A stretch of 64,000 nt of DNA from positions 1,178,001 to 1,242,000 of the forward strand of contig NZ_CP115464.1 in the NCBI RefSeq assembly GCF_027912515.1, given 5' to 3'. The first letter of the stretch is position 1. Every line of letters begins with the position of its first letter. Origin of the DNA: Brevundimonas sp. NIBR10. Its GTDB lineage: Bacteria; Pseudomonadota; Alphaproteobacteria; Caulobacterales; Caulobacteraceae. The notes beneath the pieces are model-generated. The model ran no database searches, had not been told where the DNA came from, and saw only the letters and a list, made by a program, of their open reading frames with translations. Positions 1 through 64,000 of this stretch are shown in pieces. Both the position numbers and the translations under genes were made by a program.

Positions 1-1419
1 TCCGATATCCTGCTGGTGACGCCGGGCTCCACGCCGACCAATCTGTTTGGCACGGCTGCCGGCGAAACCCTCACAGGCACTTCGGGCGTCAACTACATCA
101 CCGGCCGTGGCGGCGCCGACACCCTGATCGGCGGCGGCGGCGTCGACTACTTCGTCTACGAAGCCACCAGCGATTCCACGGCCGCCGCCCAGGACAATCT
201 CGCGGACTTCCAGACCGGTATCGACCGGATCGATCTCAACGCCCTGAACACCACCTCGGTCAGCATCGCCCGCATCAATGGCTCCAGCGTGTTGTTCGCC
301 GAGACCCCGGCGGGGGCCTTCCAGCTTGCGGCCATCGGACGCGAGATCAACGGGTCGGATTTGAACTACGCGACCACGCACGGCGTCTTCATGATCGGCT
401 CCGAGGCCGGCGAGACCATGGTCGGGACGGGCTTCGCCGATCCCCTGGTCGGTAACGGGGGCAACGACATCCTGATCGGCGGCCGCGGTGCCGATGCCAT
501 CTCGGGCGGGGCGGGCGCGGATATCTTCGAGTATCGCCTCGCCTCGGACTCCAACCAGACGACCGGCTTCGACAACCTTTACGACTTCCTGACCGGCACG
601 GACTTCATCGACCTGAGGGAGCTGGGCACCACCTCCATCAGCCTGATCCGCACCGACAACGGCTCGACCTTCGTCTTCGCCGAGACCCCGACAGGGGCGT
701 TCCTGACGACGGCCGCCAACCTGGCCGTGAACGGCCGTGATATCCTGTACGGCAACACCCACGGTATCTACATGATCGGCTCGGGCAACGCCGACGTTCT
801 GGTCGGATCCAGTCTGGCGGATCCGATCTATGGCGGGGCCGGGAACGACATCCTGGTCGGCGGCGGCGGTGCGGATGTGTTGTTCGGCGAGGCGGGGGCC
901 GACACCTTCCTGTATTTCGCCGCGTCGGACTCCAGCGTATCGGCCGCCGATACCCTGTTCGGCTTCACGGTCGGTACGGACAAGATCGACCTCAAGTCGG
1001 TTCGCGCCAGCAGCACGGACGTCTTCAGCATCGCCTACACCGGCGGCAGCTCGTTCATCTTCGTGGACATCGGCGGCAACGGCACCAACGACATGCTGAT
1101 CCAGGTCGCGGGGGCCACGGTCACCGCCAGCGACATCCTGTGGACGGCCGGGGCCGGCGCGCTGGAGCCGGTCGCCAAGTCCGTGGTCGAGACCCTGCCC
1201 CAGGCGGATGTCTTCGTCTGGCCGACCGAGCTCGACCTGGGCGCAGATGCCTCGCCGATGGCCTTCGACGCCTTCGACACGGACCCAATGGATGCCGCCT
1301 CGCTGAAGGGGGCCTACTGGACATCGTCGGCCCTGACCCTGCCCAGCGATCCGGACGTCGTCCTGATCGATCCGGCCTTCCACCCGGTCCTAGGTCAGCC
1401 CAGCGACTGGCTGTTGTAG
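1..1419 (+). CDS. RTX calcium-binding repeat protein, C-terminal part (5' end outside window)
   Basis: The reading frame is open from base 1. Its first residues (SDILL) match the end of a preceding repeat module in the neighbouring RTX protein, so the in-frame GTG at 16 is not a true start and the gene begins upstream. The visible 472 residues carry GGxGxDxL/I nonapeptide RTX repeats that bind calcium and fold as a beta-roll. These alternate with cap segments of the form D-N-L-x-D-F-x-T-G-x-D-x-I-D-L, as in the C-terminal domain of serralysins. One full module repeats with a 127-codon (381 bp) period (ADP motifs at 436 and 817). No HExxH protease motif is seen. The protein ends with an acidic tail and the residues DWLL, comparable to DWYL in the other two RTX proteins here. 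It is probably exported by the type I system at 11179-14270 as a surface or matrix protein; the exact function is unknown. Confidence 0.85.
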   Translation, partial: SDILLVTPGSTPTNLFGTAAGETLTGTSGVNYITGRGGADTLIGGGGVDYFVYEATSDSTAAAQDNLADFQTGIDRIDLNALNTTSVSIARINGSSVLFAETPAGAFQLAAIGREINGSDLNYATTHGVFMIGSEAGETMVGTGFADPLVGNGGNDILIGGRGADAISGGAGADIFEYRLASDSNQTTGFDNLYDFLTGTDFIDLRELGTTSISLIRTDNGSTFVFAETPTGAFLTTAANLAVNGRDILYGNTHGIYMIGSGNADVLVGSSLADPIYGGAGNDILVGGGGADVLFGEAGADTFLYFAASDSSVSAADTLFGFTVGTDKIDLKSVRASSTDVFSIAYTGGSSFIFVDIGGNGTNDMLIQVAGATVTASDILWTAGAGALEPVAKSVVETLPQADVFVWPTELDLGADASPMAFDAFDTDPMDAASLKGAYWTSSALTLPSDPDVVLIDPAFHPVLGQPSDWLL

Positions 1420-1574
1420 CTTCTGGGCAACGCGATCCGATGTCGGCTGTCGTCGGCAGTGATTGCCAGCAAGGTCATTGATCGTTAGGCATGAAGCGCG
1501 GGCCGGCCGGGGGGATTGCCGTCGCTACGCCCGCGCTTTCACATGACCGACGACCGATGGTGTCCGCTCCCGCG

Positions 1575-2951
1575 ATGACGACGATCTATTTCGACATCAC
1601 GACCTCCATTTCATGGGGCGGCGCGCCGGTCGGCATCACGCGGGTCGAGCGAGAGATCGCTCGCCGTGCCCAGGGCCGCTGCGCCTCGCCGGTCCGGTAC
1701 TGTTTCTTCCACCAGGCGACCCAGCGCTACTATGTGATCCAGCCGGCCTTCGCCGAGCGGGTCCTTGCCGGCGAATGCTGGATCGCCCTGGACGACATGC
1801 GTGGCCTGCGCCTTGATCGGTCGATCTCGGAACGCGGCAATGTCCTCGATGACATGCCGACGGACATGACGGGAGCCGAGGCGGTTCTGGCGCTGCGGTC
1901 GCGACTGGCCGATCTACCCTTGGCCGATCTGTTGCAACTGCGCGAAGAGAACCGCTTCGTAAACGTCAACGCCGACGGTCGCCGCAGCCTGGTCAGTGTC
2001 AGCCAGGTGGTGTCCGGCCCGGTCCCGATGAACGCCAAGACCTGGATCATCAACGGCGGTCTGGACTGGGAACACAAGAACGTCCGCGGGATGCGCAAGA
2101 TCCGCAAGAAGACCGGCTTCAAATACCTGGCCATCATCTACGACATCATTCCGCTGCTGTACCCCCAGTATGTGGTGCCCTTCTATGTGGACCTGCTGAA
2201 GAAGTATTTCGGCGAACTGTTCTGGACGGCCGACTACGCCTTCTGCATCTCCGAGACGACCAAGGCCGATGTGGCGCGTCATCTGTCGGAATGGCGACTG
2301 CCGGCCATGCCGCTGGAAGCCTGGCCTCTCGGCAGCGACATCGTGGAAGCCGCCGCCGGGACCCAGCCGGGTTTCCCGACCGCCCTGGCCGGCAAGCAAT
2401 ACCTCCTCTACGTCTCGACGATCGAGCCCAGGAAGAGCCACCGAACCATCGTCGATGCGTTCGAGTATGGCGTCCGGTCCGGCGCGATGCCGGACGACGC
2501 CATGTGCGTCTTCGTCGGTCGGGTGGGCTGGAACACGGACAACCTGGTCCAGGAAATCCGCACCAATCCCCTGATCGCCGACCGGGTCCTGATCCTGTCG
2601 GGGATCCCGGATGAGGATCTGACGGAGTTGTACCGCAGGGCCCGGTTCGTGGTCTTCCCGTCGAAGTACGAAGGCTATGGCCTGTCGCTGGTCGAGGCGA
2701 TGGCCCTGGGCAAGGCCTGTCTCAGCAGCGAAGCGGGATCGCTGCGCGAGGTTGGTGGCACGGCGCCGCTCTATATCGATCCGGTCGATCTGCGGAAATG
2801 GACCGACGCCCTGATCTCCGCCTTTACCGACGACGCCATGATCGCCAAGCTCGAGAAGCGTTCCCTGACGGAATACAAGCCTGTGACCTGGGACGACTCC
2901 GCCGACCTGTTCTACGGCATCCTCAATCGCTGGGTGGAGGCGGCCCGATGA
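1575..2951 (+). CDS. Glycosyltransferase family 4 protein
   Basis: This is a cytoplasmic retaining glycosyltransferase of the GT-B fold. The C-terminal half has the GT4 nucleotide-sugar site: a Y-V-S-T-I-E-P-R-K segment, then SGIPDEDL, then the E-x7-E motif (E-G-Y-G-L-S-L-V-E) followed by a G-x-A-C conserved stretch. The N-terminus (YFDITTS...PVGITRVERE) resembles other GT4 enzymes of surface-polysaccharide clusters. The ORF stays open to ATG 1491 and has another ATG at 1557. None of the three has a good Shine-Dalgarno, and 1575 was chosen because family homology begins there. It overlaps the next gene by ATGA, so the two are translationally coupled. Lying between two RTX genes, it may build a glycan on the cell surface or on the RTX proteins; that link is inferred. 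Confidence 0.85.
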   Translation: MTTIYFDITTSISWGGAPVGITRVEREIARRAQGRCASPVRYCFFHQATQRYYVIQPAFAERVLAGECWIALDDMRGLRLDRSISERGNVLDDMPTDMTGAEAVLALRSRLADLPLADLLQLREENRFVNVNADGRRSLVSVSQVVSGPVPMNAKTWIINGGLDWEHKNVRGMRKIRKKTGFKYLAIIYDIIPLLYPQYVVPFYVDLLKKYFGELFWTADYAFCISETTKADVARHLSEWRLPAMPLEAWPLGSDIVEAAAGTQPGFPTALAGKQYLLYVSTIEPRKSHRTIVDAFEYGVRSGAMPDDAMCVFVGRVGWNTDNLVQEIRTNPLIADRVLILSGIPDEDLTELYRRARFVVFPSKYEGYGLSLVEAMALGKACLSSEAGSLREVGGTAPLYIDPVDLRKWTDALISAFTDDAMIAKLEKRSLTEYKPVTWDDSADLFYGILNRWVEAAR

Positions 2952-4177
2952 AAGTCCTGTCCCTCGGCACCTATCCCATCCGCCTGCCGGTCCACGGCGG
3001 TCAGCGGCGCACGACCCAGATCGGCCTGTGTTACGAGCGGGCGGGCATCCAGTATCTATACGCCTCGGTCTATTCCGCGACGACCTACAGCCCCGAAAAG
3101 GTGACCGAGCGGGACTATCCCTATTCGTCGATCGGCGGGATCTATTCGGACGTTCCGTTTATCGAGGACATGGGCAGTGGAGCCTTTGCGGCAAGCCAGA
3201 GCGGGCCGTATCGGCATTTCCGTTCCTTGATCGAATCCTTCCAGCCCGACGCCATCCAGATCGAGCAGCCCTTCATGTGGCCCCTGGTCCGCAAGCTGCG
3301 CGAGGAAGGCGTTCTGACCGGTACCGCCCTGATCTATTCGTCGCATAATTTCGAGGCGCCGCTGAAGCGCGACATCCTCGAAGGGGTCGGTGTGGATCGC
3401 AAACTGGTCAATCGCGTCGAGGCGATGGCCTTGGACATCGAGACCGAGCTGGCCGAGCAGGCCGACCTGCTGTTCTGCGTGTCGGCGGCCGACGCCCAAT
3501 CGTATCGCGGCCTGAATCCCGCCTGCAAGCCGCTGGTGGTGCGCAACGGCAGCGAGCGTCCCGGCAAGGCCAAGCGCCCACCTCACGGTGCCGCTTTCAA
3601 GCCCAATGAATACCTCTATTTCGTCGGCAGCGCCTATCCGCCGAATATCCAGGGGTTCGAGAAATACGTCCTCAGCGGCGGTCTCTACGGCTTCCCGCCG
3701 GAAAAGATGTTCGCGATCTGCGGCGGGGCCTCGGACGGCATCTACCAGTCCGGACTCTATATGCCGCATGCCGAGGCCTACGGCGACCGGACCCACTTCT
3801 TCCCCCATCCGTCGGACGCCGAGCTCAGCTGGCTTCGCGAGAACGCCAAGGGAATACTTCTGCCGATCGGCGCGGGTGGCGGCAGCAACCTGAAGACCGC
3901 CGAGGCCCTGAGCTCGGGCAAATGGGTGGTTGCGACATCGGTCGCGATGCGTTCGTTCGAGGATCACCAGGGCGACGCCGGCGTCATCGTGGCGACCAGT
4001 CCGCGCGAATTCCAGCAGGCGATGCTGGACGTCGTCTACGGCAAGCCGCTGAGCCTGACGGCCAGGCAAAGGACCCAGCGCGAGGGCCTGTTCTGGGATC
4101 GGGTGTTCGACGACAGCGGCCTGGCCGACCGGGTTCACGCTCTGGGCACCGTTAAGGCTGAGGGAGAGGCGGCATGA
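2948..4177 (+). CDS. Glycosyltransferase (GT4-like, Glyco_trans_1_4 type)
   Basis: This 409-residue GT-B glycosyltransferase starts at the ATG of an ATGA overlap with the upstream glycosyltransferase; longer in-frame extensions lie wholly inside that gene. The N-terminal acceptor domain begins MKVLSLGTYPIRLPVHGG, typical of sugar transferases that open with a glycine-rich HGG loop. The C-terminal domain contains F-V-G-S-A-Y-P-P-N-I and a conserved G-G-G-S-N-L-K-x-x-E-A-L-S-S-G-K segment that binds the donor and replaces a strict E-x7-E. Its end overlaps the following TPR gene by another ATGA. The donor and acceptor sugars cannot be read from sequence. Its job is probably coupled to that of its neighbour, in a cell-surface glycan or glycoprotein pathway. 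Confidence 0.82.
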   Translation: MKVLSLGTYPIRLPVHGGQRRTTQIGLCYERAGIQYLYASVYSATTYSPEKVTERDYPYSSIGGIYSDVPFIEDMGSGAFAASQSGPYRHFRSLIESFQPDAIQIEQPFMWPLVRKLREEGVLTGTALIYSSHNFEAPLKRDILEGVGVDRKLVNRVEAMALDIETELAEQADLLFCVSAADAQSYRGLNPACKPLVVRNGSERPGKAKRPPHGAAFKPNEYLYFVGSAYPPNIQGFEKYVLSGGLYGFPPEKMFAICGGASDGIYQSGLYMPHAEAYGDRTHFFPHPSDAELSWLRENAKGILLPIGAGGGSNLKTAEALSSGKWVVATSVAMRSFEDHQGDAGVIVATSPREFQQAMLDVVYGKPLSLTARQRTQREGLFWDRVFDDSGLADRVHALGTVKAEGEAA

Positions 4178-4935
4178 GCCAGGTCCTGCGCCGCCGCATC
4201 GCCCGCCCCTTCCGCGACGCCGCGCGGAAGGCCATGGCCAGGGGAGCCTGGGCCGAGGCGCTGGCCAACTTCAAACGGGTCGAGGCCATCAATCCCCAGA
4301 ACCGTTCCGTGCTGTTGCCGATCGCCAACATGCATGCCGAACTGGGTCAGTACGGCGAGGCGGAAGCGACCTTCTACGACGCCGCGCAAATTCCCGAGTA
4401 CCGCCTGGACGCGCGTATCGGCATGGCACGGGTCGCGGTGCGCAAGGCGGAATGGCCTGAATCCCTGTCGCGCTGGAACTCCGTTCTCGAAGCCATGGGC
4501 GAGGATGAGGCGGTCGATCCGAACGTCCGTTCGACCTGGTCCATGTCGCCGGCCGAGGTGCTGTTGCAATGCGCCCTGGCGCGCGAACTCATCGCTGACG
4601 CCGCCGGAGCGGAGCGCGACCTGGTGCTGGCCATGGCCTTGGAGCCGTCGATCCGCCGGTCTGCGGCTGCGTCGCTGATGCGAGGGCGGCTGCTGGCCAA
4701 GGACGACGTCAGGGCCGCCTATCGTGTGTTGCTCAATGCGCACCGGCGGTATCCGCAGGATTTTTCGATCCTGTACGAACTGACCAGCGCCGCAGTGGTG
4801 GCCGGCGAGCGCGGCGAGGCGGAACGGTTCGCCAGGGCGCTGGTCGATCTTCAGCCCGACAATCCCTCGACCCTGGCTCTGCTGCGCGAACGCGGCATCG
4901 TGATCGCGAACACTTTACAAAACGGCGGTGGATGA
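4174..4935 (+). CDS. TPR-repeat protein
   Basis: This 253-residue protein lacks a signal peptide and is made of helical tetratricopeptide-like repeats. Examples are A-W-A-E-A-L-A-N-F-K-R-V-E-A-I-N-P near residue 30, then G-Q-Y-G-E-A-E-A-T-F-Y-D-A-A near 60 and a last repeat with A-G-E-R-G-E-A-E-R-F-A-R-A-L-V-D-L-Q-P near 215. TPR proteins are scaffolds for protein-protein contacts. The start overlaps the preceding glycosyltransferase stop (ATGA), making a three-gene coupled unit. TPR proteins often occur beside glycosyltransferases that modify proteins or assemble polysaccharides, so a scaffold role for the two enzymes is plausible but not shown. About 120 bp separates it from the next RTX gene. 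Confidence 0.8.
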   Translation: MSQVLRRRIARPFRDAARKAMARGAWAEALANFKRVEAINPQNRSVLLPIANMHAELGQYGEAEATFYDAAQIPEYRLDARIGMARVAVRKAEWPESLSRWNSVLEAMGEDEAVDPNVRSTWSMSPAEVLLQCALARELIADAAGAERDLVLAMALEPSIRRSAAASLMRGRLLAKDDVRAAYRVLLNAHRRYPQDFSILYELTSAAVVAGERGEAERFARALVDLQPDNPSTLALLRERGIVIANTLQNGGG

Positions 4936-5053
4936 TTCGCGTTCAACTTGCTAGCCATGGGTGGGTGACGGGCCGGCACACGGGTCGTTAACCGGTGGTC
5001 GGCCATGGGAGGTCGGATCATCCAGTTCGATGGATCGACGAGGGGTACCCGCC

Positions 5054-8000
5054 ATGACTGTCATCGCCAACCGCCACGGCAACCTGCGTTTCAGCTTCGC
5101 CAGCGCCCTCGAGACCGAAGACTATCTGCCGGCCCTGGCCGCCGCGCGGCGGGCCGCGGCGTCCAGCGGGATCGCAGGCCCGGGGTCGCCCGTCCTGGCC
5201 ATTCCCACGGATACGCCGACGGCGGCCCGTCCTGTCGAGGGACCGAGCGACATCGACGGCGGGCCGGGCAACGACACCCTGGTCGGGACGGCCGGGAACG
5301 ATACGCTGAACGGCTTCGGCGGCGACGATATCCTGGATGGACGCGGCGGCATCGACATTCTCGACGGCGGAACCGGGACAGACACGGTGACCTTCGCCAA
5401 CGCCACCGCCGGCGTCGGTGCCTACCTCTCCGGCGGCGGCCTGCCCTACGGCGACGGCCTGGGCGACACTTACATCTCGGTCGAGAACATGATCGGGTCG
5501 AACTTCCGCGACTACCTGTCCGGAAACGGCTCCAACAACGTCATCCGTGGTGGTGGCGGAATGGACGACCTCTACGGCTTCGCGGACGACACGGCCGAGA
5601 TCGACTTCCTGTACGGTGGTGACGACATCGATCTGCTGCTGGGCGGCATGGGGCTCGACCGGCTGGACGGCGAGGCGGGCGAGGATACCGTCAGCTATCT
5701 GCTGTCGCCGACGGGCCTGACGATTTCGTTGCGCAACCCGGCGGTCGAGAACACCGGCTGGGCGGCCGGGGACACCTTCACCAGTATCGAAGACGTCATC
5801 GGGTCCGAGTTCAACGACATCATCTATGGCAACAACGATCCGCTCATCAACCAGCTCCAGGGGCAGGGCGGCAACGACACCATCTTCGGCGGCGGCGCGG
5901 CCTATACGGTTCTGATCGGCGGCATCGGCGCGGACGCCCTGCACGGCACGCCCGGCGGCCTGTACCTGATCGATTACGAAACCGCGCTCGCGGGCGTGAC
6001 CGCCGACATGGCAAACCCGACCGTCAACACGGGCGATGCGGCCGGCGACACCTATTTCGAGCTGTTCGGACGCGACCTGGCCGGTTCGCCCTACAATGAC
6101 GTCCTGTACGGCGACGCGGGCAACAACAACATCATCGGCGACCCCGATCAGGTGGCCTATAATTTCGTCAACGGCGTGGACCAGCTGTTCGGCCGCGACG
6201 GCAACGACACCCTGGACGGCGGTCCGCGCGGCGACGCCCTGGACGGCGGCAACGGCTTCGACGCGGCGGCCTATACCAGCGCCCTGGCCGGGGTCGGCGC
6301 ATTCCTCGGAAATCCGGGTGCCAACACCGGTGACGCGGCGGGCGACACCTATATCAATATCGAGGCCCTGATCGGCTCGCACTTCGGCGACACCTTGGGC
6401 GGCGACAATCTCGACAACTCCCTGCTGGGCCGCGACGGCAACGATACCCTGCAAGGCGAGGGCGGCGACGACCTGCTGGTCGGCGGCCTGGGGGCCGACA
6501 TCCTGATCGGTGGAGCGGGCCTGGATCTGGCGACTTACTCGGATTCGACGGTCGGCGTGACCATCAACCTCGCCGTGCCCGCCACCAATGTCGGCGTGGT
6601 CGCGGTGGGCGATACCTATTTCGGGATCGAAGGCGTCCTGGGATCGGCCCACGCCGACATCATCACCGGCGACGACGCCGCCAATACCCTGCGGGGTGAG
6701 CTGGGTGCCGACTTCCTTATCGGCGCGGGCGGAGACGATACCCTGGACGGCGGCGCCGGCAGCGATCAACTGGACGGTGGCGCAGGCTTCAATATCGCCA
6801 GCTATGCCTCGTCAGGTGCGGGCATTACGGCGTCCCTGGCCAACAGCGGCGTCAATACCGGCGACGCCCAGGGCGACACCTATGCCAACATCCAGCAGAT
6901 CAACGGCTCCAACGCCGGCGACACCCTGACCGGCGCGGCCGGTGCGGGCAGCGTCCTGCGGGGTCTGGGCGGCAACGACACCCTGAACGCGCTCGGTGCG
7001 ACCCAGCTGAACGGTGATGACGGCAACGACACCCTGAACGGCGGCGGTTCGGACGATGTCCTGATCGGCGGTGCGGGCGCGGACGTCCTCAACGGCGGCG
7101 GCGGGACCGACCTGGCCAGCTATGTGACCTCTGCCTTGGGCGTGTCGGTCTCCCTGGCCGGTGGCGGCGCAAACGGCGATGCCGCCGGGGACATCTACAA
7201 CAGCATCGAGAACGTCGCGGGTTCCAATTCCGCCGACACCATCACCGGTGACGGCAACGCCAACTACCTGCTGGGTCTGGCCGGCAATGACGTGATCGAG
7301 GGTGGCGGCGGCGACGACCTGCTGGAAGGCGGAGCGGGGGCCGATACGATCCGCGGTGGCACGGGCTTCGACTTCGCCGTCTATGGTGGATCGGCCGTCG
7401 GCGTCAGCGTTTCCCTGGTCGGTGGACCCGAAGCGGGTGACGCCGCCGGGGACACATTCGACTCGATCGAGGGCGTGATCGGCTCGGCCTTTGCCGACAC
7501 CATCGTGGGCGACGCCAACGCCAATACGGTCCAGGGTGGAGCGGGTGACGACGTGATCCGTACCGGCGACGGGGCCGACCTGATCGCCGGCAATGCCGGC
7601 AACGACACCATCTATGGCGGTCTGGGCACCGACATCATGCTGGGCGAAGCCGGGGTCGACACCTTCGTGTTCGACACCGTGGCCGAAAGCCAGGCGACGC
7701 TTCAGGTCGTGTCCGACATCATCGACGACTTCCAGACCGGCGTCGACAAGATCGACATCTCGGGCTTCAACCCGACCTCGGTGTCGTTCGGCACCGACGG
7801 CGTCTACAACACCGTGATCGCGACCTCGGCCAGCGGCACCTTCACGGTGCGGGTGCGCGGTGCCGTGAACAGCAGCGATATCATCACCACCTCCACCGGT
7901 TCGGCGATCACCGGCGGTGCCGGTGCCGACAGCCTGATCGGCACGGGCGGCGGCGAAACCATCATCGGCGGCGGTGGCGGCGACACCCTGACCGGCGGCG

Positions 8001-9571
8001 GCGGGGCGGACACCTTCCGCTATACGGCGACGTCGGACTCCACGGCCTCCAACCAGGACGTCATCACCGACTTCGTGAGCGGCATCGACCGCATCGATCT
8101 GTCGGCCATCAACCCGACCTCGGTGTCGATGGCCCGGCTCGCCGGCGGCGGTACCGTTGTTTATGCCGAGACCCCCGGCGGCGCGTTCCAGCTGTTCGCG
8201 GCCGGTGCCAACCTCCACGGCTCGGACTTCCTCTACAATGGGACCTTCGGCGTCTTCATGATCGGCTCGTCCGACAATGACACGATGGTCGGCACCCTTC
8301 GCGCCGACCCGATCGTCGGATTTGCAGGCAACGACATCCTGACCGGCGGGGCGGGCGGCGACGCCATCTCGGGCGGGGCCGGGGCCGACGTCTTCGTCTA
8401 TCTGACGGGGTCGGATTCAGGTCTGGGCAACCTCGACAACCTTTACGACTTCGAGGCCGGCATCGACCGGATCGACCTGACGGCGCTGAATACGGTGTCG
8501 ATCAGCGTGGTGCGCGGCGAGGACGGCTCCAGCTTCGTGTTCGCCGAGAGCTACGCCGGCTCATTCCTGACCTCGGCCGCCTACCGCGCGATCCAGGGTA
8601 CGGACTTCATCTACAACAACAGCCACGTCATCTTCCTGCTGGGCTCGAACGCTGCCGAGACCCTGATCGGCGGCAGCCTGGCCGACCCGATCGTCGGCAA
8701 TGGCGGCAACGACATCCTGATCGGGGGCACGGGTGCGGACGCGATCTCGGGCGGTGCGGGCGCGGACCGGTTCGTCTATCAGTCCCGTGCCGACTCCGTT
8801 CAGGGCAGCCTCGACAACCTGTACGACTTTGAAACCGGCACCGACACGATCGACCTGACGGCGCTGAACACGACGGCGGCGACCATCATTCGCTCGGCAG
8901 ACGGCTCGACCTTCGTCTTCGCCGACACCGCGGCCGGCCAGTTCGTGACCTCGGGTGCTCTGCGTCCAATCAACGGCCACGATCTGGTCGGGATCAACCA
9001 CGGCGTCTTCATGCAGGGCTCCGACGGTGCCGACTTCCTGATCGGGTCGCAGCGGTCCGACACGATCGTCGGCGGGAACGGCAACGACCTGATCGTCGGT
9101 TTCGGCGGTGCCGATACCCTCATTGGGGGCGCGGGTGCCGACATCTTCGTCTTCTACGGCGGCGACTCGCCGGTGTCGGGCCAGGACGTGCTTCAGGACT
9201 TCACCTCGGGCACCGACAAGATCGACCTGCGTTCCGTGCGGACGGGCGCGTCGGACGTGTTCAACATCGTCAACACCGGGGGCATCTCGACCCTGTTCGT
9301 GGACCTGGGCAACAACGGCTCAAACGACCTGGTCATCCAGATCACCAACACCAACATCGTCGCCTCCGACATCCTGTGGACGGCCGGCGGCGCGGCGCTG
9401 GAGGGCACGGTCAAGGTGCCGGCACCGGAAGTGCTGCCGGTAGAGGGTCTGGACTTCGGTGCGGACGACGCGATCCTCGACGGGTTCGCGCCGCAGACCG
9501 GCCGGTTCATGCTGGACCTGGACCCCAACGTCGGGACCGGCTTCTACCACGGCCAGGACTGGTACCTGTAA
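5054..9571 (+). CDS. Very large RTX calcium-binding repeat protein (about 1505 aa)
   Basis: The start at 5054 was chosen because AGGGG lies 7 bases upstream; the frame is open back to a GTG at 4961. Residues 1-65 are non-repetitive. The middle region has eight copies of a roughly 90-100-residue module carrying GD(A)xGDT(Y/F)xxIE followed by GSxFxDxL and RTX nonapeptides GGxGNDxL. From about residue 860 the architecture changes to 125-127-residue modules (DxFxYxxxSDS...DFxxGxDxIDL...ADPIVGxxGNDIL...DAISGGAGAD) like those in the RTX protein at 1-1419. It ends with the same segment as its paralogs (ASDILWTA...EVLP) and the tail DWYL. It has no Cys-rich, protease or lipase motif, so a structural adhesin, S-layer-like or matrix role is most likely. 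A strong bidirectional terminator follows at 9594. Confidence 0.88.
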   Translation: MTVIANRHGNLRFSFASALETEDYLPALAAARRAAASSGIAGPGSPVLAIPTDTPTAARPVEGPSDIDGGPGNDTLVGTAGNDTLNGFGGDDILDGRGGIDILDGGTGTDTVTFANATAGVGAYLSGGGLPYGDGLGDTYISVENMIGSNFRDYLSGNGSNNVIRGGGGMDDLYGFADDTAEIDFLYGGDDIDLLLGGMGLDRLDGEAGEDTVSYLLSPTGLTISLRNPAVENTGWAAGDTFTSIEDVIGSEFNDIIYGNNDPLINQLQGQGGNDTIFGGGAAYTVLIGGIGADALHGTPGGLYLIDYETALAGVTADMANPTVNTGDAAGDTYFELFGRDLAGSPYNDVLYGDAGNNNIIGDPDQVAYNFVNGVDQLFGRDGNDTLDGGPRGDALDGGNGFDAAAYTSALAGVGAFLGNPGANTGDAAGDTYINIEALIGSHFGDTLGGDNLDNSLLGRDGNDTLQGEGGDDLLVGGLGADILIGGAGLDLATYSDSTVGVTINLAVPATNVGVVAVGDTYFGIEGVLGSAHADIITGDDAANTLRGELGADFLIGAGGDDTLDGGAGSDQLDGGAGFNIASYASSGAGITASLANSGVNTGDAQGDTYANIQQINGSNAGDTLTGAAGAGSVLRGLGGNDTLNALGATQLNGDDGNDTLNGGGSDDVLIGGAGADVLNGGGGTDLASYVTSALGVSVSLAGGGANGDAAGDIYNSIENVAGSNSADTITGDGNANYLLGLAGNDVIEGGGGDDLLEGGAGADTIRGGTGFDFAVYGGSAVGVSVSLVGGPEAGDAAGDTFDSIEGVIGSAFADTIVGDANANTVQGGAGDDVIRTGDGADLIAGNAGNDTIYGGLGTDIMLGEAGVDTFVFDTVAESQATLQVVSDIIDDFQTGVDKIDISGFNPTSVSFGTDGVYNTVIATSASGTFTVRVRGAVNSSDIITTSTGSAITGGAGADSLIGTGGGETIIGGGGGDTLTGGGGADTFRYTATSDSTASNQDVITDFVSGIDRIDLSAINPTSVSMARLAGGGTVVYAETPGGAFQLFAAGANLHGSDFLYNGTFGVFMIGSSDNDTMVGTLRADPIVGFAGNDILTGGAGGDAISGGAGADVFVYLTGSDSGLGNLDNLYDFEAGIDRIDLTALNTVSISVVRGEDGSSFVFAESYAGSFLTSAAYRAIQGTDFIYNNSHVIFLLGSNAAETLIGGSLADPIVGNGGNDILIGGTGADAISGGAGADRFVYQSRADSVQGSLDNLYDFETGTDTIDLTALNTTAATIIRSADGSTFVFADTAAGQFVTSGALRPINGHDLVGINHGVFMQGSDGADFLIGSQRSDTIVGGNGNDLIVGFGGADTLIGGAGADIFVFYGGDSPVSGQDVLQDFTSGTDKIDLRSVRTGASDVFNIVNTGGISTLFVDLGNNGSNDLVIQITNTNIVASDILWTAGGAALEGTVKVPAPEVLPVEGLDFGADDAILDGFAPQTGRFMLDLDPNVGTGFYHGQDWYL

Positions 9572-9593
9572 GCGCGACCTGAGCGATCACGAC

Positions 9594-9625
9594 AAAGGCC
9601 CCGGACGGCGACGTCCGGGGCCTTT
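9594..9625. terminator. Bidirectional intrinsic terminator between RTX gene and galU
   Basis: A perfect 14-bp stem (AAAGGCCCCGGACG and its complement) closes a GCGA loop. The A/T ends give a T run on each strand. It sits between two convergent genes and can serve both. Confidence 0.9.
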
Positions 9626-9653
9626 CTGTATCCTGACGCCGTTAAGCCCGCGA

Positions 9654-10538
9654 TCAGCCGTTGAAGTACGGTGTCAGCGCGGCCCGAGCCGCCATGCCCA
9701 GGTCGGGCCGCTTCAACGCCAGGGCGACGTTGGCGCGCAACAGGCCGATCTTGTCGCCACAGTCGTGGGTCACGCCCTCGTACTCCACAGCCGTGAAGCC
9801 CTGGGTCTTCATCAGGGTAGCCATGGCGTCGGTCAGCTGGATCTCGCCGCCCGCGCCGCGCGGCTGGGTCTGCAGGATGTCGAAGATCTCGGGCTGCAGG
9901 ATGTAGCGGCCGGCGATCGAAAGGTTCGAAGGGGCGGTCCCCTGGGCCGGCTTCTCGACCATGCCGCGCATGCCGATACGGCGGCCGTCGCGCTCGAGCG
10001 GATCGACGATGCCGTATTTGTGAGTGTCCTCGGCGGGCACGGCCTCGACGCCGATGATATTGCCGCCCAGCTCGTCGTACGCCGCGGTTAGCTGTTTCAG
10101 GGCCCCGGGCGCGGCGTCGACGATGACGTCGGGCAGCAGCACCGCGAACGGCTCATGGCCGATGATGTCGCGCGCGCACCAGACCGCGTGGCCCAGGCCC
10201 AGGGGCTGCATCTGGCGGGTGAAGCTCATCTCGCCGGCCGTCGCCAGTTCGGCGTTCATATTGTCGAGAATGTCGGTCTTGCCCTTGGCCAGCAGCTGGG
10301 CCTCAAGCTCGATCTGGTGGTCGAAATAGTCCTCGATTGCACCCTTGGAGCGACCGGTGACGAAGACGATGTGCTCGATCCCGGCCTCGCGCGCCTCTTC
10401 GACGATATAGCTCAGGATCGGCCGATCGACGACGTTGAGCAGTTCCTTGGGCGTGGTCTTGGTGCCCGGCAGAACCCGGGTGCCGAGGCCTGCGACCGGC
10501 AGGACGGCCTTGCGCAGCCGGGTGGAAGGAGAACGCAT
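9654..10538 (-). CDS. galU: UTP--glucose-1-phosphate uridylyltransferase
   Basis: GalU makes UDP-glucose from UTP and glucose-1-phosphate, feeding polysaccharide and glycolipid synthesis in the cytosol. The 294-residue length is normal for the bacterial family. The N-terminal nucleotide-binding signature is clear (AVLPVAGLGTRVLPGTKTTPKELL, residues 11-34, with the R and K of the nucleotidyltransferase fold). LPDVIVD follows near residue 134 and carries the metal-binding Asp. VEKP near residue 195 and a conserved G-x-G-G-E-I-Q-L-T-D segment near 229-238 complete the site. The consensus GTRFLPATKAIPKEML varies slightly here (V for F, G for A). Its place beside glycosyltransferases fits a supply role for the surface glycans made by this locus. 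The start has only a weak upstream purine run. Confidence 0.95.
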   Translation of the reverse strand: MRSPSTRLRKAVLPVAGLGTRVLPGTKTTPKELLNVVDRPILSYIVEEAREAGIEHIVFVTGRSKGAIEDYFDHQIELEAQLLAKGKTDILDNMNAELATAGEMSFTRQMQPLGLGHAVWCARDIIGHEPFAVLLPDVIVDAAPGALKQLTAAYDELGGNIIGVEAVPAEDTHKYGIVDPLERDGRRIGMRGMVEKPAQGTAPSNLSIAGRYILQPEIFDILQTQPRGAGGEIQLTDAMATLMKTQGFTAVEYEGVTHDCGDKIGLLRANVALALKRPDLGMAARAALTPYFNG

Positions 10539-10621
10539 GGGGAGCCTTGCGATAGGGTCAGATGGGTCTGTGTGACCGGACCGGCGAAAACATACAAGCG
10601 CGTCGCCGGTTCCCCCGCCGA

Positions 10622-11032
10622 TCAGGCCATGGGTGCGCGGCTCAGGCGATAGGCACCGTCGATCGTCTCGAAATCATCGACCCCTGTCTGGCGGAAGCGC
10701 AAGGGCCCGCCGGTCTCACGCAGCAGCTCGAAGCCGCCCTGAACCGTCTTCCAGGCCTTGGCGCCGCGTACCACCTCAAGATCGCACCGGCCGATCACGA
10801 CACCGAAGCCGCCGTCGGTCGGGACGCGGTTCAGGGCGATCCGGCAGGCACCCTCGCCGTCGGCGCGCCTCAGGCCATACAGGCCGAAGACCTCTTCAGT
10901 CCCAAGGACACGATCCGAGGCCACGTCGGAGGCAGCAGGGTCAGGGGACGTCATGGCAATCTCCTCGGCGCGACAGGCCGCAGCCGAAATGATCAGGGCA
11001 GACCCGATGAGGGCAAGACGACGACCGGTCAT
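10622..11032 (-). CDS. AprI/Inh-like metalloprotease inhibitor domain protein, probable lipoprotein
   Basis: The start at 11032 has GGAG 7 bases upstream; the frame extends to 11161 but without a ribosome site. The 136-residue product has a signal peptide (MTGRRLALIGSALIISAAAC), with Cys20 a possible lipid-attachment site. The mature part resembles the Inh family: a beta-barrel segment F-G-L-Y-G-L-R-R-A-D-G-E-G-A-C-R-I-A-L, a second Cys at residue 83 that could pair with Cys63, a W at 94, and D-G-A-Y-R-L near the end. Inh proteins protect the periplasm from type I-secreted serralysins and are usually encoded beside the exporter, as here, divergent from the ABC transporter gene. No serralysin is present in the window. 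The assignment is by pattern and context and is moderately secure. Confidence 0.6.
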   Translation of the reverse strand: MTGRRLALIGSALIISAAACRAEEIAMTSPDPAASDVASDRVLGTEEVFGLYGLRRADGEGACRIALNRVPTDGGFGVVIGRCDLEVVRGAKAWKTVQGGFELLRETGGPLRFRQTGVDDFETIDGAYRLSRAPMA

Positions 11033-11178
11033 TTCAATGCTCCAGAGCCCGCGATGACTATCCTCCGACAGGAAGGAAGCGACAAGCGCCCGTTTCCAGA
11101 CCTGTGCAATTCCACAGACTATCTCGATGCACCCCAAACGCGTATAAGGCCGGGTCATCAAGTGTCGAAAATGGTCGC

Positions 11179-12915
11179 GTGTTCAAATCCCTGACTGCAC
11201 CCAAGGCCGGCACCGAGCCTTTGGCCGCTGCCATCCGGGCCTGCCGGACCCATTTCGTGTGGGCGGCGGTGTTCAGCGCCCTGGTCAATCTGCTGTACCT
11301 GGTGCCGACCATCTACATGATGCAGGTCTATGACCGGGTGGTGCCGACGGGCGGGATCACGACCCTGGTCCTCATTACCGTCGTGGCCATGCTGGCGCTC
11401 GGGACGCTGGCGGCGCTGGACTGGCTGAGGACGCGGCTGCTGGTCCGGGCCGGCCTGCGCATGGACAAGATGCTGGCCCCGGCCATCATGGCCCGCGTGG
11501 TCGATGCCCAGGGCAAGCCGCAGTCGACCCAGGCGCTGCGCGAGTTCGACAATGTGCGCACCGCCGTGTCGGGCCAGGGCGTGATGGCCCTGTTCGATGC
11601 ACCGTGGACGCCGCTGTATCTGGTCTTCTGTTTCCTGCTGCACCCGGCCATCGGGGTGCTGACCCTGGTGGGCGGGGCGGTGCTGTTCCTGCTGGCCTGG
11701 CTGAACGAGCGCGACAGCCGGCCCCGGCTGAAGCGGGCCATCCAGTCATCCAACGCCGCCTATGCCAGTCAGGACGGGATGACCGGCCAGACCGAGATCG
11801 TCCGGGCCCTTGGGATGCGTCAGGCCAGCATCAACCGCCAGCTCCATCAGCGCCATTCGGCCACCGGCCAGTATGCCGACGCCCAGTTCAGCGGCGGCAA
11901 GTATTCGGGCGCGATCAAGTTCCTGCGCCTGGCGCTGCAATCTGCGTCGCTGGGTCTGGCAGCCTATCTGGCGGTCAAGGGCGAGATGTCGGCGGGGGCG
12001 ATCATCGCCGCCTCGGTCCTGCTGAGCCGGGCGGTCGCCCCGATCGAGGCCCTGGTCGGGGCCTGGCCCAGCCTGGTTCAGGCGCGCGCCAGCTGGACGA
12101 CGTTGCAGGAGCTGTTCGCCTCCACCGCCGGCGTCGACAAGCCGCGCACGGCCTTGCCGGACCCCAGAGGCCTGCTTCAGGTCGAGGGGATCGCCGTGCG
12201 CCTGCCCGGCACCGAACAGCCCCAGCTGAAGGGGGTCAGCCTGACCCTCAATCCCGGACAGACGCTCGGCGTCGTCGGGCCCAGCGGATCGGGCAAGACG
12301 ACGCTGGCGCGCGTGCTGGCGGGGGCCCAGAGCCCGACCATCGGCACGGTGCGGCTGGACGGGGCCGAGTACTCCGCGCGCGACTCCGACGAGCTTGCCC
12401 GCCACATCGGCTATCTGCCGCAGAACCCGAACCTGTTCGCCGGCTCGATCAAGGACAATATCTCGCGCTTCGCCTCGTCGGTCGGGGTCAGCGCCGAGGC
12501 GGTGGACGCAGGCGCGGTGGCGGCGGCCCAGGCAGCGGGGGTACATGAGCTGATCCTGCGCCTGCCGAACGGCTATGACACCATGCTCGGGCCGTTCGGC
12601 CAGGGGGTGTCGGCGGGACAGGGGCAGCGGATCGCCCTGGCGCGGGCCCTGTACGGATCGCCCGCCCTGCTGGTGCTCGACGAGCCCAACTCGGCCCTGG
12701 ACCAGGAGGGCGAGGTCGCCCTGATGAATGCCATCCTGCAAGCCGCCGCCCGGGGTGCCGCCGTCGTCATCATCGCCCACCGGGCCGGGGTGCTGCAACG
12801 CGTCGACCGGCTGCTGACCATGAAGGACGGCGCGGTCCAGCTGGAGGGTCCGCGTGAGGACGTCCTGGCCAAGATGCGCGCCGCCGCCCCGCCTGTCGGA
12901 GCCCGCCCACAATGA
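11179..12915 (+). CDS. Type I secretion ABC transporter/ATPase (PrtD/RsaD family)
   Basis: This inner-membrane ABC exporter drives one-step secretion of RTX proteins. From GTG 11179 the product is 578 residues, the usual size for this family; the frame is open back to GTG 11104 but the extra residues look unconserved. The N-terminal half has hydrophobic segments (FVWAAVFSALVNLLYLVPTIYMMQVYDRVV and later LVGGAVLFLLAWL). The nucleotide-binding half has Walker A GPSGSGKT (about residues 367-374), a signature reading VSAGQGQR near 477, Walker B LLVLDEPNSALD near 497, and an H-loop IIAHR. The LSGGQ consensus is altered to VSAGQ, which is unusual. The gene overlaps its membrane fusion partner by ATGA. 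Likely cargo is the three RTX proteins of this locus. Confidence 0.93.
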   Translation: MFKSLTAPKAGTEPLAAAIRACRTHFVWAAVFSALVNLLYLVPTIYMMQVYDRVVPTGGITTLVLITVVAMLALGTLAALDWLRTRLLVRAGLRMDKMLAPAIMARVVDAQGKPQSTQALREFDNVRTAVSGQGVMALFDAPWTPLYLVFCFLLHPAIGVLTLVGGAVLFLLAWLNERDSRPRLKRAIQSSNAAYASQDGMTGQTEIVRALGMRQASINRQLHQRHSATGQYADAQFSGGKYSGAIKFLRLALQSASLGLAAYLAVKGEMSAGAIIAASVLLSRAVAPIEALVGAWPSLVQARASWTTLQELFASTAGVDKPRTALPDPRGLLQVEGIAVRLPGTEQPQLKGVSLTLNPGQTLGVVGPSGSGKTTLARVLAGAQSPTIGTVRLDGAEYSARDSDELARHIGYLPQNPNLFAGSIKDNISRFASSVGVSAEAVDAGAVAAAQAAGVHELILRLPNGYDTMLGPFGQGVSAGQGQRIALARALYGSPALLVLDEPNSALDQEGEVALMNAILQAAARGAAVVIIAHRAGVLQRVDRLLTMKDGAVQLEGPREDVLAKMRAAAPPVGARPQ

Positions 12916-14270
12916 CCGCCTCGCCCATCCCGTCGTCGGGCACTCCTCCCAAGGCGCCCGCCCCGGTCGAGGTCACCGACTCGCCGCGCCGCGAGCTGAT
13001 CATCGGCGGCGTCATCATCGTCCTGTTCTTTGTGCTGTTCCTGGGCTGGGCGGCGTTCGCGCCGCTGGCGGCCGGGGCCTATGCCCAGGGTCAGGTGGCG
13101 GTGCTCGGCAACCGTCAGGCGGTCCAGCACCGCGAGGGCGGCACCGTCAGCGTCCTACACGTCAAGGAGGGCGATCGCGTCACCCAGGGGCAGGTGCTGC
13201 TGGAACTGTCCACCGGCGAGCTCAGCGCCAGCGAGCGCGGGGTCACCGGCCAGATCATCGCCCTGCTGGCCCAGCGGTCGCGGATGATCGCCGAGCGGGA
13301 CCGGCTGGGTTCCGTGCCCGAACCCGCCGAGTTCGCCGGCCTGTCGGCCGAGGACCGGGTGCTGGCGGATGAGGCGATGCGCTTGCAGCGGCTGCAGTAC
13401 TCGGCCCGCCGCTCGGGCCGCTCGACAGAGACGGGCGTCCTCAGCCAGCGCGGCGAGCAGCTCAACCAGCAGATCGCGGGCTTCCAGCGGCAGATCGAGA
13501 GCAACATCGAACAGCGCCGCCTGATCGGCGAGGAGCTGGACGGCATGCGCAGCCTGGCGGCCCAGGGCTTTGCGCCCCAGAACCGGGTGCGTGCACTGGA
13601 GCGCAACGCGGCGGCCCTGGACGGCGAGCTGGGCTCGCTGCGGGCCCAGGTGGCGCGGGCGCGCGAGGCCATGGGCGAGACCCGGCTGCAGAGCCTGGGC
13701 GTCACCACCCGGCTGGACGAGGACGTCGCCGACCGGCTGCGGCAGGTCGAGGTGGACCTGAACGACCTGCGGCCCAAACAGACCGAGCTGCGCAACCAGA
13801 TCGCCCGGGCCCAGATCCGCAGCCCCTCGACTGGCCAGGTCGTCGGCCTGACCATCTTCACGCCCGGCGGGGTGATCCAGCCGGGCCAGACCCTGATGGA
13901 GGTCCTGCCCGACCGCGCCGACCAGGTGATCATCGCCTCGATCGATCCCGTCGACATCGACGACCTGAGGGTCGGGCTGTCGACCGAGATCAAGTTTCCG
14001 GGCCTGCGCGACCGCTCGACCCCGATCCTGCACGGGACCGTCACCCTGATCTCGGCCGACACCTTCACCGACGAGGCCACCAAGCGCAGCTTCTATCGCG
14101 CCGAGGTGGTGATCCCGCCTTCGGAAATGACCAAGCTGGGCACCGCCGCGACCCACATCCGGCCCGGGATGCCCGTCGAGGTGGTGGTCCTGCTCAAGGA
14201 CCGCACGGCGCTTCAGTACCTTCTCGAGCCCCTGACCCGCAGCCTGTGGCGGTCGGGGTCGGAGCAGTAG
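12912..14270 (+). CDS. Type I secretion membrane fusion protein (HlyD/PrtE/RsaE family)
   Basis: This periplasmic adaptor links the ABC transporter to an outer-membrane channel. It has 452 residues, normal for the family. One N-terminal transmembrane helix lies at about residues 24-48 (ELIIGGVIIVLFFVLFLGWAAF). A biotinyl-lipoyl half-motif follows (HREGGTVSVLHVKEGDRVTQGQVLLELS, about 75-102). Residues 105-290 are long coiled-coil helices rich in Q, R and E. The second lipoyl half and beta-barrel then include IRSPSTGQVVGLTIFTPGGVIQPGQTLMEV, the typical HlyD signature, near 297-326. It is coupled to the ABC gene by a 4-base overlap. No TolC-like gene follows, so the outer-membrane partner must be encoded elsewhere, as happens in many genomes. 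Confidence 0.94.
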   Translation: MTASPIPSSGTPPKAPAPVEVTDSPRRELIIGGVIIVLFFVLFLGWAAFAPLAAGAYAQGQVAVLGNRQAVQHREGGTVSVLHVKEGDRVTQGQVLLELSTGELSASERGVTGQIIALLAQRSRMIAERDRLGSVPEPAEFAGLSAEDRVLADEAMRLQRLQYSARRSGRSTETGVLSQRGEQLNQQIAGFQRQIESNIEQRRLIGEELDGMRSLAAQGFAPQNRVRALERNAAALDGELGSLRAQVARAREAMGETRLQSLGVTTRLDEDVADRLRQVEVDLNDLRPKQTELRNQIARAQIRSPSTGQVVGLTIFTPGGVIQPGQTLMEVLPDRADQVIIASIDPVDIDDLRVGLSTEIKFPGLRDRSTPILHGTVTLISADTFTDEATKRSFYRAEVVIPPSEMTKLGTAATHIRPGMPVEVVVLLKDRTALQYLLEPLTRSLWRSGSEQ

Positions 14271-14363
14271 GGCGGTCTCTGCGGCTCCCGGAGTGACGGT
14301 GGTGGCGTGGACTTCGGTATCCAGGCCCACGGACACCACGGGAGGTGTGCGCTGTAAAAAGCA

Positions 14364-14468
14364 GAGTCCGAAAGGTCTGAATCGTCTGAAAATGTCAGGC
14401 TAACATGACTACTTGGGCCTGTCCGGACTCGAAAAACAGAGTCCGAAGAGTCCGTTGAGTCCGGACTC
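14364..14468. repeat. Iterated GAGTCCG motif cluster
   Basis: The heptamer GAGTCCG occurs at 14364, 14439, 14448 and 14457, and its complement CGGACTC at 14424 and 14462. Three direct copies are exactly 9 bp apart, and the last forms a palindrome GAGTCCGGACTC with the final inverted copy. This looks like an operator array or iteron set upstream of the RTX gene at 14741. Confidence 0.6.
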
Positions 14469-14572
14469 CTGTGCCTTCCGGGGCGGACGCGGGCTGATTG
14501 TCAAAGACCGGGGGGAGGCCGCAGTCTACCACGGCCGGAAGGGTCGCCAGGTCGAAGGCCTCGAGAATCGTC

Positions 14573-14610
14573 CAATCCCTTATGGCGCAAGGGATTGCAG
14601 GCTCGAAGTT
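14573..14610. repeat. Palindromic intergenic repeat, copy 1
   Basis: Arms CAATCCCTT and AAGGGATTG surround a 7-base loop ATGGCGC, followed after 5 bases by TCGAAGTT. The same 9-bp arms, a similar GC-rich 7-base loop and TCGAGGTT recur at 52839-52876. Confidence 0.65.
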
Positions 14611-14740
14611 GGAGAGTTGGAGCCCCGATCACCTCTCGACTCGCAGTCCGGGGCGGCCGGGCACTGAGCCGCGCCCTATCGTGAGTTGAACCTTTCGGTG
14701 ATCGGGGCGTAGGGTTGCCGGAGACATCAGGAGTTGATCC

Positions 14741-17700
14741 ATGCCGACCTTCACCGGAACCGCAGGCGACGATACTCTCACCGGCGGAGAGGGTGACGAC
14801 GTCATCACCGGCCTGACCGGGGACGATGTCCTGATCGGGGCGGGCGGCGACGACGTCCTGTCCGGCGGGCCGGGTCGCAACTATCTCGACGGCGGGCCCG
14901 GCAACGATACGGTCAGTTATCTGGACGCGACGATCGGGGTCGCCGTGTCACTGGCCGTCTCGGGATTCCAGAACACGGGGTACAGCACCGACCAGCTCGT
15001 CAGCATCAACCGCCTGATCGGTTCACAGCTTTTTGGCGATACCCTGACAGGCAGCGCGGGCGACGATGTGATCGACACGGGTTCGCGGGTTCTCCAAATC
15101 CAGCCGCAGCCCACGGCCTACGGATTCTTCAACGCGAATGACCTGGTCAATGCCGGCGAAGGCAACGACCGTATCACTGCCATCGGCGTGTCCAACGGCT
15201 CTGTGCTGAACGGGGAAGGCGGCAACGACGTGATCGAGGTCGGCTTTTCCGGCGTGTTCAGCGTCTTCAACTCCAATACGACCTGGACCGCCTACGACGG
15301 CACCGCGATCCGGGTGAACGGTGGAGACGGCAATGATACGCTGACAGTCCTGGGGCACGCCGTCATCGACGGCGGCACCGGCGACGACATCATCACGGCC
15401 GGTGTCGGGGCCATCGACGGAATCTCCAACCGGGGCAACACCAGCTATGTGAGCCCGCCGGGCACGGACACCACGGTACGGCTGACCGGCGGCACGGGTG
15501 CCGACACCTTCCGCATCTGGAACCCGGTCGGGACGGCCATCGTCACGGACTTCGACGTCGCCACGGACCGGCTGGACCTGTCGGGCAGCACCGTGGTCAC
15601 CCTGAGCTACCGGCCGGTCTATATCGGCCAGCAGGGGGCGGACATCATCTTCTATGGCCGGGCCAGCGATGGCTCCAACGGCATCGGCGTCGTCTATGGA
15701 CGGCTGCTGAACGTCGATGCGCGGGCCATCCCGACCTCGTCCTACCTGAACAACGGGTCGTCGCCTTACGCTCCGACCGGCATCGTCCAGACAGGTTCGA
15801 TCACCTATTTCGGCACGACCGGAAACGATGTCGTGACGGGGTGGTCCTCGGCCAACGGCGGGGACGGCGACGACACGATCACGGCCCCGGCGACAGGCCC
15901 ATCGAACCTCAGCGGCGAGACCGGGAACGACGTGCTGATCGGCGGCGACGGCGTGGCCTTGCTGGTCGGCGGAGCCGGCAATGACCGTCTGCAGGGCGGC
16001 GCGGCCAACGACATCCTGCGGGGCGACGACGGCGACGACAGTCTGCGCGGTGGAGCAGGCAATGACAGTCTGGATGGCGGCGCGGGGTTCGACACCGCCG
16101 ATTACAGCGACGCTACCAGCGCAGTCGTGGTCAGCCTCGCGGCCCGGCAGGCAAGCGGAGGTGCCGGCTCGGACACCCTGAACGGGGTGGAAGGCATCAT
16201 CGGATCGACGTTCGGCGACACCCTTACCGGGTCGGCGACGGGGGATACCCTGCGCGGCGGGCAGGGTCTGGACCTGCTGACGGGCGGGGCCGGTGCGGAC
16301 ATCTTCGTCTTCGCGGCGGGGGATTCGACGGGAACGGCCATTGATTCCATCGCGGACTTCCAGAGCGGCTCGGACCGGATCGTGATCGAGGGCACGGTCA
16401 GCAACGGGCTGAGCCTGGTGCGGACCAACGGCGGGGGCACACTGGTGTTCGCCGGGCATCTGTTGGCGACCCAGACGGTGATCGGGGTCAACGGCACGAT
16501 CCAGGCGGGGGATGTGTTCGGCGCAAACGGCGAAATCCTGCCCGCCAACATGGCTGGCTCGGACGGGTCGGACGTGCTGATCGGGTCGAGCCTGGCCGAC
16601 ACGATCAACGGTGGGGCGGGCGATGATTTCATCACCGGCGGAGGCGGGCGGGACGTCCTGACCGGCGGGGCGGGCACCGATCAGTTCATCTATCTGGCCC
16701 CCGGCGTGGACGAGTATGACCGGATCACCGACTTCCAGACCGGCGTCGATCTGATCAACCTGAACTCGATCCTGCCGCTGTCCATCCGGATTGACCGCTA
16801 TGCCGAGGGACGGGAAACGGTGGTGTTTGCCAACAATGCGAACAGCAGCTTCCAGATTTATGTGCAGAGCCTGGTCCAGGGGAACGACTTCCTGCTGGCC
16901 GGCCGAACCAATATTCCCCTCCAGATGAACGGTGCCGGTGCGGCGGACTGGCTGGCCGGCGGCGTGGCCGACGACACGATCTATGGCGGTGGGGGCGCGG
17001 ATGCCCTGGCGGGCGGCGCGGGGGCGGACGTCTTCCTGTACCGCGCCGCGTTGGACTCGACCGCGAGCGCGACCGACAACCTGTACGACTTCGAGACGGG
17101 CATCGACACCATCAGCTTCACCAGCAACCCCCTGACCGCGATCAGCATCATCCGCACCGACAACGGGTCGAGTTTCGTCTTTGCAGACTCCGCTGCGGGC
17201 AACATGGTGATCTCGGCCGCTGGGCGGGCCATCAACGGGTCGGACATCAACTACGGGAACGGCTCGGCCATCGGCATCTATCTGATCGGCTCAAGCGGCG
17301 CAGACGTGCTGATGGGCTCCCGGTTCGCCGATCCGATCCAGGGCGGGGCGGGCAATGACTCGATTACCGGTGGCGGTGGGGCCGACGTGCTGTTCGGGGA
17401 AGGCGGGGCGGATACCTTCGTCTATCGCGCGGCGTCGGACTCGACCGTCGCGGCGGCGGATACGATCTTCGGCTTCGTGTCGGGGTCGGACCGGCTCGAT
17501 CTCAGTGCGGTACGGACGGGGGCGTCGGATGCGTTCGGCATCGCCTATCTGAGCGGCGGCAGCTTCCTGTTCGTCGATCTGGGGGGGAACGGAACCAACG
17601 ACATGCTGATCCAGCTGGCGGGGACGACGCTGGTGGCCTCGGATATCCGCTGGAGCGCCAGCGCGAGCGAGATGGAGCCGGTCGCCAAGGCGGCGGGGCC

Positions 17701-17830
17701 GGAGGTGCTGCCGGTGTCGGACGATGTCGATGGCGCGTGGACCGGGCTGGTTTCGCGGCACGATGACGGGATGCTGTTCCTCGACGACGGGGGATCGGCG
17801 TCGGCGCGCGGGCATGACTGGTATCTGTAG
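14741..17830 (+). CDS. RTX calcium-binding repeat protein (1029 aa)
   Basis: The ATG is preceded by AGGAG at 8 bases. RTX repeats begin within ten residues of the N-terminus (TAGDDTLTGGEGDDVITG), so no separate N-terminal domain exists and no Sec signal is present, as expected for type I export. Residues 1-150 and 380-520 are classical GGxGNDxL arrays. Interrupting segments have the cap form D-x-I-x-D-F-x-x-G-x-D-R-I. Residues 590-1000 contain the 125-130-residue modules found in the other two RTX proteins. The end repeats the shared ASDIRWSA...EPVAK...EVLP segment and finishes in GHDWYL. There is no catalytic motif. The gene lies 470 bp after the exporter operon and 53 bp before a 2-oxoglutarate oxygenase gene, whose product might act on it. 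Confidence 0.9.
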   Translation: MPTFTGTAGDDTLTGGEGDDVITGLTGDDVLIGAGGDDVLSGGPGRNYLDGGPGNDTVSYLDATIGVAVSLAVSGFQNTGYSTDQLVSINRLIGSQLFGDTLTGSAGDDVIDTGSRVLQIQPQPTAYGFFNANDLVNAGEGNDRITAIGVSNGSVLNGEGGNDVIEVGFSGVFSVFNSNTTWTAYDGTAIRVNGGDGNDTLTVLGHAVIDGGTGDDIITAGVGAIDGISNRGNTSYVSPPGTDTTVRLTGGTGADTFRIWNPVGTAIVTDFDVATDRLDLSGSTVVTLSYRPVYIGQQGADIIFYGRASDGSNGIGVVYGRLLNVDARAIPTSSYLNNGSSPYAPTGIVQTGSITYFGTTGNDVVTGWSSANGGDGDDTITAPATGPSNLSGETGNDVLIGGDGVALLVGGAGNDRLQGGAANDILRGDDGDDSLRGGAGNDSLDGGAGFDTADYSDATSAVVVSLAARQASGGAGSDTLNGVEGIIGSTFGDTLTGSATGDTLRGGQGLDLLTGGAGADIFVFAAGDSTGTAIDSIADFQSGSDRIVIEGTVSNGLSLVRTNGGGTLVFAGHLLATQTVIGVNGTIQAGDVFGANGEILPANMAGSDGSDVLIGSSLADTINGGAGDDFITGGGGRDVLTGGAGTDQFIYLAPGVDEYDRITDFQTGVDLINLNSILPLSIRIDRYAEGRETVVFANNANSSFQIYVQSLVQGNDFLLAGRTNIPLQMNGAGAADWLAGGVADDTIYGGGGADALAGGAGADVFLYRAALDSTASATDNLYDFETGIDTISFTSNPLTAISIIRTDNGSSFVFADSAAGNMVISAAGRAINGSDINYGNGSAIGIYLIGSSGADVLMGSRFADPIQGGAGNDSITGGGGADVLFGEGGADTFVYRAASDSTVAAADTIFGFVSGSDRLDLSAVRTGASDAFGIAYLSGGSFLFVDLGGNGTNDMLIQLAGTTLVASDIRWSASASEMEPVAKAAGPEVLPVSDDVDGAWTGLVSRHDDGMLFLDDGGSASARGHDWYL

Positions 17831-17883
17831 AGGTGTCTGTCGTTCCGGCTTGAACGGCGGCGCGGGGCGCGGCAGGTTGCGAC

Positions 17884-18957
17884 ATGGCCCTGTTGACCGG
17901 TGATCCCTTCCCCAGCTTTCGTGCGCCGGGGAATTCCAACCCGAACTATGCGTTCGATTCCGCCGCCGGGCGGTATCTGGTGCTGGCGGTCCTCAGCGGG
18001 GCGAGCGACGCCGAGATCGAGGCCGCGACCGTGCTGGCAGCTCGGCACCGTACTAAATTCGATGACGACAGCCGCAGCTTTTTCGGCCTGTTGCCCGATC
18101 GGCCGGAGTGGCGCGGGCGGTTTCCGGATTCGATGCCGGGGGTGCGGTGGCTCTATGATTCCGGGGCGGTGCGGGAGTTGATCCAGGTGCCCGACGGCCC
18201 GCCGCAGTGGATCGTGATCGATCCCTCGATGCGGGTGCTGGCCTGTGCCGGGCCGGACCGGGCGGAGGAACTGCTGGCCGGGCTGGACCACCTGCCGCCG
18301 CCGGATCGGCATGCGGGGGTGGCGTCGCATGCGCCGGTCCTGATCCTGCCGCGCATCTTCGAGCCCGGCTTCTGTCAGGTGCTGATCGACCATTACGACA
18401 GGGTGGGGGGCCAGGAATCGGGCTTCATGCGCGAGGTCGACGGGGTCACCCGGCTGATGACCGACCCCAACCACAAGAAGCGCTCCGACGTCCTGATCGA
18501 GGATCAGACGCTGGTCACGGCCGCCCGGGCCCGGATCGCGCGGCGGCTGGTGCCCGAGATCAGGAAGGCTTTCCAGTATGAGGCGACGCGGATCGAACGC
18601 TATCTGGTGGCCACCTATGATGCGGCGACCGGCGGCTATTTCCGGCCGCACCGGGACAACACGACCAAGGGCACGGCGCACCGGCGGTTCGCGGTCTCGA
18701 TCAACCTGAACCACGATTTCGACGGCGGCGACCTGAGGTTTCCCGAGTATGGGGCGACCACGCTGAGGCCGCCGCCGGGCGGGGCGGTGGTGTTCTCCTG
18801 CTCGCTGCTGCACGAGGCGACGCCGGTGACTCGCGGGCGTCGCTATGCGTTCCTGCCGTTCCTCTATGACGAGGCGGCGGCCAAGGTGCGCGAGGAGAAC
18901 CTGAAATTCCTCGATCCGACGGGGCTGCGGCAGGGGACGCCCGTTCCGGCCGAGTGA
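17884..18957 (+). CDS. Redoxin-like domain fused to Fe(II)/2-oxoglutarate-dependent oxygenase
   Basis: The 357-residue protein has two parts. Residues 1-140 resemble a peroxiredoxin/AhpC fold (GDPFPSFRAPG opening, then YLVLAVLSG), but there is no cysteine where the peroxidatic Cys should be, so it is likely non-catalytic. Residues 150-340 form a prolyl-4-hydroxylase-type double-stranded beta-helix. H256-x-D258 in FRPHRDN and H310 in LLHEA are the iron ligands, and R320 or R318 is the 2-oxoglutarate anchor. G-G-D-L-R-F-P-E is the usual strand after the first ligands. Such enzymes hydroxylate protein or small-molecule substrates. It follows the RTX gene on the same strand after 53 bp, suggesting co-transcription. 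Modification of RTX Asp or Asn residues is an attractive but untested inference. Confidence 0.8.
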   Translation: MALLTGDPFPSFRAPGNSNPNYAFDSAAGRYLVLAVLSGASDAEIEAATVLAARHRTKFDDDSRSFFGLLPDRPEWRGRFPDSMPGVRWLYDSGAVRELIQVPDGPPQWIVIDPSMRVLACAGPDRAEELLAGLDHLPPPDRHAGVASHAPVLILPRIFEPGFCQVLIDHYDRVGGQESGFMREVDGVTRLMTDPNHKKRSDVLIEDQTLVTAARARIARRLVPEIRKAFQYEATRIERYLVATYDAATGGYFRPHRDNTTKGTAHRRFAVSINLNHDFDGGDLRFPEYGATTLRPPPGGAVVFSCSLLHEATPVTRGRRYAFLPFLYDEAAAKVREENLKFLDPTGLRQGTPVPAE

Positions 18958-18969
18958 CCGGGCCAGGCG

Positions 18970-21900
18970 TCAGTGCGCCTCGTCCCAGTTGAGGGCGGCG
19001 CGGGCGTCGACGACCAGGGGGACGCTGAGCTTGATGGCCGGTTCGTCGGCCGTCTCCATCACCCGGCGGATGACGGTCATGGCGCGATCGGCCAGGGCTT
19101 CGGGGGCCTCGAAGACCAGTTCGTCGTGGACCTGGAGCAGCATCTTGACCTCCGACAGACCGGCCTCGGCCAGGGCCGCGTGCATCCGCATCATGGCGCG
19201 GCGGATGATGTCGGCGGCGGCGCCCTGGATCGGGGCGTTGATGGCGGCGCGCTCGCCGAACTGGCGTTCGGCCCCCGACTTGGAGTGGATGGCCGGGATG
19301 TGGATCTTGCGGCCGAACAGGGTGGAGACGTATCCGGCGGCGCGGACCTCGGCGCGGGTCTTGTCCATATAGTCGCGGATGCCGGGGAAGCGCTCGAAAT
19401 AGGTCTTGATATAGGCCCCGGCCTCGCCCTGATCGATGCCCAGCTGGGCGGCCAGGCCGAAGGCGGAGATGCCGTAGACGATGCCGAAATTGATCGCCTT
19501 GGCGCGGCGCCGCGTCTCGGCGGGCATGCCCTCGACGGGGACGCCGAACATCTCGGATGCGGTCGCCGCATGGATGTCGAGCCCGGCCTTGAAGGCGCGT
19601 TTCAGCTCGGGGATGTCGCCGATGTGGGCCAGCAGGCGCAGCTCGATCTGGCTGTAGTCGGCGCTGATCAGGACATTTCCGGGGGCGGCGATGAAGGCCT
19701 GGCGGATCTGGCGACCGATCTCGTTCCGGACCGGGATGTTCTGCAGGTTGGGGTCCGACGAGGCGAGGCGGCCGGTGGTGGCGGCGGCCAACTGGTAGGA
19801 GGTGTGGACCCGGTTGGTGGCCTCGTCCATCGCCGCGACGAGGGCGTCGGTATAGGTGCCCTTGAGCTTGCTGAGCTGGCGCCAGTCCAGGATGGCGCGG
19901 GGCAGGGGGTGGGTTTCGGCCAGGGCCTCCAGCGTGGCGGCGCCGGTTTCCCATTGGCCCGAGGCGGTCTTCTTGCCGCCGGTCAGGTTCAGTTCGCCGA
20001 ATAGAAGCTCGCCGATCTGTTTGGGGCTGCCGATGGAGAAGGGGCGGCCGGCGATCTCGTGGGCCTGGATCTCCAGCTCGGCCATGCGGATGCCGAACTC
20101 GGACGACAGGCGGCGCAGGCGGTCGGGATCGACGCGGATGCCCTCCAGCTCCATCTGGGCCAGGACGGCGGGCATGCCGCGTTCCAGCGTCTCATAGACG
20201 GTCATCAGGCCGGCCTTGGCCAGCCGGGGTTTCAGGATGCGCCAGAGCCTCAGGGTGACGTCGGCGTCTTCGGCGGCATAGGCGGTCGCGGGTTTCAGCT
20301 CGACGTGCTTGAAGGATTTCTGGGCCTTGCCGGTGCCGGTGACCTGTTTGAACGGGATGGGGTCGTGGCCGAGGTGGAGCCGGGCCAGTTCGTCCATGCC
20401 GTGGCCGTGCAGGCCGCCCTCCAGCACGTAGGAGATCAGCATGGTGTCGTCGATGGGCGACACCCGGATGCCGCGGCGGGCCATGACGGCGAGGTCGTAT
20501 TTGCCGTTCTGGGTGACCTTGAGGACGCCGGGGTTCTCCAGCAGGACCTTGAGCCGGGCCAGGGTGGTGGGCTTGTCCAGCTGGGTCAGGGGCTCGCGGG
20601 TATCGGGCGTGTCGCCGAAGTCCAGACCGCCTGCGCCGGCCATGGGCGGATGTTCGTGGGTCAGGGGGATGTAGGCGGCGTCGTTGGGGCCGATGGCCAG
20701 GGACACGCCACAGAGCCCGGCGTGGGTGGCCGACAGGGCATCGGTCTCGGTGTCGAAACCGACGGCGCCCGCGGCGGTCGCACGGGCGATGAAGGCGTCG
20801 AGCGCCTCCAGCGTCTGGATGCACTGGTAAGAGTCGTGGTCGAAGGTCTGGGTCGGGGCGTCGGCGTTGACGGCCTGGGGGGCGTAGCGGGGCGAGATGA
20901 CGGGGGCCGTCGGCACACGCGGAGCCGGGCGGTTCTGGGGGGCGGTGAAGGCCTGGCCATCGTGGCCCGCCGTCTTGCCGTCGCCGACGCGGCGCAGCAG
21001 GGAGCGGAACTCCATCGACTCCAGAAAGGCGGACAGGGTCGCCGGATCGGGATCGCGTACGGCGAAATCCTCGATCGCCTCGGGCGCAGGCGCGTCACAG
21101 GTCAGGCGGACCAGTTCGCGGCTGAGCAGGATTTGATCCCTGAAATTGATCAGTGTCTCGCGGCGCTTGGGCTGTTTGATCTCGCCGGCCCGTTCCAGCA
21201 GGGTGTCGAGGTCGCCGTATTCGTCCAGCAGCTGGGCCGCCGTCTTGGGGCCGATGCCGGGGGCCCCGGGGACGTTGTCGACGCTGTCGCCGATCAGGGC
21301 CTGGAGATCGACCATCTTGTCGGGGGTGACGCCGAACTTCTCCATCACGGCCTCTTCGGCCAGACGACGGTCCTTCATCGGGTCGTACATGACGACGCCG
21401 CGCCCGATCAACTGCATCAGGTCCTTGTCGGACGAGACGATGACGGCCTCGCCGCCCGCGTCGCGCGCCTTGCAGGCATAGGTGGCGATCAGGTCGTCGG
21501 CTTCGTAGCCCGGCAGTTCGACGCAATGGACGCCGAAGGCGGCGGTGGCCTCGCGCACCAGGGGGAATTGGGGGATCAGGTCCTCGGGCGGGGCCGAGCG
21601 GTTGGCCTTGTACTGGTCGTAGAGGTCGTTCCGGAACGTCTTTTCCGAATGGTCGAAGATGGCGGCCAGATGGGTGGGGCCGTCGGCGCCCTTCATGTCC
21701 TGCAGCAGCTTCCACAGCATGTTGCAGTAGCCCTGGACCGCCCCGACGGGCAGGCCGTCGGACTTGCGCGTCAGGGGCGGCAGGGCGTGGTAGGCGCGGA
21801 AGATATAGGCCGAGGCGTCGATCAGATAGAGCCGCAGCGGCGGGCCGTCCTGGGTCAGGGGGCGGTCGGTTTCGGTCGCTGCGGCGGTCGTGTCGGACAT
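18970..21900 (-). CDS. polA: DNA polymerase I
   Basis: This replication and repair polymerase removes RNA primers and fills gaps. The start at 21900 (MSDTTAAATE) was taken because an upstream ATG at 21936 adds only unconserved residues; neither has a clear Shine-Dalgarno. The product of 976 residues has three domains. The first is a 5'-3' exonuclease (LYLIDASAYIFRAYHALPPL at about 23-42; DKDLMQLI; GIGPKTAAQLL). The second is a 3'-5' exonuclease with an intact proofreading motif VGFDTETDALS near 390. The third is the polymerase, with SADYSQIELRLLAH, the O-helix RRRAKAINFGIVYG and the C-motif QVHDELVFE. Length is slightly above E. coli PolA because of a linker around residues 310-360. It is convergent with the oxygenase gene, 12 bp away. 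Confidence 0.97.
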   Translation of the reverse strand: MSDTTAAATETDRPLTQDGPPLRLYLIDASAYIFRAYHALPPLTRKSDGLPVGAVQGYCNMLWKLLQDMKGADGPTHLAAIFDHSEKTFRNDLYDQYKANRSAPPEDLIPQFPLVREATAAFGVHCVELPGYEADDLIATYACKARDAGGEAVIVSSDKDLMQLIGRGVVMYDPMKDRRLAEEAVMEKFGVTPDKMVDLQALIGDSVDNVPGAPGIGPKTAAQLLDEYGDLDTLLERAGEIKQPKRRETLINFRDQILLSRELVRLTCDAPAPEAIEDFAVRDPDPATLSAFLESMEFRSLLRRVGDGKTAGHDGQAFTAPQNRPAPRVPTAPVISPRYAPQAVNADAPTQTFDHDSYQCIQTLEALDAFIARATAAGAVGFDTETDALSATHAGLCGVSLAIGPNDAAYIPLTHEHPPMAGAGGLDFGDTPDTREPLTQLDKPTTLARLKVLLENPGVLKVTQNGKYDLAVMARRGIRVSPIDDTMLISYVLEGGLHGHGMDELARLHLGHDPIPFKQVTGTGKAQKSFKHVELKPATAYAAEDADVTLRLWRILKPRLAKAGLMTVYETLERGMPAVLAQMELEGIRVDPDRLRRLSSEFGIRMAELEIQAHEIAGRPFSIGSPKQIGELLFGELNLTGGKKTASGQWETGAATLEALAETHPLPRAILDWRQLSKLKGTYTDALVAAMDEATNRVHTSYQLAAATTGRLASSDPNLQNIPVRNEIGRQIRQAFIAAPGNVLISADYSQIELRLLAHIGDIPELKRAFKAGLDIHAATASEMFGVPVEGMPAETRRRAKAINFGIVYGISAFGLAAQLGIDQGEAGAYIKTYFERFPGIRDYMDKTRAEVRAAGYVSTLFGRKIHIPAIHSKSGAERQFGERAAINAPIQGAAADIIRRAMMRMHAALAEAGLSEVKMLLQVHDELVFEAPEALADRAMTVIRRVMETADEPAIKLSVPLVVDARAALNWDEAH

Positions 21901-21936
21901 GGTTAGTAGCATAGGGCGGGCGGGTGCATTCGTCAC

Positions 21937-22145
21937 CGGCTCACCTCCACATCGCCGAAGGGCGATGGGGAGGACAGACCGCGCAGCGGTCAGGAGGGGG
22001 CGACCCGGTCTAGCCTGTGAGGGAGTTCTGGCCGTCTGCGGGGTTTCACGCAGCGCCCACTTTCGACATCGCGTCGCCCCCTCCTGATCGGCGAAGACGC
22101 CGATCTGTCCTTTCCATTCGCCTTCGCGAATGGAGAGGTGAGTCG
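21937..22145. repeat. Large fold-back (nested inverted repeat) element
   Basis: The outer arms (CGGCTCACCTC...CGATGG on the left, CCATTCGCC...GGTGAGTCG on the right) and inner arms (GGACAGACCG... with CAGGAGGGGGCGAC, matched by GTCGCCCCCTCCTG...CTGTCC) form a hairpin about 200 bp long with small hairpins in each arm. No gene is inside. It fills the space between the polA start and the DUF2141 gene. Confidence 0.7.
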
Positions 22146-22152
22146 TGTCGCC

Positions 22153-22791
22153 TCAGCGCAGGATGGCGTTCATCGGGTTGCGCAGGATGATGCGCTGGGT
22201 CGTGCCGGTGGCTCCGACGGAGAAGGCCGCGCTGTCGAACGAGGGGGGACCGAAGCGGGCGCGAGCGTTGTTGGAGAAGCCGAAGGGCTCGCGCGGCAGG
22301 CCGAACGCCCCCTTGCCCAGTTCGCCGTCGCCGTCGACGTCCTGAAACGCCGCGATGGCATAGCGGCCGGGCTGGAGGCCCTGGACGAAGGCGGTGATCT
22401 GGCCGTTGCGGTTGCGGGTCAGCATCAGGGTGCGAATCGGGCTGCGGTTGCGGCGGAAGCTGTCGGCGTCGCGATAGATGGCGACGGCGACCCGGCCGGT
22501 GGGCTGGGGCGTTTCGAACTCGAGCAACAGGGAGGTCTGGGCCGGGCGGCCGGTCGAGGGCGGGCGCTGGCTGGGCATGGGTATGGCCGAGGGGCGGCTG
22601 GTTCCGCTGGACGGCACCGGCACGGCCGGGCCGACGGGGCCGGGTCCGGGGGCCACGACCGGGTTGCCGCCGGGACGCGTCGGCGGCGGCACGGGCACGC
22701 GCCCGGTCTGCTGGGCCCAGGCGATGCCGGAGGGGGCGACACCCGACGCGGCGGCGAGGGCGATTGCGACGAGGGCGAGGATGCGCTTCAT
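22153..22791 (-). CDS. Secreted DUF2141-domain protein
   Basis: The start at 22791 gives a clean signal peptide (MKRILALVAIALAAASG...AWA, cleavage before QQ); the frame extends to 22860, but that part is unlike a leader. After a proline-rich linker (residues 30-85) the C-terminal 120 residues match the DUF2141 pattern: VAVAIYRDADSF, GLQPGRYAIAAFQDVDGDGELGKGAFGLPREPFGFSNNA, and a terminal strand Q-R-I-I-L. The D-x-D-x-D-G-x-L segment resembles an EF-hand-like calcium loop. The family is periplasmic or surface exposed and of unknown function. It is divergent from the LytTR regulator, sharing a 68-bp intergenic region, so it is a natural candidate target of that regulator. Confidence 0.8.
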   Translation of the reverse strand: MKRILALVAIALAAASGVAPSGIAWAQQTGRVPVPPPTRPGGNPVVAPGPGPVGPAVPVPSSGTSRPSAIPMPSQRPPSTGRPAQTSLLLEFETPQPTGRVAVAIYRDADSFRRNRSPIRTLMLTRNRNGQITAFVQGLQPGRYAIAAFQDVDGDGELGKGAFGLPREPFGFSNNARARFGPPSFDSAAFSVGATGTTQRIILRNPMNAILR

Positions 22792-22859
22792 TCCGGGGCC
22801 GTTTCGTGGTCTCAAAGCCTTACTCCCCCAACCATGACGACCAAGCGCGCCCGATTGCA

Positions 22860-23672
22860 ATGATGAACACCCCGATTCCCCAACAGAGCGTGGCGGCGCG
22901 GCCCGTAGCCCAGCGCCCCGTTACCCAGCGTCCCGTCACCCTTGGGCTGGCGCGCGGCCTTGTCGTGGCGGCGGCGGCCGGGGGTCTGCTCGCATTCTCG
23001 GGGGCCTTCGGCACGGTCGACGCACCGATGTGGATGCGGCTGGTCTATTGGGTTCCGGTGATGCTGGCGGGCGCTCTGTGGGGACAGGTCTGTTCCTGGC
23101 TGGTCCAGCGGTGGGTCGATCTGGACGACCGGCCATGGCTGACCGTGGCGGCCCTGACCGCCTCCATCTCCGGCCCGGTGTCGGTGATGGTGTGGCTGGT
23201 CACGGGTCTGGTGTTCACGGGGCGGATCTATCCCCTGATGGCCTTGCCGTTGATGGTCGGTCCGGTCGTCTTGATCACCCTGACCATGAGCACGCTCAAC
23301 GTCTTTCTGGCCAAGGCCCAGCCGGTCCAGACCCATGCCGCCCCGGCCGGTGCCGCGCCCGCCCGTTTTCCAGACCGTTTGCCGCCGAAGCTGAGAGGAG
23401 CCGCGATCCGCGCGGTACAGGCCGAGGATCATTACCTGCGCATCCATACCGACCGGGGCTCGGACCTGATCCTGATGCGCCTGTCCGATGCGCTGGAGGA
23501 GCTGGAAGGGCTGGAGGGGGCCCAGACCCATCGCAGCTGGTGGGTCGCGCGGGACGCGGTGCGCGACGTCAGCCGGGGTGACGGGCGGGCGACGCTGGCG
23601 CTGGAGGGCGGGGTGACGGCTCCGGTCAGTCGGCGGTACGCGAAGGCTCTGCGGGACGCGGGGTGGTATTAG
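22860..23672 (+). CDS. Membrane-anchored LytTR-family DNA-binding regulator
   Basis: Two adjacent ATGs (22860, 22863) can start this gene of about 270 residues; the longer ORF from 22764 lies in the divergent gene's leader. Four transmembrane helices follow a short cytoplasmic segment: about residues 28-50 (LARGLVVAAAAGGLLAFSGAFG), 60-82, 92-117 and 124-146. The C-terminal 100 residues are a LytTR domain: AVQAEDHYLRIHTDRGSDLILMRLSDALEEL, then THRSWWVARDAV and APVSRRYAKALRDAG. LytTR domains bind direct repeats in promoters. A membrane-bound form without receiver domain suggests that an envelope signal is sensed directly. Its likely targets are itself and the divergent DUF2141 gene. Confidence 0.85.
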   Translation: MMNTPIPQQSVAARPVAQRPVTQRPVTLGLARGLVVAAAAGGLLAFSGAFGTVDAPMWMRLVYWVPVMLAGALWGQVCSWLVQRWVDLDDRPWLTVAALTASISGPVSVMVWLVTGLVFTGRIYPLMALPLMVGPVVLITLTMSTLNVFLAKAQPVQTHAAPAGAAPARFPDRLPPKLRGAAIRAVQAEDHYLRIHTDRGSDLILMRLSDALEELEGLEGAQTHRSWWVARDAVRDVSRGDGRATLALEGGVTAPVSRRYAKALRDAGWY

Positions 23673-23690
23673 GCGCTTCTGCGACAGCAA

Positions 23691-23902
23691 GTTCATCACA
23701 ACGAACACGGCGAGGCACAACGAACACGACGGGACCGAGGCGGAGTTCCAAGGGTGGACTTGTGGGCACCTGCTCAGATTGCGGCTTCGCCGCGATGAGT
23801 GATCGGCTCGTCTCCCGATCACCGGCTGAAGCCTGACCAGCCGGATCTTCGCGCTCGGCTCCGTTGTGTTCGTCGTGGTTCGTTGTGCCCGTTGTGATCA
23901 AC
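23691..23902. repeat. Fold-back element of the GTTCATCAC family, copy 1
   Basis: Left arm 23691-23740 begins GTTCATCACAACGAACAC and ends GGGACCGAGG; right arm 23854-23902 is its near complement, ending GTTGTGATCAAC. Each arm is built from repeats of CACAACGAA. About 110 bp lie between. A second copy with the same arm ends is at 59696-59910. Confidence 0.7.
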
Positions 23903-23936
23903 CCCTTCAGGCCGGGCCACTCCGCAGACGGAAGGC

Positions 23937-24355
23937 CTAATGCGCGCCCTTCGGCGCTTCCATCAGCTCGATCAGGACGCCGCCCATCTGTTTGGGATGA
24001 AGGAAGACGACCGGCGTGCCGTGGGCACCGATGCGGGGTTCGCCGGTGCCCAGGATGGTAACGCCTTTGCTGCGCATCTGCGCGACCGCAGCGTGGATGT
24101 CGGCGACCTCGAAACAGACGTGATGCTGGCCGCCGGACGGGTTCTTGGCCAGGAAGCCGACGATGGGGCTGGTCTCGTCATAGGGTTCGATCAGCTCGAT
24201 CTGGGCCGTCGGGGTGTCGATGAAGCAGACCTTCACTCCCTGGGCCGGCAGGTCGAACGGCTCGCCGATCCGGGTGGCCCCCAGGATGTCGCGATAGAGT
24301 TTGATCGACTCGGCGATCGACGGCGTGGCGACCCCGACGTGGTTCAGATTGCCGA

Positions 24356-24359
<4 letters not shown>
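23937..24359 (-). CDS. mce: Methylmalonyl-CoA epimerase
   Basis: The enzyme interconverts (S)- and (R)-methylmalonyl-CoA, linking propionyl-CoA carboxylase to methylmalonyl-CoA mutase. It has 140 residues in the vicinal-oxygen-chelate (glyoxalase) fold. Candidate metal ligands are H7 (NHVGVA), H79 or H80 ([10 protein letters not shown]) and E131 (VLIELME). The C-terminal F-L-H-P-K-Q-M-x-G-V-L-I-E-L is the family signature. The start overlaps the mutB stop by 4 bases (ATGA), so the epimerase is the last gene of the mutA-mutB-mce unit. It is convergent with the LytTR gene. Confidence 0.95.
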
Positions 24360-26514
<2,155 letters not shown>

Positions 26515-26515
<1 letters not shown>

Positions 26516-27894
26516 CAGTTGGCCCCCTCGAAGGCGGCGGCGAAGCGGACGGGCGCAAGGGGCTCGCAGGTGTCGGCGTGGGCGGCGGGTGCGGCTGGCG
26601 GCGCGGGTTCGACGGAGGCCGGACGGACGTCCTTGTCCACGAATTTGGTGACGCCGACGATCTGTCTGGCACCGTTGTCGAAGGTGGCTTGCAGGCCGGC
26701 ACGCGAGGCGGCGACCCGCATCTGGATCGCGCCGCCCTTGAGCGAGGCGACCACGCCGCCTTCGCGTTCGATACGCTGGAACTCGGCCCAGGCGGCACCG
26801 GCGAGGTCGTGGGTGCGGCTGTCGAGGAACCAGGAGCCGGCGGCGGGATCGTCGACGCGGCCGAGGTTGGCCTCCTCCATCAGGACCAGCTGGGTGTTGC
26901 GGGCCTGACGCCGGGCGGAGGCGTCGGGGCGGCCCGAGGCGCGAGTGAAGGCGTCCAGAACGACGGCGTCCGCCCCGCCGACGGCCCCGGCGAACCCGGC
27001 GGCGGTCAGGCGCAGCAAGTTGGGCCAGGGGTCGCGGGCAGCCAGCATGCGGCGCGAGGACCGGGCCTCGATGTTGGCGGGGATGTCGAGGCCGAAGGCC
27101 CTGGTCACCGAGGCCCAGAGAATCCTCAGGGCACGGACCTTGGCCAGGCTGTCGAAATATTCGGCATCGACTGAGACGCCGAGGACCGTGCCGCGCAGGG
27201 CCGCTTCGGGGCTCATCCCGACCTCGACGGCGGCCTTCGCATAGGCGACGGCGCCGGCGAGGGCGAAGCCGAGTTCCTGGCCGATCGAACCGCCGGCCTC
27301 GTGCACGACCCGGCCGGTGGCGAGGAAGAAGGTCGCCTCCGGATAGGCCCCCGCGTGGCGGTCGGCGGTGTTGGCGGCGATGGACAGGTGTTCGGCGATG
27401 GCGCGCGGCGATCCCCCGGCCTCGGCGAAGGCCGAGATCGGGTCCATGTGGAACATCAGTTTCGCGCGCGGCGACCCCTTGGCCACGACGGCCAGGGCAT
27501 TGGCCGCGTCGGGTCCGTCGATCCCGGCGTCCAGTGCGACGGGGGCGAGTTCGAGCGCGACGCCGTTCAGCGCCCGGCCCAGCGGCTCCGAGTCCGACAG
27601 CACGCCGCCTGACAGGATCACGCTGGCCGCGCCGCCTTCGAGATCGGTCAGGACGGCGGCGTTGACGGTTTCGGGATCTTCGCCCTCGACCAGCGTCCGC
27701 ACGTCCCAGGCGCGGCCTTCGGCGTCGGTGGGGCGCGGCGCGAACAGGGGGGTGACGCCGGTGGCGGCGGCATAGAGAGGCCGGATCGCGAGATGGTCAG
27801 CGTCAAGGTGGAGCAGGGAGTCGAGTGGTTTGTCCTTTAGGGCCCTGGTCGCGGACTCGCGCCATTGCTCGGGGGTGGGGGTGGGGAAGGTCAT
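26515..27894 (-). CDS. mutA: Methylmalonyl-CoA mutase, small (non-catalytic) subunit
   Basis: This is the structural partner of MutB. It resembles the mutase barrel ([100 protein letters not shown]) but ends at residue 459 with no cobalamin domain and no DxHxxG motif. It is therefore shorter than small subunits that retain a degenerate B12 domain. That suits a non-catalytic role. Stop and mutB start overlap by a single base, implying coupled, near-stoichiometric synthesis. About 180 bp upstream, filled by an inverted-repeat element, separate it from pccA. Confidence 0.92.
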
Positions 27895-27908
27895 GCCCTT
27901 ATCCCTTC

Positions 27909-28058
27909 CGTCATTCCGGGCGCAGCGTAGCGGAGACCCGGAACAAGGCGGCGCCGTAGCGGAGCGAAGGCGATGTTTGACGCAGATGCGTGCGTGACAG
28001 TTTCGCGCTCGCGCGCGCCGCCTTGTTCCGGGTTGCGCTGCGCGCCCCCGGAATGACG
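27909..28058. repeat. Inverted-repeat element between pccA and mutA
   Basis: Arms of about 45 bp, beginning CGTCATTCCGGGCGC and ending GGAATGACG, are near-complementary (both contain CCCGGAACAAGGCGGCG), with about 60 bp between. The ends resemble those of the palindromes flanking the nuclease gene at 30221, but the arms differ. It may attenuate read-through from pccA into mutA. Confidence 0.7.
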
Positions 28059-28075
28059 AAAGGGAGAGGAGTCCA

Positions 28076-30070
<1,995 letters not shown>

Positions 30071-30097
30071 GGGGCGGTCCTAGGCTTTACAGATCGC

Positions 30098-30201
30098 CGT
30101 CATCCTAGGCCTTGTGCCTAGGATCCAGACGCTCGGTGCGGATCGTGGGTTACCGTCGCCGGCGGTGTTTCTGGATCCTCGGGACAGGCCCGAGGATGAC
30201 G
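30098..30201. repeat. Long palindromic element, left flank of GIY-YIG gene
   Basis: Left arm 30098-30129 (CGTCATCCTAGG...GGATCCAGA) pairs with right arm 30170-30201 (TCTGGATCCTCGG...GAGGATGACG). Each 32-bp arm contains its own small hairpin. The 40-base centre resembles that of the copy at 30655-30802 in the same orientation. It ends 19 bp before the nuclease start codon. Confidence 0.75.
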
Positions 30202-30220
30202 ATGGTGGGGAGACGAACGA

Positions 30221-30634
30221 ATGGTCACTCGCGACGGAATCATCGCCTGCTACATGATGTCCAACCAGATGCACGGTTCGATCTACATCGGCGTGAGCGG
30301 CGATCTCATTGCTCGCATTGGCCAGCATCGGGAGGGGCGCGGCAGTCGGCATACCAGCAAGTATGGGCTCAAGCGGCTGGTCTGGTATCAACCGTTCGAG
30401 TTGATGACGGTGGCGATCCAGCGGGAGAAGTCGCTGAAACGCTACGAGCGCGACTGGAAATGCAACCTGATCGAGCGGATGAATCCGGATTGGTCGGATT
30501 TGTACAACAGCCTGGTCACCGGGGGCGTGGCTGTGCCGCCCGACCCGGACCTGTACCGTGACTGGACGCCGAAGGAGGCGGAGCCGCCCAAGCCGCGTCC
30601 GCTGCCCAAGGACTGGCCGACGTCCGACGAGTGA
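30221..30634 (+). CDS. Single-domain GIY-YIG nuclease family protein
   Basis: The 137-residue protein is a stand-alone GIY-YIG domain. It has C-Y11-M in place of the first GIY strand, I-Y22-I-G24 as YIG, then R32 (DLIARIGQHR), H36, a W-Y strand at 55-56, catalytic-type E69 in AIQREKSLKRYERDWK, and N-P-D-W-S-D-L. That is the pattern of small UPF0213/YhbQ-like proteins. A 37-residue proline-rich tail follows (PPDPDLYRDWTPKE). A GGGGAG Shine-Dalgarno lies upstream. It runs opposite to pccB and pccA, is bracketed by two related palindromes about 20 bp from each end, and interrupts the carboxylase gene pair, which suggests insertion as a unit. Biochemical activity is unknown. Confidence 0.88.
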   Translation: MVTRDGIIACYMMSNQMHGSIYIGVSGDLIARIGQHREGRGSRHTSKYGLKRLVWYQPFELMTVAIQREKSLKRYERDWKCNLIERMNPDWSDLYNSLVTGGVAVPPDPDLYRDWTPKEAEPPKPRPLPKDWPTSDE

Positions 30635-30654
30635 CGAACCCGTATCCACACACT

Positions 30655-30802
30655 CCGTCACCCTAGGCCCCTCGGGACCGCGCCGCTTGCGCGGCCCGCC
30701 CAAGGGCAAGCTTGTGCCTAGGGTCCAGGCTCCCGGTGTTGGCCGTGACCCACCGTCCTCGACGGTGTTTCTGGATCCTCGGGACAAGCCCGAGGATGAC
30801 GG
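30655..30802. repeat. Long palindromic element, right flank of GIY-YIG gene
   Basis: This element belongs to the same family and orientation as 30098-30201: it begins CCGTCACCCTAGG, has GGGTCCAGG, a centre with CCGTCCTCGACGGTGTT, then TCTGGATCCTCGGGACAAG and GAGGATGACGG. The left arm carries an extra insertion of about 42 bases with its own GC-rich hairpin. It starts 20 bp after the nuclease stop codon. Confidence 0.72.
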
Positions 30803-30831
30803 TGAATGAGGGCGAGAGCGCGACATGATCC

Positions 30832-32364
30832 CTACAGCGGAATGTTGTCGTGCTTCTTCCAGGGATTGTCCTGGACCTTGTTCTTCAGCGTCCGCAGGGC
30901 GCGGATCAGCCGGCGGCGCGTGCCGTGGGGCATGATGACGTCGTCGATGTAGCCGAGGCCCGCCGCCACGAAGGGGTTGGCGAACTTGTCCTTGTATTCG
31001 GCCTCGCGGGCGGCCAGCGCCTCGGGGTCGCCGGCCTCCTTGCGGAAGATGATCTCGACCGCGCCCTTGGTGCCCATGACCGCGATCTCGGCGGTGGGCC
31101 AGGCGTAGTTGACGTCGCCGCGCAGGTGTTTGGAGCTCATCACGTCATAGGCGCCGCCATAGGCCTTGCGCGTGATCAGGGTCAGTTTGGGCACGGTCGC
31201 CTCCGCATAGGCGAACAACAGCTTGGCCCCGTGCTTGATCAGGGCGCCGTATTCCTGCTTGGTCCCCGGCATGAAGCCCGGCACGTCGACGAAGGTCACG
31301 ATCGGGATGCCGAAGGCGTCGCAGAAGCGGACGAACCGCGCGGCCTTGCGGCTGGAGTCGATATCGAGCACGCCTGCCAGCACCTGGGGCTGGTTGGCGA
31401 CGATGCCGACGGGCTGGCCGTCCAGACGGCCGAAGCCGCAGACGATGTTCCTGGCGAAATCGGCCCCGATCTCGAAGAAGTCGGCCTCGTCGACCGTCTT
31501 CAGGATCAGCTCCTTCATGTCATAGGGCTGGTTCGGATTGGCCGGGATCAGGGTGTCGAGGCTGGCCTCGTCGCGGTCGGGCGTGTCGTACGACTCGCGC
31601 ACCGGGGGCTTCTCGCGGTTCGACAGGGGCAGGAAGCCGATCAGGCGGCGGACCTCCGACAGGGCCTCCAGATCGTTCTCGAAGGCGCCGTCGGCGACGC
31701 CGGACTTGCCCGCATGGACCTTGGCGCCGCCCAGGTCCTCGTGGCTGACGACCTCGTTGGTGACCGTCTTCACCACGTCGGGGCCGGTCACGTACATGTA
31801 GGACGTGTCCTTCACCATGAAGATGAAGTCGGTGATGGCCGGCGAATAGACGTCGCCGCCCGCGCACGGGCCCATGATGACGCTGATCTGGGGGATGACG
31901 CCCGAGGCCAGGGTGTTCTGGAGGAAGATGTCGGCGTATCCGGCCAGGGCCTCGACCCCCTCCTGGATGCGCGCCCCGCCGGCGTCGAACAGGCCGATGA
32001 TGGGGGCACCGGTGGTCAGGGCCATCTTCTGCAGCTTGACGATCTTGGCCGCGTGGGCGCCCGACAGGGAGCCGCCGAAGACCGTGAAATCCTTGGAGAA
32101 GACATAGACCAGACGGCCGCCGATGGCGCCTCGTCCGGTGACGACGCCGTCGCCGGGGATGCGCTGCTTGTCCATGCCGAACTGGGTCGAGCGGTGCTCG
32201 ACGAACATATCGGTTTCCTCGAACGAGCCCTCGTCCAGCAGGACGTCGATCCGCTCGCGCGCCGACAGCTTGCCCTTGGCGTGCTGGGCCGCGATGCGGG
32301 CCTCGCCACCACCGAGTTTCGCGGCCGCGCGGCGCTGGTCCAGTTGTTCGAGGATGGACTGCAT
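30832..32364 (-). CDS. pccB: Propionyl-CoA carboxylase, carboxyltransferase (beta) subunit
   Basis: This subunit transfers the carboxyl group from biotin to propionyl-CoA to give (S)-methylmalonyl-CoA. It has 510 residues, the usual length. Signatures are [36 protein letters not shown] and [18 protein letters not shown] in the N-terminal crotonase-like half. In the second half are [39 protein letters not shown] and [16 protein letters not shown], with the final [18 protein letters not shown] lies about 8 bases before the start. A 14-bp palindrome sits in the leader at 32374-32387, between this gene and the same-strand TetR regulator gene, so TetR-type control of the whole pcc-mut pathway is likely. 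Confidence 0.96.
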
Positions 32365-32373
32365 CTGGATTTC

Positions 32374-32387
32374 CTACTTGCGAGTAG
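32374..32387. promoter_or_regulatory. Palindrome in pccB leader, candidate TetR operator
   Basis: CTACT-TGCG-AGTAG is a perfect 14-bp inverted repeat ending 10 bases upstream of the pccB start and 42 bases after the TetR gene. Size and symmetry suit a TetR-family dimer, and bound repressor would block the pccB ribosome site or promoter. The assignment is by position only. Confidence 0.5.
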
Positions 32388-32428
32388 ACTTAATGGCCGA
32401 ACGGTGCCTCCGGGTCAACGGGGACGCT

Positions 32429-33052
32429 TCAGCGGGGCCGGACTCCTTCGGAGAAACTGTCCCACAGGCGTTCGGCGATCTCCTGGGGCGTCAGCTTGCC
32501 GTTAGGGGCGTACCACTGGGCGATCGAGTTCATCGCGCCCGAGATGGCGAAGGTGGACATCCGCACGTCGGCGGTGCGCAGGGATCCGTCTCGCACCCCT
32601 TCGCGCAGTAGGTCGCGGATGCGGGCGTCCACCTTGCGTTTGACGGCGCGCAGCCGGTCACGGACGTCTGGGGTCAGCTCGACGTCGGGGACGCGGTGCA
32701 GGCAGCGTCCGAAGACCGTGGTGGTGATCTCCACGTATTTCTGGACCACCTGATGCAGGCGCTCGCGGCCGTCGATGCCGGTGACGGCGCTCTCCTCGAC
32801 GGCTTCGGAATAGGCGTCGAGCGCCAGGGTGAAACAGGCGCCGAGCAGAGCCTGTTTGCCGCCCGCATAGTAGTAGACCGTGGGCTTGGACACGCCCAGG
32901 CGTGCGGCGATGTCGTCGATCGAGGTCGCGCCGTATCCGTCCTGGACGAAGGCGGACGCCGCGGCGGCCAGGACGGCCTCGCGCTTGGCGTCCGGATCGC
33001 GGGCGCGGCCGCCTGTCCAGGGATCGTCGGTGAGGGTGGAAACACTACTCAT
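32429..33052 (-). CDS. TetR/AcrR-family transcriptional regulator
   Basis: The 207-residue protein has an N-terminal helix-turn-helix at about residues 22-68: REAVLAAAASAFVQDGYGATSIDDIAARLGVSKPTVYYYAGGKQALL. This is the typical TetR arrangement with YYY in the recognition helix region. The C-terminal ligand domain ends with a helix pair (STFAISGAMNSIAQWYAPNGKLTPQEIAERLWDSFSEGV), common in regulators of acyl-CoA metabolism. It is transcribed toward pccB with a 64-bp gap holding a palindrome. It probably represses the propionyl-CoA pathway until an acyl-CoA ligand appears; ligand and targets are inferred. Confidence 0.92.
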   Translation of the reverse strand: MSSVSTLTDDPWTGGRARDPDAKREAVLAAAASAFVQDGYGATSIDDIAARLGVSKPTVYYYAGGKQALLGACFTLALDAYSEAVEESAVTGIDGRERLHQVVQKYVEITTTVFGRCLHRVPDVELTPDVRDRLRAVKRKVDARIRDLLREGVRDGSLRTADVRMSTFAISGAMNSIAQWYAPNGKLTPQEIAERLWDSFSEGVRPR

Positions 33053-33081
33053 GGGTCAGGGATAGCACATATCGTCGTGAC

Positions 33082-33218
33082 TCAAATCCTCCCCCGTTGG
33101 GGGAGGTGGCGCAGCGCGCCTTCGCGCTGTGACGGAGGGGGCTCGAAGCGAGCTTGGTGTTTGCGGCCGGCCCCCTCCACCCCTTCGGGGTCCCCCGCCC
33201 CCTACGGGTGAGGATTGA
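33082..33218. repeat. Fold-back element between TetR and LysR genes
   Basis: Near-complementary ends TCAAATCCTCCCCCGTTGGG and CCCTACGGGTGAGGATTGA enclose inner arms GACGGAGGGGGC and GCCCCCTCC and several small hairpins. Its right end forms the last codons of the LysR gene. Confidence 0.65.
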
Positions 33219-34080
33219 GCAACGCCGCATTCGCCTCGCACAACGCCTTGACCCATCCGCGCACGGCCCGCAGCCGCGCGGTGTCGTGGACCTCGCGGTG
33301 GGTGCTGAGCCAGAAGCGGCGCTGGATCAGGACGTCGGGCAGGACCCGCTCCAGACCCTCGGCCAGGAAACAGGGCAGGACGCCGATGCCGCCGCCGCCC
33401 GCGATGATGTCCCTCTGGGCCCGGATCGAGGACGAGGCCAGATGCGGGGTCAGGCCGGGCCTGACCTCGTCCAGATAGCGCAGCTCGGGCGCATAGATCA
33501 GGTCGTCGACATAGCCGACGATGTCGTGGCCGGCGAGGGCGTCGATGCCGCCCGGGGCACCGCGCTGCGTCAGGTATGCGGGGGCGGCATAGAGGGCCAG
33601 TTGGTAGGACGTCAGGGGCTCGACGATCAGCCGGGTGCTGTCGGGCGCGCTGAGGGTGATGGCCATGTCCACCTCGCGCCGGCTGGGCGACAGGAAGCCC
33701 GAACTGGCGGCCAGCTCGATGCGCAGGCCCGGCCGCGCGGCGTGCAGGCCGGCCAGGGCAGGGGCCAGGACGACGCCGCCGAAGCCCTCTGAGGCGCTGA
33801 TCCGCACCGTGCCGGCCACGACATCGGGCTGGGCGATGCGGCCGGCGGCGTCCATGGCGGTCTCGGCCTCCAGCCCGACCTGAAGCAACTGGGCCCCGGC
33901 GGCGGTGAGTTGCAGACCCTGGGCCGAGCGGACCACCAGGGTCGATTTCAGCGCGCTCTCCAGCCGGGCCACCCGGCGACCGACCGTGGCGGCGTCGATG
34001 CCGAGCCGGCTCGCCGCCCCGCCCAGAGACCCGGCGCGGGCGGCGGCGATGAAGATGCGGACGTCGTCCCAGTCGAACAT
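33202..34080 (-). CDS. LysR-family transcriptional regulator
   Basis: The start at 34080 places the winged helix-turn-helix at residues 2-60 (FDWDDVRIFIAAARAGSLGGAASRLGIDAATVGRRVARLESALKSTLVVRS), exactly where LysR proteins begin; the ORF extends to 34266 but only through the neighbouring gene's end. The remaining residues to 292 are the two-lobed periplasmic-binding-like effector domain (GTVRISASEGFGGVVLAPALAGL; GHDIVGYVDD; SIRAQRDIIAGGGGIGVLPCFLAEGL). The SLGGAA helix and second-lobe pattern resemble the DsdC/GcvA-like group. It lies 43 bp after the DUF2855 gene on the same strand, so the two may share a transcript. The last codons come from a repeat element. Confidence 0.92.
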   Translation of the reverse strand: MFDWDDVRIFIAAARAGSLGGAASRLGIDAATVGRRVARLESALKSTLVVRSAQGLQLTAAGAQLLQVGLEAETAMDAAGRIAQPDVVAGTVRISASEGFGGVVLAPALAGLHAARPGLRIELAASSGFLSPSRREVDMAITLSAPDSTRLIVEPLTSYQLALYAAPAYLTQRGAPGGIDALAGHDIVGYVDDLIYAPELRYLDEVRPGLTPHLASSSIRAQRDIIAGGGGIGVLPCFLAEGLERVLPDVLIQRRFWLSTHREVHDTARLRAVRGWVKALCEANAALLNPHP

Positions 34081-34123
34081 TGTGGGATTGCAGCGGGGTT
34101 GCTGCGGGAATGCAAGTCCGGTG

Positions 34124-35224
34124 TCAGGCGCGGAGGCGGACCACCGCGCCCTCGGCTGCGTCCGCGCGGCCGTCGGCGAGGTCGCGTACCACCTTTGCCG
34201 CCGCCTCCAGCCCCTGGTGTTCGACGATGCGGATCCAGGGCGAGGCCGGATCGACCACCCGCTCAAAGAAGGCGCGCTGGTCGGCGAAGAACCGGTCGTA
34301 GAAGGCGCGAAGCGTGCCGCGTTGCCGGTGCGAGTCCAGGCAGGTGGCGGCGAAGAAGAAGACCGGGCGGGGTCCGACCAGGTCGGGATCGTCGCCGGTG
34401 AAGTCGTCGCTCTGGGTCGAGCCGACGAGGCAGTCGTATTTCAGGTCGGCGCCGAAATGGGCGTGGACGCGGCGGCGCAGGCCCGGATCGCCGGCCAGGT
34501 CGAGATAGAGGGTCGGAACCCCGGTCTTCAGCATCTCCACCTCGTCATAGCCGTAGACGGCGTCATAGGCGCCCAGTCCCTCGACGAAGGCGCGGTTGCG
34601 CGCACCGGTCAGGCCGATCAGCCGCACCTCGTCCTCGACAAGGCAGTGCGCCGATCCATAGGCGGTCTTGGACGAGGCGCTGGACACCACCACCTGTTTC
34701 GCGCCGAAGAAGTCGTGATCCCTCAGGAAATCGACCGCCGTATAGGAGGTGATGAACAGGGGCCGGAAGATCGCCTCGGCGTTCTCCAGTTCGGCGGCAT
34801 AGTTGGCGTCGGCCGCGCACAGGACATAGCGGTTGTAGATGTCGGGCACCGCCTTTCGCCACGGCGCGGCGTCGGCGAACCCGCCGCTGGACACCTTTTC
34901 GGCCTGGACCGTCAGGGTCTCGGCCATGGGGAAATAGCCGAAGACCCGGGCACCGACCGCGACGCCCTCGGCGCGCGACCCCACCACATCGGCGAAGCCC
35001 CAGACGGGCATCAGGCCATGGTCGTCGCGACCGGTCGGGAAGACCTTCCAGTAGCCGATGGCGTCGCCATAGGCCGCATAGGTGATGTTGTTGGTCGTCA
35101 GCGAGAAACGGTCCAGCGCCAGCACGACCTCGCCCTCGGCCAGGTCGGCGGCCGGGACGGCGTCGATCAGGGTGACGCCCGGATCGGATTTGAGCGTCAT
35201 CAGGCGGCGGGTGGTCTGGGTCAT
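34124..35224 (-). CDS. DUF2855 family protein (MDR-like fold)
   Basis: The 366-residue protein fits the DUF2855 family: an N-terminal segment like the GroES part of medium-chain dehydrogenases (ALDRFSLTTNNITYAAYGDAIGYWKVFP), VWGFADVVGSRAEGVAVGARVFGYFPMAETLTVQAEKV, and a central QVVVSSASSKTAYGSAHCL that would hold a nucleotide. No zinc ligands or canonical GxGxxG dinucleotide loop are obvious. No substrate is known. The LysR gene follows after 43 bp and mmsA is divergent about 185 bp away, so it may act in acyl-CoA or aldehyde metabolism, but this is only positional. Confidence 0.8.
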   Translation of the reverse strand: MTQTTRRLMTLKSDPGVTLIDAVPAADLAEGEVVLALDRFSLTTNNITYAAYGDAIGYWKVFPTGRDDHGLMPVWGFADVVGSRAEGVAVGARVFGYFPMAETLTVQAEKVSSGGFADAAPWRKAVPDIYNRYVLCAADANYAAELENAEAIFRPLFITSYTAVDFLRDHDFFGAKQVVVSSASSKTAYGSAHCLVEDEVRLIGLTGARNRAFVEGLGAYDAVYGYDEVEMLKTGVPTLYLDLAGDPGLRRRVHAHFGADLKYDCLVGSTQSDDFTGDDPDLVGPRPVFFFAATCLDSHRQRGTLRAFYDRFFADQRAFFERVVDPASPWIRIVEHQGLEAAAKVVRDLADGRADAAEGAVVRLRA

Positions 35225-35329
35225 CGGGCCTCTCCGGGCGTTTCCTCTGGGGTCAGCCTAGCGAAGATTTCAGGTGACGCAGGAGAAGGATCGGCGGCGC
35301 GGATCGATGCGATTACGCGGACCCGTCGC

Positions 35330-35341
35330 TGCAACTTTGCA
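35330..35341. promoter_or_regulatory. Short palindrome upstream of mmsA
   Basis: TGCAA-CT-TTGCA is a 12-bp inverted repeat, 69 bp before the mmsA start in the 185-bp divergent gap with the DUF2855 gene. It could be an operator. Support is only the symmetry and position. Confidence 0.25.
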
Positions 35342-35409
35342 ATGCCGCCGGAGTGCCCGGCCTGCTAGACCGGGCCCAACGAACAGAACCGGTTTCAGGG
35401 AGCCTCGCC

Positions 35410-36912
<1,503 letters not shown>

Positions 36913-36922
36913 GGGTTCGCCG

Positions 36923-38062
36923 ATGGACTTCGCCCTCAACGACGACCAGCGCGCCATTCAGGACGCGGCGCGGGCCTTCGCCCAGGACCTGCTGCTGCCG
37001 GACTCGGCGGAGTGGGACGAGGCCAAGCATTTCCCCGTCGATGTCATGCGTCAGGCGGCGGAGATGGGGTTCTGTGGCATCTACACGGGCGAGGAGCACG
37101 GCGGCCTGGCGCTGGGCCGGGTCGAGGCGGCGGTGATCTTCGAGGAACTGGCGCGAGGCGACGTCTCGGTCGCGGCCTTCATCTCGATCCACAATATGGC
37201 GACCTGGATGGTGGACCGGTTCGGGTCGGATGATCTGCGCGGCCGTTATGTCCCGTCACTGGTGACGATGGACAAGATCGCTTCCTATTGTCTGACCGAA
37301 CCGGGCTCGGGCTCGGACGCGGCGGCGATGCGGACCAGCGCCGTATTGCAGGGCGACGAATGGGTCCTGAACGGGTCGAAAGCCTTCATCTCGGGCGCCG
37401 GAACATCGGACGTCTATGTGGTCATGGCCCGCACCGGCGAACCGGGCCCCAAGGGCATTTCGGCCTTCGTCGTCGACAAGGATGCCCCCGGCCTCTCGTT
37501 CGGGGCCCAGGAAAAGAAAATGGGCTGGAACGCCCAGCCGACCGCCATCGTCCAGTTCGACGACTGTCGCATTCCGGCGGCCAAACTGCTGGGCAAGGAA
37601 GGTGACGGCTTCCGCTATGCGATGATGGGGCTGGACGGCGGGCGGCTGAACATCGCCGCCTGTTCGCTGGGCGGGGCGCGACTGGCGCTGGAGACGGCGC
37701 AGGACTACGTCTCGACCCGCAAGCAGTTCGGCAAGGCCTTGGCCGAGTTCCAGAACACCCAGTTCAAACTGGCCGACATGGCCACCGACCTGGAGGCCGC
37801 GCGGCTGATGGTCCTGCGCGGGGCCTGGGCCATCGACACCGACCATCCGGAAAAGACCAAATGGTGCGCCATGGCCAAGCGGCTGGCCACCGACGCTTGT
37901 TTCCAGATCGCCGACGAGGCCCTGCAACTGCACGGCGGGTACGGATACCTGAAGGATTATCCGCTGGAGCGGATCGTGCGCGACCTGCGGGTCCACCGCA
38001 TCCTCGAAGGCACCAACGAGATCATGCGGGTCATCACCGCGCGGGAAATGCTTCGCCAGTAA
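36923..38062 (+). CDS. Acyl-CoA dehydrogenase (probable isobutyryl-CoA dehydrogenase)
   Basis: This 379-residue FAD enzyme converts an acyl-CoA to its 2-enoyl-CoA. It shows the family order: an N-terminal helical domain (LNDDQRAIQDAARAFAQDLLLP), flavin segments CLTEPGSGSDAAAMRTSA and FISGAGTSDVYVVMARTG, the mid-domain TRKQFGKALAEFQNTQFKLADMATDLEAARLMV, and C-terminal LHGGYGYLKDYPLERIVRDLRVHRILEGTNEIMRV. E362 in LEGTNE is the catalytic base position of this subgroup. It is 10 bp after mmsA and 28 bp before mmsB, so isobutyryl-CoA from valine is the most likely substrate. The true start (ATG 36923) lies outside the mmsA overlap seen in the longer ORF. Confidence 0.92.
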   Translation: MDFALNDDQRAIQDAARAFAQDLLLPDSAEWDEAKHFPVDVMRQAAEMGFCGIYTGEEHGGLALGRVEAAVIFEELARGDVSVAAFISIHNMATWMVDRFGSDDLRGRYVPSLVTMDKIASYCLTEPGSGSDAAAMRTSAVLQGDEWVLNGSKAFISGAGTSDVYVVMARTGEPGPKGISAFVVDKDAPGLSFGAQEKKMGWNAQPTAIVQFDDCRIPAAKLLGKEGDGFRYAMMGLDGGRLNIAACSLGGARLALETAQDYVSTRKQFGKALAEFQNTQFKLADMATDLEAARLMVLRGAWAIDTDHPEKTKWCAMAKRLATDACFQIADEALQLHGGYGYLKDYPLERIVRDLRVHRILEGTNEIMRVITAREMLRQ

Positions 38063-38090
38063 GCATCCGAGAACACAGGGAAGAACGACC

Positions 38091-38990
38091 ATGAAGATCG
38101 CATTCATCGGCCTGGGCAACATGGGCGGCGGGATGGCCGCGAACCAGGCGAAGGCGGGGCATGAGGTGGCCGCGTTCGACCTGTCGCAGGCTGCGCTGGA
38201 TCGGGCCAAGGCAGCGGGATGTACGCCGGTCGCCTCGGTCGGCGAGGCGGTTAGGGATGCCGAGGTGGTTATCACTATGCTGCCCGCCGGGCCGCACGTG
38301 TTGAAGGTCTATTCGGAACAGATCATCGGGGCGGCGCCGAGTTCGGCCCTGTTGCTGGACTGCTCGACCATCGACGTGGACACGGCGAGGAAGGTGGCGG
38401 GGCTGGCGACCGAGGCGGGATACGTCTTTGCCGACGCGCCCGTGTCGGGCGGGACGGTGGCGGCCGACGCCGGGACCCTGGCCTTCATGGTCGGGTGCGA
38501 CGAGGCCGAGTTCGCCCGGATCGAGGCGGCGCTGGAGCCCATGAGCCGGGTCACCATGCGTGCGGGCGACCACGGCGCGGGGCAGGCGGCCAAGATCTGC
38601 AACAACATGATCCTGGGTATCACCATGATCGGGACCTGCGAGGCCGTGGCCCTGGCCGAGAAGCTGGGGCTGGATCCCGTGAAATTCTTCGACATCGCGT
38701 CGAAGTCGTCGGGGCAGTCGTGGAGCGTGTCGAGCTACTACCCCTGGCCCGGGCCGGTGCCGACGGCGCCGTCCAACCGCAACTATGACGGCGGGTTCGC
38801 TACCGGCATGATGCTGAAGGACCTCAAGCTGGCCCAGGAGGCGGCGGCGAAGTCGGGGGCCTCGACGCCGCTGGGGGCGCAGTCGGAGGCGTTGTTCCAG
38901 CTGTTTAACGGTCTGGGCTACGGCGGGCGCGATTTCTCGGCCATCCTGCAAATGCTGCGCGGGCAGTTGGAGGGTTTGCCGAAGGGCTAA
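38091..38990 (+). CDS. mmsB: 3-hydroxyisobutyrate dehydrogenase
   Basis: It oxidises 3-hydroxyisobutyrate to methylmalonate semialdehyde, the substrate of MmsA. It has 299 residues. The dinucleotide loop IAFIGLGNMGGGMAANQAKAGHEV starts at residue 3. Substrate motif DAPVSGGTVAADAGTLAFMVG is near 115-135. The catalytic lysine lies in GAGQAAKICNNMILGI near residue 165. SGQSWSVSSYYPWPGPVPTAPSNRNYDGGF is a segment conserved in true HIBADHs. GGGAAG lies upstream of the start. It closes the mmsA-acd-mmsB unit and is followed by a hairpin terminator. Confidence 0.95.
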   Translation: MKIAFIGLGNMGGGMAANQAKAGHEVAAFDLSQAALDRAKAAGCTPVASVGEAVRDAEVVITMLPAGPHVLKVYSEQIIGAAPSSALLLDCSTIDVDTARKVAGLATEAGYVFADAPVSGGTVAADAGTLAFMVGCDEAEFARIEAALEPMSRVTMRAGDHGAGQAAKICNNMILGITMIGTCEAVALAEKLGLDPVKFFDIASKSSGQSWSVSSYYPWPGPVPTAPSNRNYDGGFATGMMLKDLKLAQEAAAKSGASTPLGAQSEALFQLFNGLGYGGRDFSAILQMLRGQLEGLPKG

Positions 38991-39000
38991 AATCATCTCC

Positions 39001-39028
39001 GCTCATCCCGGCATCCGCCGGGATGAGC
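39001..39028. terminator. Hairpin terminator between mmsB and M16 peptidase gene
   Basis: GCTCATCCCGGC pairs perfectly with GCCGGGATGAGC around the loop ATCC. The two flanking genes converge here. No long T run follows, so it may act as a weak or Rho-assisted terminator. Confidence 0.65.
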
Positions 39029-39038
39029 GAAATTGGGG

Positions 39039-41924
39039 TTACCGCACCCCCAGCCCCGCCGACCCAAGGTCCAGTTGCGACGACGGGATGATCACCAGGT
39101 CGGGGTGTTTGACGCGCAGTTGGTCGACGAACATCGACGATTCGCCGACCACCACGACATAGGCGCGCTCGGCCCCGAGGGTGGACCGGGCCACGGCCTG
39201 GAGGCTCTCGGGCGTCGTCGCCTCGATCTTGCCGGCATAGGCGGTGCTTTCGTCGAGCGGCAGGCCGTAGGTCACCGCGTCGGCGATGAAACCGCCGAGG
39301 CCCCCCGTCGTCTCGATGCCGCGCGAGAAGCCGCCCGTCAGGAAGGTCTCGCGATCCTTGACCGCCGTCTCGGTGACCGGTTCGGTGACCAGCCGGTCGA
39401 GTTCGGCCAGGACCAGATCGACGACCTCGGACGCGCTTTCGTTCTTGGTCTGGGTGGTGGCGGTCAGCAGGCCACCGTCACGGCGCGCGGCGACAGAGGC
39501 ATAGGCGCCGTAGCTGAGGCCCCGTTTGGCGCGGACCTCCTGGAACAGGTGACCGTTCTGGCCGCCGCCGATCACGGCACCCGCGACCGACAGGGGATAG
39601 AAGGCCGGGTCGCCCCGGCGCGGGCCGGGGACCGCCGCCGTCACCGCCGCCTGGCCTGAACCCGGCAGGTCGACGACGATCACGCGGGGCGGCAGGGGAG
39701 CAGCGGCGCGGGTCGGAGTGGTCGGAACCGCGCCTGTAGGCTTGGCCCAGCCGCCGAGCGTCTTCTGGGCGAAGGCGAAGCCTTCCTCCGCGGTCATGTT
39801 GCCGGTGATGATCAGGGCGGCGTTGTCGGGCCGCCACCAGCGCTGGTGAGAGGCGACGATCTCGTCGCGGGTCAGGGCGCCGAGCGAGGCGATCGTGCCC
39901 CCGGCCGGCGCGCCATAGGCGGCGTCGCCGTAAGCCACGCGGGCCAGGACCTGGGACGCGATCGGGCCGGGCTGGCGCAGGGCGACGCGCAGGGCGTTGA
40001 CGGCGCGGGTGCGCGAGCGCTCGACCTCGGCCGGATCGAAGGTCGGGCGCTGGACCACGTCGGCGAGGACGGCGCCCACGGCATCGGCGGAAGCCGTCGG
40101 GGCCGAGACGAACAGGCTGGTGGAATCCGCGCCTGCGCCTCCGCCGATGTTCGCCCCCAGGGCCTCCAGCGTCGAGGCGATCTCGGGTGCCGTGCGGCCA
40201 CCGGCACCTTGCGTGGCCAGGGCGGCGGTCATGGAGGCTAGGCCCGGCCGGTCGGCGGGATCGCCCGCCGCGCCGCCGTTGACGACGAGCTGGGCGTTCA
40301 TGATGGGCAGGTCGGTGGACCGGGCGACGATGACCCGCAGTCCGTTCGACAGGGTGCGCTCGGCGATCACCGGGGCCGCCATCGGCCGCGCGGCGACGGG
40401 CGTTGGCGCGGCCTGACGCTGGCCCTCGGGCAGCAGTTCGTTGGGCGGCAGGATGGCCGGGGGCACGGTCAGGAAGGCCGGCATGGGGGCGGGGTTGCGC
40501 CAGCCCGTCTGTTCGTCGAACGAGGGCGTGCCGGCCGGGGCCTGGCTCTGATCCAGATAGCGGGCCGATACGCGGGCGTTCTCGTTCAGATAGGTCCGGG
40601 CGACGCGCTGGACATCGGCGATGGTCACGGCCTTGATGGCGGCGATCCGCTCGTCAGCGGCCTTGGGGTCGTTCTGGGCGATCAGCACGCGGCCAAGGAT
40701 GAAGGCGCGGCCGGACGCGGTCTCGCGCTGGCGCAGGTCCGACGCGAGGATCTCGGTCTGAGCCTCGGCCAGTTCGGCGGCCGTGATGGGTTCGTTGCGG
40801 ATGCGGTCCAGTTCGAGGTTAAGCGCGGCCTCGGCGTCCTCGACGGCCTTGCCTTGCGCGACGATGACCTGGGCGATGATCGACCCGGCCTCTTCCTGGC
40901 CCTGAGCGCTCAGGAAGGCGGATGAGGCGAGCTGCTCGTCATAGACGAGCGCCTTGTACAGCCGCGAGCTCTCGCCGCGCGACATGACCGCCGACAGGAC
41001 TTCCAGTGCAGCGGTGTCGGCACTGGAATCGGCCACGCCCTGATAGATCGCCGCGACGGCGGGCAGGGGCACGTTGGGCGCATAGGCCACGACCGAGCGC
41101 GGGGCCGTGCGGGGTGCGACCGGGCGGCGGGCGAACTGCGGCACCGGGCGTTGGGGGTTGTCGATGTCGGTGAAATACTGATCGACCCAACGGTCCAGCT
41201 GGGCCGGATCGAAATTGCCCGAGACGATCAGGGTCGCGGTGGCGGGGCGGTAATAGGCCTCGTGGAAGGCCAGGGCGTCGGACAGTTGGGCCGAATCCAG
41301 CTCCTCGATCGAGCCGATGACGGAGCGGCGGTAGATGCTGTCGTCGAACGAATTGTCGCCGATCACGAACCGCCCGAACCGGCCATAGGGGGGCGCCAGG
41401 ACGTTCTGGCGCAGCTCTTCCTTGACGATCGACCGCTCGGCCTCGAACACGGCCTGATCGACGACCGGGCGGGCCATCCGCTCGGCATGGGTCCAAAGCA
41501 TCTGCTCCAGATACTGGGGCGGGACGGTCTCGTAGTAGTTGGTGAAATCCTGGCTGGTGGAGGCGTTGCGGGTGCCGCCGGCGTTCTCGACCATGGTCGA
41601 GATCATGCCGTAGGGCAGGTTGACGGTCTTTCGGCTGAGGATGTGTTCGAACAGGTGGGCGAAGCCCGAACGGCCTTGCGGATCGTCCTTGCCGCCGACG
41701 TCGTACCAGACCTGTATGGTGACGGTCCCGGCCGTCGGGTCGGGCATGGAATAGACGTTCAATCCGTTGCCAAGGGTCCGGTGCGCATATTCCAGTGGCG
41801 GCGGCGTCAGGGCCTCCAGCCGGGCGGAAGACTGTTGCGCCAAGGCTGGGGCGGCGAGACCCAAGCTCAGGGCGAGGACGGAGCAACCCACGGCGAGCGT
41901 GCGCGACAGGACGGGACGGATCAT
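39039..41924 (-). CDS. Secreted M16-family zinc peptidase (two-domain insulinase-like)
   Basis: The start at 41924 gives a signal peptide (MIRPVLSRTLAVGCSVLALSLGLAAPALAQ, cleavage near residue 30), with GGAG upstream; the frame extends to 41963. The 961-residue protein has two M16 halves. The first has the inverted zinc motif H90-L-F-E93-H94 and the distal Glu in AERSIVKEELRQN. The second (from about residue 510, GGAAGDPADRPGLASMTAAL) lacks HxxEH and is the inactive partner typical of the pitrilysin/processing-peptidase arrangement. It probably degrades peptides in the periplasm. It is a single gene, divergent from the small ORF at 42062. Confidence 0.93.
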   Translation of the reverse strand: MIRPVLSRTLAVGCSVLALSLGLAAPALAQQSSARLEALTPPPLEYAHRTLGNGLNVYSMPDPTAGTVTIQVWYDVGGKDDPQGRSGFAHLFEHILSRKTVNLPYGMISTMVENAGGTRNASTSQDFTNYYETVPPQYLEQMLWTHAERMARPVVDQAVFEAERSIVKEELRQNVLAPPYGRFGRFVIGDNSFDDSIYRRSVIGSIEELDSAQLSDALAFHEAYYRPATATLIVSGNFDPAQLDRWVDQYFTDIDNPQRPVPQFARRPVAPRTAPRSVVAYAPNVPLPAVAAIYQGVADSSADTAALEVLSAVMSRGESSRLYKALVYDEQLASSAFLSAQGQEEAGSIIAQVIVAQGKAVEDAEAALNLELDRIRNEPITAAELAEAQTEILASDLRQRETASGRAFILGRVLIAQNDPKAADERIAAIKAVTIADVQRVARTYLNENARVSARYLDQSQAPAGTPSFDEQTGWRNPAPMPAFLTVPPAILPPNELLPEGQRQAAPTPVAARPMAAPVIAERTLSNGLRVIVARSTDLPIMNAQLVVNGGAAGDPADRPGLASMTAALATQGAGGRTAPEIASTLEALGANIGGGAGADSTSLFVSAPTASADAVGAVLADVVQRPTFDPAEVERSRTRAVNALRVALRQPGPIASQVLARVAYGDAAYGAPAGGTIASLGALTRDEIVASHQRWWRPDNAALIITGNMTAEEGFAFAQKTLGGWAKPTGAVPTTPTRAAAPLPPRVIVVDLPGSGQAAVTAAVPGPRRGDPAFYPLSVAGAVIGGGQNGHLFQEVRAKRGLSYGAYASVAARRDGGLLTATTQTKNESASEVVDLVLAELDRLVTEPVTETAVKDRETFLTGGFSRGIETTGGLGGFIADAVTYGLPLDESTAYAGKIEATTPESLQAVARSTLGAERAYVVVVGESSMFVDQLRVKHPDLVIIPSSQLDLGSAGLGVR

Positions 41925-42061
41925 GGGGGGAACTCCGAAGGCGACGATCGCCGACCGTATCAACGCGGGGCGGATCGCAAAGTTACGTCGGTGTAATGTT
42001 TGATCAGGCTGCGGATTTCGGCGACGCTGGCCTCGTCCGCGATCGGGCGGTATCGTGACGC

Positions 42062-42481
42062 ATGACCCTGCGAACCCTCCGAGACCTGCCCGGCGTCGAC
42101 GACCTGGAACTCAAGGCGCTGATGAAGCCGCGCTTTGCCGACCCGGATGTGCCGGAGGGTCGCGACGAGATCGACGCCCTGTCGGTGGCCGTCTTCGGTC
42201 TTTCGCTGGATGCGGCGGAGGCGACCGTCCGCCCCGACGACTGGGACGGAATCGAAACCCTGTCGCCCGCCGATATGGCCGAGGCGTTCGAGGCCGAGGG
42301 GTGGGACGTCACCGACAAGCGACGGAAGCCGCTGCGTCTGCTGCCGCACCTGGCCCTGCCCCTGGCGCTGGCGCTGCGCGGGATCGCCGGCGAGTTGCCG
42401 TTCCATGCGGAGCCGGCGCAGGAACAGTCCGACTGGGGCTCCAGCCTGGCCGCCGACGCCAAGCGGTTCACCAAACGCTAG
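42062..42481 (+). CDS. Conserved-looking hypothetical protein upstream of lspA
   Basis: The 139-residue product has no signal peptide or recognisable domain. It is acidic in its first 100 residues (many D/E), with a short apolar segment RLLPHLALPLALALRGIAGELPF near 92-113, too short and interrupted to be a certain membrane helix. It ends basic (KRFTKR). The codon use is like its neighbours. It lies 43 bp before lspA on the same strand, so it may be co-transcribed with lspA. I do not recognise the family. Confidence 0.7.
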   Translation: MTLRTLRDLPGVDDLELKALMKPRFADPDVPEGRDEIDALSVAVFGLSLDAAEATVRPDDWDGIETLSPADMAEAFEAEGWDVTDKRRKPLRLLPHLALPLALALRGIAGELPFHAEPAQEQSDWGSSLAADAKRFTKR

Positions 42482-42524
42482 TGGTCTGGTCGTACCGCGA
42501 CGGCCCTGCTAACCAGCACGCCGC

Positions 42525-43082
42525 ATGACAGTTTCGACCCCGACCCCGCGTCTGAATATCCCCCGCATCGCCTGGGCCGCCTATGGCTTCGCCCTGGTGA
42601 TCATCGTTCTGGACCAGTTGACCAAGGCCTGGTTGATGAGTGCGGCGGGGGTCGATGACATTCGTATGGTGCCCGAGGGCTATCTGTTCGGTGTCGTCAT
42701 CCCGGGCGTCCTGAAGTTCACCTTCGTCCAGAACCAGGGCGTCAGCTTCGGCCTGTTCGGCGGGGGCGAGGCGCGCTGGCTGCTGAGCGTCTTTTCGGTC
42801 GCGGTCGCAGCGGGTCTGGCCTGGTGGGCGACCCAGGCGGACCGGCGGTTGCTGATCACCGCCATCGGCCTGGTCATCGGCGGGGCGCTGGGCAATGCGA
42901 TCGACCGGATCCGCTTCGGCTGGGTCATTGATTTCATCGACTTCTCGTCGACGGGCCTGTTCCCCTGGGTGTTCAATGTCGCCGACAGCGCCATCACCGT
43001 GGGCGTCATCCTGCTGATCCTCGACAGCGTCCTGTCGGAGCGAAAGACGGCTCAGGTTGGCGCGGCCCACGAAAAGGCGTAA
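42525..43082 (+). CDS. lspA: Lipoprotein signal peptidase (signal peptidase II)
   Basis: This inner-membrane aspartyl peptidase cleaves prolipoprotein signal peptides after lipidation. The 185-residue protein has four transmembrane helices (about 15-35, 64-98, 108-125 and 150-170). The catalytic pair is D136 (GWVIDFIDF) and D154 (FNVADSAITVG). The conserved GNAIDRIRFG loop sits between, and V-Q-N-Q-G-V-S-F-G-L marks the substrate-binding strand. The next gene encodes a lipoprotein with a LSLGAC lipobox, a likely client. Confidence 0.97.
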   Translation: MTVSTPTPRLNIPRIAWAAYGFALVIIVLDQLTKAWLMSAAGVDDIRMVPEGYLFGVVIPGVLKFTFVQNQGVSFGLFGGGEARWLLSVFSVAVAAGLAWWATQADRRLLITAIGLVIGGALGNAIDRIRFGWVIDFIDFSSTGLFPWVFNVADSAITVGVILLILDSVLSERKTAQVGAAHEKA

Positions 43083-43148
43083 TCAACCGCTCTTTGCCAT
43101 TTCGATCTGCGCAAACCCGCATCAGTCGGGCCGGAACCGAAGCGAACC

Positions 43149-43727
43149 ATGATGACCACCCGCACCCTCGTCCGTACCGGGATTGTTTCCCTGCTGGCCG
43201 TGTCCGCCCTGTCGCTGGGCGCCTGCCAGGGGATGCGCCAGTCGATCGGCCTGACCAAGGTCGTCCCCGACGAGTTCGTCACCGTCTCGACCGCCCCGCT
43301 CAGCGTGCCGCCGGAGTACGGCCTGCGCCCGCCGTCGCCCGGCCAGCCCCGGCCCCAGGAACTGGCCCCCGAGAGCGCGGCTCGCCAGATCCTGCTGGGT
43401 CAGCGCCAGTCGATCACCCGCACGCCGGGTGAACAGGCCCTGGTCACCGCCGCCGGCGCCGACCGGGCCGATCCTCTGGCCCGCTACGTCGTCGACGACG
43501 AGTTCGGTGACCTGACCCACAAGGAAGAGAGCTTCGCCAACCGCGTCATGTTCTGGCGCAAGGACGACGCGGCCTCCCAGGCCCCGACCACGGCCCAGAC
43601 CTCGACCGGTGCGGTGACAATCGACGCCGCGACCGAGAACGCCCGGCTCCAGGCCCTGACCGGCAACACCGCCGGCATCGCCATCCAGCCGCGCCGCTCC
43701 AGCGGGTTCAAGCTGCCGGGGCTTTAA
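43149..43727 (+). CDS. DUF3035 lipoprotein, BamF-like
   Basis: The 192-residue lipoprotein has a signal with lipobox L-S-L-G-A-C (Cys26 by the first ATG; a second ATG follows at once). The mature protein opens with GMRQSIGLTKVVPDEFVTVSTAPLSVPPEYGLRPPSPGQPRPQE, the hallmark of DUF3035. As I recall, this family includes BamF of the alphaproteobacterial beta-barrel assembly machine. The rest is low-complexity and proline- or glutamine-rich. Position directly after lspA is common in this lineage. The BamF link is from family knowledge, not direct evidence. Confidence 0.85.
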   Translation: MMTTRTLVRTGIVSLLAVSALSLGACQGMRQSIGLTKVVPDEFVTVSTAPLSVPPEYGLRPPSPGQPRPQELAPESAARQILLGQRQSITRTPGEQALVTAAGADRADPLARYVVDDEFGDLTHKEESFANRVMFWRKDDAASQAPTTAQTSTGAVTIDAATENARLQALTGNTAGIAIQPRRSSGFKLPGL

Positions 43728-43903
43728 GCCCGGGCCGCTTCGCGGTGCGCTAACGCCCGGCTCGCCCCCCGGTCCGATCCTCGACCGGCCGGAGGACAGG
43801 ATCTGCCTCGCTGCTTGAGCGCAGGCCGGCACGATATCGCTTGCCACCTGCAGGTGCGTCCTTATTGTAAACGGACCTGACGTTTCCTTTCCGGAGCGAG
43901 CCC

Positions 43904-44356
43904 GTGTCCGATTCCGCCACAGCCGATATCGCCACTCTGTCGGGGATCGCCCAGTTGCGTCTGGCGATGTCGGGCCAGGGCGTGATCGCGCCGATCGCCG
44001 AGACCGTGGGCTTTTCGCTGATCGAGGTCGAGGAAGGTCGCGTCGTGTTCGAGGCCACGCCGACCCGGGCCGTCTATAATCCGCTGGGAACGGTCCACGG
44101 CGGCTGGATGGCGACGGTGCTCGATTCGGCCTGCGGCTGCGTCGTCCATTCGATGCTCAGTCCCACCCAGGCCTATACGACGCTGGAGCTCAAGACCGTC
44201 TTCCACAAGGCGCTGACGGCCGGGACATCGGTGCGTGCCGTTGGCCGGATCGTCCAGATGGGCCGTCGCGCCGCCTTCTCCGAGGCCGACCTGCGGGGTC
44301 TGGACGGCAAGCTCTATGCGACGGCGACCTCGACCTGTCTGGTGATGGAGCGGTAG
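43904..44356 (+). CDS. PaaI-type hotdog-fold thioesterase
   Basis: The 150-residue protein, with GTG start and CGGAG upstream, has the PaaI/YbgC-like hotdog signature YNPLGTVHGGWMATVLDSACGCVVHSM (about 67-93), with the G-x-x-H-G-G helix and the catalytic-type Asp. A conserved VFHKALTAGTSVRAVGRIVQMGRR strand follows. Such enzymes hydrolyse aryl- or acyl-CoA thioesters. The substrate cannot be told from sequence. It ends at a strong terminator shared with the convergent rplT. Confidence 0.85.
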   Translation: MSDSATADIATLSGIAQLRLAMSGQGVIAPIAETVGFSLIEVEEGRVVFEATPTRAVYNPLGTVHGGWMATVLDSACGCVVHSMLSPTQAYTTLELKTVFHKALTAGTSVRAVGRIVQMGRRAAFSEADLRGLDGKLYATATSTCLVMER

Positions 44357-44367
44357 ACCGCACACGA

Positions 44368-44400
44368 AAACGCCCGCCCCGGAGACCGGGGCGGGCGTTT
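44368..44400. terminator. Bidirectional intrinsic terminator between thioesterase gene and rplT
   Basis: AAACGCCCGCCCCGG pairs with CCGGGGCGGGCGTTT around the loop AGA; there is a T run on one strand and the complementary A run on the other. It lies between convergent genes. Confidence 0.9.
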
Positions 44401-44422
44401 CAGATCGACAGACCGGACAGTC

Positions 44423-44776
44423 TTACGCCAGGGCGGCGCGGACCTTGTCGGCGATGGCCTTGAAGCCGGTTTCGTCGGCGGCGATCGCGGCCAGAACCTT
44501 GCGGTCCAGCTCGATGCCGGCCAGGCCCAGGCCATGGATGAACTGCGAGTAGGTGAAGCCTTCCTGACGGGCAGCGGCGTTGATACGCTGGATCCACAGG
44601 GCGCGGAAGTTGCGCTTGTTCGTGCGACGGTCGCGATAGGCGTATTGCCCGGCGCGGTCGACGGCGGCCTTGGCCGTGCGGATGGTGTTCTTGCGGCGAC
44701 CCGAGAAGCCCTTGGCCTGTTCGAGAACCTTCTTGTGGCGGGCGTGCGATACGACGCCCCTCTTTACGCGAGCCAT
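44423..44776 (-). CDS. rplT: 50S ribosomal protein L20
   Basis: L20 binds 23S rRNA early in 50S assembly. At 117 residues it is full length, with the family segments [36 protein letters not shown] at the basic N-terminus and [25 protein letters not shown] in the globular part. AAGGA lies 9 bases upstream. It follows rpmI after 120 bp as in the usual infC-rpmI-rplT order, but here infC is separated by an S9 peptidase gene. Confidence 0.98.
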
Positions 44777-44896
44777 GTTTTTATTCCTTCGGAAGGGTCC
44801 CTAACGTTCACCGCGCGGCGGCTCACTTCTTGAGGGACTCCTGATTTCTGTTCAGTGCGACGGTGCGGTGTGGAGGTCAGTGCTGCTGCGCTACGC

Positions 44897-45094
44897 TTAC
44901 GCGTAGGGCATGTAGGACTTGATCTTCTTGGCGTCGGCGTCGGCCATGACCTTGGTGCCGCGGTTCTGACGGATGTATTTGGAGTTGTGGCTGATCAAGC
45001 GGTGACGCTTGCCCGCAACGCCGGACTTTACCTTGCCCGTCGCAGTGAAAGAAAAGCGCTTCTTGGCGCCCGACTTCGTCTTCAGTTTCGGCAT
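44897..45094 (-). CDS. rpmI: 50S ribosomal protein L35
   Basis: L35 is a small 50S component. From the internal ATG at 45094 the product is 65 residues ([25 protein letters not shown]...), the standard length; the longer frame from 45175 is leader DNA with a repeat element. It has the basic K-x-K-x-x-S-G-A-K-K-R-F pattern and the [12 protein letters not shown] segment. It is co-directional with rplT. It lies 176 bp from the S9 peptidase gene upstream, so it probably has its own promoter in that gap. Confidence 0.97.
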
Positions 45095-45113
45095 TTTCAC
45101 TCTCATTTTGAGG

Positions 45114-45142
45114 GGGCTAACGCCCTTCGGGCTACTTGAGCC
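45114..45142. repeat. Short GGGCTA..GCTACTTGAGCC repeat, copy 1
   Basis: A run GGGCTAACGCCCTTCGGG followed by CTACTTGAGCC lies in the rpmI leader. A second, similar copy is at 57021-57050. Confidence 0.5.
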
Positions 45143-45270
45143 TGGAAGACGATAACCCGGTTCGAAAACCGCCAAGGCATGCCATTAGCCCGGCGGTTCG
45201 TAGGCGAAGGCGCGGCTAGTAGGCGAAACCACCCGCAAAGGCAAGCCGAGTCTGGCTCGAGGCCCCGTTT

Positions 45271-47241
45271 CTAGCGCGCAGGATTGTTCGCCTCCAGGAA
45301 CCGAACAGTCTCGGTGAGCATCCGGGTGCGGGTGTCGGCCCGCGATAGCCAGTGATCCTCGCCATCCAGTTCGATGAATTCATGCGGCTTGCCTGCGCGA
45401 CGCAGGGCGCTGGCCATGGACCGGCTCTGGGCGATCGGCACCACGACGTCATCGCGACCATGGATCAGAAGGATCGGCGCGTCGGCCGAGGCAGCCTGAT
45501 GGGCCGGAGAGCGGGCGTCCATCGACCGGTCACCGGGGCCGTCGCCGCCCATGAACCGGTTCCAGTAGCGCACGGTGCTGTTGTCGCGCCTTTCGCCGCG
45601 CTCGGCGGCATAGGCGACCATGTCGCGCAGGTCCGCCACCCCCGCCACCGAAACGGCGCAGCGATAGACGCCTGGATCCAGGGTGGCCCCGGCCAGCGCC
45701 GCATAGCCGCCGTAGCTGGCGCCGACGATGCAGACACGCTCTGGATCGATGATCCCCTGGGCGGCGAGATGGCGAACCCCGTCCGACAGGTCGGTCTGCA
45801 TCTTGCGGCCCCATTCGCCGTAGCCGGCCTCCATGAAGGCCCGGCCGTATCCTGTCGAGCCACGGAAGTTGACCTGGAGCACCGCATAGCCGCGCGAGGC
45901 CAGAGCCTGTGACCACCAGCCGAAGCCCAGGACGTCACGGCCGGCCGGCCCGCCGTGGGCCAGGACGACCAGGGGCAGATTGCGCTTTGCACCGCCCGGT
46001 GGCGTGGTCAGATAGCCGTGCAGATCCAGGCCGTCGGCGGCCTCGAACTCGATCGGCTGGACCTGGGCCACCTGGTCGGAGGCGATACCGGCATAGGCCC
46101 GTCCGACCGTCCGCATCTCGGCCGTCTCCAGGTCGATCAGCCGATAGGCGCCGGGATCGCCGGGGCCGCCGGTGTAGACCACGACCGTGCGCAGATCGTC
46201 GCTCCAACTGACCAGTTCGGGCGAGACGTTCGGCAGGGTCTGCTGGACGCTGGCCCACAGCACCGCTGCTGACTCGTCGGCGAAAACGTAACGGCGTCCC
46301 GTCGTCTCTACCCGGGTGGCCCCGATCATCCGCCGGGTAACCGGATGGAACAGCAGATTCTCCGGGTCGAACTCGAACCGCACGGGCCGCCAGGTGCCGG
46401 TGGCCATGTTGACGTCGAAGAACTCTGCGTCCTCACGGCCTTCGCGGTGCAGGTCCGGACGGTCTGCGGCGACGATCACGCTGTCGCCGGACATGCCCAG
46501 GCCGACCAGGGCGGGCTGATCCAGCGGTGCCGAGACCCGCCAGGTCTCGTTGAACCGGCCGTTCTGGCGCAGCAGCAGGCTCCAGGTCCGGGACCGTTCA
46601 TCATAGATGCTGCGGACCAGGCTGCGTCCGTCGTCGTCAAGAATGAAATCGTCGGTGTCGCGGGTCATGCCCTCGGCCTGGCGGGCACCGCCGGTGTCGG
46701 GATCGACGCGATACAGATCGAGCGCGCCCGGTGCCTGGAACGAGTGGGCCCTGACGAACATTTCGGGGCCGTCGTCGCCGGTCCGGATGCGCACCGAACT
46801 CAACAGGGCCGGAAACAGACTGCGGGTCGGCACCAGCATTCGGGCCACGCGGCGGCTTGTGATGTTGAAGATCTGGCCCATGAACAGTTCGCTTTTGGCC
46901 AGGCCGATCTGATGCAGGGTTTCGGTGCTGGAGGTGGTGATCAGCACCCGCTCCTCGTCGATCCATTCCACGTCGCGGACCTTGGCCGCGCCGACGCCGA
47001 TCGCGCCGAGGGGGCGGCCGGTCGTCAGGTCGACCATCGCCAGGCGCCGCTCTTCGCCGATCACGGTGACGAAGGCGATCCGGTCACCCGACGGCGACAA
47101 CTGCACCAGTTCGGTCCCCGGCAAGGCGCCGTAGGCAGACAGCGGCGGAGGCGCAGGCTGCTGCGCCAGGCCGGGCCCGGCCGCCGGGATCGTCGCCAGC
47201 GCCAGACAAAGCAGGGTTCTTCGCCAGAACCGACCCATCAT
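45271..47241 (-). CDS. Secreted S9-family (prolyl oligopeptidase-type) serine peptidase
   Basis: The 656-residue protein has a signal peptide (RTLLCLALATIPAAGPGLAQQ, cleavage near residue 27). Residues 40-390 form a beta-propeller-like region of repeated strands. Residues 400-656 are the alpha/beta-hydrolase catalytic domain: oxyanion HGGP near 430, nucleophile S509 in GASYGGY, D597/D598 in HGRDDVVVP and H630 in GEDHWLS. This matches dipeptidyl/acylaminoacyl peptidases. It sits between infC and rpmI on the same strand, with an intrinsic terminator separating it from infC, so it is inserted in what is usually a continuous translation operon. Confidence 0.92.
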   Translation of the reverse strand: MMGRFWRRTLLCLALATIPAAGPGLAQQPAPPPLSAYGALPGTELVQLSPSGDRIAFVTVIGEERRLAMVDLTTGRPLGAIGVGAAKVRDVEWIDEERVLITTSSTETLHQIGLAKSELFMGQIFNITSRRVARMLVPTRSLFPALLSSVRIRTGDDGPEMFVRAHSFQAPGALDLYRVDPDTGGARQAEGMTRDTDDFILDDDGRSLVRSIYDERSRTWSLLLRQNGRFNETWRVSAPLDQPALVGLGMSGDSVIVAADRPDLHREGREDAEFFDVNMATGTWRPVRFEFDPENLLFHPVTRRMIGATRVETTGRRYVFADESAAVLWASVQQTLPNVSPELVSWSDDLRTVVVYTGGPGDPGAYRLIDLETAEMRTVGRAYAGIASDQVAQVQPIEFEAADGLDLHGYLTTPPGGAKRNLPLVVLAHGGPAGRDVLGFGWWSQALASRGYAVLQVNFRGSTGYGRAFMEAGYGEWGRKMQTDLSDGVRHLAAQGIIDPERVCIVGASYGGYAALAGATLDPGVYRCAVSVAGVADLRDMVAYAAERGERRDNSTVRYWNRFMGGDGPGDRSMDARSPAHQAASADAPILLIHGRDDVVVPIAQSRSMASALRRAGKPHEFIELDGEDHWLSRADTRTRMLTETVRFLEANNPAR

Positions 47242-47300
47242 CCCCGAACTCCCCCGCTACCCGGACGCAACCGTAACGCGCGGTGACCGGCCCGCAAACG

Positions 47301-47328
47301 AAAAACGCCCCGGCGCGGGCCGGGGCGT
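47301..47328 (-). terminator. Intrinsic terminator after infC
   Basis: On the minus strand ACGCCCCGGC pairs with GCCGGGGCGT around a 4-base loop, followed by five T. It lies just after the infC stop and before the S9 peptidase gene, ending infC transcription. Confidence 0.85.
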
Positions 47329-47355
47329 CTGTATCGATCGGACGGTGATCCGGTC

Positions 47356-47877
47356 CTACTTCGGGGCCAGGATCATGATCATCTGGCGGCCTTCCATGCG
47401 GGGCGCATATTCGACCTTGGCGATCTCGTCGAAGTCGGCCTGGACCTTGTTCAACAGCTTCATGCCCAGCTCGGGGTGGGCCATTTCGCGACCGCGGAAC
47501 CGCAGGGTCACCTTGACCTTGTCGCCCTCGTCGAAGAAGCGATGCATGGCCTTGGCCTTCACCTCATAGTCGTGGACGTCGATGTTGGGACGCAGCTTGA
47601 TTTCCTTGAGCTCGACGACCTTCTGGCGCTTCCTGGCCTCGGCCTTCTTCTTCTGCTCCTGGAAACGGAACTTGCCGTAGTCGAGGATCTTGGCCACCGG
47701 CGGTTCGGAGGTGGACACGATCTGAACCAGGTCCATGCCGGCCTCTTCGGCGGCTTCCAGCGCGGCGGACGTCGGCATGACGCCCTGCTTTTCGCCGTTC
47801 TGATCGATGAGCAGAACGCGCGGCGCGCGGATATCGTGGTTCATGGGGGGGCCATCCTTGACGGGCGGCTGGTTCAT
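47356..47877 (-). CDS. infC: Translation initiation factor IF-3
   Basis: IF-3 binds the 30S subunit and checks start codons. The 173-residue reading frame includes an N-terminal domain ([38 protein letters not shown]), the linker [18 protein letters not shown], and a C-terminal domain ([43 protein letters not shown]) ending [19 protein letters not shown]. An internal ATG at 47844 has AAGGA upstream at about 10 bases and is an equally good start; the longer start has no clear ribosome site. Non-AUG starts are known for this gene elsewhere and cannot be excluded. Confidence 0.95.
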
Positions 47878-48048
47878 CGGACGGCGAATGAGCGTCGTTT
47901 CCTTGTGTGGATGAAGGGTCTGGATAGTCTGAACGTCGGTCGTGCAGGGGTCAGCGCGCGGTCTGGCGCCGCGTTCCCCAAGGGGCGCTATATGCGCTCG
48001 AAGACGCCGATTTACAAGGCGGACCGGTGTAGGCCGGGGGTGATGGGC

Positions 48049-49017
48049 TCAGGCCCCCGCCCCGCCGATGAAGTCGTCGTGCAGGGCCAGCACCGCATCG
48101 AACACATGATCGACGCTCAGGTCCTCGATCGGGGCGAACTGGCCGCGCGTCTCGTTGGAGGCGACGGTGCGGGTGCGCGGGCCCCAGGGGCCGTACAGCC
48201 ACCATTCGGTCGGGCCGAACAGACCCAGTGTCGGTCGACCGAGGGCAGCGGCGACGTGCATCAGGCCGGAATCGTTGCCGACGAACAGGGCTGCTCGATC
48301 GATCGCGGCGGCGGAGGCCAGGATGTCGCCCTTGCCGACGAAGTCGATGGCGCGGTCTCCGGCCGTCTCGAGGGCCGAGGTCGCGGGCGGGCGGTCGCCG
48401 GGCCCGCCGACGGGCATGAAGCGCCAGCCGTCGAAGCGCGGCTCGGCCATCAACCGCGCCACCAGTTCGCCCCAGCGCTCGGCGGGCCAGCTCTTGCCGG
48501 GCTGGTGGGCGATGGGGGCGAGGGCGAGGATGGGGCCGGGCCCCGGGCCCATCGCCAATTGCGGGTCGATGACGGCGGCGGCCTGCGCGCGCGCCTGAGC
48601 GTCCAGCCAGATCTCCGGGTCGAGCGGTGTGGACGATCCCATCAGGCGCGAGACCATTTCGACCTTGCGCAGGCCCGTCTCCCAGGACCGGTTGTAGACC
48701 ACGCGCCGCTTCGCCGGGATCAGGTAGCTGAGCGCCGATCCCCGGATGTCGATGACCAGGTCCCAGCGGGTGCCGACGACCTGTTTCCACAGATCGAGCC
48801 AGTGTCCGGCGGCCTTCTTCTTGTCGAGGATGATGGTGCGGACGACCCCGGGGGCGGAGCGGAAGAAGGGGGCGGGAGGGCGACCGGCCGCGACGGTGAT
48901 CCGGGCGCCCGGCAACTGGCGGCCGATCTCGCGGATGATCCCGGACGAGATCACGCAGTCGCCGATCCGGTTGGAGGTCACGAACAGGACTATCGGTGCG
49001 CGGGGGGTTACGGGCAT
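48049..49017 (-). CDS. Glycosyltransferase family 9 (heptosyltransferase-like)
   Basis: The start at 49017 gives 322 residues; the ORF reaches 49053. The N-terminal IVLFVTSNRIGDCVISSGIIREIGRQLP is the GT9 acceptor-site pattern, and the C-terminal LFVGNDSGLMHVAAALGRPTLGLFGPTEWWLYGPWG with the S/T-G-x-x-H-x-A-A helix is the ADP-heptose-type donor site. GT9 enzymes add heptose or similar sugars to LPS core or other glycans. It is divergent from the alpha/beta hydrolase gene by 62 bp and 171 bp after infC on the same strand. No other LPS gene is adjacent, so acceptor and donor remain open. Confidence 0.88.
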   Translation of the reverse strand: MPVTPRAPIVLFVTSNRIGDCVISSGIIREIGRQLPGARITVAAGRPPAPFFRSAPGVVRTIILDKKKAAGHWLDLWKQVVGTRWDLVIDIRGSALSYLIPAKRRVVYNRSWETGLRKVEMVSRLMGSSTPLDPEIWLDAQARAQAAAVIDPQLAMGPGPGPILALAPIAHQPGKSWPAERWGELVARLMAEPRFDGWRFMPVGGPGDRPPATSALETAGDRAIDFVGKGDILASAAAIDRAALFVGNDSGLMHVAAALGRPTLGLFGPTEWWLYGPWGPRTRTVASNETRGQFAPIEDLSVDHVFDAVLALHDDFIGGAGA

Positions 49018-49079
49018 GGTGCGCTCATACGCGAGCCGCGACCGGATCGCCAACCGCGCCGAACTGGACAGGACCCGAC

Positions 49080-49838
49080 TTGACCGACGCCGACAACGAC
49101 GACGCCCACCGCTTTATCCGCCGGCCGGACGGCGAGACCCTGGCCTACAAGCAGGTCTCGGGGGAGGGGCCGACGGTGATCTGGATCGGCGGGTTCCGGT
49201 CCGACATGGAGGGAACCAAGGCGCTGGCGCTTGAGGCGGCGGCGAAGGCGCGGGGCTGGGCCTTCCTGAGGTACGACCATTTCGCCCATGGCCGGTCCAG
49301 CGGCGACTGGAAGGCGGCGACCATCGGGCGGTGGCGCGAGGATGCGGTGGCGGTGATCGACAGTATCCCGGGGCCGGTGGTTCTGGTCGGATCGTCGATG
49401 GGGGGATGGATCGCCCTGCTGGCAGCCTTGGCGAGGCCGCAGGCTGTGGCGGGGCTGGTGCTGGTCAATCCGGCCCAGGATTTCACCGAGCGGCTGATGT
49501 GGCCGGGGCTGGCGGATCATGAGCGGCAGGCGATCCTGAGGGATGGTGAGACCGTGGTGGTCGAGGAAGGGCTGGGCACCTATGCCCTGACCCGGACCAT
49601 GTTCGAGGAGGCCAAGGCCTGGATGCTGCTGGACGGGCCCATCGGGATCACGGTGCCGGTTCATATCCTTCAGGGTCGGGCCGATGCGACCGTGCCCTGG
49701 ACCCATGCGATCGAACTGGTCGAGCGGCTGACGGGCGGGGATGTGCGGCTGGACCTGATCGAGGGCGGGGATCACCGGCTGTCGACCCCCGCCGATCTTG
49801 AACGGCTGGTCCTGGCGGTGGACGTGATCAGAGGGTGA
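49080..49838 (+). CDS. Alpha/beta hydrolase (ABHD10/esterase-like)
   Basis: A TTG at 49080 with AGGA 8 bases upstream is the best start; the ATG at 48996 would overlap the divergent gene. The 252-residue protein shows the hydrolase fold: VIWIGGFRSDMEGTKA with the oxyanion strand, nucleophile S106 in LVGSSMGGW, acid D in GRADATVPW and His in GGDHRLS near residue 234. The order and the short lid region resemble ABHD10-type carboxylesterases or palmitoyl thioesterases. Its 3' end overlaps the convergent oxidoreductase gene by 11 bp. Confidence 0.85.
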   Translation: MTDADNDDAHRFIRRPDGETLAYKQVSGEGPTVIWIGGFRSDMEGTKALALEAAAKARGWAFLRYDHFAHGRSSGDWKAATIGRWREDAVAVIDSIPGPVVLVGSSMGGWIALLAALARPQAVAGLVLVNPAQDFTERLMWPGLADHERQAILRDGETVVVEEGLGTYALTRTMFEEAKAWMLLDGPIGITVPVHILQGRADATVPWTHAIELVERLTGGDVRLDLIEGGDHRLSTPADLERLVLAVDVIRG

Positions 49839-50853
49839 TCTCACGACGTTCGCGGGCGCTGCGCAGGCCGGCGTCGATGACGCGCATGGTGAGCAGGGCC
49901 TCTTCGGGCGGGACCGGGTTGGGACCCTCGCCCCGCAGGGCGGCGGCGATCCCGGCGTAGTAGTCGAGATAGTTTCCAGCCGGGCCGGGGGCGGGAAACC
50001 GCGCGAAGGTCTCGCCGTCGACGAAGGTCGCAGGGTTGGGGTCGAGGCCCCAGCCGGGGGCACCGGGGATCATGCCGGATTTCGACTGATCCTCCTGGGT
50101 GTCGAGGCCGGATTTGAGCCAGGACCCCTTCGTGCCGTGGACGGCGAAGCGGACGTCGGGGGCGGCGGCGACCATGGCGGCGTTCAGCACGACGCGTCGG
50201 TCCGGATAGCGCAGCACGGCATGGACCCAGTCAGGGGTCAGGCCGCCGGGGCGCTGGATGGCCATGTCGCAAGTTACGGCTTCGGGTGCGCCGAACAGCA
50301 CCAGCATCTGGTCGATCAGATGGGGGCCGAGGTCCAGCCAGACGCCGTCGCCGTCGTTCTCGCGCCAGCGGTCGCGGACCAGGGGGCGGTGGCGATCGTA
50401 GCGGCTCTCGACCGTCACGATGTCGCCGAGGCGTCCCGAGGCGATCTCGGCCCTCAGCGCCAGGAAGTCGGCGTCCCAGCGGCGGTTCTGGAAGACCGAC
50501 AGCAGAAGGCCGGTCTGCGCGGACAGGGCGACCAGGCGTTCGGCGTCGGCCAGGGTGGTGGCGAAGGGTTTATCGACGACGACCGCCTTGCCCGCGTTGA
50601 GCGCGGCCTCGGCCTGGGGCGCGTGCAGGACGTCGGGCGTGGCGAGGACGACGAGGGCGATGTCGGGGTCGACGAGGACGGTCTCGAAATCGGGCACGAC
50701 CCGGACGTCCGGGTAGACGGCGCGGACGTCGTCCGGGCGGCGACTGACGATGGTGAGGAGGTTGAGGTCGGGGCAGGCGGCGACCAGCGGGGCGTGGAAA
50801 GTCTTCCCGGCGTTGCCGAAACCGATGACGGCGGTGTTGATCGGGGCGGTCAT
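49828..50853 (-). CDS. Gfo/Idh/MocA-family oxidoreductase
   Basis: The 341-residue NAD(P)-dependent enzyme has a Rossmann start (INTAVIGFGNAGKTFHAPLVAACPDLNLLTIVSRRPDDV, residues 5-43), then LVVLATPDVLHAPQAEAALNAGKAVVVDKPFATTLADAERL with DKPF in place of the usual EKP and its active-site Lys. The substrate domain has GDGVWLDLGPHLIDQMLVLFG with the G-x-x-x-D-x-G-x-H motif. The family acts on sugars, inositols or related polyols. Substrate is unknown. It overlaps the convergent hydrolase by 11 bp. Confidence 0.9.
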   Translation of the reverse strand: MTAPINTAVIGFGNAGKTFHAPLVAACPDLNLLTIVSRRPDDVRAVYPDVRVVPDFETVLVDPDIALVVLATPDVLHAPQAEAALNAGKAVVVDKPFATTLADAERLVALSAQTGLLLSVFQNRRWDADFLALRAEIASGRLGDIVTVESRYDRHRPLVRDRWRENDGDGVWLDLGPHLIDQMLVLFGAPEAVTCDMAIQRPGGLTPDWVHAVLRYPDRRVVLNAAMVAAAPDVRFAVHGTKGSWLKSGLDTQEDQSKSGMIPGAPGWGLDPNPATFVDGETFARFPAPGPAGNYLDYYAGIAAALRGEGPNPVPPEEALLTMRVIDAGLRSARERREITL

Positions 50854-50867
50854 TCTTATTTTTTCCT

Positions 50868-51014
50868 TCGCCCATAGGGAGAAGGTGGCCGCGAAGCGGA
50901 CGGATGAGGGCTTCCGCCCTCAACGGTTCGCACCGTAAACCCTCACCCTTTCGCGCCTGGACGACGGCTTCGCCGCCGTGCGCTCAAGCCCTCTCCCGAC
51001 GGGAGAGGGGACCT
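50868..51014. repeat. Fold-back element between oxidoreductase gene and nrdB
   Basis: Ends such as TCGCCCATAGGGAGAAGG and CTCTCCCGACGGGAGAGG are roughly complementary, with inner arms carrying GGATGAGGGCTTCCGCCC and CCCTCACCC. It fills most of the 163-bp gap downstream of nrdB and might terminate it. Confidence 0.55.
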
Positions 51015-51017
51015 ACA

Positions 51018-52064
51018 TCACCCCGCCACCATGCTCATGTCGCGGCGGGCCAGCAGCTTGTCGAACTCTCCCCAGACGCCGTCGGCGCCGTGCCAGGCGC
51101 CGGTGGTGGCGGCTTTCGAGTATTCGGTGGCGCGGGCCTCGAAGAAGTTGGCGTGTTCGACGCCCGAGAGCAGCGACTGCAGCCAGGGCAGGGGGTTTTC
51201 CTTGACGCCGTAGAGCTCGGGCAGTTTGAGCTGGCGCAGGCGCCAGTCGGCGATGAAGCGGATGTAGGACTTGATGTCCTCGGGCGTCATGCCGTTGATC
51301 TCGCCGGCCTCGAAGGCCAGGTCGATGAACTTGTCCTCCAGCCCCACCACGGTCTCGCAGCACTGGACGATGTCGTCGGCCACGGCCTTCGTCACCACGC
51401 CCGTTTCCTTGTTGAAGGCATGGTACAGTTTGATGATGCCGTCGCAGTGCAGGCTCTCGTCGCGCACCGACCAGCTGACGATCTGGCCCATGCCCTTCAT
51501 CTTGTTCTGGCGCGGGAAATTCATCAGCATGGCGAAGCTGGCGAACAGCTGCAGCCCCTCGGTGAAGCCGCCGAACATGGCGAGCGTCCGGGCGATGTCG
51601 GCCTCGGTGTCCACGCCGAAGGTCTGCATGAAGTCATGCTTGTCGCGCATGGCCTCGTATTCCATGAAGGCCCCGAACTCGCTCTCGGGCATGCCGATGG
51701 TTTCCAGCAGCAGGGCGTAGGCCGCGATGTGGATCGTCTCCATGTTGGCGAAGGACGACAGCATCATCTTCACCTCGGTCGGTTTGAACACCCGACCGTA
51801 TTTTTCCATGTAGTTGTCGGCGACCTCGATGTCGGACTGGGTGAAGAAGCGGAAGATCTGCGTCAGCAGATTGCGCTCCTTGTCGTTCAGGTTCGCCGCC
51901 CAGTCCTTGCAGTCCTCGCCCAGCGGCACCTCTTCGGGCATCCAGTGGACCTGCTGCTGCTTCTTCCACATGTCGAACGCCCACGGATAGCGGAACGGCT
52001 TGTAGGCCGCCGAGGGGGTCAGCAGGCCGGGGGTTCCGGGACGGATGATGGCGTGGGCGTTCAT
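51018..52064 (-). CDS. nrdB: Ribonucleoside-diphosphate reductase, beta subunit
   Basis: NrdB carries the di-iron tyrosyl radical used by NrdA to make dNTPs. It has 348 residues of the class I R2 fold. Iron ligands and radical region are visible: SQ-DIEVADNYM (about residue 92), the E-T-I-H-I-A-A-Y segment near 112-119 whose Tyr aligns with the radical Tyr122 of E. coli, EYEAMRDKH, and DESLHCDGI near 224-232 holding the distal Glu and His. nrdA is not in the window. The leader of about 165 bp contains an NrdR-box-like site and a CtrA-type TTAACCAT half-site. Confidence 0.95.
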   Translation of the reverse strand: MNAHAIIRPGTPGLLTPSAAYKPFRYPWAFDMWKKQQQVHWMPEEVPLGEDCKDWAANLNDKERNLLTQIFRFFTQSDIEVADNYMEKYGRVFKPTEVKMMLSSFANMETIHIAAYALLLETIGMPESEFGAFMEYEAMRDKHDFMQTFGVDTEADIARTLAMFGGFTEGLQLFASFAMLMNFPRQNKMKGMGQIVSWSVRDESLHCDGIIKLYHAFNKETGVVTKAVADDIVQCCETVVGLEDKFIDLAFEAGEINGMTPEDIKSYIRFIADWRLRQLKLPELYGVKENPLPWLQSLLSGVEHANFFEARATEYSKAATTGAWHGADGVWGEFDKLLARRDMSMVAG

Positions 52065-52141
52065 GCGACAGGCACCGGACTGGGATCGAGGAGAGGACTG
52101 GACCTATCCAAGCCCAGAATCGACCTGAAGGCTATCCCTAG

Positions 52142-52175
52142 ATGGTTAACGATCCCCAGCATCAACATCTTGTGT
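52142..52175 (-). promoter_or_regulatory. Candidate nrdB control sites (CtrA-like half-site and NrdR-box-like element)
   Basis: On the minus strand TTAACCAT (52142-52149) matches the CtrA half-site, and ACACAAGATGTTGATG (52160-52175) matches the core positions of the NrdR consensus acaCwAtATaTwGtgt with several mismatches. A GAATC methylation site is at 52117. Only one NrdR-like box is seen, whereas NrdR usually needs two. Confidence 0.35.
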
Positions 52176-52230
52176 CGAACAGGGGATGGTTTTGCCACCG
52201 TGACAGGATCTCGGGTGACGGACAGTGACA

Positions 52231-52821
52231 TCAGTCGGGCGCGGAACCCTGTTCCTTTCGCTCGGCCTCGGCGTCCAGCGCCTCCCTGAGACGGTGGAGA
52301 TAGGCCGCCCGGACATGGTCGATCTGGCGGAAGGCCGTGCTGTCGCTGTCGAGGCGGCCGGTCGAGCGTTCGACCATCTGGGCCAGACGCATCCAGACCA
52401 TGGCCTGTTGCGGCTGGTCGATGGCGGCGTTCTCCGCGGCCTGACGGAAGGCGAAGCGGTGCAGGGCGCGGGCGTCCGGATTGAACAGCAGGCCGAAGCG
52501 CGAGGTCGACTCGGCCTCGTCGACCTCCTCCAGGGCAGGGTCCATCTCCATTTCCTGGTCCTTGGTGGGGATCCCGGCCATCCAGGGTGGCGGGGGAGCC
52601 ACACGGCCGGGCGTGAAATCGGCGCGTCGCCACCCCTCGATCGCCGCGCGTCGCCGGATGTGGCGAACGCTCACGCCGTAGCGTTCGGAGAGGACCGGCG
52701 CGCTGACACCGGTCAGGAAGTCCGCCCGGACGCAGGCCCAGGCTTCGGGGGTGAGGCGGGTGTGGGTTCGCTGTCTGTCATCCGGCAAGTCTAGGGCCAG
52801 TTCCAACCCAGGCGCGTTCAA
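52231..52821 (-). CDS. Hypothetical protein with homeodomain-like helix-turn-helix
   Basis: No ATG is well placed. A TTG at 52821 gives 196 residues and avoids overlap with the palindrome at 52839-52876, while the open frame reaches 53058. The region LTPEAWACVRADFLTGVSAPVLSERYGVSVRHIRRRAAIEGWRR is a clear helix-turn-helix of the homeodomain-like type (a resolvase- or terminase-small-subunit-like fold). The C-terminal half is helical and charged (HRFAFRQAAENAAIDQPQQAMVWMRLAQMVER; DHVRAAYLHRLREALDAEAERKEQ). It lies upstream of nrdB on the same strand. I do not recognise the family, and regulation by it is only possible. Confidence 0.6.
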   Translation of the reverse strand: MNAPGLELALDLPDDRQRTHTRLTPEAWACVRADFLTGVSAPVLSERYGVSVRHIRRRAAIEGWRRADFTPGRVAPPPPWMAGIPTKDQEMEMDPALEEVDEAESTSRFGLLFNPDARALHRFAFRQAAENAAIDQPQQAMVWMRLAQMVERSTGRLDSDSTAFRQIDHVRAAYLHRLREALDAEAERKEQGSAPD

Positions 52822-52838
52822 CGGGGTCTGTGGCGATG

Positions 52839-52876
52839 CAATCCCTTGTGCGGCAAGGGATTGGGCCGTCGAGGTT
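52839..52876. repeat. Palindromic intergenic repeat, copy 2
   Basis: Arms CAATCCCTT and AAGGGATTG around loop GTGCGGC, then TCGAGGTT. It matches 14573-14610 in arms, loop style and downstream octamer. Confidence 0.65.
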
Positions 52877-53056
52877 CGCAACCTGGGACGGCTGGACAAG
52901 CCGAGCGACCCGATGCCGGGACGTCGTGCGGCCGATTGCCAAACCCGGGCGGGATGTTCAGATGCCGGGATCGATGGTCCTCGCCGGATACGCCATGCGC
53001 GCCCTTTTTCCCGCCCGGATATCCGCCCTGGCCGTGGCCTGCCGAGGCGCGGGATC

Positions 53057-53707
53057 ATGACCTATGTCGTGTACGGGGCCTCGGGGTCCGGTTCGATGCC
53101 GGTTGAGGCGGCGCTGACCCTGATGAAACAGCCGTTCTCGGTCGTCGAGGCCGTGACCTGGGAAGGCGACGCCGAGCGGGACAAGGTCGCGGTCGTCAAT
53201 CCGATGCGCCAGATCCCCGCCCTGGTCACACCGGAGGGCGACACGATCACCGAGAGCGCCGCCATCCTGCTGTGGCTGACCGAGCGGCACCCCGAGGCGC
53301 GGCTGGCGCCGCCGCCCGGCGATCCGATTCGGGGCCAGTTCCTGCGCTGGATGACGTTCATCCCTGCGGCGATCTATTCGATGTACTGGGTGCGGGATGT
53401 GCCGTCGCGGCTGGTCGGGGACGATGGTCCGGCGCAGACGGTGCTCCTGCAGCGGACCGCCGCCCGCATCGCCGAGTGCTGGGGGGTCATGGAGAGCCAG
53501 CTGGAGCCCGGCCGTTTCCTGCTGGGTGCGGAACCGACCGTGCTGGACCTCTATGTGACGGTCGCCAGCCGATGGACACCGCGCCGCCGGCGTTTCGCCG
53601 AGGTGGCGCCGCGCATGGCCGAGGTGGTGCGCCGGGTCGACGCCCTGCCGGAGCTGGCCGACTTCTGGGCGGCGCGCTGGCCCTTCGCTGCGGGGGAGGA
53701 CCGATGA
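53057..53707 (+). CDS. Glutathione S-transferase family protein
   Basis: The 216-residue protein has an N-terminal thioredoxin-like domain (MTYVVYGASGSGSMPVEAALTLMKQPFSVVEAVTWEG) with the usual cis-Pro region NPMRQIPALVTPEGDTITESAAILLWLTERHP, where E-S-A contacts glutathione. The C-terminal helical domain ends in PTVLDLYVTVASRW and ALPELADFWAARWPF. The catalytic Ser/Tyr is most likely Ser11 or Ser13. It is a general detoxification enzyme type without known substrate. Its stop overlaps the NUDIX start by 4 bases (ATGA). Confidence 0.9.
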   Translation: MTYVVYGASGSGSMPVEAALTLMKQPFSVVEAVTWEGDAERDKVAVVNPMRQIPALVTPEGDTITESAAILLWLTERHPEARLAPPPGDPIRGQFLRWMTFIPAAIYSMYWVRDVPSRLVGDDGPAQTVLLQRTAARIAECWGVMESQLEPGRFLLGAEPTVLDLYVTVASRWTPRRRRFAEVAPRMAEVVRRVDALPELADFWAARWPFAAGEDR

Positions 53708-54207
53708 CGGGCCCGTACTGCTACGACTGGCCACGCCCGGCCGTGACGGCCGACATCGCCGTGATCGAGGTTCGCGAGGGGTGCCCCTCCATTCTCCTGA
53801 TCCGGAGGCGTCATGCGCCGTTCGCCGGCGCCTGGGCCCTGCCCGGAGGGTTCCTGGACGACGGCGAGACGCTGGAGGCGTGCGCAGCGCGAGAACTTAA
53901 GGAGGAGACCGGTCTGGCGGCGAACGGGCTCAGCCTGGTCGGGGTCTACAGCGCGCCGGGACGGGATCCGCGCGGACAGACGGTGACGGCCGCCTATCTC
54001 GTCGGGGTCTCGGGCGAGGTGAAGGCCGGCGACGACGCGGTGGACTGTCGATGGTTCTCGCTGGACGCCTTGCCTGAACTGGCCTTCGATCACGATCGGA
54101 TCATCGAGGACGCCATCCAGGCGCGCGGGCTCTGGGCCATGGACCGCCCTGTCCGACGCCCGTTCGTAGATCCCCGCTGCAATCGCAAAGGAGTTCGTCG
54201 CCCGTGA
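53704..54207 (+). CDS. NUDIX hydrolase
   Basis: The 167-residue pyrophosphohydrolase has a perfect NUDIX box at about residues 49-71: G-x5-E-x7-R-E-L-x-E-E-x-G-L in GGFLDDGETLEACAARELKEETGL. W-A-L-P-G-G-F precedes it, and the C-terminal DDAVDCRWFSLDALPELAFDH is like ADP-ribose or NADH pyrophosphatases. It overlaps both neighbours (4 bases with the GST, GTGA with the channel), so the three are one coupled unit. Substrate is not determinable. Confidence 0.9.
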   Translation: MTGPYCYDWPRPAVTADIAVIEVREGCPSILLIRRRHAPFAGAWALPGGFLDDGETLEACAARELKEETGLAANGLSLVGVYSAPGRDPRGQTVTAAYLVGVSGEVKAGDDAVDCRWFSLDALPELAFDHDRIIEDAIQARGLWAMDRPVRRPFVDPRCNRKGVRRP

Positions 54208-54578
54208 AACTGCTGATCCGCGCCACCAACAGCATTCTGGAACTGCTGCTGCTCTATATGGCCATACTGGCCGGATGCGCGGGGCTGTATGCCCTGTTCG
54301 AGGCCAAGTCCTTCGGCGACGCCCTGTGGTGGGCGGCGGTGACGGCAACGACGACGGGATATGGGGACATCTATGCGACCACCGTGGGCGGGCGGATCGT
54401 GACGGTGGTGCTGATGCACGTGACCCTGCTGTTCATCCTGCCGCTGCTGATCGGGCGGATCATTGGGACGCTGATCGAGGACCAGCATAAGTTCACCGAC
54501 GAGGAACAGCGTCAGCTTCTGGCCGACATCGCCTTCATCAAGGCGCGGCTGGCCGAGGAGGACGGGCCGAAGGCCTGA
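54204..54578 (+). CDS. Small two-helix potassium channel (ion_trans_2 type)
   Basis: The 124-residue membrane protein has one pore unit: helix about residues 8-30 (NSILELLLLYMAILAGCAGLYAL), pore loop with the K+ selectivity filter TTTGYGD (49-55), and second helix about 62-88 (GGRIVTVVLMHVTLLFILPLLIG). A short charged C-terminal coil follows (EDQHKFTDEEQRQLLADIAFIKARLAEE). It is a KcsA-like minimal subunit that would form a tetramer. Start is GTG, with AAAGGAG upstream, overlapping the NUDIX stop. It is convergent with the kinase gene, 6 bp apart. Confidence 0.88.
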   Translation: MKLLIRATNSILELLLLYMAILAGCAGLYALFEAKSFGDALWWAAVTATTTGYGDIYATTVGGRIVTVVLMHVTLLFILPLLIGRIIGTLIEDQHKFTDEEQRQLLADIAFIKARLAEEDGPKA

Positions 54579-54584
54579 TCGCGA

Positions 54585-56708
54585 TCAGGCGGCCTCGGCC
54601 TCGGCTTCCGCTGCCTCGGGCGCGCAGAGCAGCCGCTCCATGGCGGTATAGAGGGCGTGGTGCGAAATGGGCTTGGCAAGGTGGGCGTCCATGCCGGCGG
54701 CCAGGCAGCGGGCGGCATCCTCGGGCATGGCGTCGGCGGTGACGGCCAGGATGGGAACGCCGCTGCCCGTCGCCCGGATCGCCCGGGTCGCGGCCAGGCC
54801 GTCGACGCGCGGCATCCGCACATCCATCAGGATCAGGTCGAAGGGCTGGGTGGCGGCCATGTCGATGGCTTCGTCGCCGTCGCAGGCCTCGACGACCTCG
54901 CAGCCGACGGCGGTCAGCATCAGGCGGGCGACCTCGCGGTTGGCCGGATGGTCGTCGACCACCAGGATACGGGGCGGAGAGCCCTCGTCCCGCTCGGCGC
55001 GGGCGTCTGCGTGGTTCGCCATGGCCTCCGGCGCGGCAGGGGCCAGGGGCAGCCGCAGGGTGAAAGTCGCGCCCTCGCCGGGGTGGCTGTCGATCACGAC
55101 GTCGCCCCCCATCAGCTCGGCCTGACGCTTGACCAGGGTCAGGCCGATGCCGGCGCCGATATGGGCGCGGCTGATCGAATCGTCGCCCTGGACGAAGGGA
55201 TCGAACAGGCGGGGCGCGGCGATAGGGTCGAAGCCCTTGCCGGTGTCGGAGACGGCGATCAGGACCTGACCGTCGATCCGGTCGGCCAGGATGCGGACGC
55301 CGCCGTGGTCGGTGAACTTGACGGCATTGCCGATCAGGTGATGCAGGGCCTGACGCAGGCGACGCGGGTCGCCGATCACGGGGGCCAGGGCGTCGGGGCG
55401 GACCTCGACGCTCAGGGTCAGGCCCTTGTCGGCGGCCTCGATGCGGCTGGGGGCCGCCGCCGTGTCGATGACCTGGAGCAGGGACAGCGGTGTCATGTTG
55501 AGCACGTCGTCGCCGCGCGAGATTTCGAGAACGTCCTCGACGAGCATCAGCAGGGCGTCGCCCGAACGCTGGATGTGACCCAGGTGGGACACGGCGTCCA
55601 GGTCCATGCCGGGGCGGCGCGCCAGGACCTCGGCATAGCCGGTGACGCTGTTCAGGGGGGTGCGCATCTCGTGGCTCATCAGGGCCAGGAAGCGGGACTT
55701 GGCGGCATCGGCCTGTTCGGCGCGGCGGCGGGCGGCGTGAGCGGCCTCGGTCCGGGCCTTGAGGCACTGGATCAGGCGGCGGCGTTCCGACATGACCGCC
55801 GAGACGGGCAGGGCCGTGACCAGAACCCCCAGCAGGAACACATAGTAGATGTTCAGCTGGCGCAGCAGGGCCGGTCGGTCGGACAGTTCCGGCAGTTCGG
55901 CGAGCCGCGACAGGGTGCCGGGGCCGTGGCCTGACAGAGTCCCTGTGGCAGCGATGACGGCCACGCCGATGACGGCTCCCGCGACCCAGGACGGGGGCGT
56001 CCGGAAGGCGACCAGCAGCAGGAAGGGGAAGATCAGGAATGCGGCCGGCACGTAGTTCTGGAAGAAGATACCGGCCGTCACCAGCATCAACAGAGCGATT
56101 AGCAGCGATGCCTCGGCCGGAGAGGCCGGGGCCGTCGAGCGGAACCGGTGCGCCTTGGCGATCAGCAGCAGGGCCGGCGCCACCATCAGCAGGCCCAGGG
56201 TCTCCATGACGAAGAAGCGCTGGGCCATGAACGCCAGGGTGCTCACGGGGAACCGGAAGGTCGCCGCAGCCACGCCGATGGAAATCACCGTGGACAGCAG
56301 GACGGCGGGCACCACGGCCAGGAAGGCGAAACGCCACAACCGCTTGGGCCGTCGAATGTCGAGCGCCGCGCCGCAGACGCGCCGGGCGATGACGGCCGCC
56401 ACCAGGACCTCGCCCATGTTCATGACGGCGTTCAGCCACCAGAAGGGCGCGATGTCCCCGCGAACCACGTTGCCGATCAGGTTGATGACGAGGCAGGCGG
56501 CCAGGACCTGGATCGCACGGCGACGGTGAAGATGCAGGGCGGCGGCCAGCATCACCCCGTTGGCGGGCCAGATGACCACCGCATCAAAGGTGCGTGCGCT
56601 CCAGATCCCGAAGACAAGGCAGAGTACGAAGAGGGCGACGTAGATCAGCGCATGCGGGCCCGAAGCCTGTCCCGCATCATGCCTGAATAGTCGCCAGCGA
56701 CCGTGCAT
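54585..56708 (-). CDS. Hybrid histidine kinase with MASE1 sensor and receiver domain
   Basis: The start at 56708 has GAGGGGG upstream; the frame extends to 56918. The 707-residue protein has an N-terminal MASE1-like membrane sensor with about eight helices (20-300). It is followed by a coiled linker, the HisKA domain with phospho-His H346 in SHEMRTPLN, an HATPase with N-box NAVKFTDH, G1 DTGKGF and G2 GAGIGLT, and a C-terminal receiver with VVDDHPANREVARLML and phospho-acceptor D629 (LILMDVRMP), T and K following (AVTADAM...AKP). No separate response regulator is adjacent. The signal is unknown. Confidence 0.93.
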   Translation of the reverse strand: MHGRWRLFRHDAGQASGPHALIYVALFVLCLVFGIWSARTFDAVVIWPANGVMLAAALHLHRRRAIQVLAACLVINLIGNVVRGDIAPFWWLNAVMNMGEVLVAAVIARRVCGAALDIRRPKRLWRFAFLAVVPAVLLSTVISIGVAAATFRFPVSTLAFMAQRFFVMETLGLLMVAPALLLIAKAHRFRSTAPASPAEASLLIALLMLVTAGIFFQNYVPAAFLIFPFLLLVAFRTPPSWVAGAVIGVAVIAATGTLSGHGPGTLSRLAELPELSDRPALLRQLNIYYVFLLGVLVTALPVSAVMSERRRLIQCLKARTEAAHAARRRAEQADAAKSRFLALMSHEMRTPLNSVTGYAEVLARRPGMDLDAVSHLGHIQRSGDALLMLVEDVLEISRGDDVLNMTPLSLLQVIDTAAAPSRIEAADKGLTLSVEVRPDALAPVIGDPRRLRQALHHLIGNAVKFTDHGGVRILADRIDGQVLIAVSDTGKGFDPIAAPRLFDPFVQGDDSISRAHIGAGIGLTLVKRQAELMGGDVVIDSHPGEGATFTLRLPLAPAAPEAMANHADARAERDEGSPPRILVVDDHPANREVARLMLTAVGCEVVEACDGDEAIDMAATQPFDLILMDVRMPRVDGLAATRAIRATGSGVPILAVTADAMPEDAARCLAAGMDAHLAKPISHHALYTAMERLLCAPEAAEAEAEAA

Positions 56709-56808
56709 TCGGCCCCCTCGACCGCAGTTCTTGAGACTACCGTCGCACGAGAAGGTTAAATTTCGGATGCCGAACCCGGAAGCTTTGCCTTGGGGCCGCT
56801 GACCGGGC

Positions 56809-57006
56809 CTAACCCTCGATCGGACGGGCTTCCTCGGCCAGCATGATCGGCACGCCTTCGCGGATCGGGAAGGCCAGCTTCGCGCCCTTCGACACCAGTT
56901 CGCCCGCCTCGCGGTCATAGGACAGCGGCCCGCGCGTCACGGGACAGACCAGCACCTCCAGCAGGCGCGGATCGACGGTCGAGGGGGTGTGGAAGGCGTC
57001 TGACAT
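56809..57006 (-). CDS. Trm112-family small protein (YcaR-like)
   Basis: The 65-residue protein has [49 protein letters not shown], the Trm112/YcaR pattern: C-P-x-x-x-G-x-L near residue 21 and the A-F-P-I-R-x-G-x-P-I-M-L end. Only one Cys is retained, as in many bacterial members, so zinc binding is unlikely. In other bacteria such proteins partner methyltransferases. It is downstream of the LON-domain and cnoX genes on the same strand after a repeat-containing gap. Confidence 0.9.
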
Positions 57007-57020
57007 TCTTTGCTTCTAGT

Positions 57021-57050
57021 GGGCTATCGCGCGTTGCGCTACTTGAGCCC
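57021..57050. repeat. Short GGGCTA..GCTACTTGAGCC repeat, copy 2
   Basis: GGGCTATCGCGCGTTGC followed by GCTACTTGAGCCC; its ends GGGCT and AGCCC pair. The partner at 45114-45142 shares the GCTACTTGAGCC part and spacing. Confidence 0.5.
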
Positions 57051-57125
57051 ACATCATCGCTTCGCGCGTGGGGTCTACGCGCTCAAGCAGCGAGGCTCCG
57101 CGAGCCGAGCGGTAGCGCCCCCTAC

Positions 57126-57797
57126 CTACTGCATCGCCGTCGGGGAATCGCCGTCACCGCTTTCGGCGGCGTCGATCTGGAGGAGGGCGGTCAGGGTCTG
57201 ACAGCGGTCCTCCAGGGTCTGGGATTCCAGCAGGGCCTGCTTTTCGGCCGGCTCGAACGGCAGGGCCATGGACAGGCTGTTGATCAGGGCCTCCTGCGGC
57301 GCGCCACCCGCAGTCTCCCAGTCGATCTCGAGCTGGCGGCGTTCCAGATAGGCGCGAAGCGCCGACAGGAAGGCGTCGCGGTCGAAGTCGTCGCCGGACG
57401 GCGAGGCCAGGTCGGCCTCGAAGGGGGCGAAGGCGGCGCGGACCTGGCGGTACGGCGTCTGGCTGGGCAGTTCGACGGCCACGCGGAAGCGGCAGATGCC
57501 GGTCAGGGTCACGAGGTATCGACCATCCGAGGTCTCGGCGAAGCTGGTGATCCGGCCGGCGCAGCCGACGGCCGTCAGGCTGGGCAGGCTCGCCGGCCCG
57601 CCCGCCGGCTGGATCAGGCCGATCATCCGGTCCCCGGCCATGGCATCGTCGATCATGTTCAGATAGCGCGGCTCGAAGATGTTGAGCGGAAGCTGGCCGC
57701 GCGGCAGCAGGATCGCTCCCGGCAGGGGAAAGACCGGAATGACCTGCGGGAGGTCCGCCGCCCTCACATAGCCCTGGGCCATCGTCGGCTTCCTCAT
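57126..57797 (-). CDS. LON substrate-binding (N-terminal) domain protein
   Basis: The 223-residue protein corresponds to the N-terminal domain of Lon protease alone, without ATPase or peptidase parts. Key segments are LPQVIPVFPLPGAILLPRGQLPLNIFEPRYLNMIDDAM, GRYLVTLTGICRFRV and LINSLSMALPFEPAEKQALLE. It begins at the ATG of an ATGA overlap with the cnoX stop; a second ATG at 57782 is also possible. This gene order (thioredoxin-like cnoX, LON-domain, Trm112) recurs in alphaproteobacteria. Its role is unknown, perhaps substrate recruitment in protein quality control. Confidence 0.92.
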   Translation of the reverse strand: MRKPTMAQGYVRAADLPQVIPVFPLPGAILLPRGQLPLNIFEPRYLNMIDDAMAGDRMIGLIQPAGGPASLPSLTAVGCAGRITSFAETSDGRYLVTLTGICRFRVAVELPSQTPYRQVRAAFAPFEADLASPSGDDFDRDAFLSALRAYLERRQLEIDWETAGGAPQEALINSLSMALPFEPAEKQALLESQTLEDRCQTLTALLQIDAAESGDGDSPTAMQ

Positions 57798-58705
57798 GCG
57801 AACAGGATGGAGGACAGGCGTCGGCGGCCGTCCTTCGAGACGTCGCTGGCCAGGCCGGCGGCCTCGAATACCACCAGCAACTGCTTCCTGGCCTGCTGGT
57901 CGTTCCACTCGCGGTCCGCCTGGACGATGGCCAGCAGGCTGTCGACGGCGCCCTTGAGGTCACCCTCGGCGGCCTGTGCGATCGACAGGTCGTAGCGGGC
58001 CTGGTGATCGGTCGGATCGGCGGCGACCCGGGCCTTCAGGGCGTCGGCCTCGCCGCTGGGAGCGGCCGACATCAGGGCCAGCTGGGCGCGGACGCTCTGG
58101 ACCGCCGGATCGGACGAGCCCTCGGGTGCCATGGCGATGGTCTGGACCGCCTGTTCGGGGTCGCCCGACGCCAGATAGACCCGGGCCATGCCGGCGATGG
58201 CCTTGAGGTTCTCGGGGTCGAGGGTCAGCACATGGGCGAAGGCCTGGGCCGCACCGCCGAAGTCTTCGAGACCCAGGGATTCCTCGCCCAGCGACAGCAG
58301 TTGCTCGACATCGGCGTTCTCGCCGGTCCCGCCGGTCAGCTTGTCGATGAAGGCCTTGATCTGGCTCTCGGGCACCGCGCCCTGGAAGCCGTCGATCGGC
58401 TGGCCGTTGACGAAGGCATAGACGGTCGGGATCGACTGGACTCGCAGCTGTCCCGCATAGGCCGGGTTCTTGTCGACGTCGATCTTGACCAGCCGGACCT
58501 TGCCGCCCGCCGCGCGCACGGCCTTTTCCAGTGCCGGGGTCAGCTGGCGACACGGACCGCACCATGTCGCCCAGAAATCGACGATGACCGGGACGGTTTT
58601 CGAGGCCGCGATGACGTCTTTCATGAAGCCGGCGTCCGATCCCTCCATGATCACGTCCTCGTGATCGGAGCCTGTGGAAGTCGATTTCGGGTCGGCGAAG
58701 GTCAT
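57794..58705 (-). CDS. cnoX: CnoX (YbbN) thioredoxin-TPR co-chaperone
   Basis: CnoX protects substrates from over-oxidation and hands them to chaperones. The 303-residue protein has a thioredoxin domain with an intact active site at residues 48-52 (W-C-G-P-C; C49, C52) in VPVIVDFWATWCGPCRQL and cis-Pro SIPTVYAF. Helical TPR-like repeats follow to the C-terminus (GAAQAFAHVLTLDPENLKAIAGMARVYLASGDPEQAV...). E. coli CnoX has SxxC, but the Caulobacter protein is known to have WCGPC and thioredoxin activity; this sequence follows the latter. Its stop overlaps the LON-domain gene. Confidence 0.92.
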   Translation of the reverse strand: MTFADPKSTSTGSDHEDVIMEGSDAGFMKDVIAASKTVPVIVDFWATWCGPCRQLTPALEKAVRAAGGKVRLVKIDVDKNPAYAGQLRVQSIPTVYAFVNGQPIDGFQGAVPESQIKAFIDKLTGGTGENADVEQLLSLGEESLGLEDFGGAAQAFAHVLTLDPENLKAIAGMARVYLASGDPEQAVQTIAMAPEGSSDPAVQSVRAQLALMSAAPSGEADALKARVAADPTDHQARYDLSIAQAAEGDLKGAVDSLLAIVQADREWNDQQARKQLLVVFEAAGLASDVSKDGRRRLSSILFA

Positions 58706-58911
58706 TGCAGGGCCTGCTTCGTGACGAGTCTTGGTGAACGCGGGAGGCGTCAGATGGTCTCCCAGGGGAACAAACTCAAGGAATTCTCCCGGGCGCGGGT
58801 GTCACTCTCCTGCAACGCGAAATAAATCGTTGGTTTGCGTCTCGTTGGGTGCAAGCCAAACCGTTGTCGTTCATGCTTCAGTAAGGAACAGGTGACTGGG
58901 GAGACATCAAA

Positions 58912-59577
58912 GTGAAATCAGTTCTGATCATGGCGCTGGGCGCCACCATGGCAACGGCGGCCGGCTCGGCCTTCGCTGCAGACGAAGCGGCCACGGGCTC
59001 TTCCGCGGTTGCCACCCCGACGCAGGTTTCCTTCGTCGAGGGCGAACGCTGGGGCGGCGGTGGCGCGACCATCTATGACCGCAACTGCGAATGCAACGTG
59101 CCGGTGATCAACGTTCCGTTCTACACGGTCCGTCCGCCCGCACCGCCGATCCGGGTCCGCGCCCCCGGCCTGCGCATCTCTTCGGCTCCGGTGTTCGCGC
59201 CGTCGCCCGCCATCTACATCCAGGGCCCGCCGATCTACGTCGACGCCCCGCCGGTTCAGGTCGCGCCCGCCCAGGTCTATCTGGAAGCGCCCGACGTCCA
59301 CGTCCGCCCGTCGGAAGTGTCCGTGGCCCCGCCGGAAATCCACTTCACGCCCGCCGGTCCCGATCATCCGGACGAGCACTGCTGCGACGTGGCCTCGCCG
59401 CCCGCCTACTCGGGCGACATGGCTCCTCCGGCCGACACCGGCTACGCGGCTCCGGCCGTTCCCGCCGACAACGGCTACTCGGCTCCGGCCAGCTACCCCG
59501 CCGCTCCGACCTACTCCGCTCCTGCGGCGACCGGTTCGAGCTCGGGCTACGCCCAAGAGCCCGGCGAACGCGGCTAA
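58912..59577 (+). CDS. Secreted proline-rich repeat protein of unknown function
   Basis: The GTG start has GGGGAG 8 bases upstream. The 221-residue product has a signal peptide (MKSVLIMALGATMATAAGSAFA, cleavage before ADE). Residues 70-150 consist of irregular 7-9-residue repeats in which Pro alternates with short hydrophobic strands (PPIRVRAP, GLRISSAP, PIYVDAP, PVQVAPAQVYLEAP, DVHVRPS, EVSVAPP). Two Cys pairs occur (NCECN at about 58, HCCD at about 162). The C-terminus is Ser/Tyr/Pro-rich (GYSAPASYPAAPTYSAP). It may be an extended fibrous or surface protein. I do not recognise a family. An intrinsic terminator follows at 59625. Confidence 0.85.
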   Translation: MKSVLIMALGATMATAAGSAFAADEAATGSSAVATPTQVSFVEGERWGGGGATIYDRNCECNVPVINVPFYTVRPPAPPIRVRAPGLRISSAPVFAPSPAIYIQGPPIYVDAPPVQVAPAQVYLEAPDVHVRPSEVSVAPPEIHFTPAGPDHPDEHCCDVASPPAYSGDMAPPADTGYAAPAVPADNGYSAPASYPAAPTYSAPAATGSSSGYAQEPGERG

Positions 59578-59624
59578 AGAATACCGAGGGGGCCTTGCGG
59601 GGCCTCCAAGGTTACCGAACTGGG

Positions 59625-59659
59625 GCGGTCCGTCGAAAGGCGGGCCGCTCTTTTCGTTT
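59625..59659 (+). terminator. Intrinsic terminator after the proline-rich protein gene
   Basis: GCGGTCCG pairs with CGGGCCGC (one G-U) around an 8-base loop, followed by TCTTTTCGTTT. The 390-bp gap 59578-59968 otherwise holds only this and the fold-back element at 59696-59910. Confidence 0.8.
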
Positions 59660-59695
59660 GGGCGGTGCCCCGAGCCGACCGGTGAGGGGCAGAGG

Positions 59696-59910
59696 GTTCA
59701 TCACCAAGAGCACCAAGAATCCACAAAGGCCACGAAGGGACCGAGCGGGCGGTGCGGTCGGCAAACGGTTCCATGAATGGGTTTCAGCGGAAGGCCAGCC
59801 TGCGGCGCAGCTGCCGTCGTTCTCCGCGCCCTGTTTTCTGGCGCAGCGATATTGAATCCAGCGCTATCCCTTCGCGTCCTTTGTGGATTCTTGGTGCCCT
59901 TGGTGATGAA
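59696..59910. repeat. Fold-back element of the GTTCATCAC family, copy 2
   Basis: Left arm 59696-59745 starts GTTCATCACCAAGAGCACC and ends CACGAAGGGACCGAG; right arm 59868-59910 is near-complementary (ending CTTGGTGATGAA). It matches the arm ends of 23691-23902, with CACCAAG units replacing CACAACGAA. About 120 bp lie between the arms. Confidence 0.7.
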
Positions 59911-59968
59911 ACTTTCCACTGCACCGCTGATCCTCAAAGGACGAGGTGGCCGGCCCGCCTGACGAACT

Positions 59969-61255
59969 TCAGGGCCGGGCGATCCGCAGGATCGCGGCGT
60001 TGCGGTCGTCGGCGATCCAGATCGAGCCGTCTCGGGCCACCGCCATTCCGACTGGCGCGCCCATCGGATGTGACCCCGCCACCGCATTCCAGCCCGGCGT
60101 CAGAACCCTGGCCCGGGGCGCAGGCGCGCTGGAAGGATAGGGCAGGGCACCGCGCGGATAGACGGCGTAGAGGGCGCGGGTGTCGGTCAGGGGCGCGCCG
60201 TTCGCATCGGTCTCGATGGCCACGACCCGGCCCGCCGCCTGGCGATGGCCGTGCCAGCTCATCAGCATCCGCCCGCGCAGTTCGGGGAACATCGCCCCGT
60301 CGTAGTACAGCATGGCCAAAGGCGCGGCATGGGGCGGCAGAAGCGAGACGGGCGGCGTCCTCTGGCCGCACCGGGCCTGTCGCGCGCTCCAGCCAGGCAG
60401 GGCGGTGGCCATGTCGGTGCAGTAGGGCCAGCCGTAATGGGCCCCCGCCGTCAGCCGGTTGATCTCGTCGAACGGCCGGTTGGCGGTGGTCAGATCGACC
60501 GAATTCTCGCCCTGATAGACGGCACCCGACGGATGCCGGACCATGGCCACGGAGTTGCGCAGCCCCGTCGCATAGGCGGTCCAGGTCGGGCTCCATCGGC
60601 CGGGCCCGGTCATGGCATAGCGCCGCACCATGGCCTGTTCCGCGCCTTGCGCGCACTGGCCCGACGCATCGGCGATGGGCCGTCCGGCCGGGGTCAGGCA
60701 GCGGTCGGAGGGTGCCCCGACATTGACCAGCAGGGCCCCGTCTCCGTCGAAGATGAAGCTGGACAGCGGATGGCGGTTCTCGTGCAGCCGGTTGTCGGGC
60801 AGGCCCTCGACCACCGCGACCGCCGCCTCGGGCCGGGCCGGATCGAAGGCGATAATCCGGCTCATCTCGGCCAGATAGACCCGGCCGTCGGGACCGCGCG
60901 CGATCGTATGCGGCATCGACAGGCCGCGCATCAGCCGGGTCCAGACGACCGTTTCGCCCTGAACCCGCATCCGCCATAGCGCGCCTCGCCCGGCGTCCCA
61001 GGTGCCCAGGTCGGTGACCAGCCAATCGGTCTCCGACAGCTGCAACAGGCCGCGCGGCATCCGGGGCCCGTCCCCGCCCGTCCTTTGCCAGACCCGGCCC
61101 AGGCAATAGCTCTCGGCCATCCGCACGGTGGTGGCGGGTAAGCCGCCGCACACGCCCTGAACCGCATAGGGCCGGCCCGGGGCCTGGGCCTGGGTGGTCG
61201 CCGCCGGGCAACAGGCCAGGGCGAGCGCGGCGACGGAGACGAGCGACCGGATCAT
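59969..61255 (-). CDS. Secreted PQQ-dependent sugar dehydrogenase-like beta-propeller protein
   Basis: The 428-residue protein has a signal peptide (MIRSLVSVAALALACCPAATTQA) and the six-bladed propeller features of soluble glucose/sorbosone dehydrogenases: MPRGLLQLSETDWLVTDLGTWD, GLSMPHTIARGPDGRVYLAEMSRI, ENRHPLSSFIFDGDGALLVNVGAPSDRC, GLRNSVAMVRHPSGAVYQGENSVDL, AHYGWPYCTD, SWHGHR and APVGMAVARDGSIWIADDRNAAI. Several Cys (e.g. in CGGL, YCLG, DRC, QCAQG) suggest disulfides. It is a periplasmic oxidase-type enzyme; PQQ binding is inferred from the fold. Substrate is unknown. Confidence 0.85.
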   Translation of the reverse strand: MIRSLVSVAALALACCPAATTQAQAPGRPYAVQGVCGGLPATTVRMAESYCLGRVWQRTGGDGPRMPRGLLQLSETDWLVTDLGTWDAGRGALWRMRVQGETVVWTRLMRGLSMPHTIARGPDGRVYLAEMSRIIAFDPARPEAAVAVVEGLPDNRLHENRHPLSSFIFDGDGALLVNVGAPSDRCLTPAGRPIADASGQCAQGAEQAMVRRYAMTGPGRWSPTWTAYATGLRNSVAMVRHPSGAVYQGENSVDLTTANRPFDEINRLTAGAHYGWPYCTDMATALPGWSARQARCGQRTPPVSLLPPHAAPLAMLYYDGAMFPELRGRMLMSWHGHRQAAGRVVAIETDANGAPLTDTRALYAVYPRGALPYPSSAPAPRARVLTPGWNAVAGSHPMGAPVGMAVARDGSIWIADDRNAAILRIARP

Positions 61256-61377
61256 GCCGCGACCCTATCAGACGCCGGTTCGCCGGAAAGGGTCTCGCCG
61301 CGGCTGGAATTATCCGCCACCTTGTCTCCGTGGGGAGCCGGGCTTCCCTCTTCAGTCTGTCCCTCCGGAGTTCGTCC

Positions 61378-61809
61378 ATGTCCGCCCGTATTCTCGCAGC
61401 CGTCGCCGTCCTGGCCGTGGCTGCTCCCGCCTTTGCCCAGACCGCTCCCGCCCCGACCGCCCCCGCCGCTCCTGCCGCCGCCCCGACCGAAGCCGATCTC
61501 GAAGCGGCGGGCGAGGCCTTCGGCACGGACATGCAGGCCATGAGCTCGGAACTGACGGCCGCAAAGACCGCCGCCGGGGCCGATACGGCCAAGGCGAACG
61601 CCGACGCAGACGCCATCGTCGCCAAATACCAGCCCAAGGCCGACGCCTTCGCGACCCTCATTTCGGCCTTCATGGCGACCCAACCGCTGCCGCCCGAAGC
61701 CCAGGCCCAGATCGACGCTGGGCTGGCCACCATTCGCGACACGCCGAACAAGGTCCGTCAGGGCGTGATGTCCGCCCCGGCCGCCGCGACCCCGGCCCCC
61801 GCCAACTAG
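61378..61809 (+). CDS. Small secreted protein, YQP family paralog 1
   Basis: The start at 61378 has CGGAG upstream; the longer frame begins in the leader. The 143-residue product has a signal peptide (MSARILAAVAVLAVAAPAFA) and then an Ala/Pro-rich segment. A helical core follows, LEAAGEAFGTDMQAMSSELTAAK, with IVAKYQPKADAFATLI near residue 82. That motif (I-A-x-x-Y-Q-P-x-x-x-A-F/L) is shared with the next two genes. No Cys is present. The C-terminus is again Ala/Pro-rich. It is probably periplasmic. I do not recognise a family. Confidence 0.78.
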   Translation: MSARILAAVAVLAVAAPAFAQTAPAPTAPAAPAAAPTEADLEAAGEAFGTDMQAMSSELTAAKTAAGADTAKANADADAIVAKYQPKADAFATLISAFMATQPLPPEAQAQIDAGLATIRDTPNKVRQGVMSAPAAATPAPAN

Positions 61810-61940
61810 GGTCCGAGCCTGTGCCGGGAGCGTTTCGTGCGCTTCCGGCCGCTGCTCAGCTTCACGCGCACGTGAGACAACCTCTCTTGGCGAACCGCTG
61901 TTCGCGGCGCATCCTGCGGTAGTTCAACCCGGAGGATCGT

Positions 61941-62381
61941 ATGCGCCTGCTCATCGCCGCCACCCTTGCCCTGGCGCTCGCCGCCCCGGCCCTGTCCGTA
62001 CACGCCGCGCCCTCACAGCCGGGCGCAAGTCGGGTTCAGCCCGCAGTGCTGACCTTCCGCGACGCCACGTCCCGGTTCGAGCGCGAGATGGCGCGTATGG
62101 GTCTGGAAATGAGCCATGCCCGCAGCGTCAACGAAACCCGCGCCATCGCCGCCAAATACCAGCCCGAGGCCGACGCCCTGGCCAATCTGATCGACGCCCG
62201 TCTGGCCGCCGAGGGCGATGTCGGCGGCCGCTATCGCGATGCCGGTAAGGTGCGCGAATTCCCCGACGACATCCGCCGTCAGGTCGACCGCGAGCGTCTG
62301 GCCGCTCTTCGCGGTCCAGGCGTCCGGCCCTTCCCCGGTGCGCCGTCGAACCCCGTGCCCGCGGTCGAGCGTCAGTTCTGA
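61941..62381 (+). CDS. Small secreted protein, YQP family paralog 2
   Basis: A strong GGAGG lies 5 bases before the ATG. The 146-residue product has a signal peptide (MRLLIAATLALALAAPALSVHA). The helix FRDATSRFEREMARMGLEMSHARSVNETRA is followed by IAAKYQPEADALANLIDARLA, aligning with paralog 1. The rest contains a basic/proline segment ending VERQF. It lies 131 bp from paralog 1 and 100 bp from paralog 3. It is rich in Arg relative to the others. Function unknown. Confidence 0.78.
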   Translation: MRLLIAATLALALAAPALSVHAAPSQPGASRVQPAVLTFRDATSRFEREMARMGLEMSHARSVNETRAIAAKYQPEADALANLIDARLAAEGDVGGRYRDAGKVREFPDDIRRQVDRERLAALRGPGVRPFPGAPSNPVPAVERQF

Positions 62382-62481
62382 TCTACATAGGCCGCGCCGC
62401 TCGCCTTAACGCGAAGTAACTTGAGGTCGAGCGGCGTTCGGCAGACCTTGGGGGCATCAGATCCCCCCCAGGAGCCGCGCC

Positions 62482-63045
62482 ATGATCCGCATCCTCAGCC
62501 TCGCCGCCGCCCTCGCCGTCCTGCCGCTGTCGGCCGCCCTCGCCGCGGAAGGTCCGTACGTTCAGGCCGACAGCCCCGCCGAAGCCGCCATCGAGGCGGC
62601 GGCCGAGGCCTTCGAGGCGCGGATGGAGACCTTCGGCGACCGTGCCGAGGTCATCGCCGAGGATGAAAGCCTGACCGAGGGCCAGCGCGAGGCGCGTATC
62701 GCGGCCCTGTGGTCCGAATACCAGCCCGAGATCGCCGCCTTTACCGCCACGGTCAGCCAGCACGCCGGCGCCATCGCCCAGGCGGCGCTGGCCGACATCG
62801 ACGTCGACGCCCTGGTCCAGGACGCGCTCAGCGACCCGGAAGTCCAGGCGGCGGTCCAGTCCGGCATCGCCGGCGGCATGGGCATCGCCCGCAACAGCGC
62901 CTGGACCAACCCCGACCCCGAACAGATCCGCACCTATGGGCTGATCGCCCAGTATGCGCTCGATCAGGCCGCCGACGCCGTTGAGGACGCGGATGCGGCG
63001 GCGGCTGAGGCTGAAGCTGAAGCTGAAGCGCCAGAGACCCGCTGA
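62482..63045 (+). CDS. Small secreted protein, YQP family paralog 3
   Basis: AGGAG lies 7 bases before the ATG. The 187-residue product has a signal peptide (MIRILSLAAALAVLPLSAALA). It contains AAAEAFEARMETFGDRAEVIAED, then IAALWSEYQPEIAAFTATVSQHA, the third occurrence of the YQP motif. A following segment, DIDVDALVQDALSDPEVQAAVQSGIAGGMGIARNSAWTNPDPEQIR, is unique to this copy. The C-terminal tail is A-E repeats (AEAEAEAEAPE). It ends directly against a fold-back repeat. Confidence 0.78.
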   Translation: MIRILSLAAALAVLPLSAALAAEGPYVQADSPAEAAIEAAAEAFEARMETFGDRAEVIAEDESLTEGQREARIAALWSEYQPEIAAFTATVSQHAGAIAQAALADIDVDALVQDALSDPEVQAAVQSGIAGGMGIARNSAWTNPDPEQIRTYGLIAQYALDQAADAVEDADAAAAEAEAEAEAPETR

Positions 63046-63183
63046 CCCTCTCCCTCCCTCTCGGGGGAGGGTGGTCGTAGCGCAGCGGAGACCGGGTGGG
63101 GCGGGAAAGGCGATGCAATGCTGTTTTGCCTAACGCCCCCATCCGATCGCTTCGCGATCTGCCCTCCCCCGCGGGGGAGGGAG
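63046..63183. repeat. Fold-back element after the third YQP gene
   Basis: Arms starting CTCTCCCTCCCTCTCGGGGG and ending GCGGGGGAGGGAG are near-complementary, with inner GTGGGG/CCCCCAT pairing and small hairpins (CGATCGCTTCGCGATC). It may terminate the YQP gene and separate it from LysE. Confidence 0.6.
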
Positions 63184-63239
63184 ACGTCCTTGGCCCTTCA
63201 AGCTTGACCTGACCTCGGCCGCCGTCGAAAGCGGCTTCC

Positions 63240-63866
63240 ATGCTACCGGTCGATCCCCACCTCTATGTCGCCTTCCTGGGCGTGATGGCCGTCATGGCCG
63301 TGACGCCGGGACCGGCGAATCTGTTCGCGGTCGCCACCGGGGCCGAGCGCGGCCGTCGGGCGGCCCTGGTCGGGGTGCTGGGGATGAATGCGGCGACCCT
63401 GGTCTGGTTCGGGGCGGCGGCCCTGGGGCTGGGGGTTCTGGTCGCGGCCTTTCCGCTGGCGTTCAAGGCCGTCGCGGTCGGCGGGGCCCTCTATGTCGCC
63501 TGGCTGGGCGTGCAGGCGATCCGCGCGGCGCTGAAGCCCGCTCATGCGGCCCACGCCGTCGCCGTGCGTCGCGATCGCGGGGCCTTCGTGAACGGCTTCA
63601 TGGTCCAGATCGCCAACCCCAAGGCCATATTGTTCTTCACCGCCGTCCTGCCGCCCTTCCTGGACGTTCAGCGACCGGTGGCCCCGCAACTGGCCCTGTT
63701 CGCGGCCGCCACCATCGGCATGGATGTGCTGGCGATGAGCGCCTATGGCCTCGGTGGCGCGGCCTTGGCGCGGCGGATGAGCGAGCCCCGGTTCCGGCGC
63801 GGGTTCGGCGTCTTCGTCGGACTGCTGCTGCTTGCGGCCTCGGTCTTGATTGTGTCGCGATTATAG
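63240..63866 (+). CDS. LysE/RhtB-family amino-acid exporter
   Basis: The 208-residue inner-membrane protein has about six helices and the family start VAFLGVMAVMAVTPGPANLFAVATGAERGRRAALVGVLGMNAATLVW, with the conserved T-P-G-P (22-25), then NGFMVQIANPKAILFFTAVLPPFL (about 118-141). These efflux pumps export basic or hydroxylated amino acids or homoserine lactone; the substrate is not identifiable. A single gene after a fold-back repeat. Confidence 0.9.
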   Translation: MLPVDPHLYVAFLGVMAVMAVTPGPANLFAVATGAERGRRAALVGVLGMNAATLVWFGAAALGLGVLVAAFPLAFKAVAVGGALYVAWLGVQAIRAALKPAHAAHAVAVRRDRGAFVNGFMVQIANPKAILFFTAVLPPFLDVQRPVAPQLALFAAATIGMDVLAMSAYGLGGAALARRMSEPRFRRGFGVFVGLLLLAASVLIVSRL

Positions 63867-63948
63867 GCGTTCTTGGCCATACGGAACGACCGTACGCACG
63901 GCCCGTTACGACGAAAAGGCCCGTGACCGGGCCAAAGGAGATTTTCCC

Positions 63949-64000
63949 GTGAGAACCCTGTCCCTTAGACCCATATTGCTGGCGGCCACAGCGGCCCTGG
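63949..64000 (+). CDS. 5' end of a secreted protein, truncated by window
   Basis: A GTG with a strong AAAGGAG 8 bases upstream starts MRTLSLRPILLAATAAL, a signal-peptide-like sequence. The gene continues past base 64000. Product cannot be named. Confidence 0.65.
   Translation, partial: MRTLSLRPILLAATAAL

What the first reader, a model, noticed from the sequence alone, without database searches (positions are those of the whole stretch)
30098..30802. GIY-YIG nuclease gene framed by paired long palindromes, inserted between pccB and pccA
A 104-bp palindrome ends 19 bp before the GIY-YIG start, and a second palindrome of the same family and orientation begins 20 bp after its stop. The block runs opposite to the surrounding genes and splits the two subunits of propionyl-CoA carboxylase. 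RAYT transposases flanked by REP palindromes show a similar layout (established), but no RAYT is present here. Inference: a single-domain GIY-YIG protein may recognise or mobilise these hairpins, giving a REP/MITE-like element with a non-RAYT nuclease.
Basis: partly seen in the sequence, partly recalled or inferred. Interest (0 to 1): 0.82.

Follow-up and report, generated by a model that had tools for sequence, protein, structure and literature searches.

The report
Nuclease gene inside repeat hairpins
A small DNA-cutting enzyme gene sits between copies of a repeated DNA hairpin, and in many related bacteria the same kind of gene sits beside its own matching hairpins, so the enzyme is a good candidate for the missing partner that recognises, and perhaps spreads, these repeats.

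Summary
A GIY-YIG nuclease gene (30221-30634, +) lies between two head-to-head pairs of CGTC-tagged REP hairpins (30098-30201; 30656-30801) in a pccB-pccA gap of a Brevundimonas-like genome. Di Nocera et al. 2013 described this REP superfamily and wrote that it 'apparently lack[s] a dedicated transposase'.

The pairing is systematic. Of 178 distinct relatives of the gene, 121 (43 of 64 genomic sites) have a CGTC- or CGCTC-tagged hairpin within 260 bp; density there is 40- and 28-fold that at 500-2000 bp, against 0.3- to 4.8-fold for five altered tags. At the pccB-pccA gap hairpins occur in 6 of 7 loci with the gene and 0 of 83 without; at sufB-sufC in 11 of 11 and 0 of 25. Hairpin class follows protein class. 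Dispersed copies of a class are commoner where the gene carries that class.

Best reading: nuclease and cognate REP form one small element. Recognition is very likely; mobilisation is inferred, and how the gene entered this gap is not shown. The Ssn nuclease of Neisseria (recalled; paper not held) probably belongs to this family, which limits novelty.

The parts
30098..30128 (+). CGTC REP, left arm of the upstream head-to-head pair
   Evidence: perfect 9-bp stem
30171..30201 (-). CGTC REP, right arm of the upstream pair; ends 19 bp before the ATG
   Evidence: perfect 9-bp stem; position
30221..30634 (+). single-domain GIY-YIG nuclease gene, 137 aa
   Evidence: model with GIY-YIG fold, mean pLDDT 82
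30656..30729 (+). CGTC REP, left arm of the downstream pair, with about 40 extra bases in the loop
   Evidence: read; fold; not found by the hairpin script because of the long loop
30771..30801 (-). CGTC REP, right arm of the downstream pair
   Evidence: perfect 9-bp stem
27902..28065 (.). long palindrome of a second CGTC class, 10 bp beyond the pccA stop; the same family lies upstream of the genome's second paralog (L002)
28076..30070 (-). pccA-like biotin carboxylase gene on one side of the gap
30832..32364 (-). pccB-like carboxyltransferase gene on the other side of the gap

Best explanation
Gene and hairpins form one unit: a small nuclease gene lying inside or beside head-to-head pairs of its own class of CGTC REP. 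In its cleanest form elsewhere (L026, 430 bp) it looks like a tiny insertion sequence: REP, 21 bp, gene, 20 bp, inverted REP. Gene-less REP pairs would be the non-autonomous copies. Shown here: adjacency far above background, preferred spacing and orientation, matching of hairpin class and protein class, more dispersed copies of a class where the gene carries that class, conserved catalytic residues, compensatory changes in the stem, and presence or absence of REP pairs between close relatives. Inferred: the protein recognises the tag and hairpin of its class in single-stranded DNA and nicks it, and this lets REP pairs be copied or moved to new sites. At this pccB-pccA gap the unit may have arrived by homologous exchange.
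For: Density per kb within 200 bp of 178 genes 2.46 and 2.13, against 0.00-0.20 from 200 to 2000 bp. Tag specificity: 39.8- and 28.3-fold for the two tags, 0.3- to 4.8-fold for five altered tags. Same-site controls 6 of 7 against 0 of 83 and 11 of 11 against 0 of 25 (Fisher p 1.1e-8 and 1.7e-9). Nearest upstream hairpin 15-24 bp from the called start in 43 of 69 genes. REP similarity follows protein identity across different sites: rho 0.39 over 2854 pairs; one gene per site, 37 sites, mean rho 0.27 against a maximum of 0.165 in 200 permutations. Dispersed copies, three classes, p 2.3e-6, 1.5e-5 and 0.0029. Stem: 99.2% of cells paired, 4 of 9 pairs with compensatory changes. REP pair present in 1 of 30 loci after rpmB, absent in the closest relative. 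Four of five named relatives examined are flanked, among them a gonococcal one in an array of such repeats.
Against: No exact filled/empty insertion pair and no target duplication was found. 57 of 178 genes and 21 of 64 sites have no hairpin of either tag, and Novosphingobium pNL2 has none. REPs of class 1 are also common in genomes whose listed genes are not flanked by class 1 (G028 23, G008 16, G049 14 copies). In the cross-table class-3 genes go as well with class-1 REPs (p 0.018) as with their own (p 0.034). Similarity inside the REPs exceeds that outside only upstream and only between closer proteins (0.50 against 0.40, 391 pairs); downstream it does not (0.38 against 0.41, 61 pairs). Relatedness of genomes was not corrected for. 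The gap takes other genes too.
Confidence: 0.6

Rival explanations
1. The nuclease recognises and cuts its REP class in single-stranded DNA, but for another purpose: it limits or shapes DNA uptake and recombination, with REPs as genomic marks. REPs near the gene are kept by selection or autoregulation and are moved by something else.
For: Adjacency and class matching fit this as well. From memory, the Neisseria Ssn nuclease modulates natural transformation through its repeat. The gonococcal relative lies in a dense array of dRS3-like repeats.
Against: Does not by itself explain the insertion-sequence-like layout REP-gene-inverted REP at several sites or why dispersed copies are commoner where the gene carries the same class.
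Confidence: 0.25
2. REPs are moved by an enzyme elsewhere in the genome, such as a RAYT, and merely tend to land, or be kept, next to GIY-YIG genes.
For: Di Nocera 2013 leaves open whether CGTC REPs are mobilised by RAYTs or other transposases (abstract). REP pairs occur away from the gene.
Against: Class matching between REP and protein, and absence of hairpins at the same two gaps when other sequence is inserted there. RAYTs were not searched for in these genomes.
Confidence: 0.08
3. The hairpins are terminators or RNA-processing signals of a small accessory gene that is exchanged among operon gaps by homologous recombination.
For: Stable folds, -63.7 and -78.2 kcal/mol. The gaps hold varied small ORFs. 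Filled and empty alleles differ in the flanking gene ends.
Against: The tag outside the stem is what is enriched; hairpins with altered tags show little or no enrichment. Other inserts in the same gaps lack such hairpins.
Confidence: 0.05

Closest known systems
CGTC-tagged REPs (Di Nocera et al. 2013, PMC3733652; abstract and named sections read)
   Same: CGTC tag, 9-bp stem starting AT, 5-base loop, CCA-type tail, head-to-head pairs, alpha-proteobacteria
   Different: That paper reports no associated transposase gene; here a GIY-YIG gene is associated. A CGCTC tag also occurs; the paper names TGTC and CCTC variants
Ssn / NTS of Neisseria (GIY-YIG single-strand nuclease; recalled, paper not held)
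   Same: Single-domain GIY-YIG protein with a multicopy short palindrome; a gonococcal relative, 44% identical over 66% of the query, lies among dRS3-like repeats
   Different: Whether that paper reports REP-bounded genes, class matching or mobility is not known to me. That the gonococcal gene is the published ssn was not tested
RAYT / REP systems (REPtrons)
   Same: Enzyme gene flanked by its own REP class; pairs of REPs dispersed in the genome (described)
   Different: Enzyme is GIY-YIG, not an HUH tyrosine transposase; tag CGTC, not GTAG
Insertion sequences and MITEs
   Same: Inverted repeats around one gene, with shorter gene-less copies
   Different: No exact insertion pair, target duplication or transposition shown; the enzyme is not a known transposase
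Free-standing GIY-YIG homing nucleases
   Same: GIY-YIG nuclease; presence/absence at gene gaps
   Different: No intron or intein seen; a multicopy hairpin partner rather than one target gene; no match in 50,697 phage records at E 1e-5
UPF0213 proteins
   Same: Nearest solved sequence, BH0048 (1zg2), E 0.004, and first in the fold search (E 0.0034)
   Different: Weak similarity; no REP link examined

Membership tests
CGTC REP superfamily | unpaired CGTC tag, 8-9 bp stem beginning AT, loop of 4-5, CCA-type tail | tested here: met
CGTC REP superfamily | mostly head-to-head pairs, multicopy | tested here: met
   two pairs here; 8 exact class-1 matches in the own genome, 0 for the reversed pattern
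RAYT/REP | HUH tyrosine transposase | tested here: not met
   the gene's only Pfam match is GIY-YIG
RAYT/REP | GTAG-tagged REPs | tested here: not met
   tag is CGTC
Ssn-type GIY-YIG nuclease | single-domain GIY-YIG protein with catalytic residues | tested here: met
   Y11, Y22, R32, E69, N88 at 99-100% in the alignment of 178
Ssn-type GIY-YIG nuclease | gene accompanied by a cognate multicopy repeat | tested here: met
Ssn-type GIY-YIG nuclease | homology to the published Neisseria Ssn | tested here: inconclusive
   a gonococcal homolog in dRS3-like repeats; identity with Ssn not checked
Ssn-type GIY-YIG nuclease | site-specific cleavage of single-stranded DNA | not testable with these tools
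   needs an assay
Insertion sequence | terminal inverted repeats around one gene | tested here: met
   L023, L024, L026; in the window a full REP pair on each side
Insertion sequence | precise empty sites or target duplications | tested here: inconclusive
   presence/absence seen, exact ends not
Insertion sequence | transposition by the encoded enzyme | not testable with these tools
   needs an assay
Homing endonuclease | homing into the empty allele of one target gene | tested here: inconclusive
   43 flanked sites of 64 argue against a single target; co-conversion at one gap cannot be excluded

The most novel reading that the evidence does not exclude
Single-domain GIY-YIG nucleases are the dedicated mobilising enzymes of the CGTC (and a CGCTC-tagged) REP superfamily. 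They form REP-bounded elements of about 0.4 kb that would be transposon-like elements driven by a GIY-YIG nuclease, parallel to but unrelated to RAYT/REP.
Probability: 0.4. Interest if true: 0.82.

Novelty: new variant of a known kind. Interest (0 to 1): 0.64.

Why it matters
CGTC REPs occur in all orders of alpha-proteobacteria, in Neisseria, Rickettsia and Wolbachia (Di Nocera 2013), and that paper left open how they spread. A matched nuclease makes the question testable with one small protein and one 31-base hairpin. If the nuclease moves them, it adds a new chemistry to REP-like mobile DNA; if it only cuts them, the flanking REP predicts the target of many small nucleases.

Tried and rejected
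The repeat finder with 12-base seeds missed the palindromes; a hairpin script replaced it. The genome-contig scan with the single protein gave only 2 loci. tRNA scan of 5 loci gave one unassigned tRNA, Rfam scan of 6 loci nothing. No phage record matched at E 1e-5.

Rejected: the pccB-pccA gap as proof of transposition. Of 90 loci it is 8-11 bp in 14, holds other sequence of 320-1398 bp in 21, holds this gene in 7, and pccB was not found in range in 48 (counted from its listing); the pccA start region differs between filled L045 and empty L046, L047, L049. L026/L183 as a clean empty site: L183 has a solo hairpin, which I read as a remnant, though an older solo repeat is possible. A hairpin definition that demanded pairing of the first stem base lost a whole class and was dropped (union 71 of 178); one search replaces it. 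The boundary test was positive only upstream between closer proteins.

Papers: PMC3733652 was read in part: outline and abstract, whole-text parts 1-2 of 8, the section on tyrosine transposases, part 1 of 2 of the Discussion. All other papers were seen only in search listings. Searches with no paper: GIY-YIG with 'repetitive extragenic palindromic', with dRS3, with Neisseria and 'single-stranded nuclease', and 'nuclease family Ssn'. Five papers hold 'repin' and GIY-YIG; I take 'Repin' there as an author's name and did not check. The Ssn paper is recalled only; not finding it here says nothing about print at large.

Full report
WHAT IS THERE. The window lies in a 4.0-Mb single-contig genome. 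The nearest named record is a Brevundimonas MAG whose protein is 100% identical to the query. Between pccA and pccB, and opposite to both, lies a 137-aa GIY-YIG gene at 30221-30634. It is flanked by two head-to-head pairs of hairpins, 30098-30201 and 30656-30801. The regular arms have the tag CGTC, a 9-bp stem, a 5-base loop and a CCAG tail; the left arm of the second pair has about 40 extra bases in its loop. This fits the CGTC REP superfamily, whose authors write that CGTC repeats are not associated with transposase genes. The genome has one other close paralog, 42% identical (L002), and two more distant GIY-YIG proteins, one in a 669-aa frame that I take to be uvrC. No strict CGTC hairpin lies in the 3.2-kb loci of those two.

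THE SECOND PARALOG HAS ITS OWN CLASS. About 25 bp upstream of the L002 gene begins a long palindrome with arms of the CGTCATTCCGGGC type (the arm nearest the gene reads CGTGAT). The strict script does not see it, because its stem has bulges. The same palindrome family stands in the window at 27902-28065, 10 bp beyond the pccA stop. So two repeat classes bracket pccA, and each also flanks one of the genome's two close paralogs. Copies of this second class elsewhere in the genome were not counted.

IS THE PAIRING SYSTEMATIC? 87 of 101 genomes of the genus and 93 of 289 genomes sampled from the class carry a relative. From the loci fetched I took 178 distinct genes at 64 distinct sites. Hairpin density is 2.46 and 2.13 per kb in the 200 bp on either side and 0.00-0.20 per kb from 200 to 2000 bp. 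By the first definition 78 of 178 genes and 37 of 64 sites are flanked, 38 genes on both sides. Reading the unflanked ones showed a second tag, CGCTCAT. With both tags 121 of 178 genes and 43 of 64 sites are flanked within 260 bp. The ratio of near to far density is 39.8 and 28.3 for the two tags, and 0.3, 4.8, 2.0, 0.5 and 0.4 for five altered tags, each of which gave 1 to 5 near hairpins. 57 genes remain unflanked. Some have bulged long palindromes that the script misses (L249); others may have none.

SPACING AND ORIENTATION. Of 69 genes with an upstream hairpin, the nearest is in + orientation in 52, and 15-24 bp from the called start in 43. Of 47 with a downstream hairpin, the nearest is in - orientation in 28, and 0-29 bp from the stop in 31.

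SAME-SITE CONTROLS. At the pccB-pccA gap of 90 loci, hairpins occur in 6 of the 7 with the gene and 0 of the 83 without; in 48 of the 83 pccB was not in range, and up to 1500 bp beyond pccA was searched instead. At sufB-sufC it is 11 of 11 with and 0 of 25 without. Both gaps also hold other small ORFs, so the hairpins do not come with just any insert. Fisher p 1.1e-8 and 1.7e-9, not corrected for relatedness.

CLASS MATCHING. Over pairs at different sites, median REP similarity is 0.70 at 40-50% protein identity, 0.74 at 50-60% and 0.92 at 60-80%. With one gene per site (37 sites) mean rho is 0.27; the highest of 200 permutations is 0.165. Genomes whose gene is flanked by class 1, 2 or 3 (7, 14 and 13 genomes) have more dispersed copies of that class: medians 17, 1 and 5 against 0, 0 and 1, flanking copies subtracted, p 2.3e-6, 1.5e-5 and 0.0029. 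In a cross-table with a cruder subtraction, each REP class has its lowest p with the matching gene class. But class-3 genes go with class-1 REPs (p 0.018) no worse than with their own (p 0.034). Class-1 REPs are also numerous in G028, G008 and G049, whose listed genes are not flanked by class 1.

THE HAIRPIN IS SELECTED. The 14 distinct class-1 forms I copied from the capped listing pair in 99.2% of cells, with compensatory changes at 4 of 9 pairs; covariation is 0.387 against 0.115 in shuffles. The search pattern fixed some columns but left three of the four covarying pairs free; at the fourth (columns 5 and 25) it allowed only Y and R.

ELEMENT FORM. In L023, L024 and L026 the layout is REP, 21 bp, gene, 20-27 bp, inverted REP; L026 is 430 bp from tag to tag. 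In the window there is a full pair on each side. In L032 the downstream REP overlaps the gene's end. At the L026 site, G070 has only a solo hairpin, probably a remnant (L183). L148 keeps only half an arm downstream, as if by deletion. L164 has a REP pair directly upstream of the gene where L161 has none, with similar flanks. In the own genome the REP pair after rpmB is absent in the closest relative, G095, and in 28 other loci: 1 of 30 has it. So REP pairs come and go, but none of these comparisons shows exact insertion ends. Similarity between different-site copies is 0.50 just inside and 0.40 just outside the upstream REP for closer proteins (391 pairs); it is equal for more distant proteins, and not higher inside downstream.

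BEYOND THE GENUS. Of 32 plasmid-collection records with a relative five were examined. Sinorhizobium meliloti pSymB has a REP 19 bp upstream. Rhizobium sp. CIAT894 has one 19 bp up and one 30 bp down. Azospirillum lipoferum 4B has the gene between sufB and sufC, with REP pairs 26 bp up and 20 bp down. Novosphingobium pNL2 has none. In a gonococcal record the gene lies among 12 CGTC hairpins of the dRS3 type within about 600 bp, one starting 2 bp after the stop codon and none within 100 bp upstream.

MECHANISM. The residues expected for catalysis are kept (Y11, Y22, R32, E69, N88; their roles recalled), and the model resembles UPF0213, Slx1 and the UvrC N-terminal domain, though with no fold match at E 0.001 or below. 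I infer that the protein recognises tag and hairpin of its own class in single-stranded DNA and nicks it. From memory, the meningococcal Ssn cuts its repeat in single-stranded DNA. Mobilisation would follow if cut REP pairs are copied or joined at new sites; that step is inference. I rate recognition of the flanking REP class at about 0.9 and mobilisation at about 0.4.

VERDICT. It offers a candidate for the enzyme that Di Nocera et al. did not find. Novelty is limited by the Ssn work, which I could not read here.

Noticed in passing
window 27902-28065: Long palindrome of a second CGTC class right after pccA, the same family as the one upstream of the genome's second GIY-YIG paralog.
   Followed up: partly
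pccB-pccA gap, e.g. L044, L048, L062, L064, L123-L163: In 21 of 90 loci the gap holds other sequence of 320-1398 bp with varied small ORFs; by eye some look like Fic/Doc and phosphatase proteins, not scanned. A cargo hotspot.
   Followed up: partly
L020, L021, L022 against L224 (sufB-sufC): The last codons of sufB appear twice, in two synonymous versions, on either side of the GIY-YIG unit; L224 without the unit has one (L022 by eye). Suggests that gap contents arrive with a recoded gene end.
   Followed up: partly
L241, L079, L080, L089, L250, L265 and others: A REP class tagged CGCTCAT flanks GIY-YIG genes in 42 of 178 cases at 6 sites, in the best cases 24 bp on both sides.
   Followed up: partly
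L096, L109, L119, L377 and the L020 group: GIY-YIG genes sit between sufB and sufC in several families of alpha-proteobacteria, Azospirillum included.
   Followed up: partly
window 59697-59749 and 59858-59910: Unrelated 53-nt inverted repeats, 87% complementary, 108 nt apart; looks like a MITE.
   Followed up: no
window 30668-30709, approximately: About 40 extra bases in the loop of one REP, with a small palindrome of their own; shared with the closest relative L042.
   Followed up: no
NZ_CP119140.1 and NZ_CP119142.1: Two records of about 2.17 Mb filed as Neisseria gonorrhoeae plasmids look like chromosomes by size.
   Followed up: no
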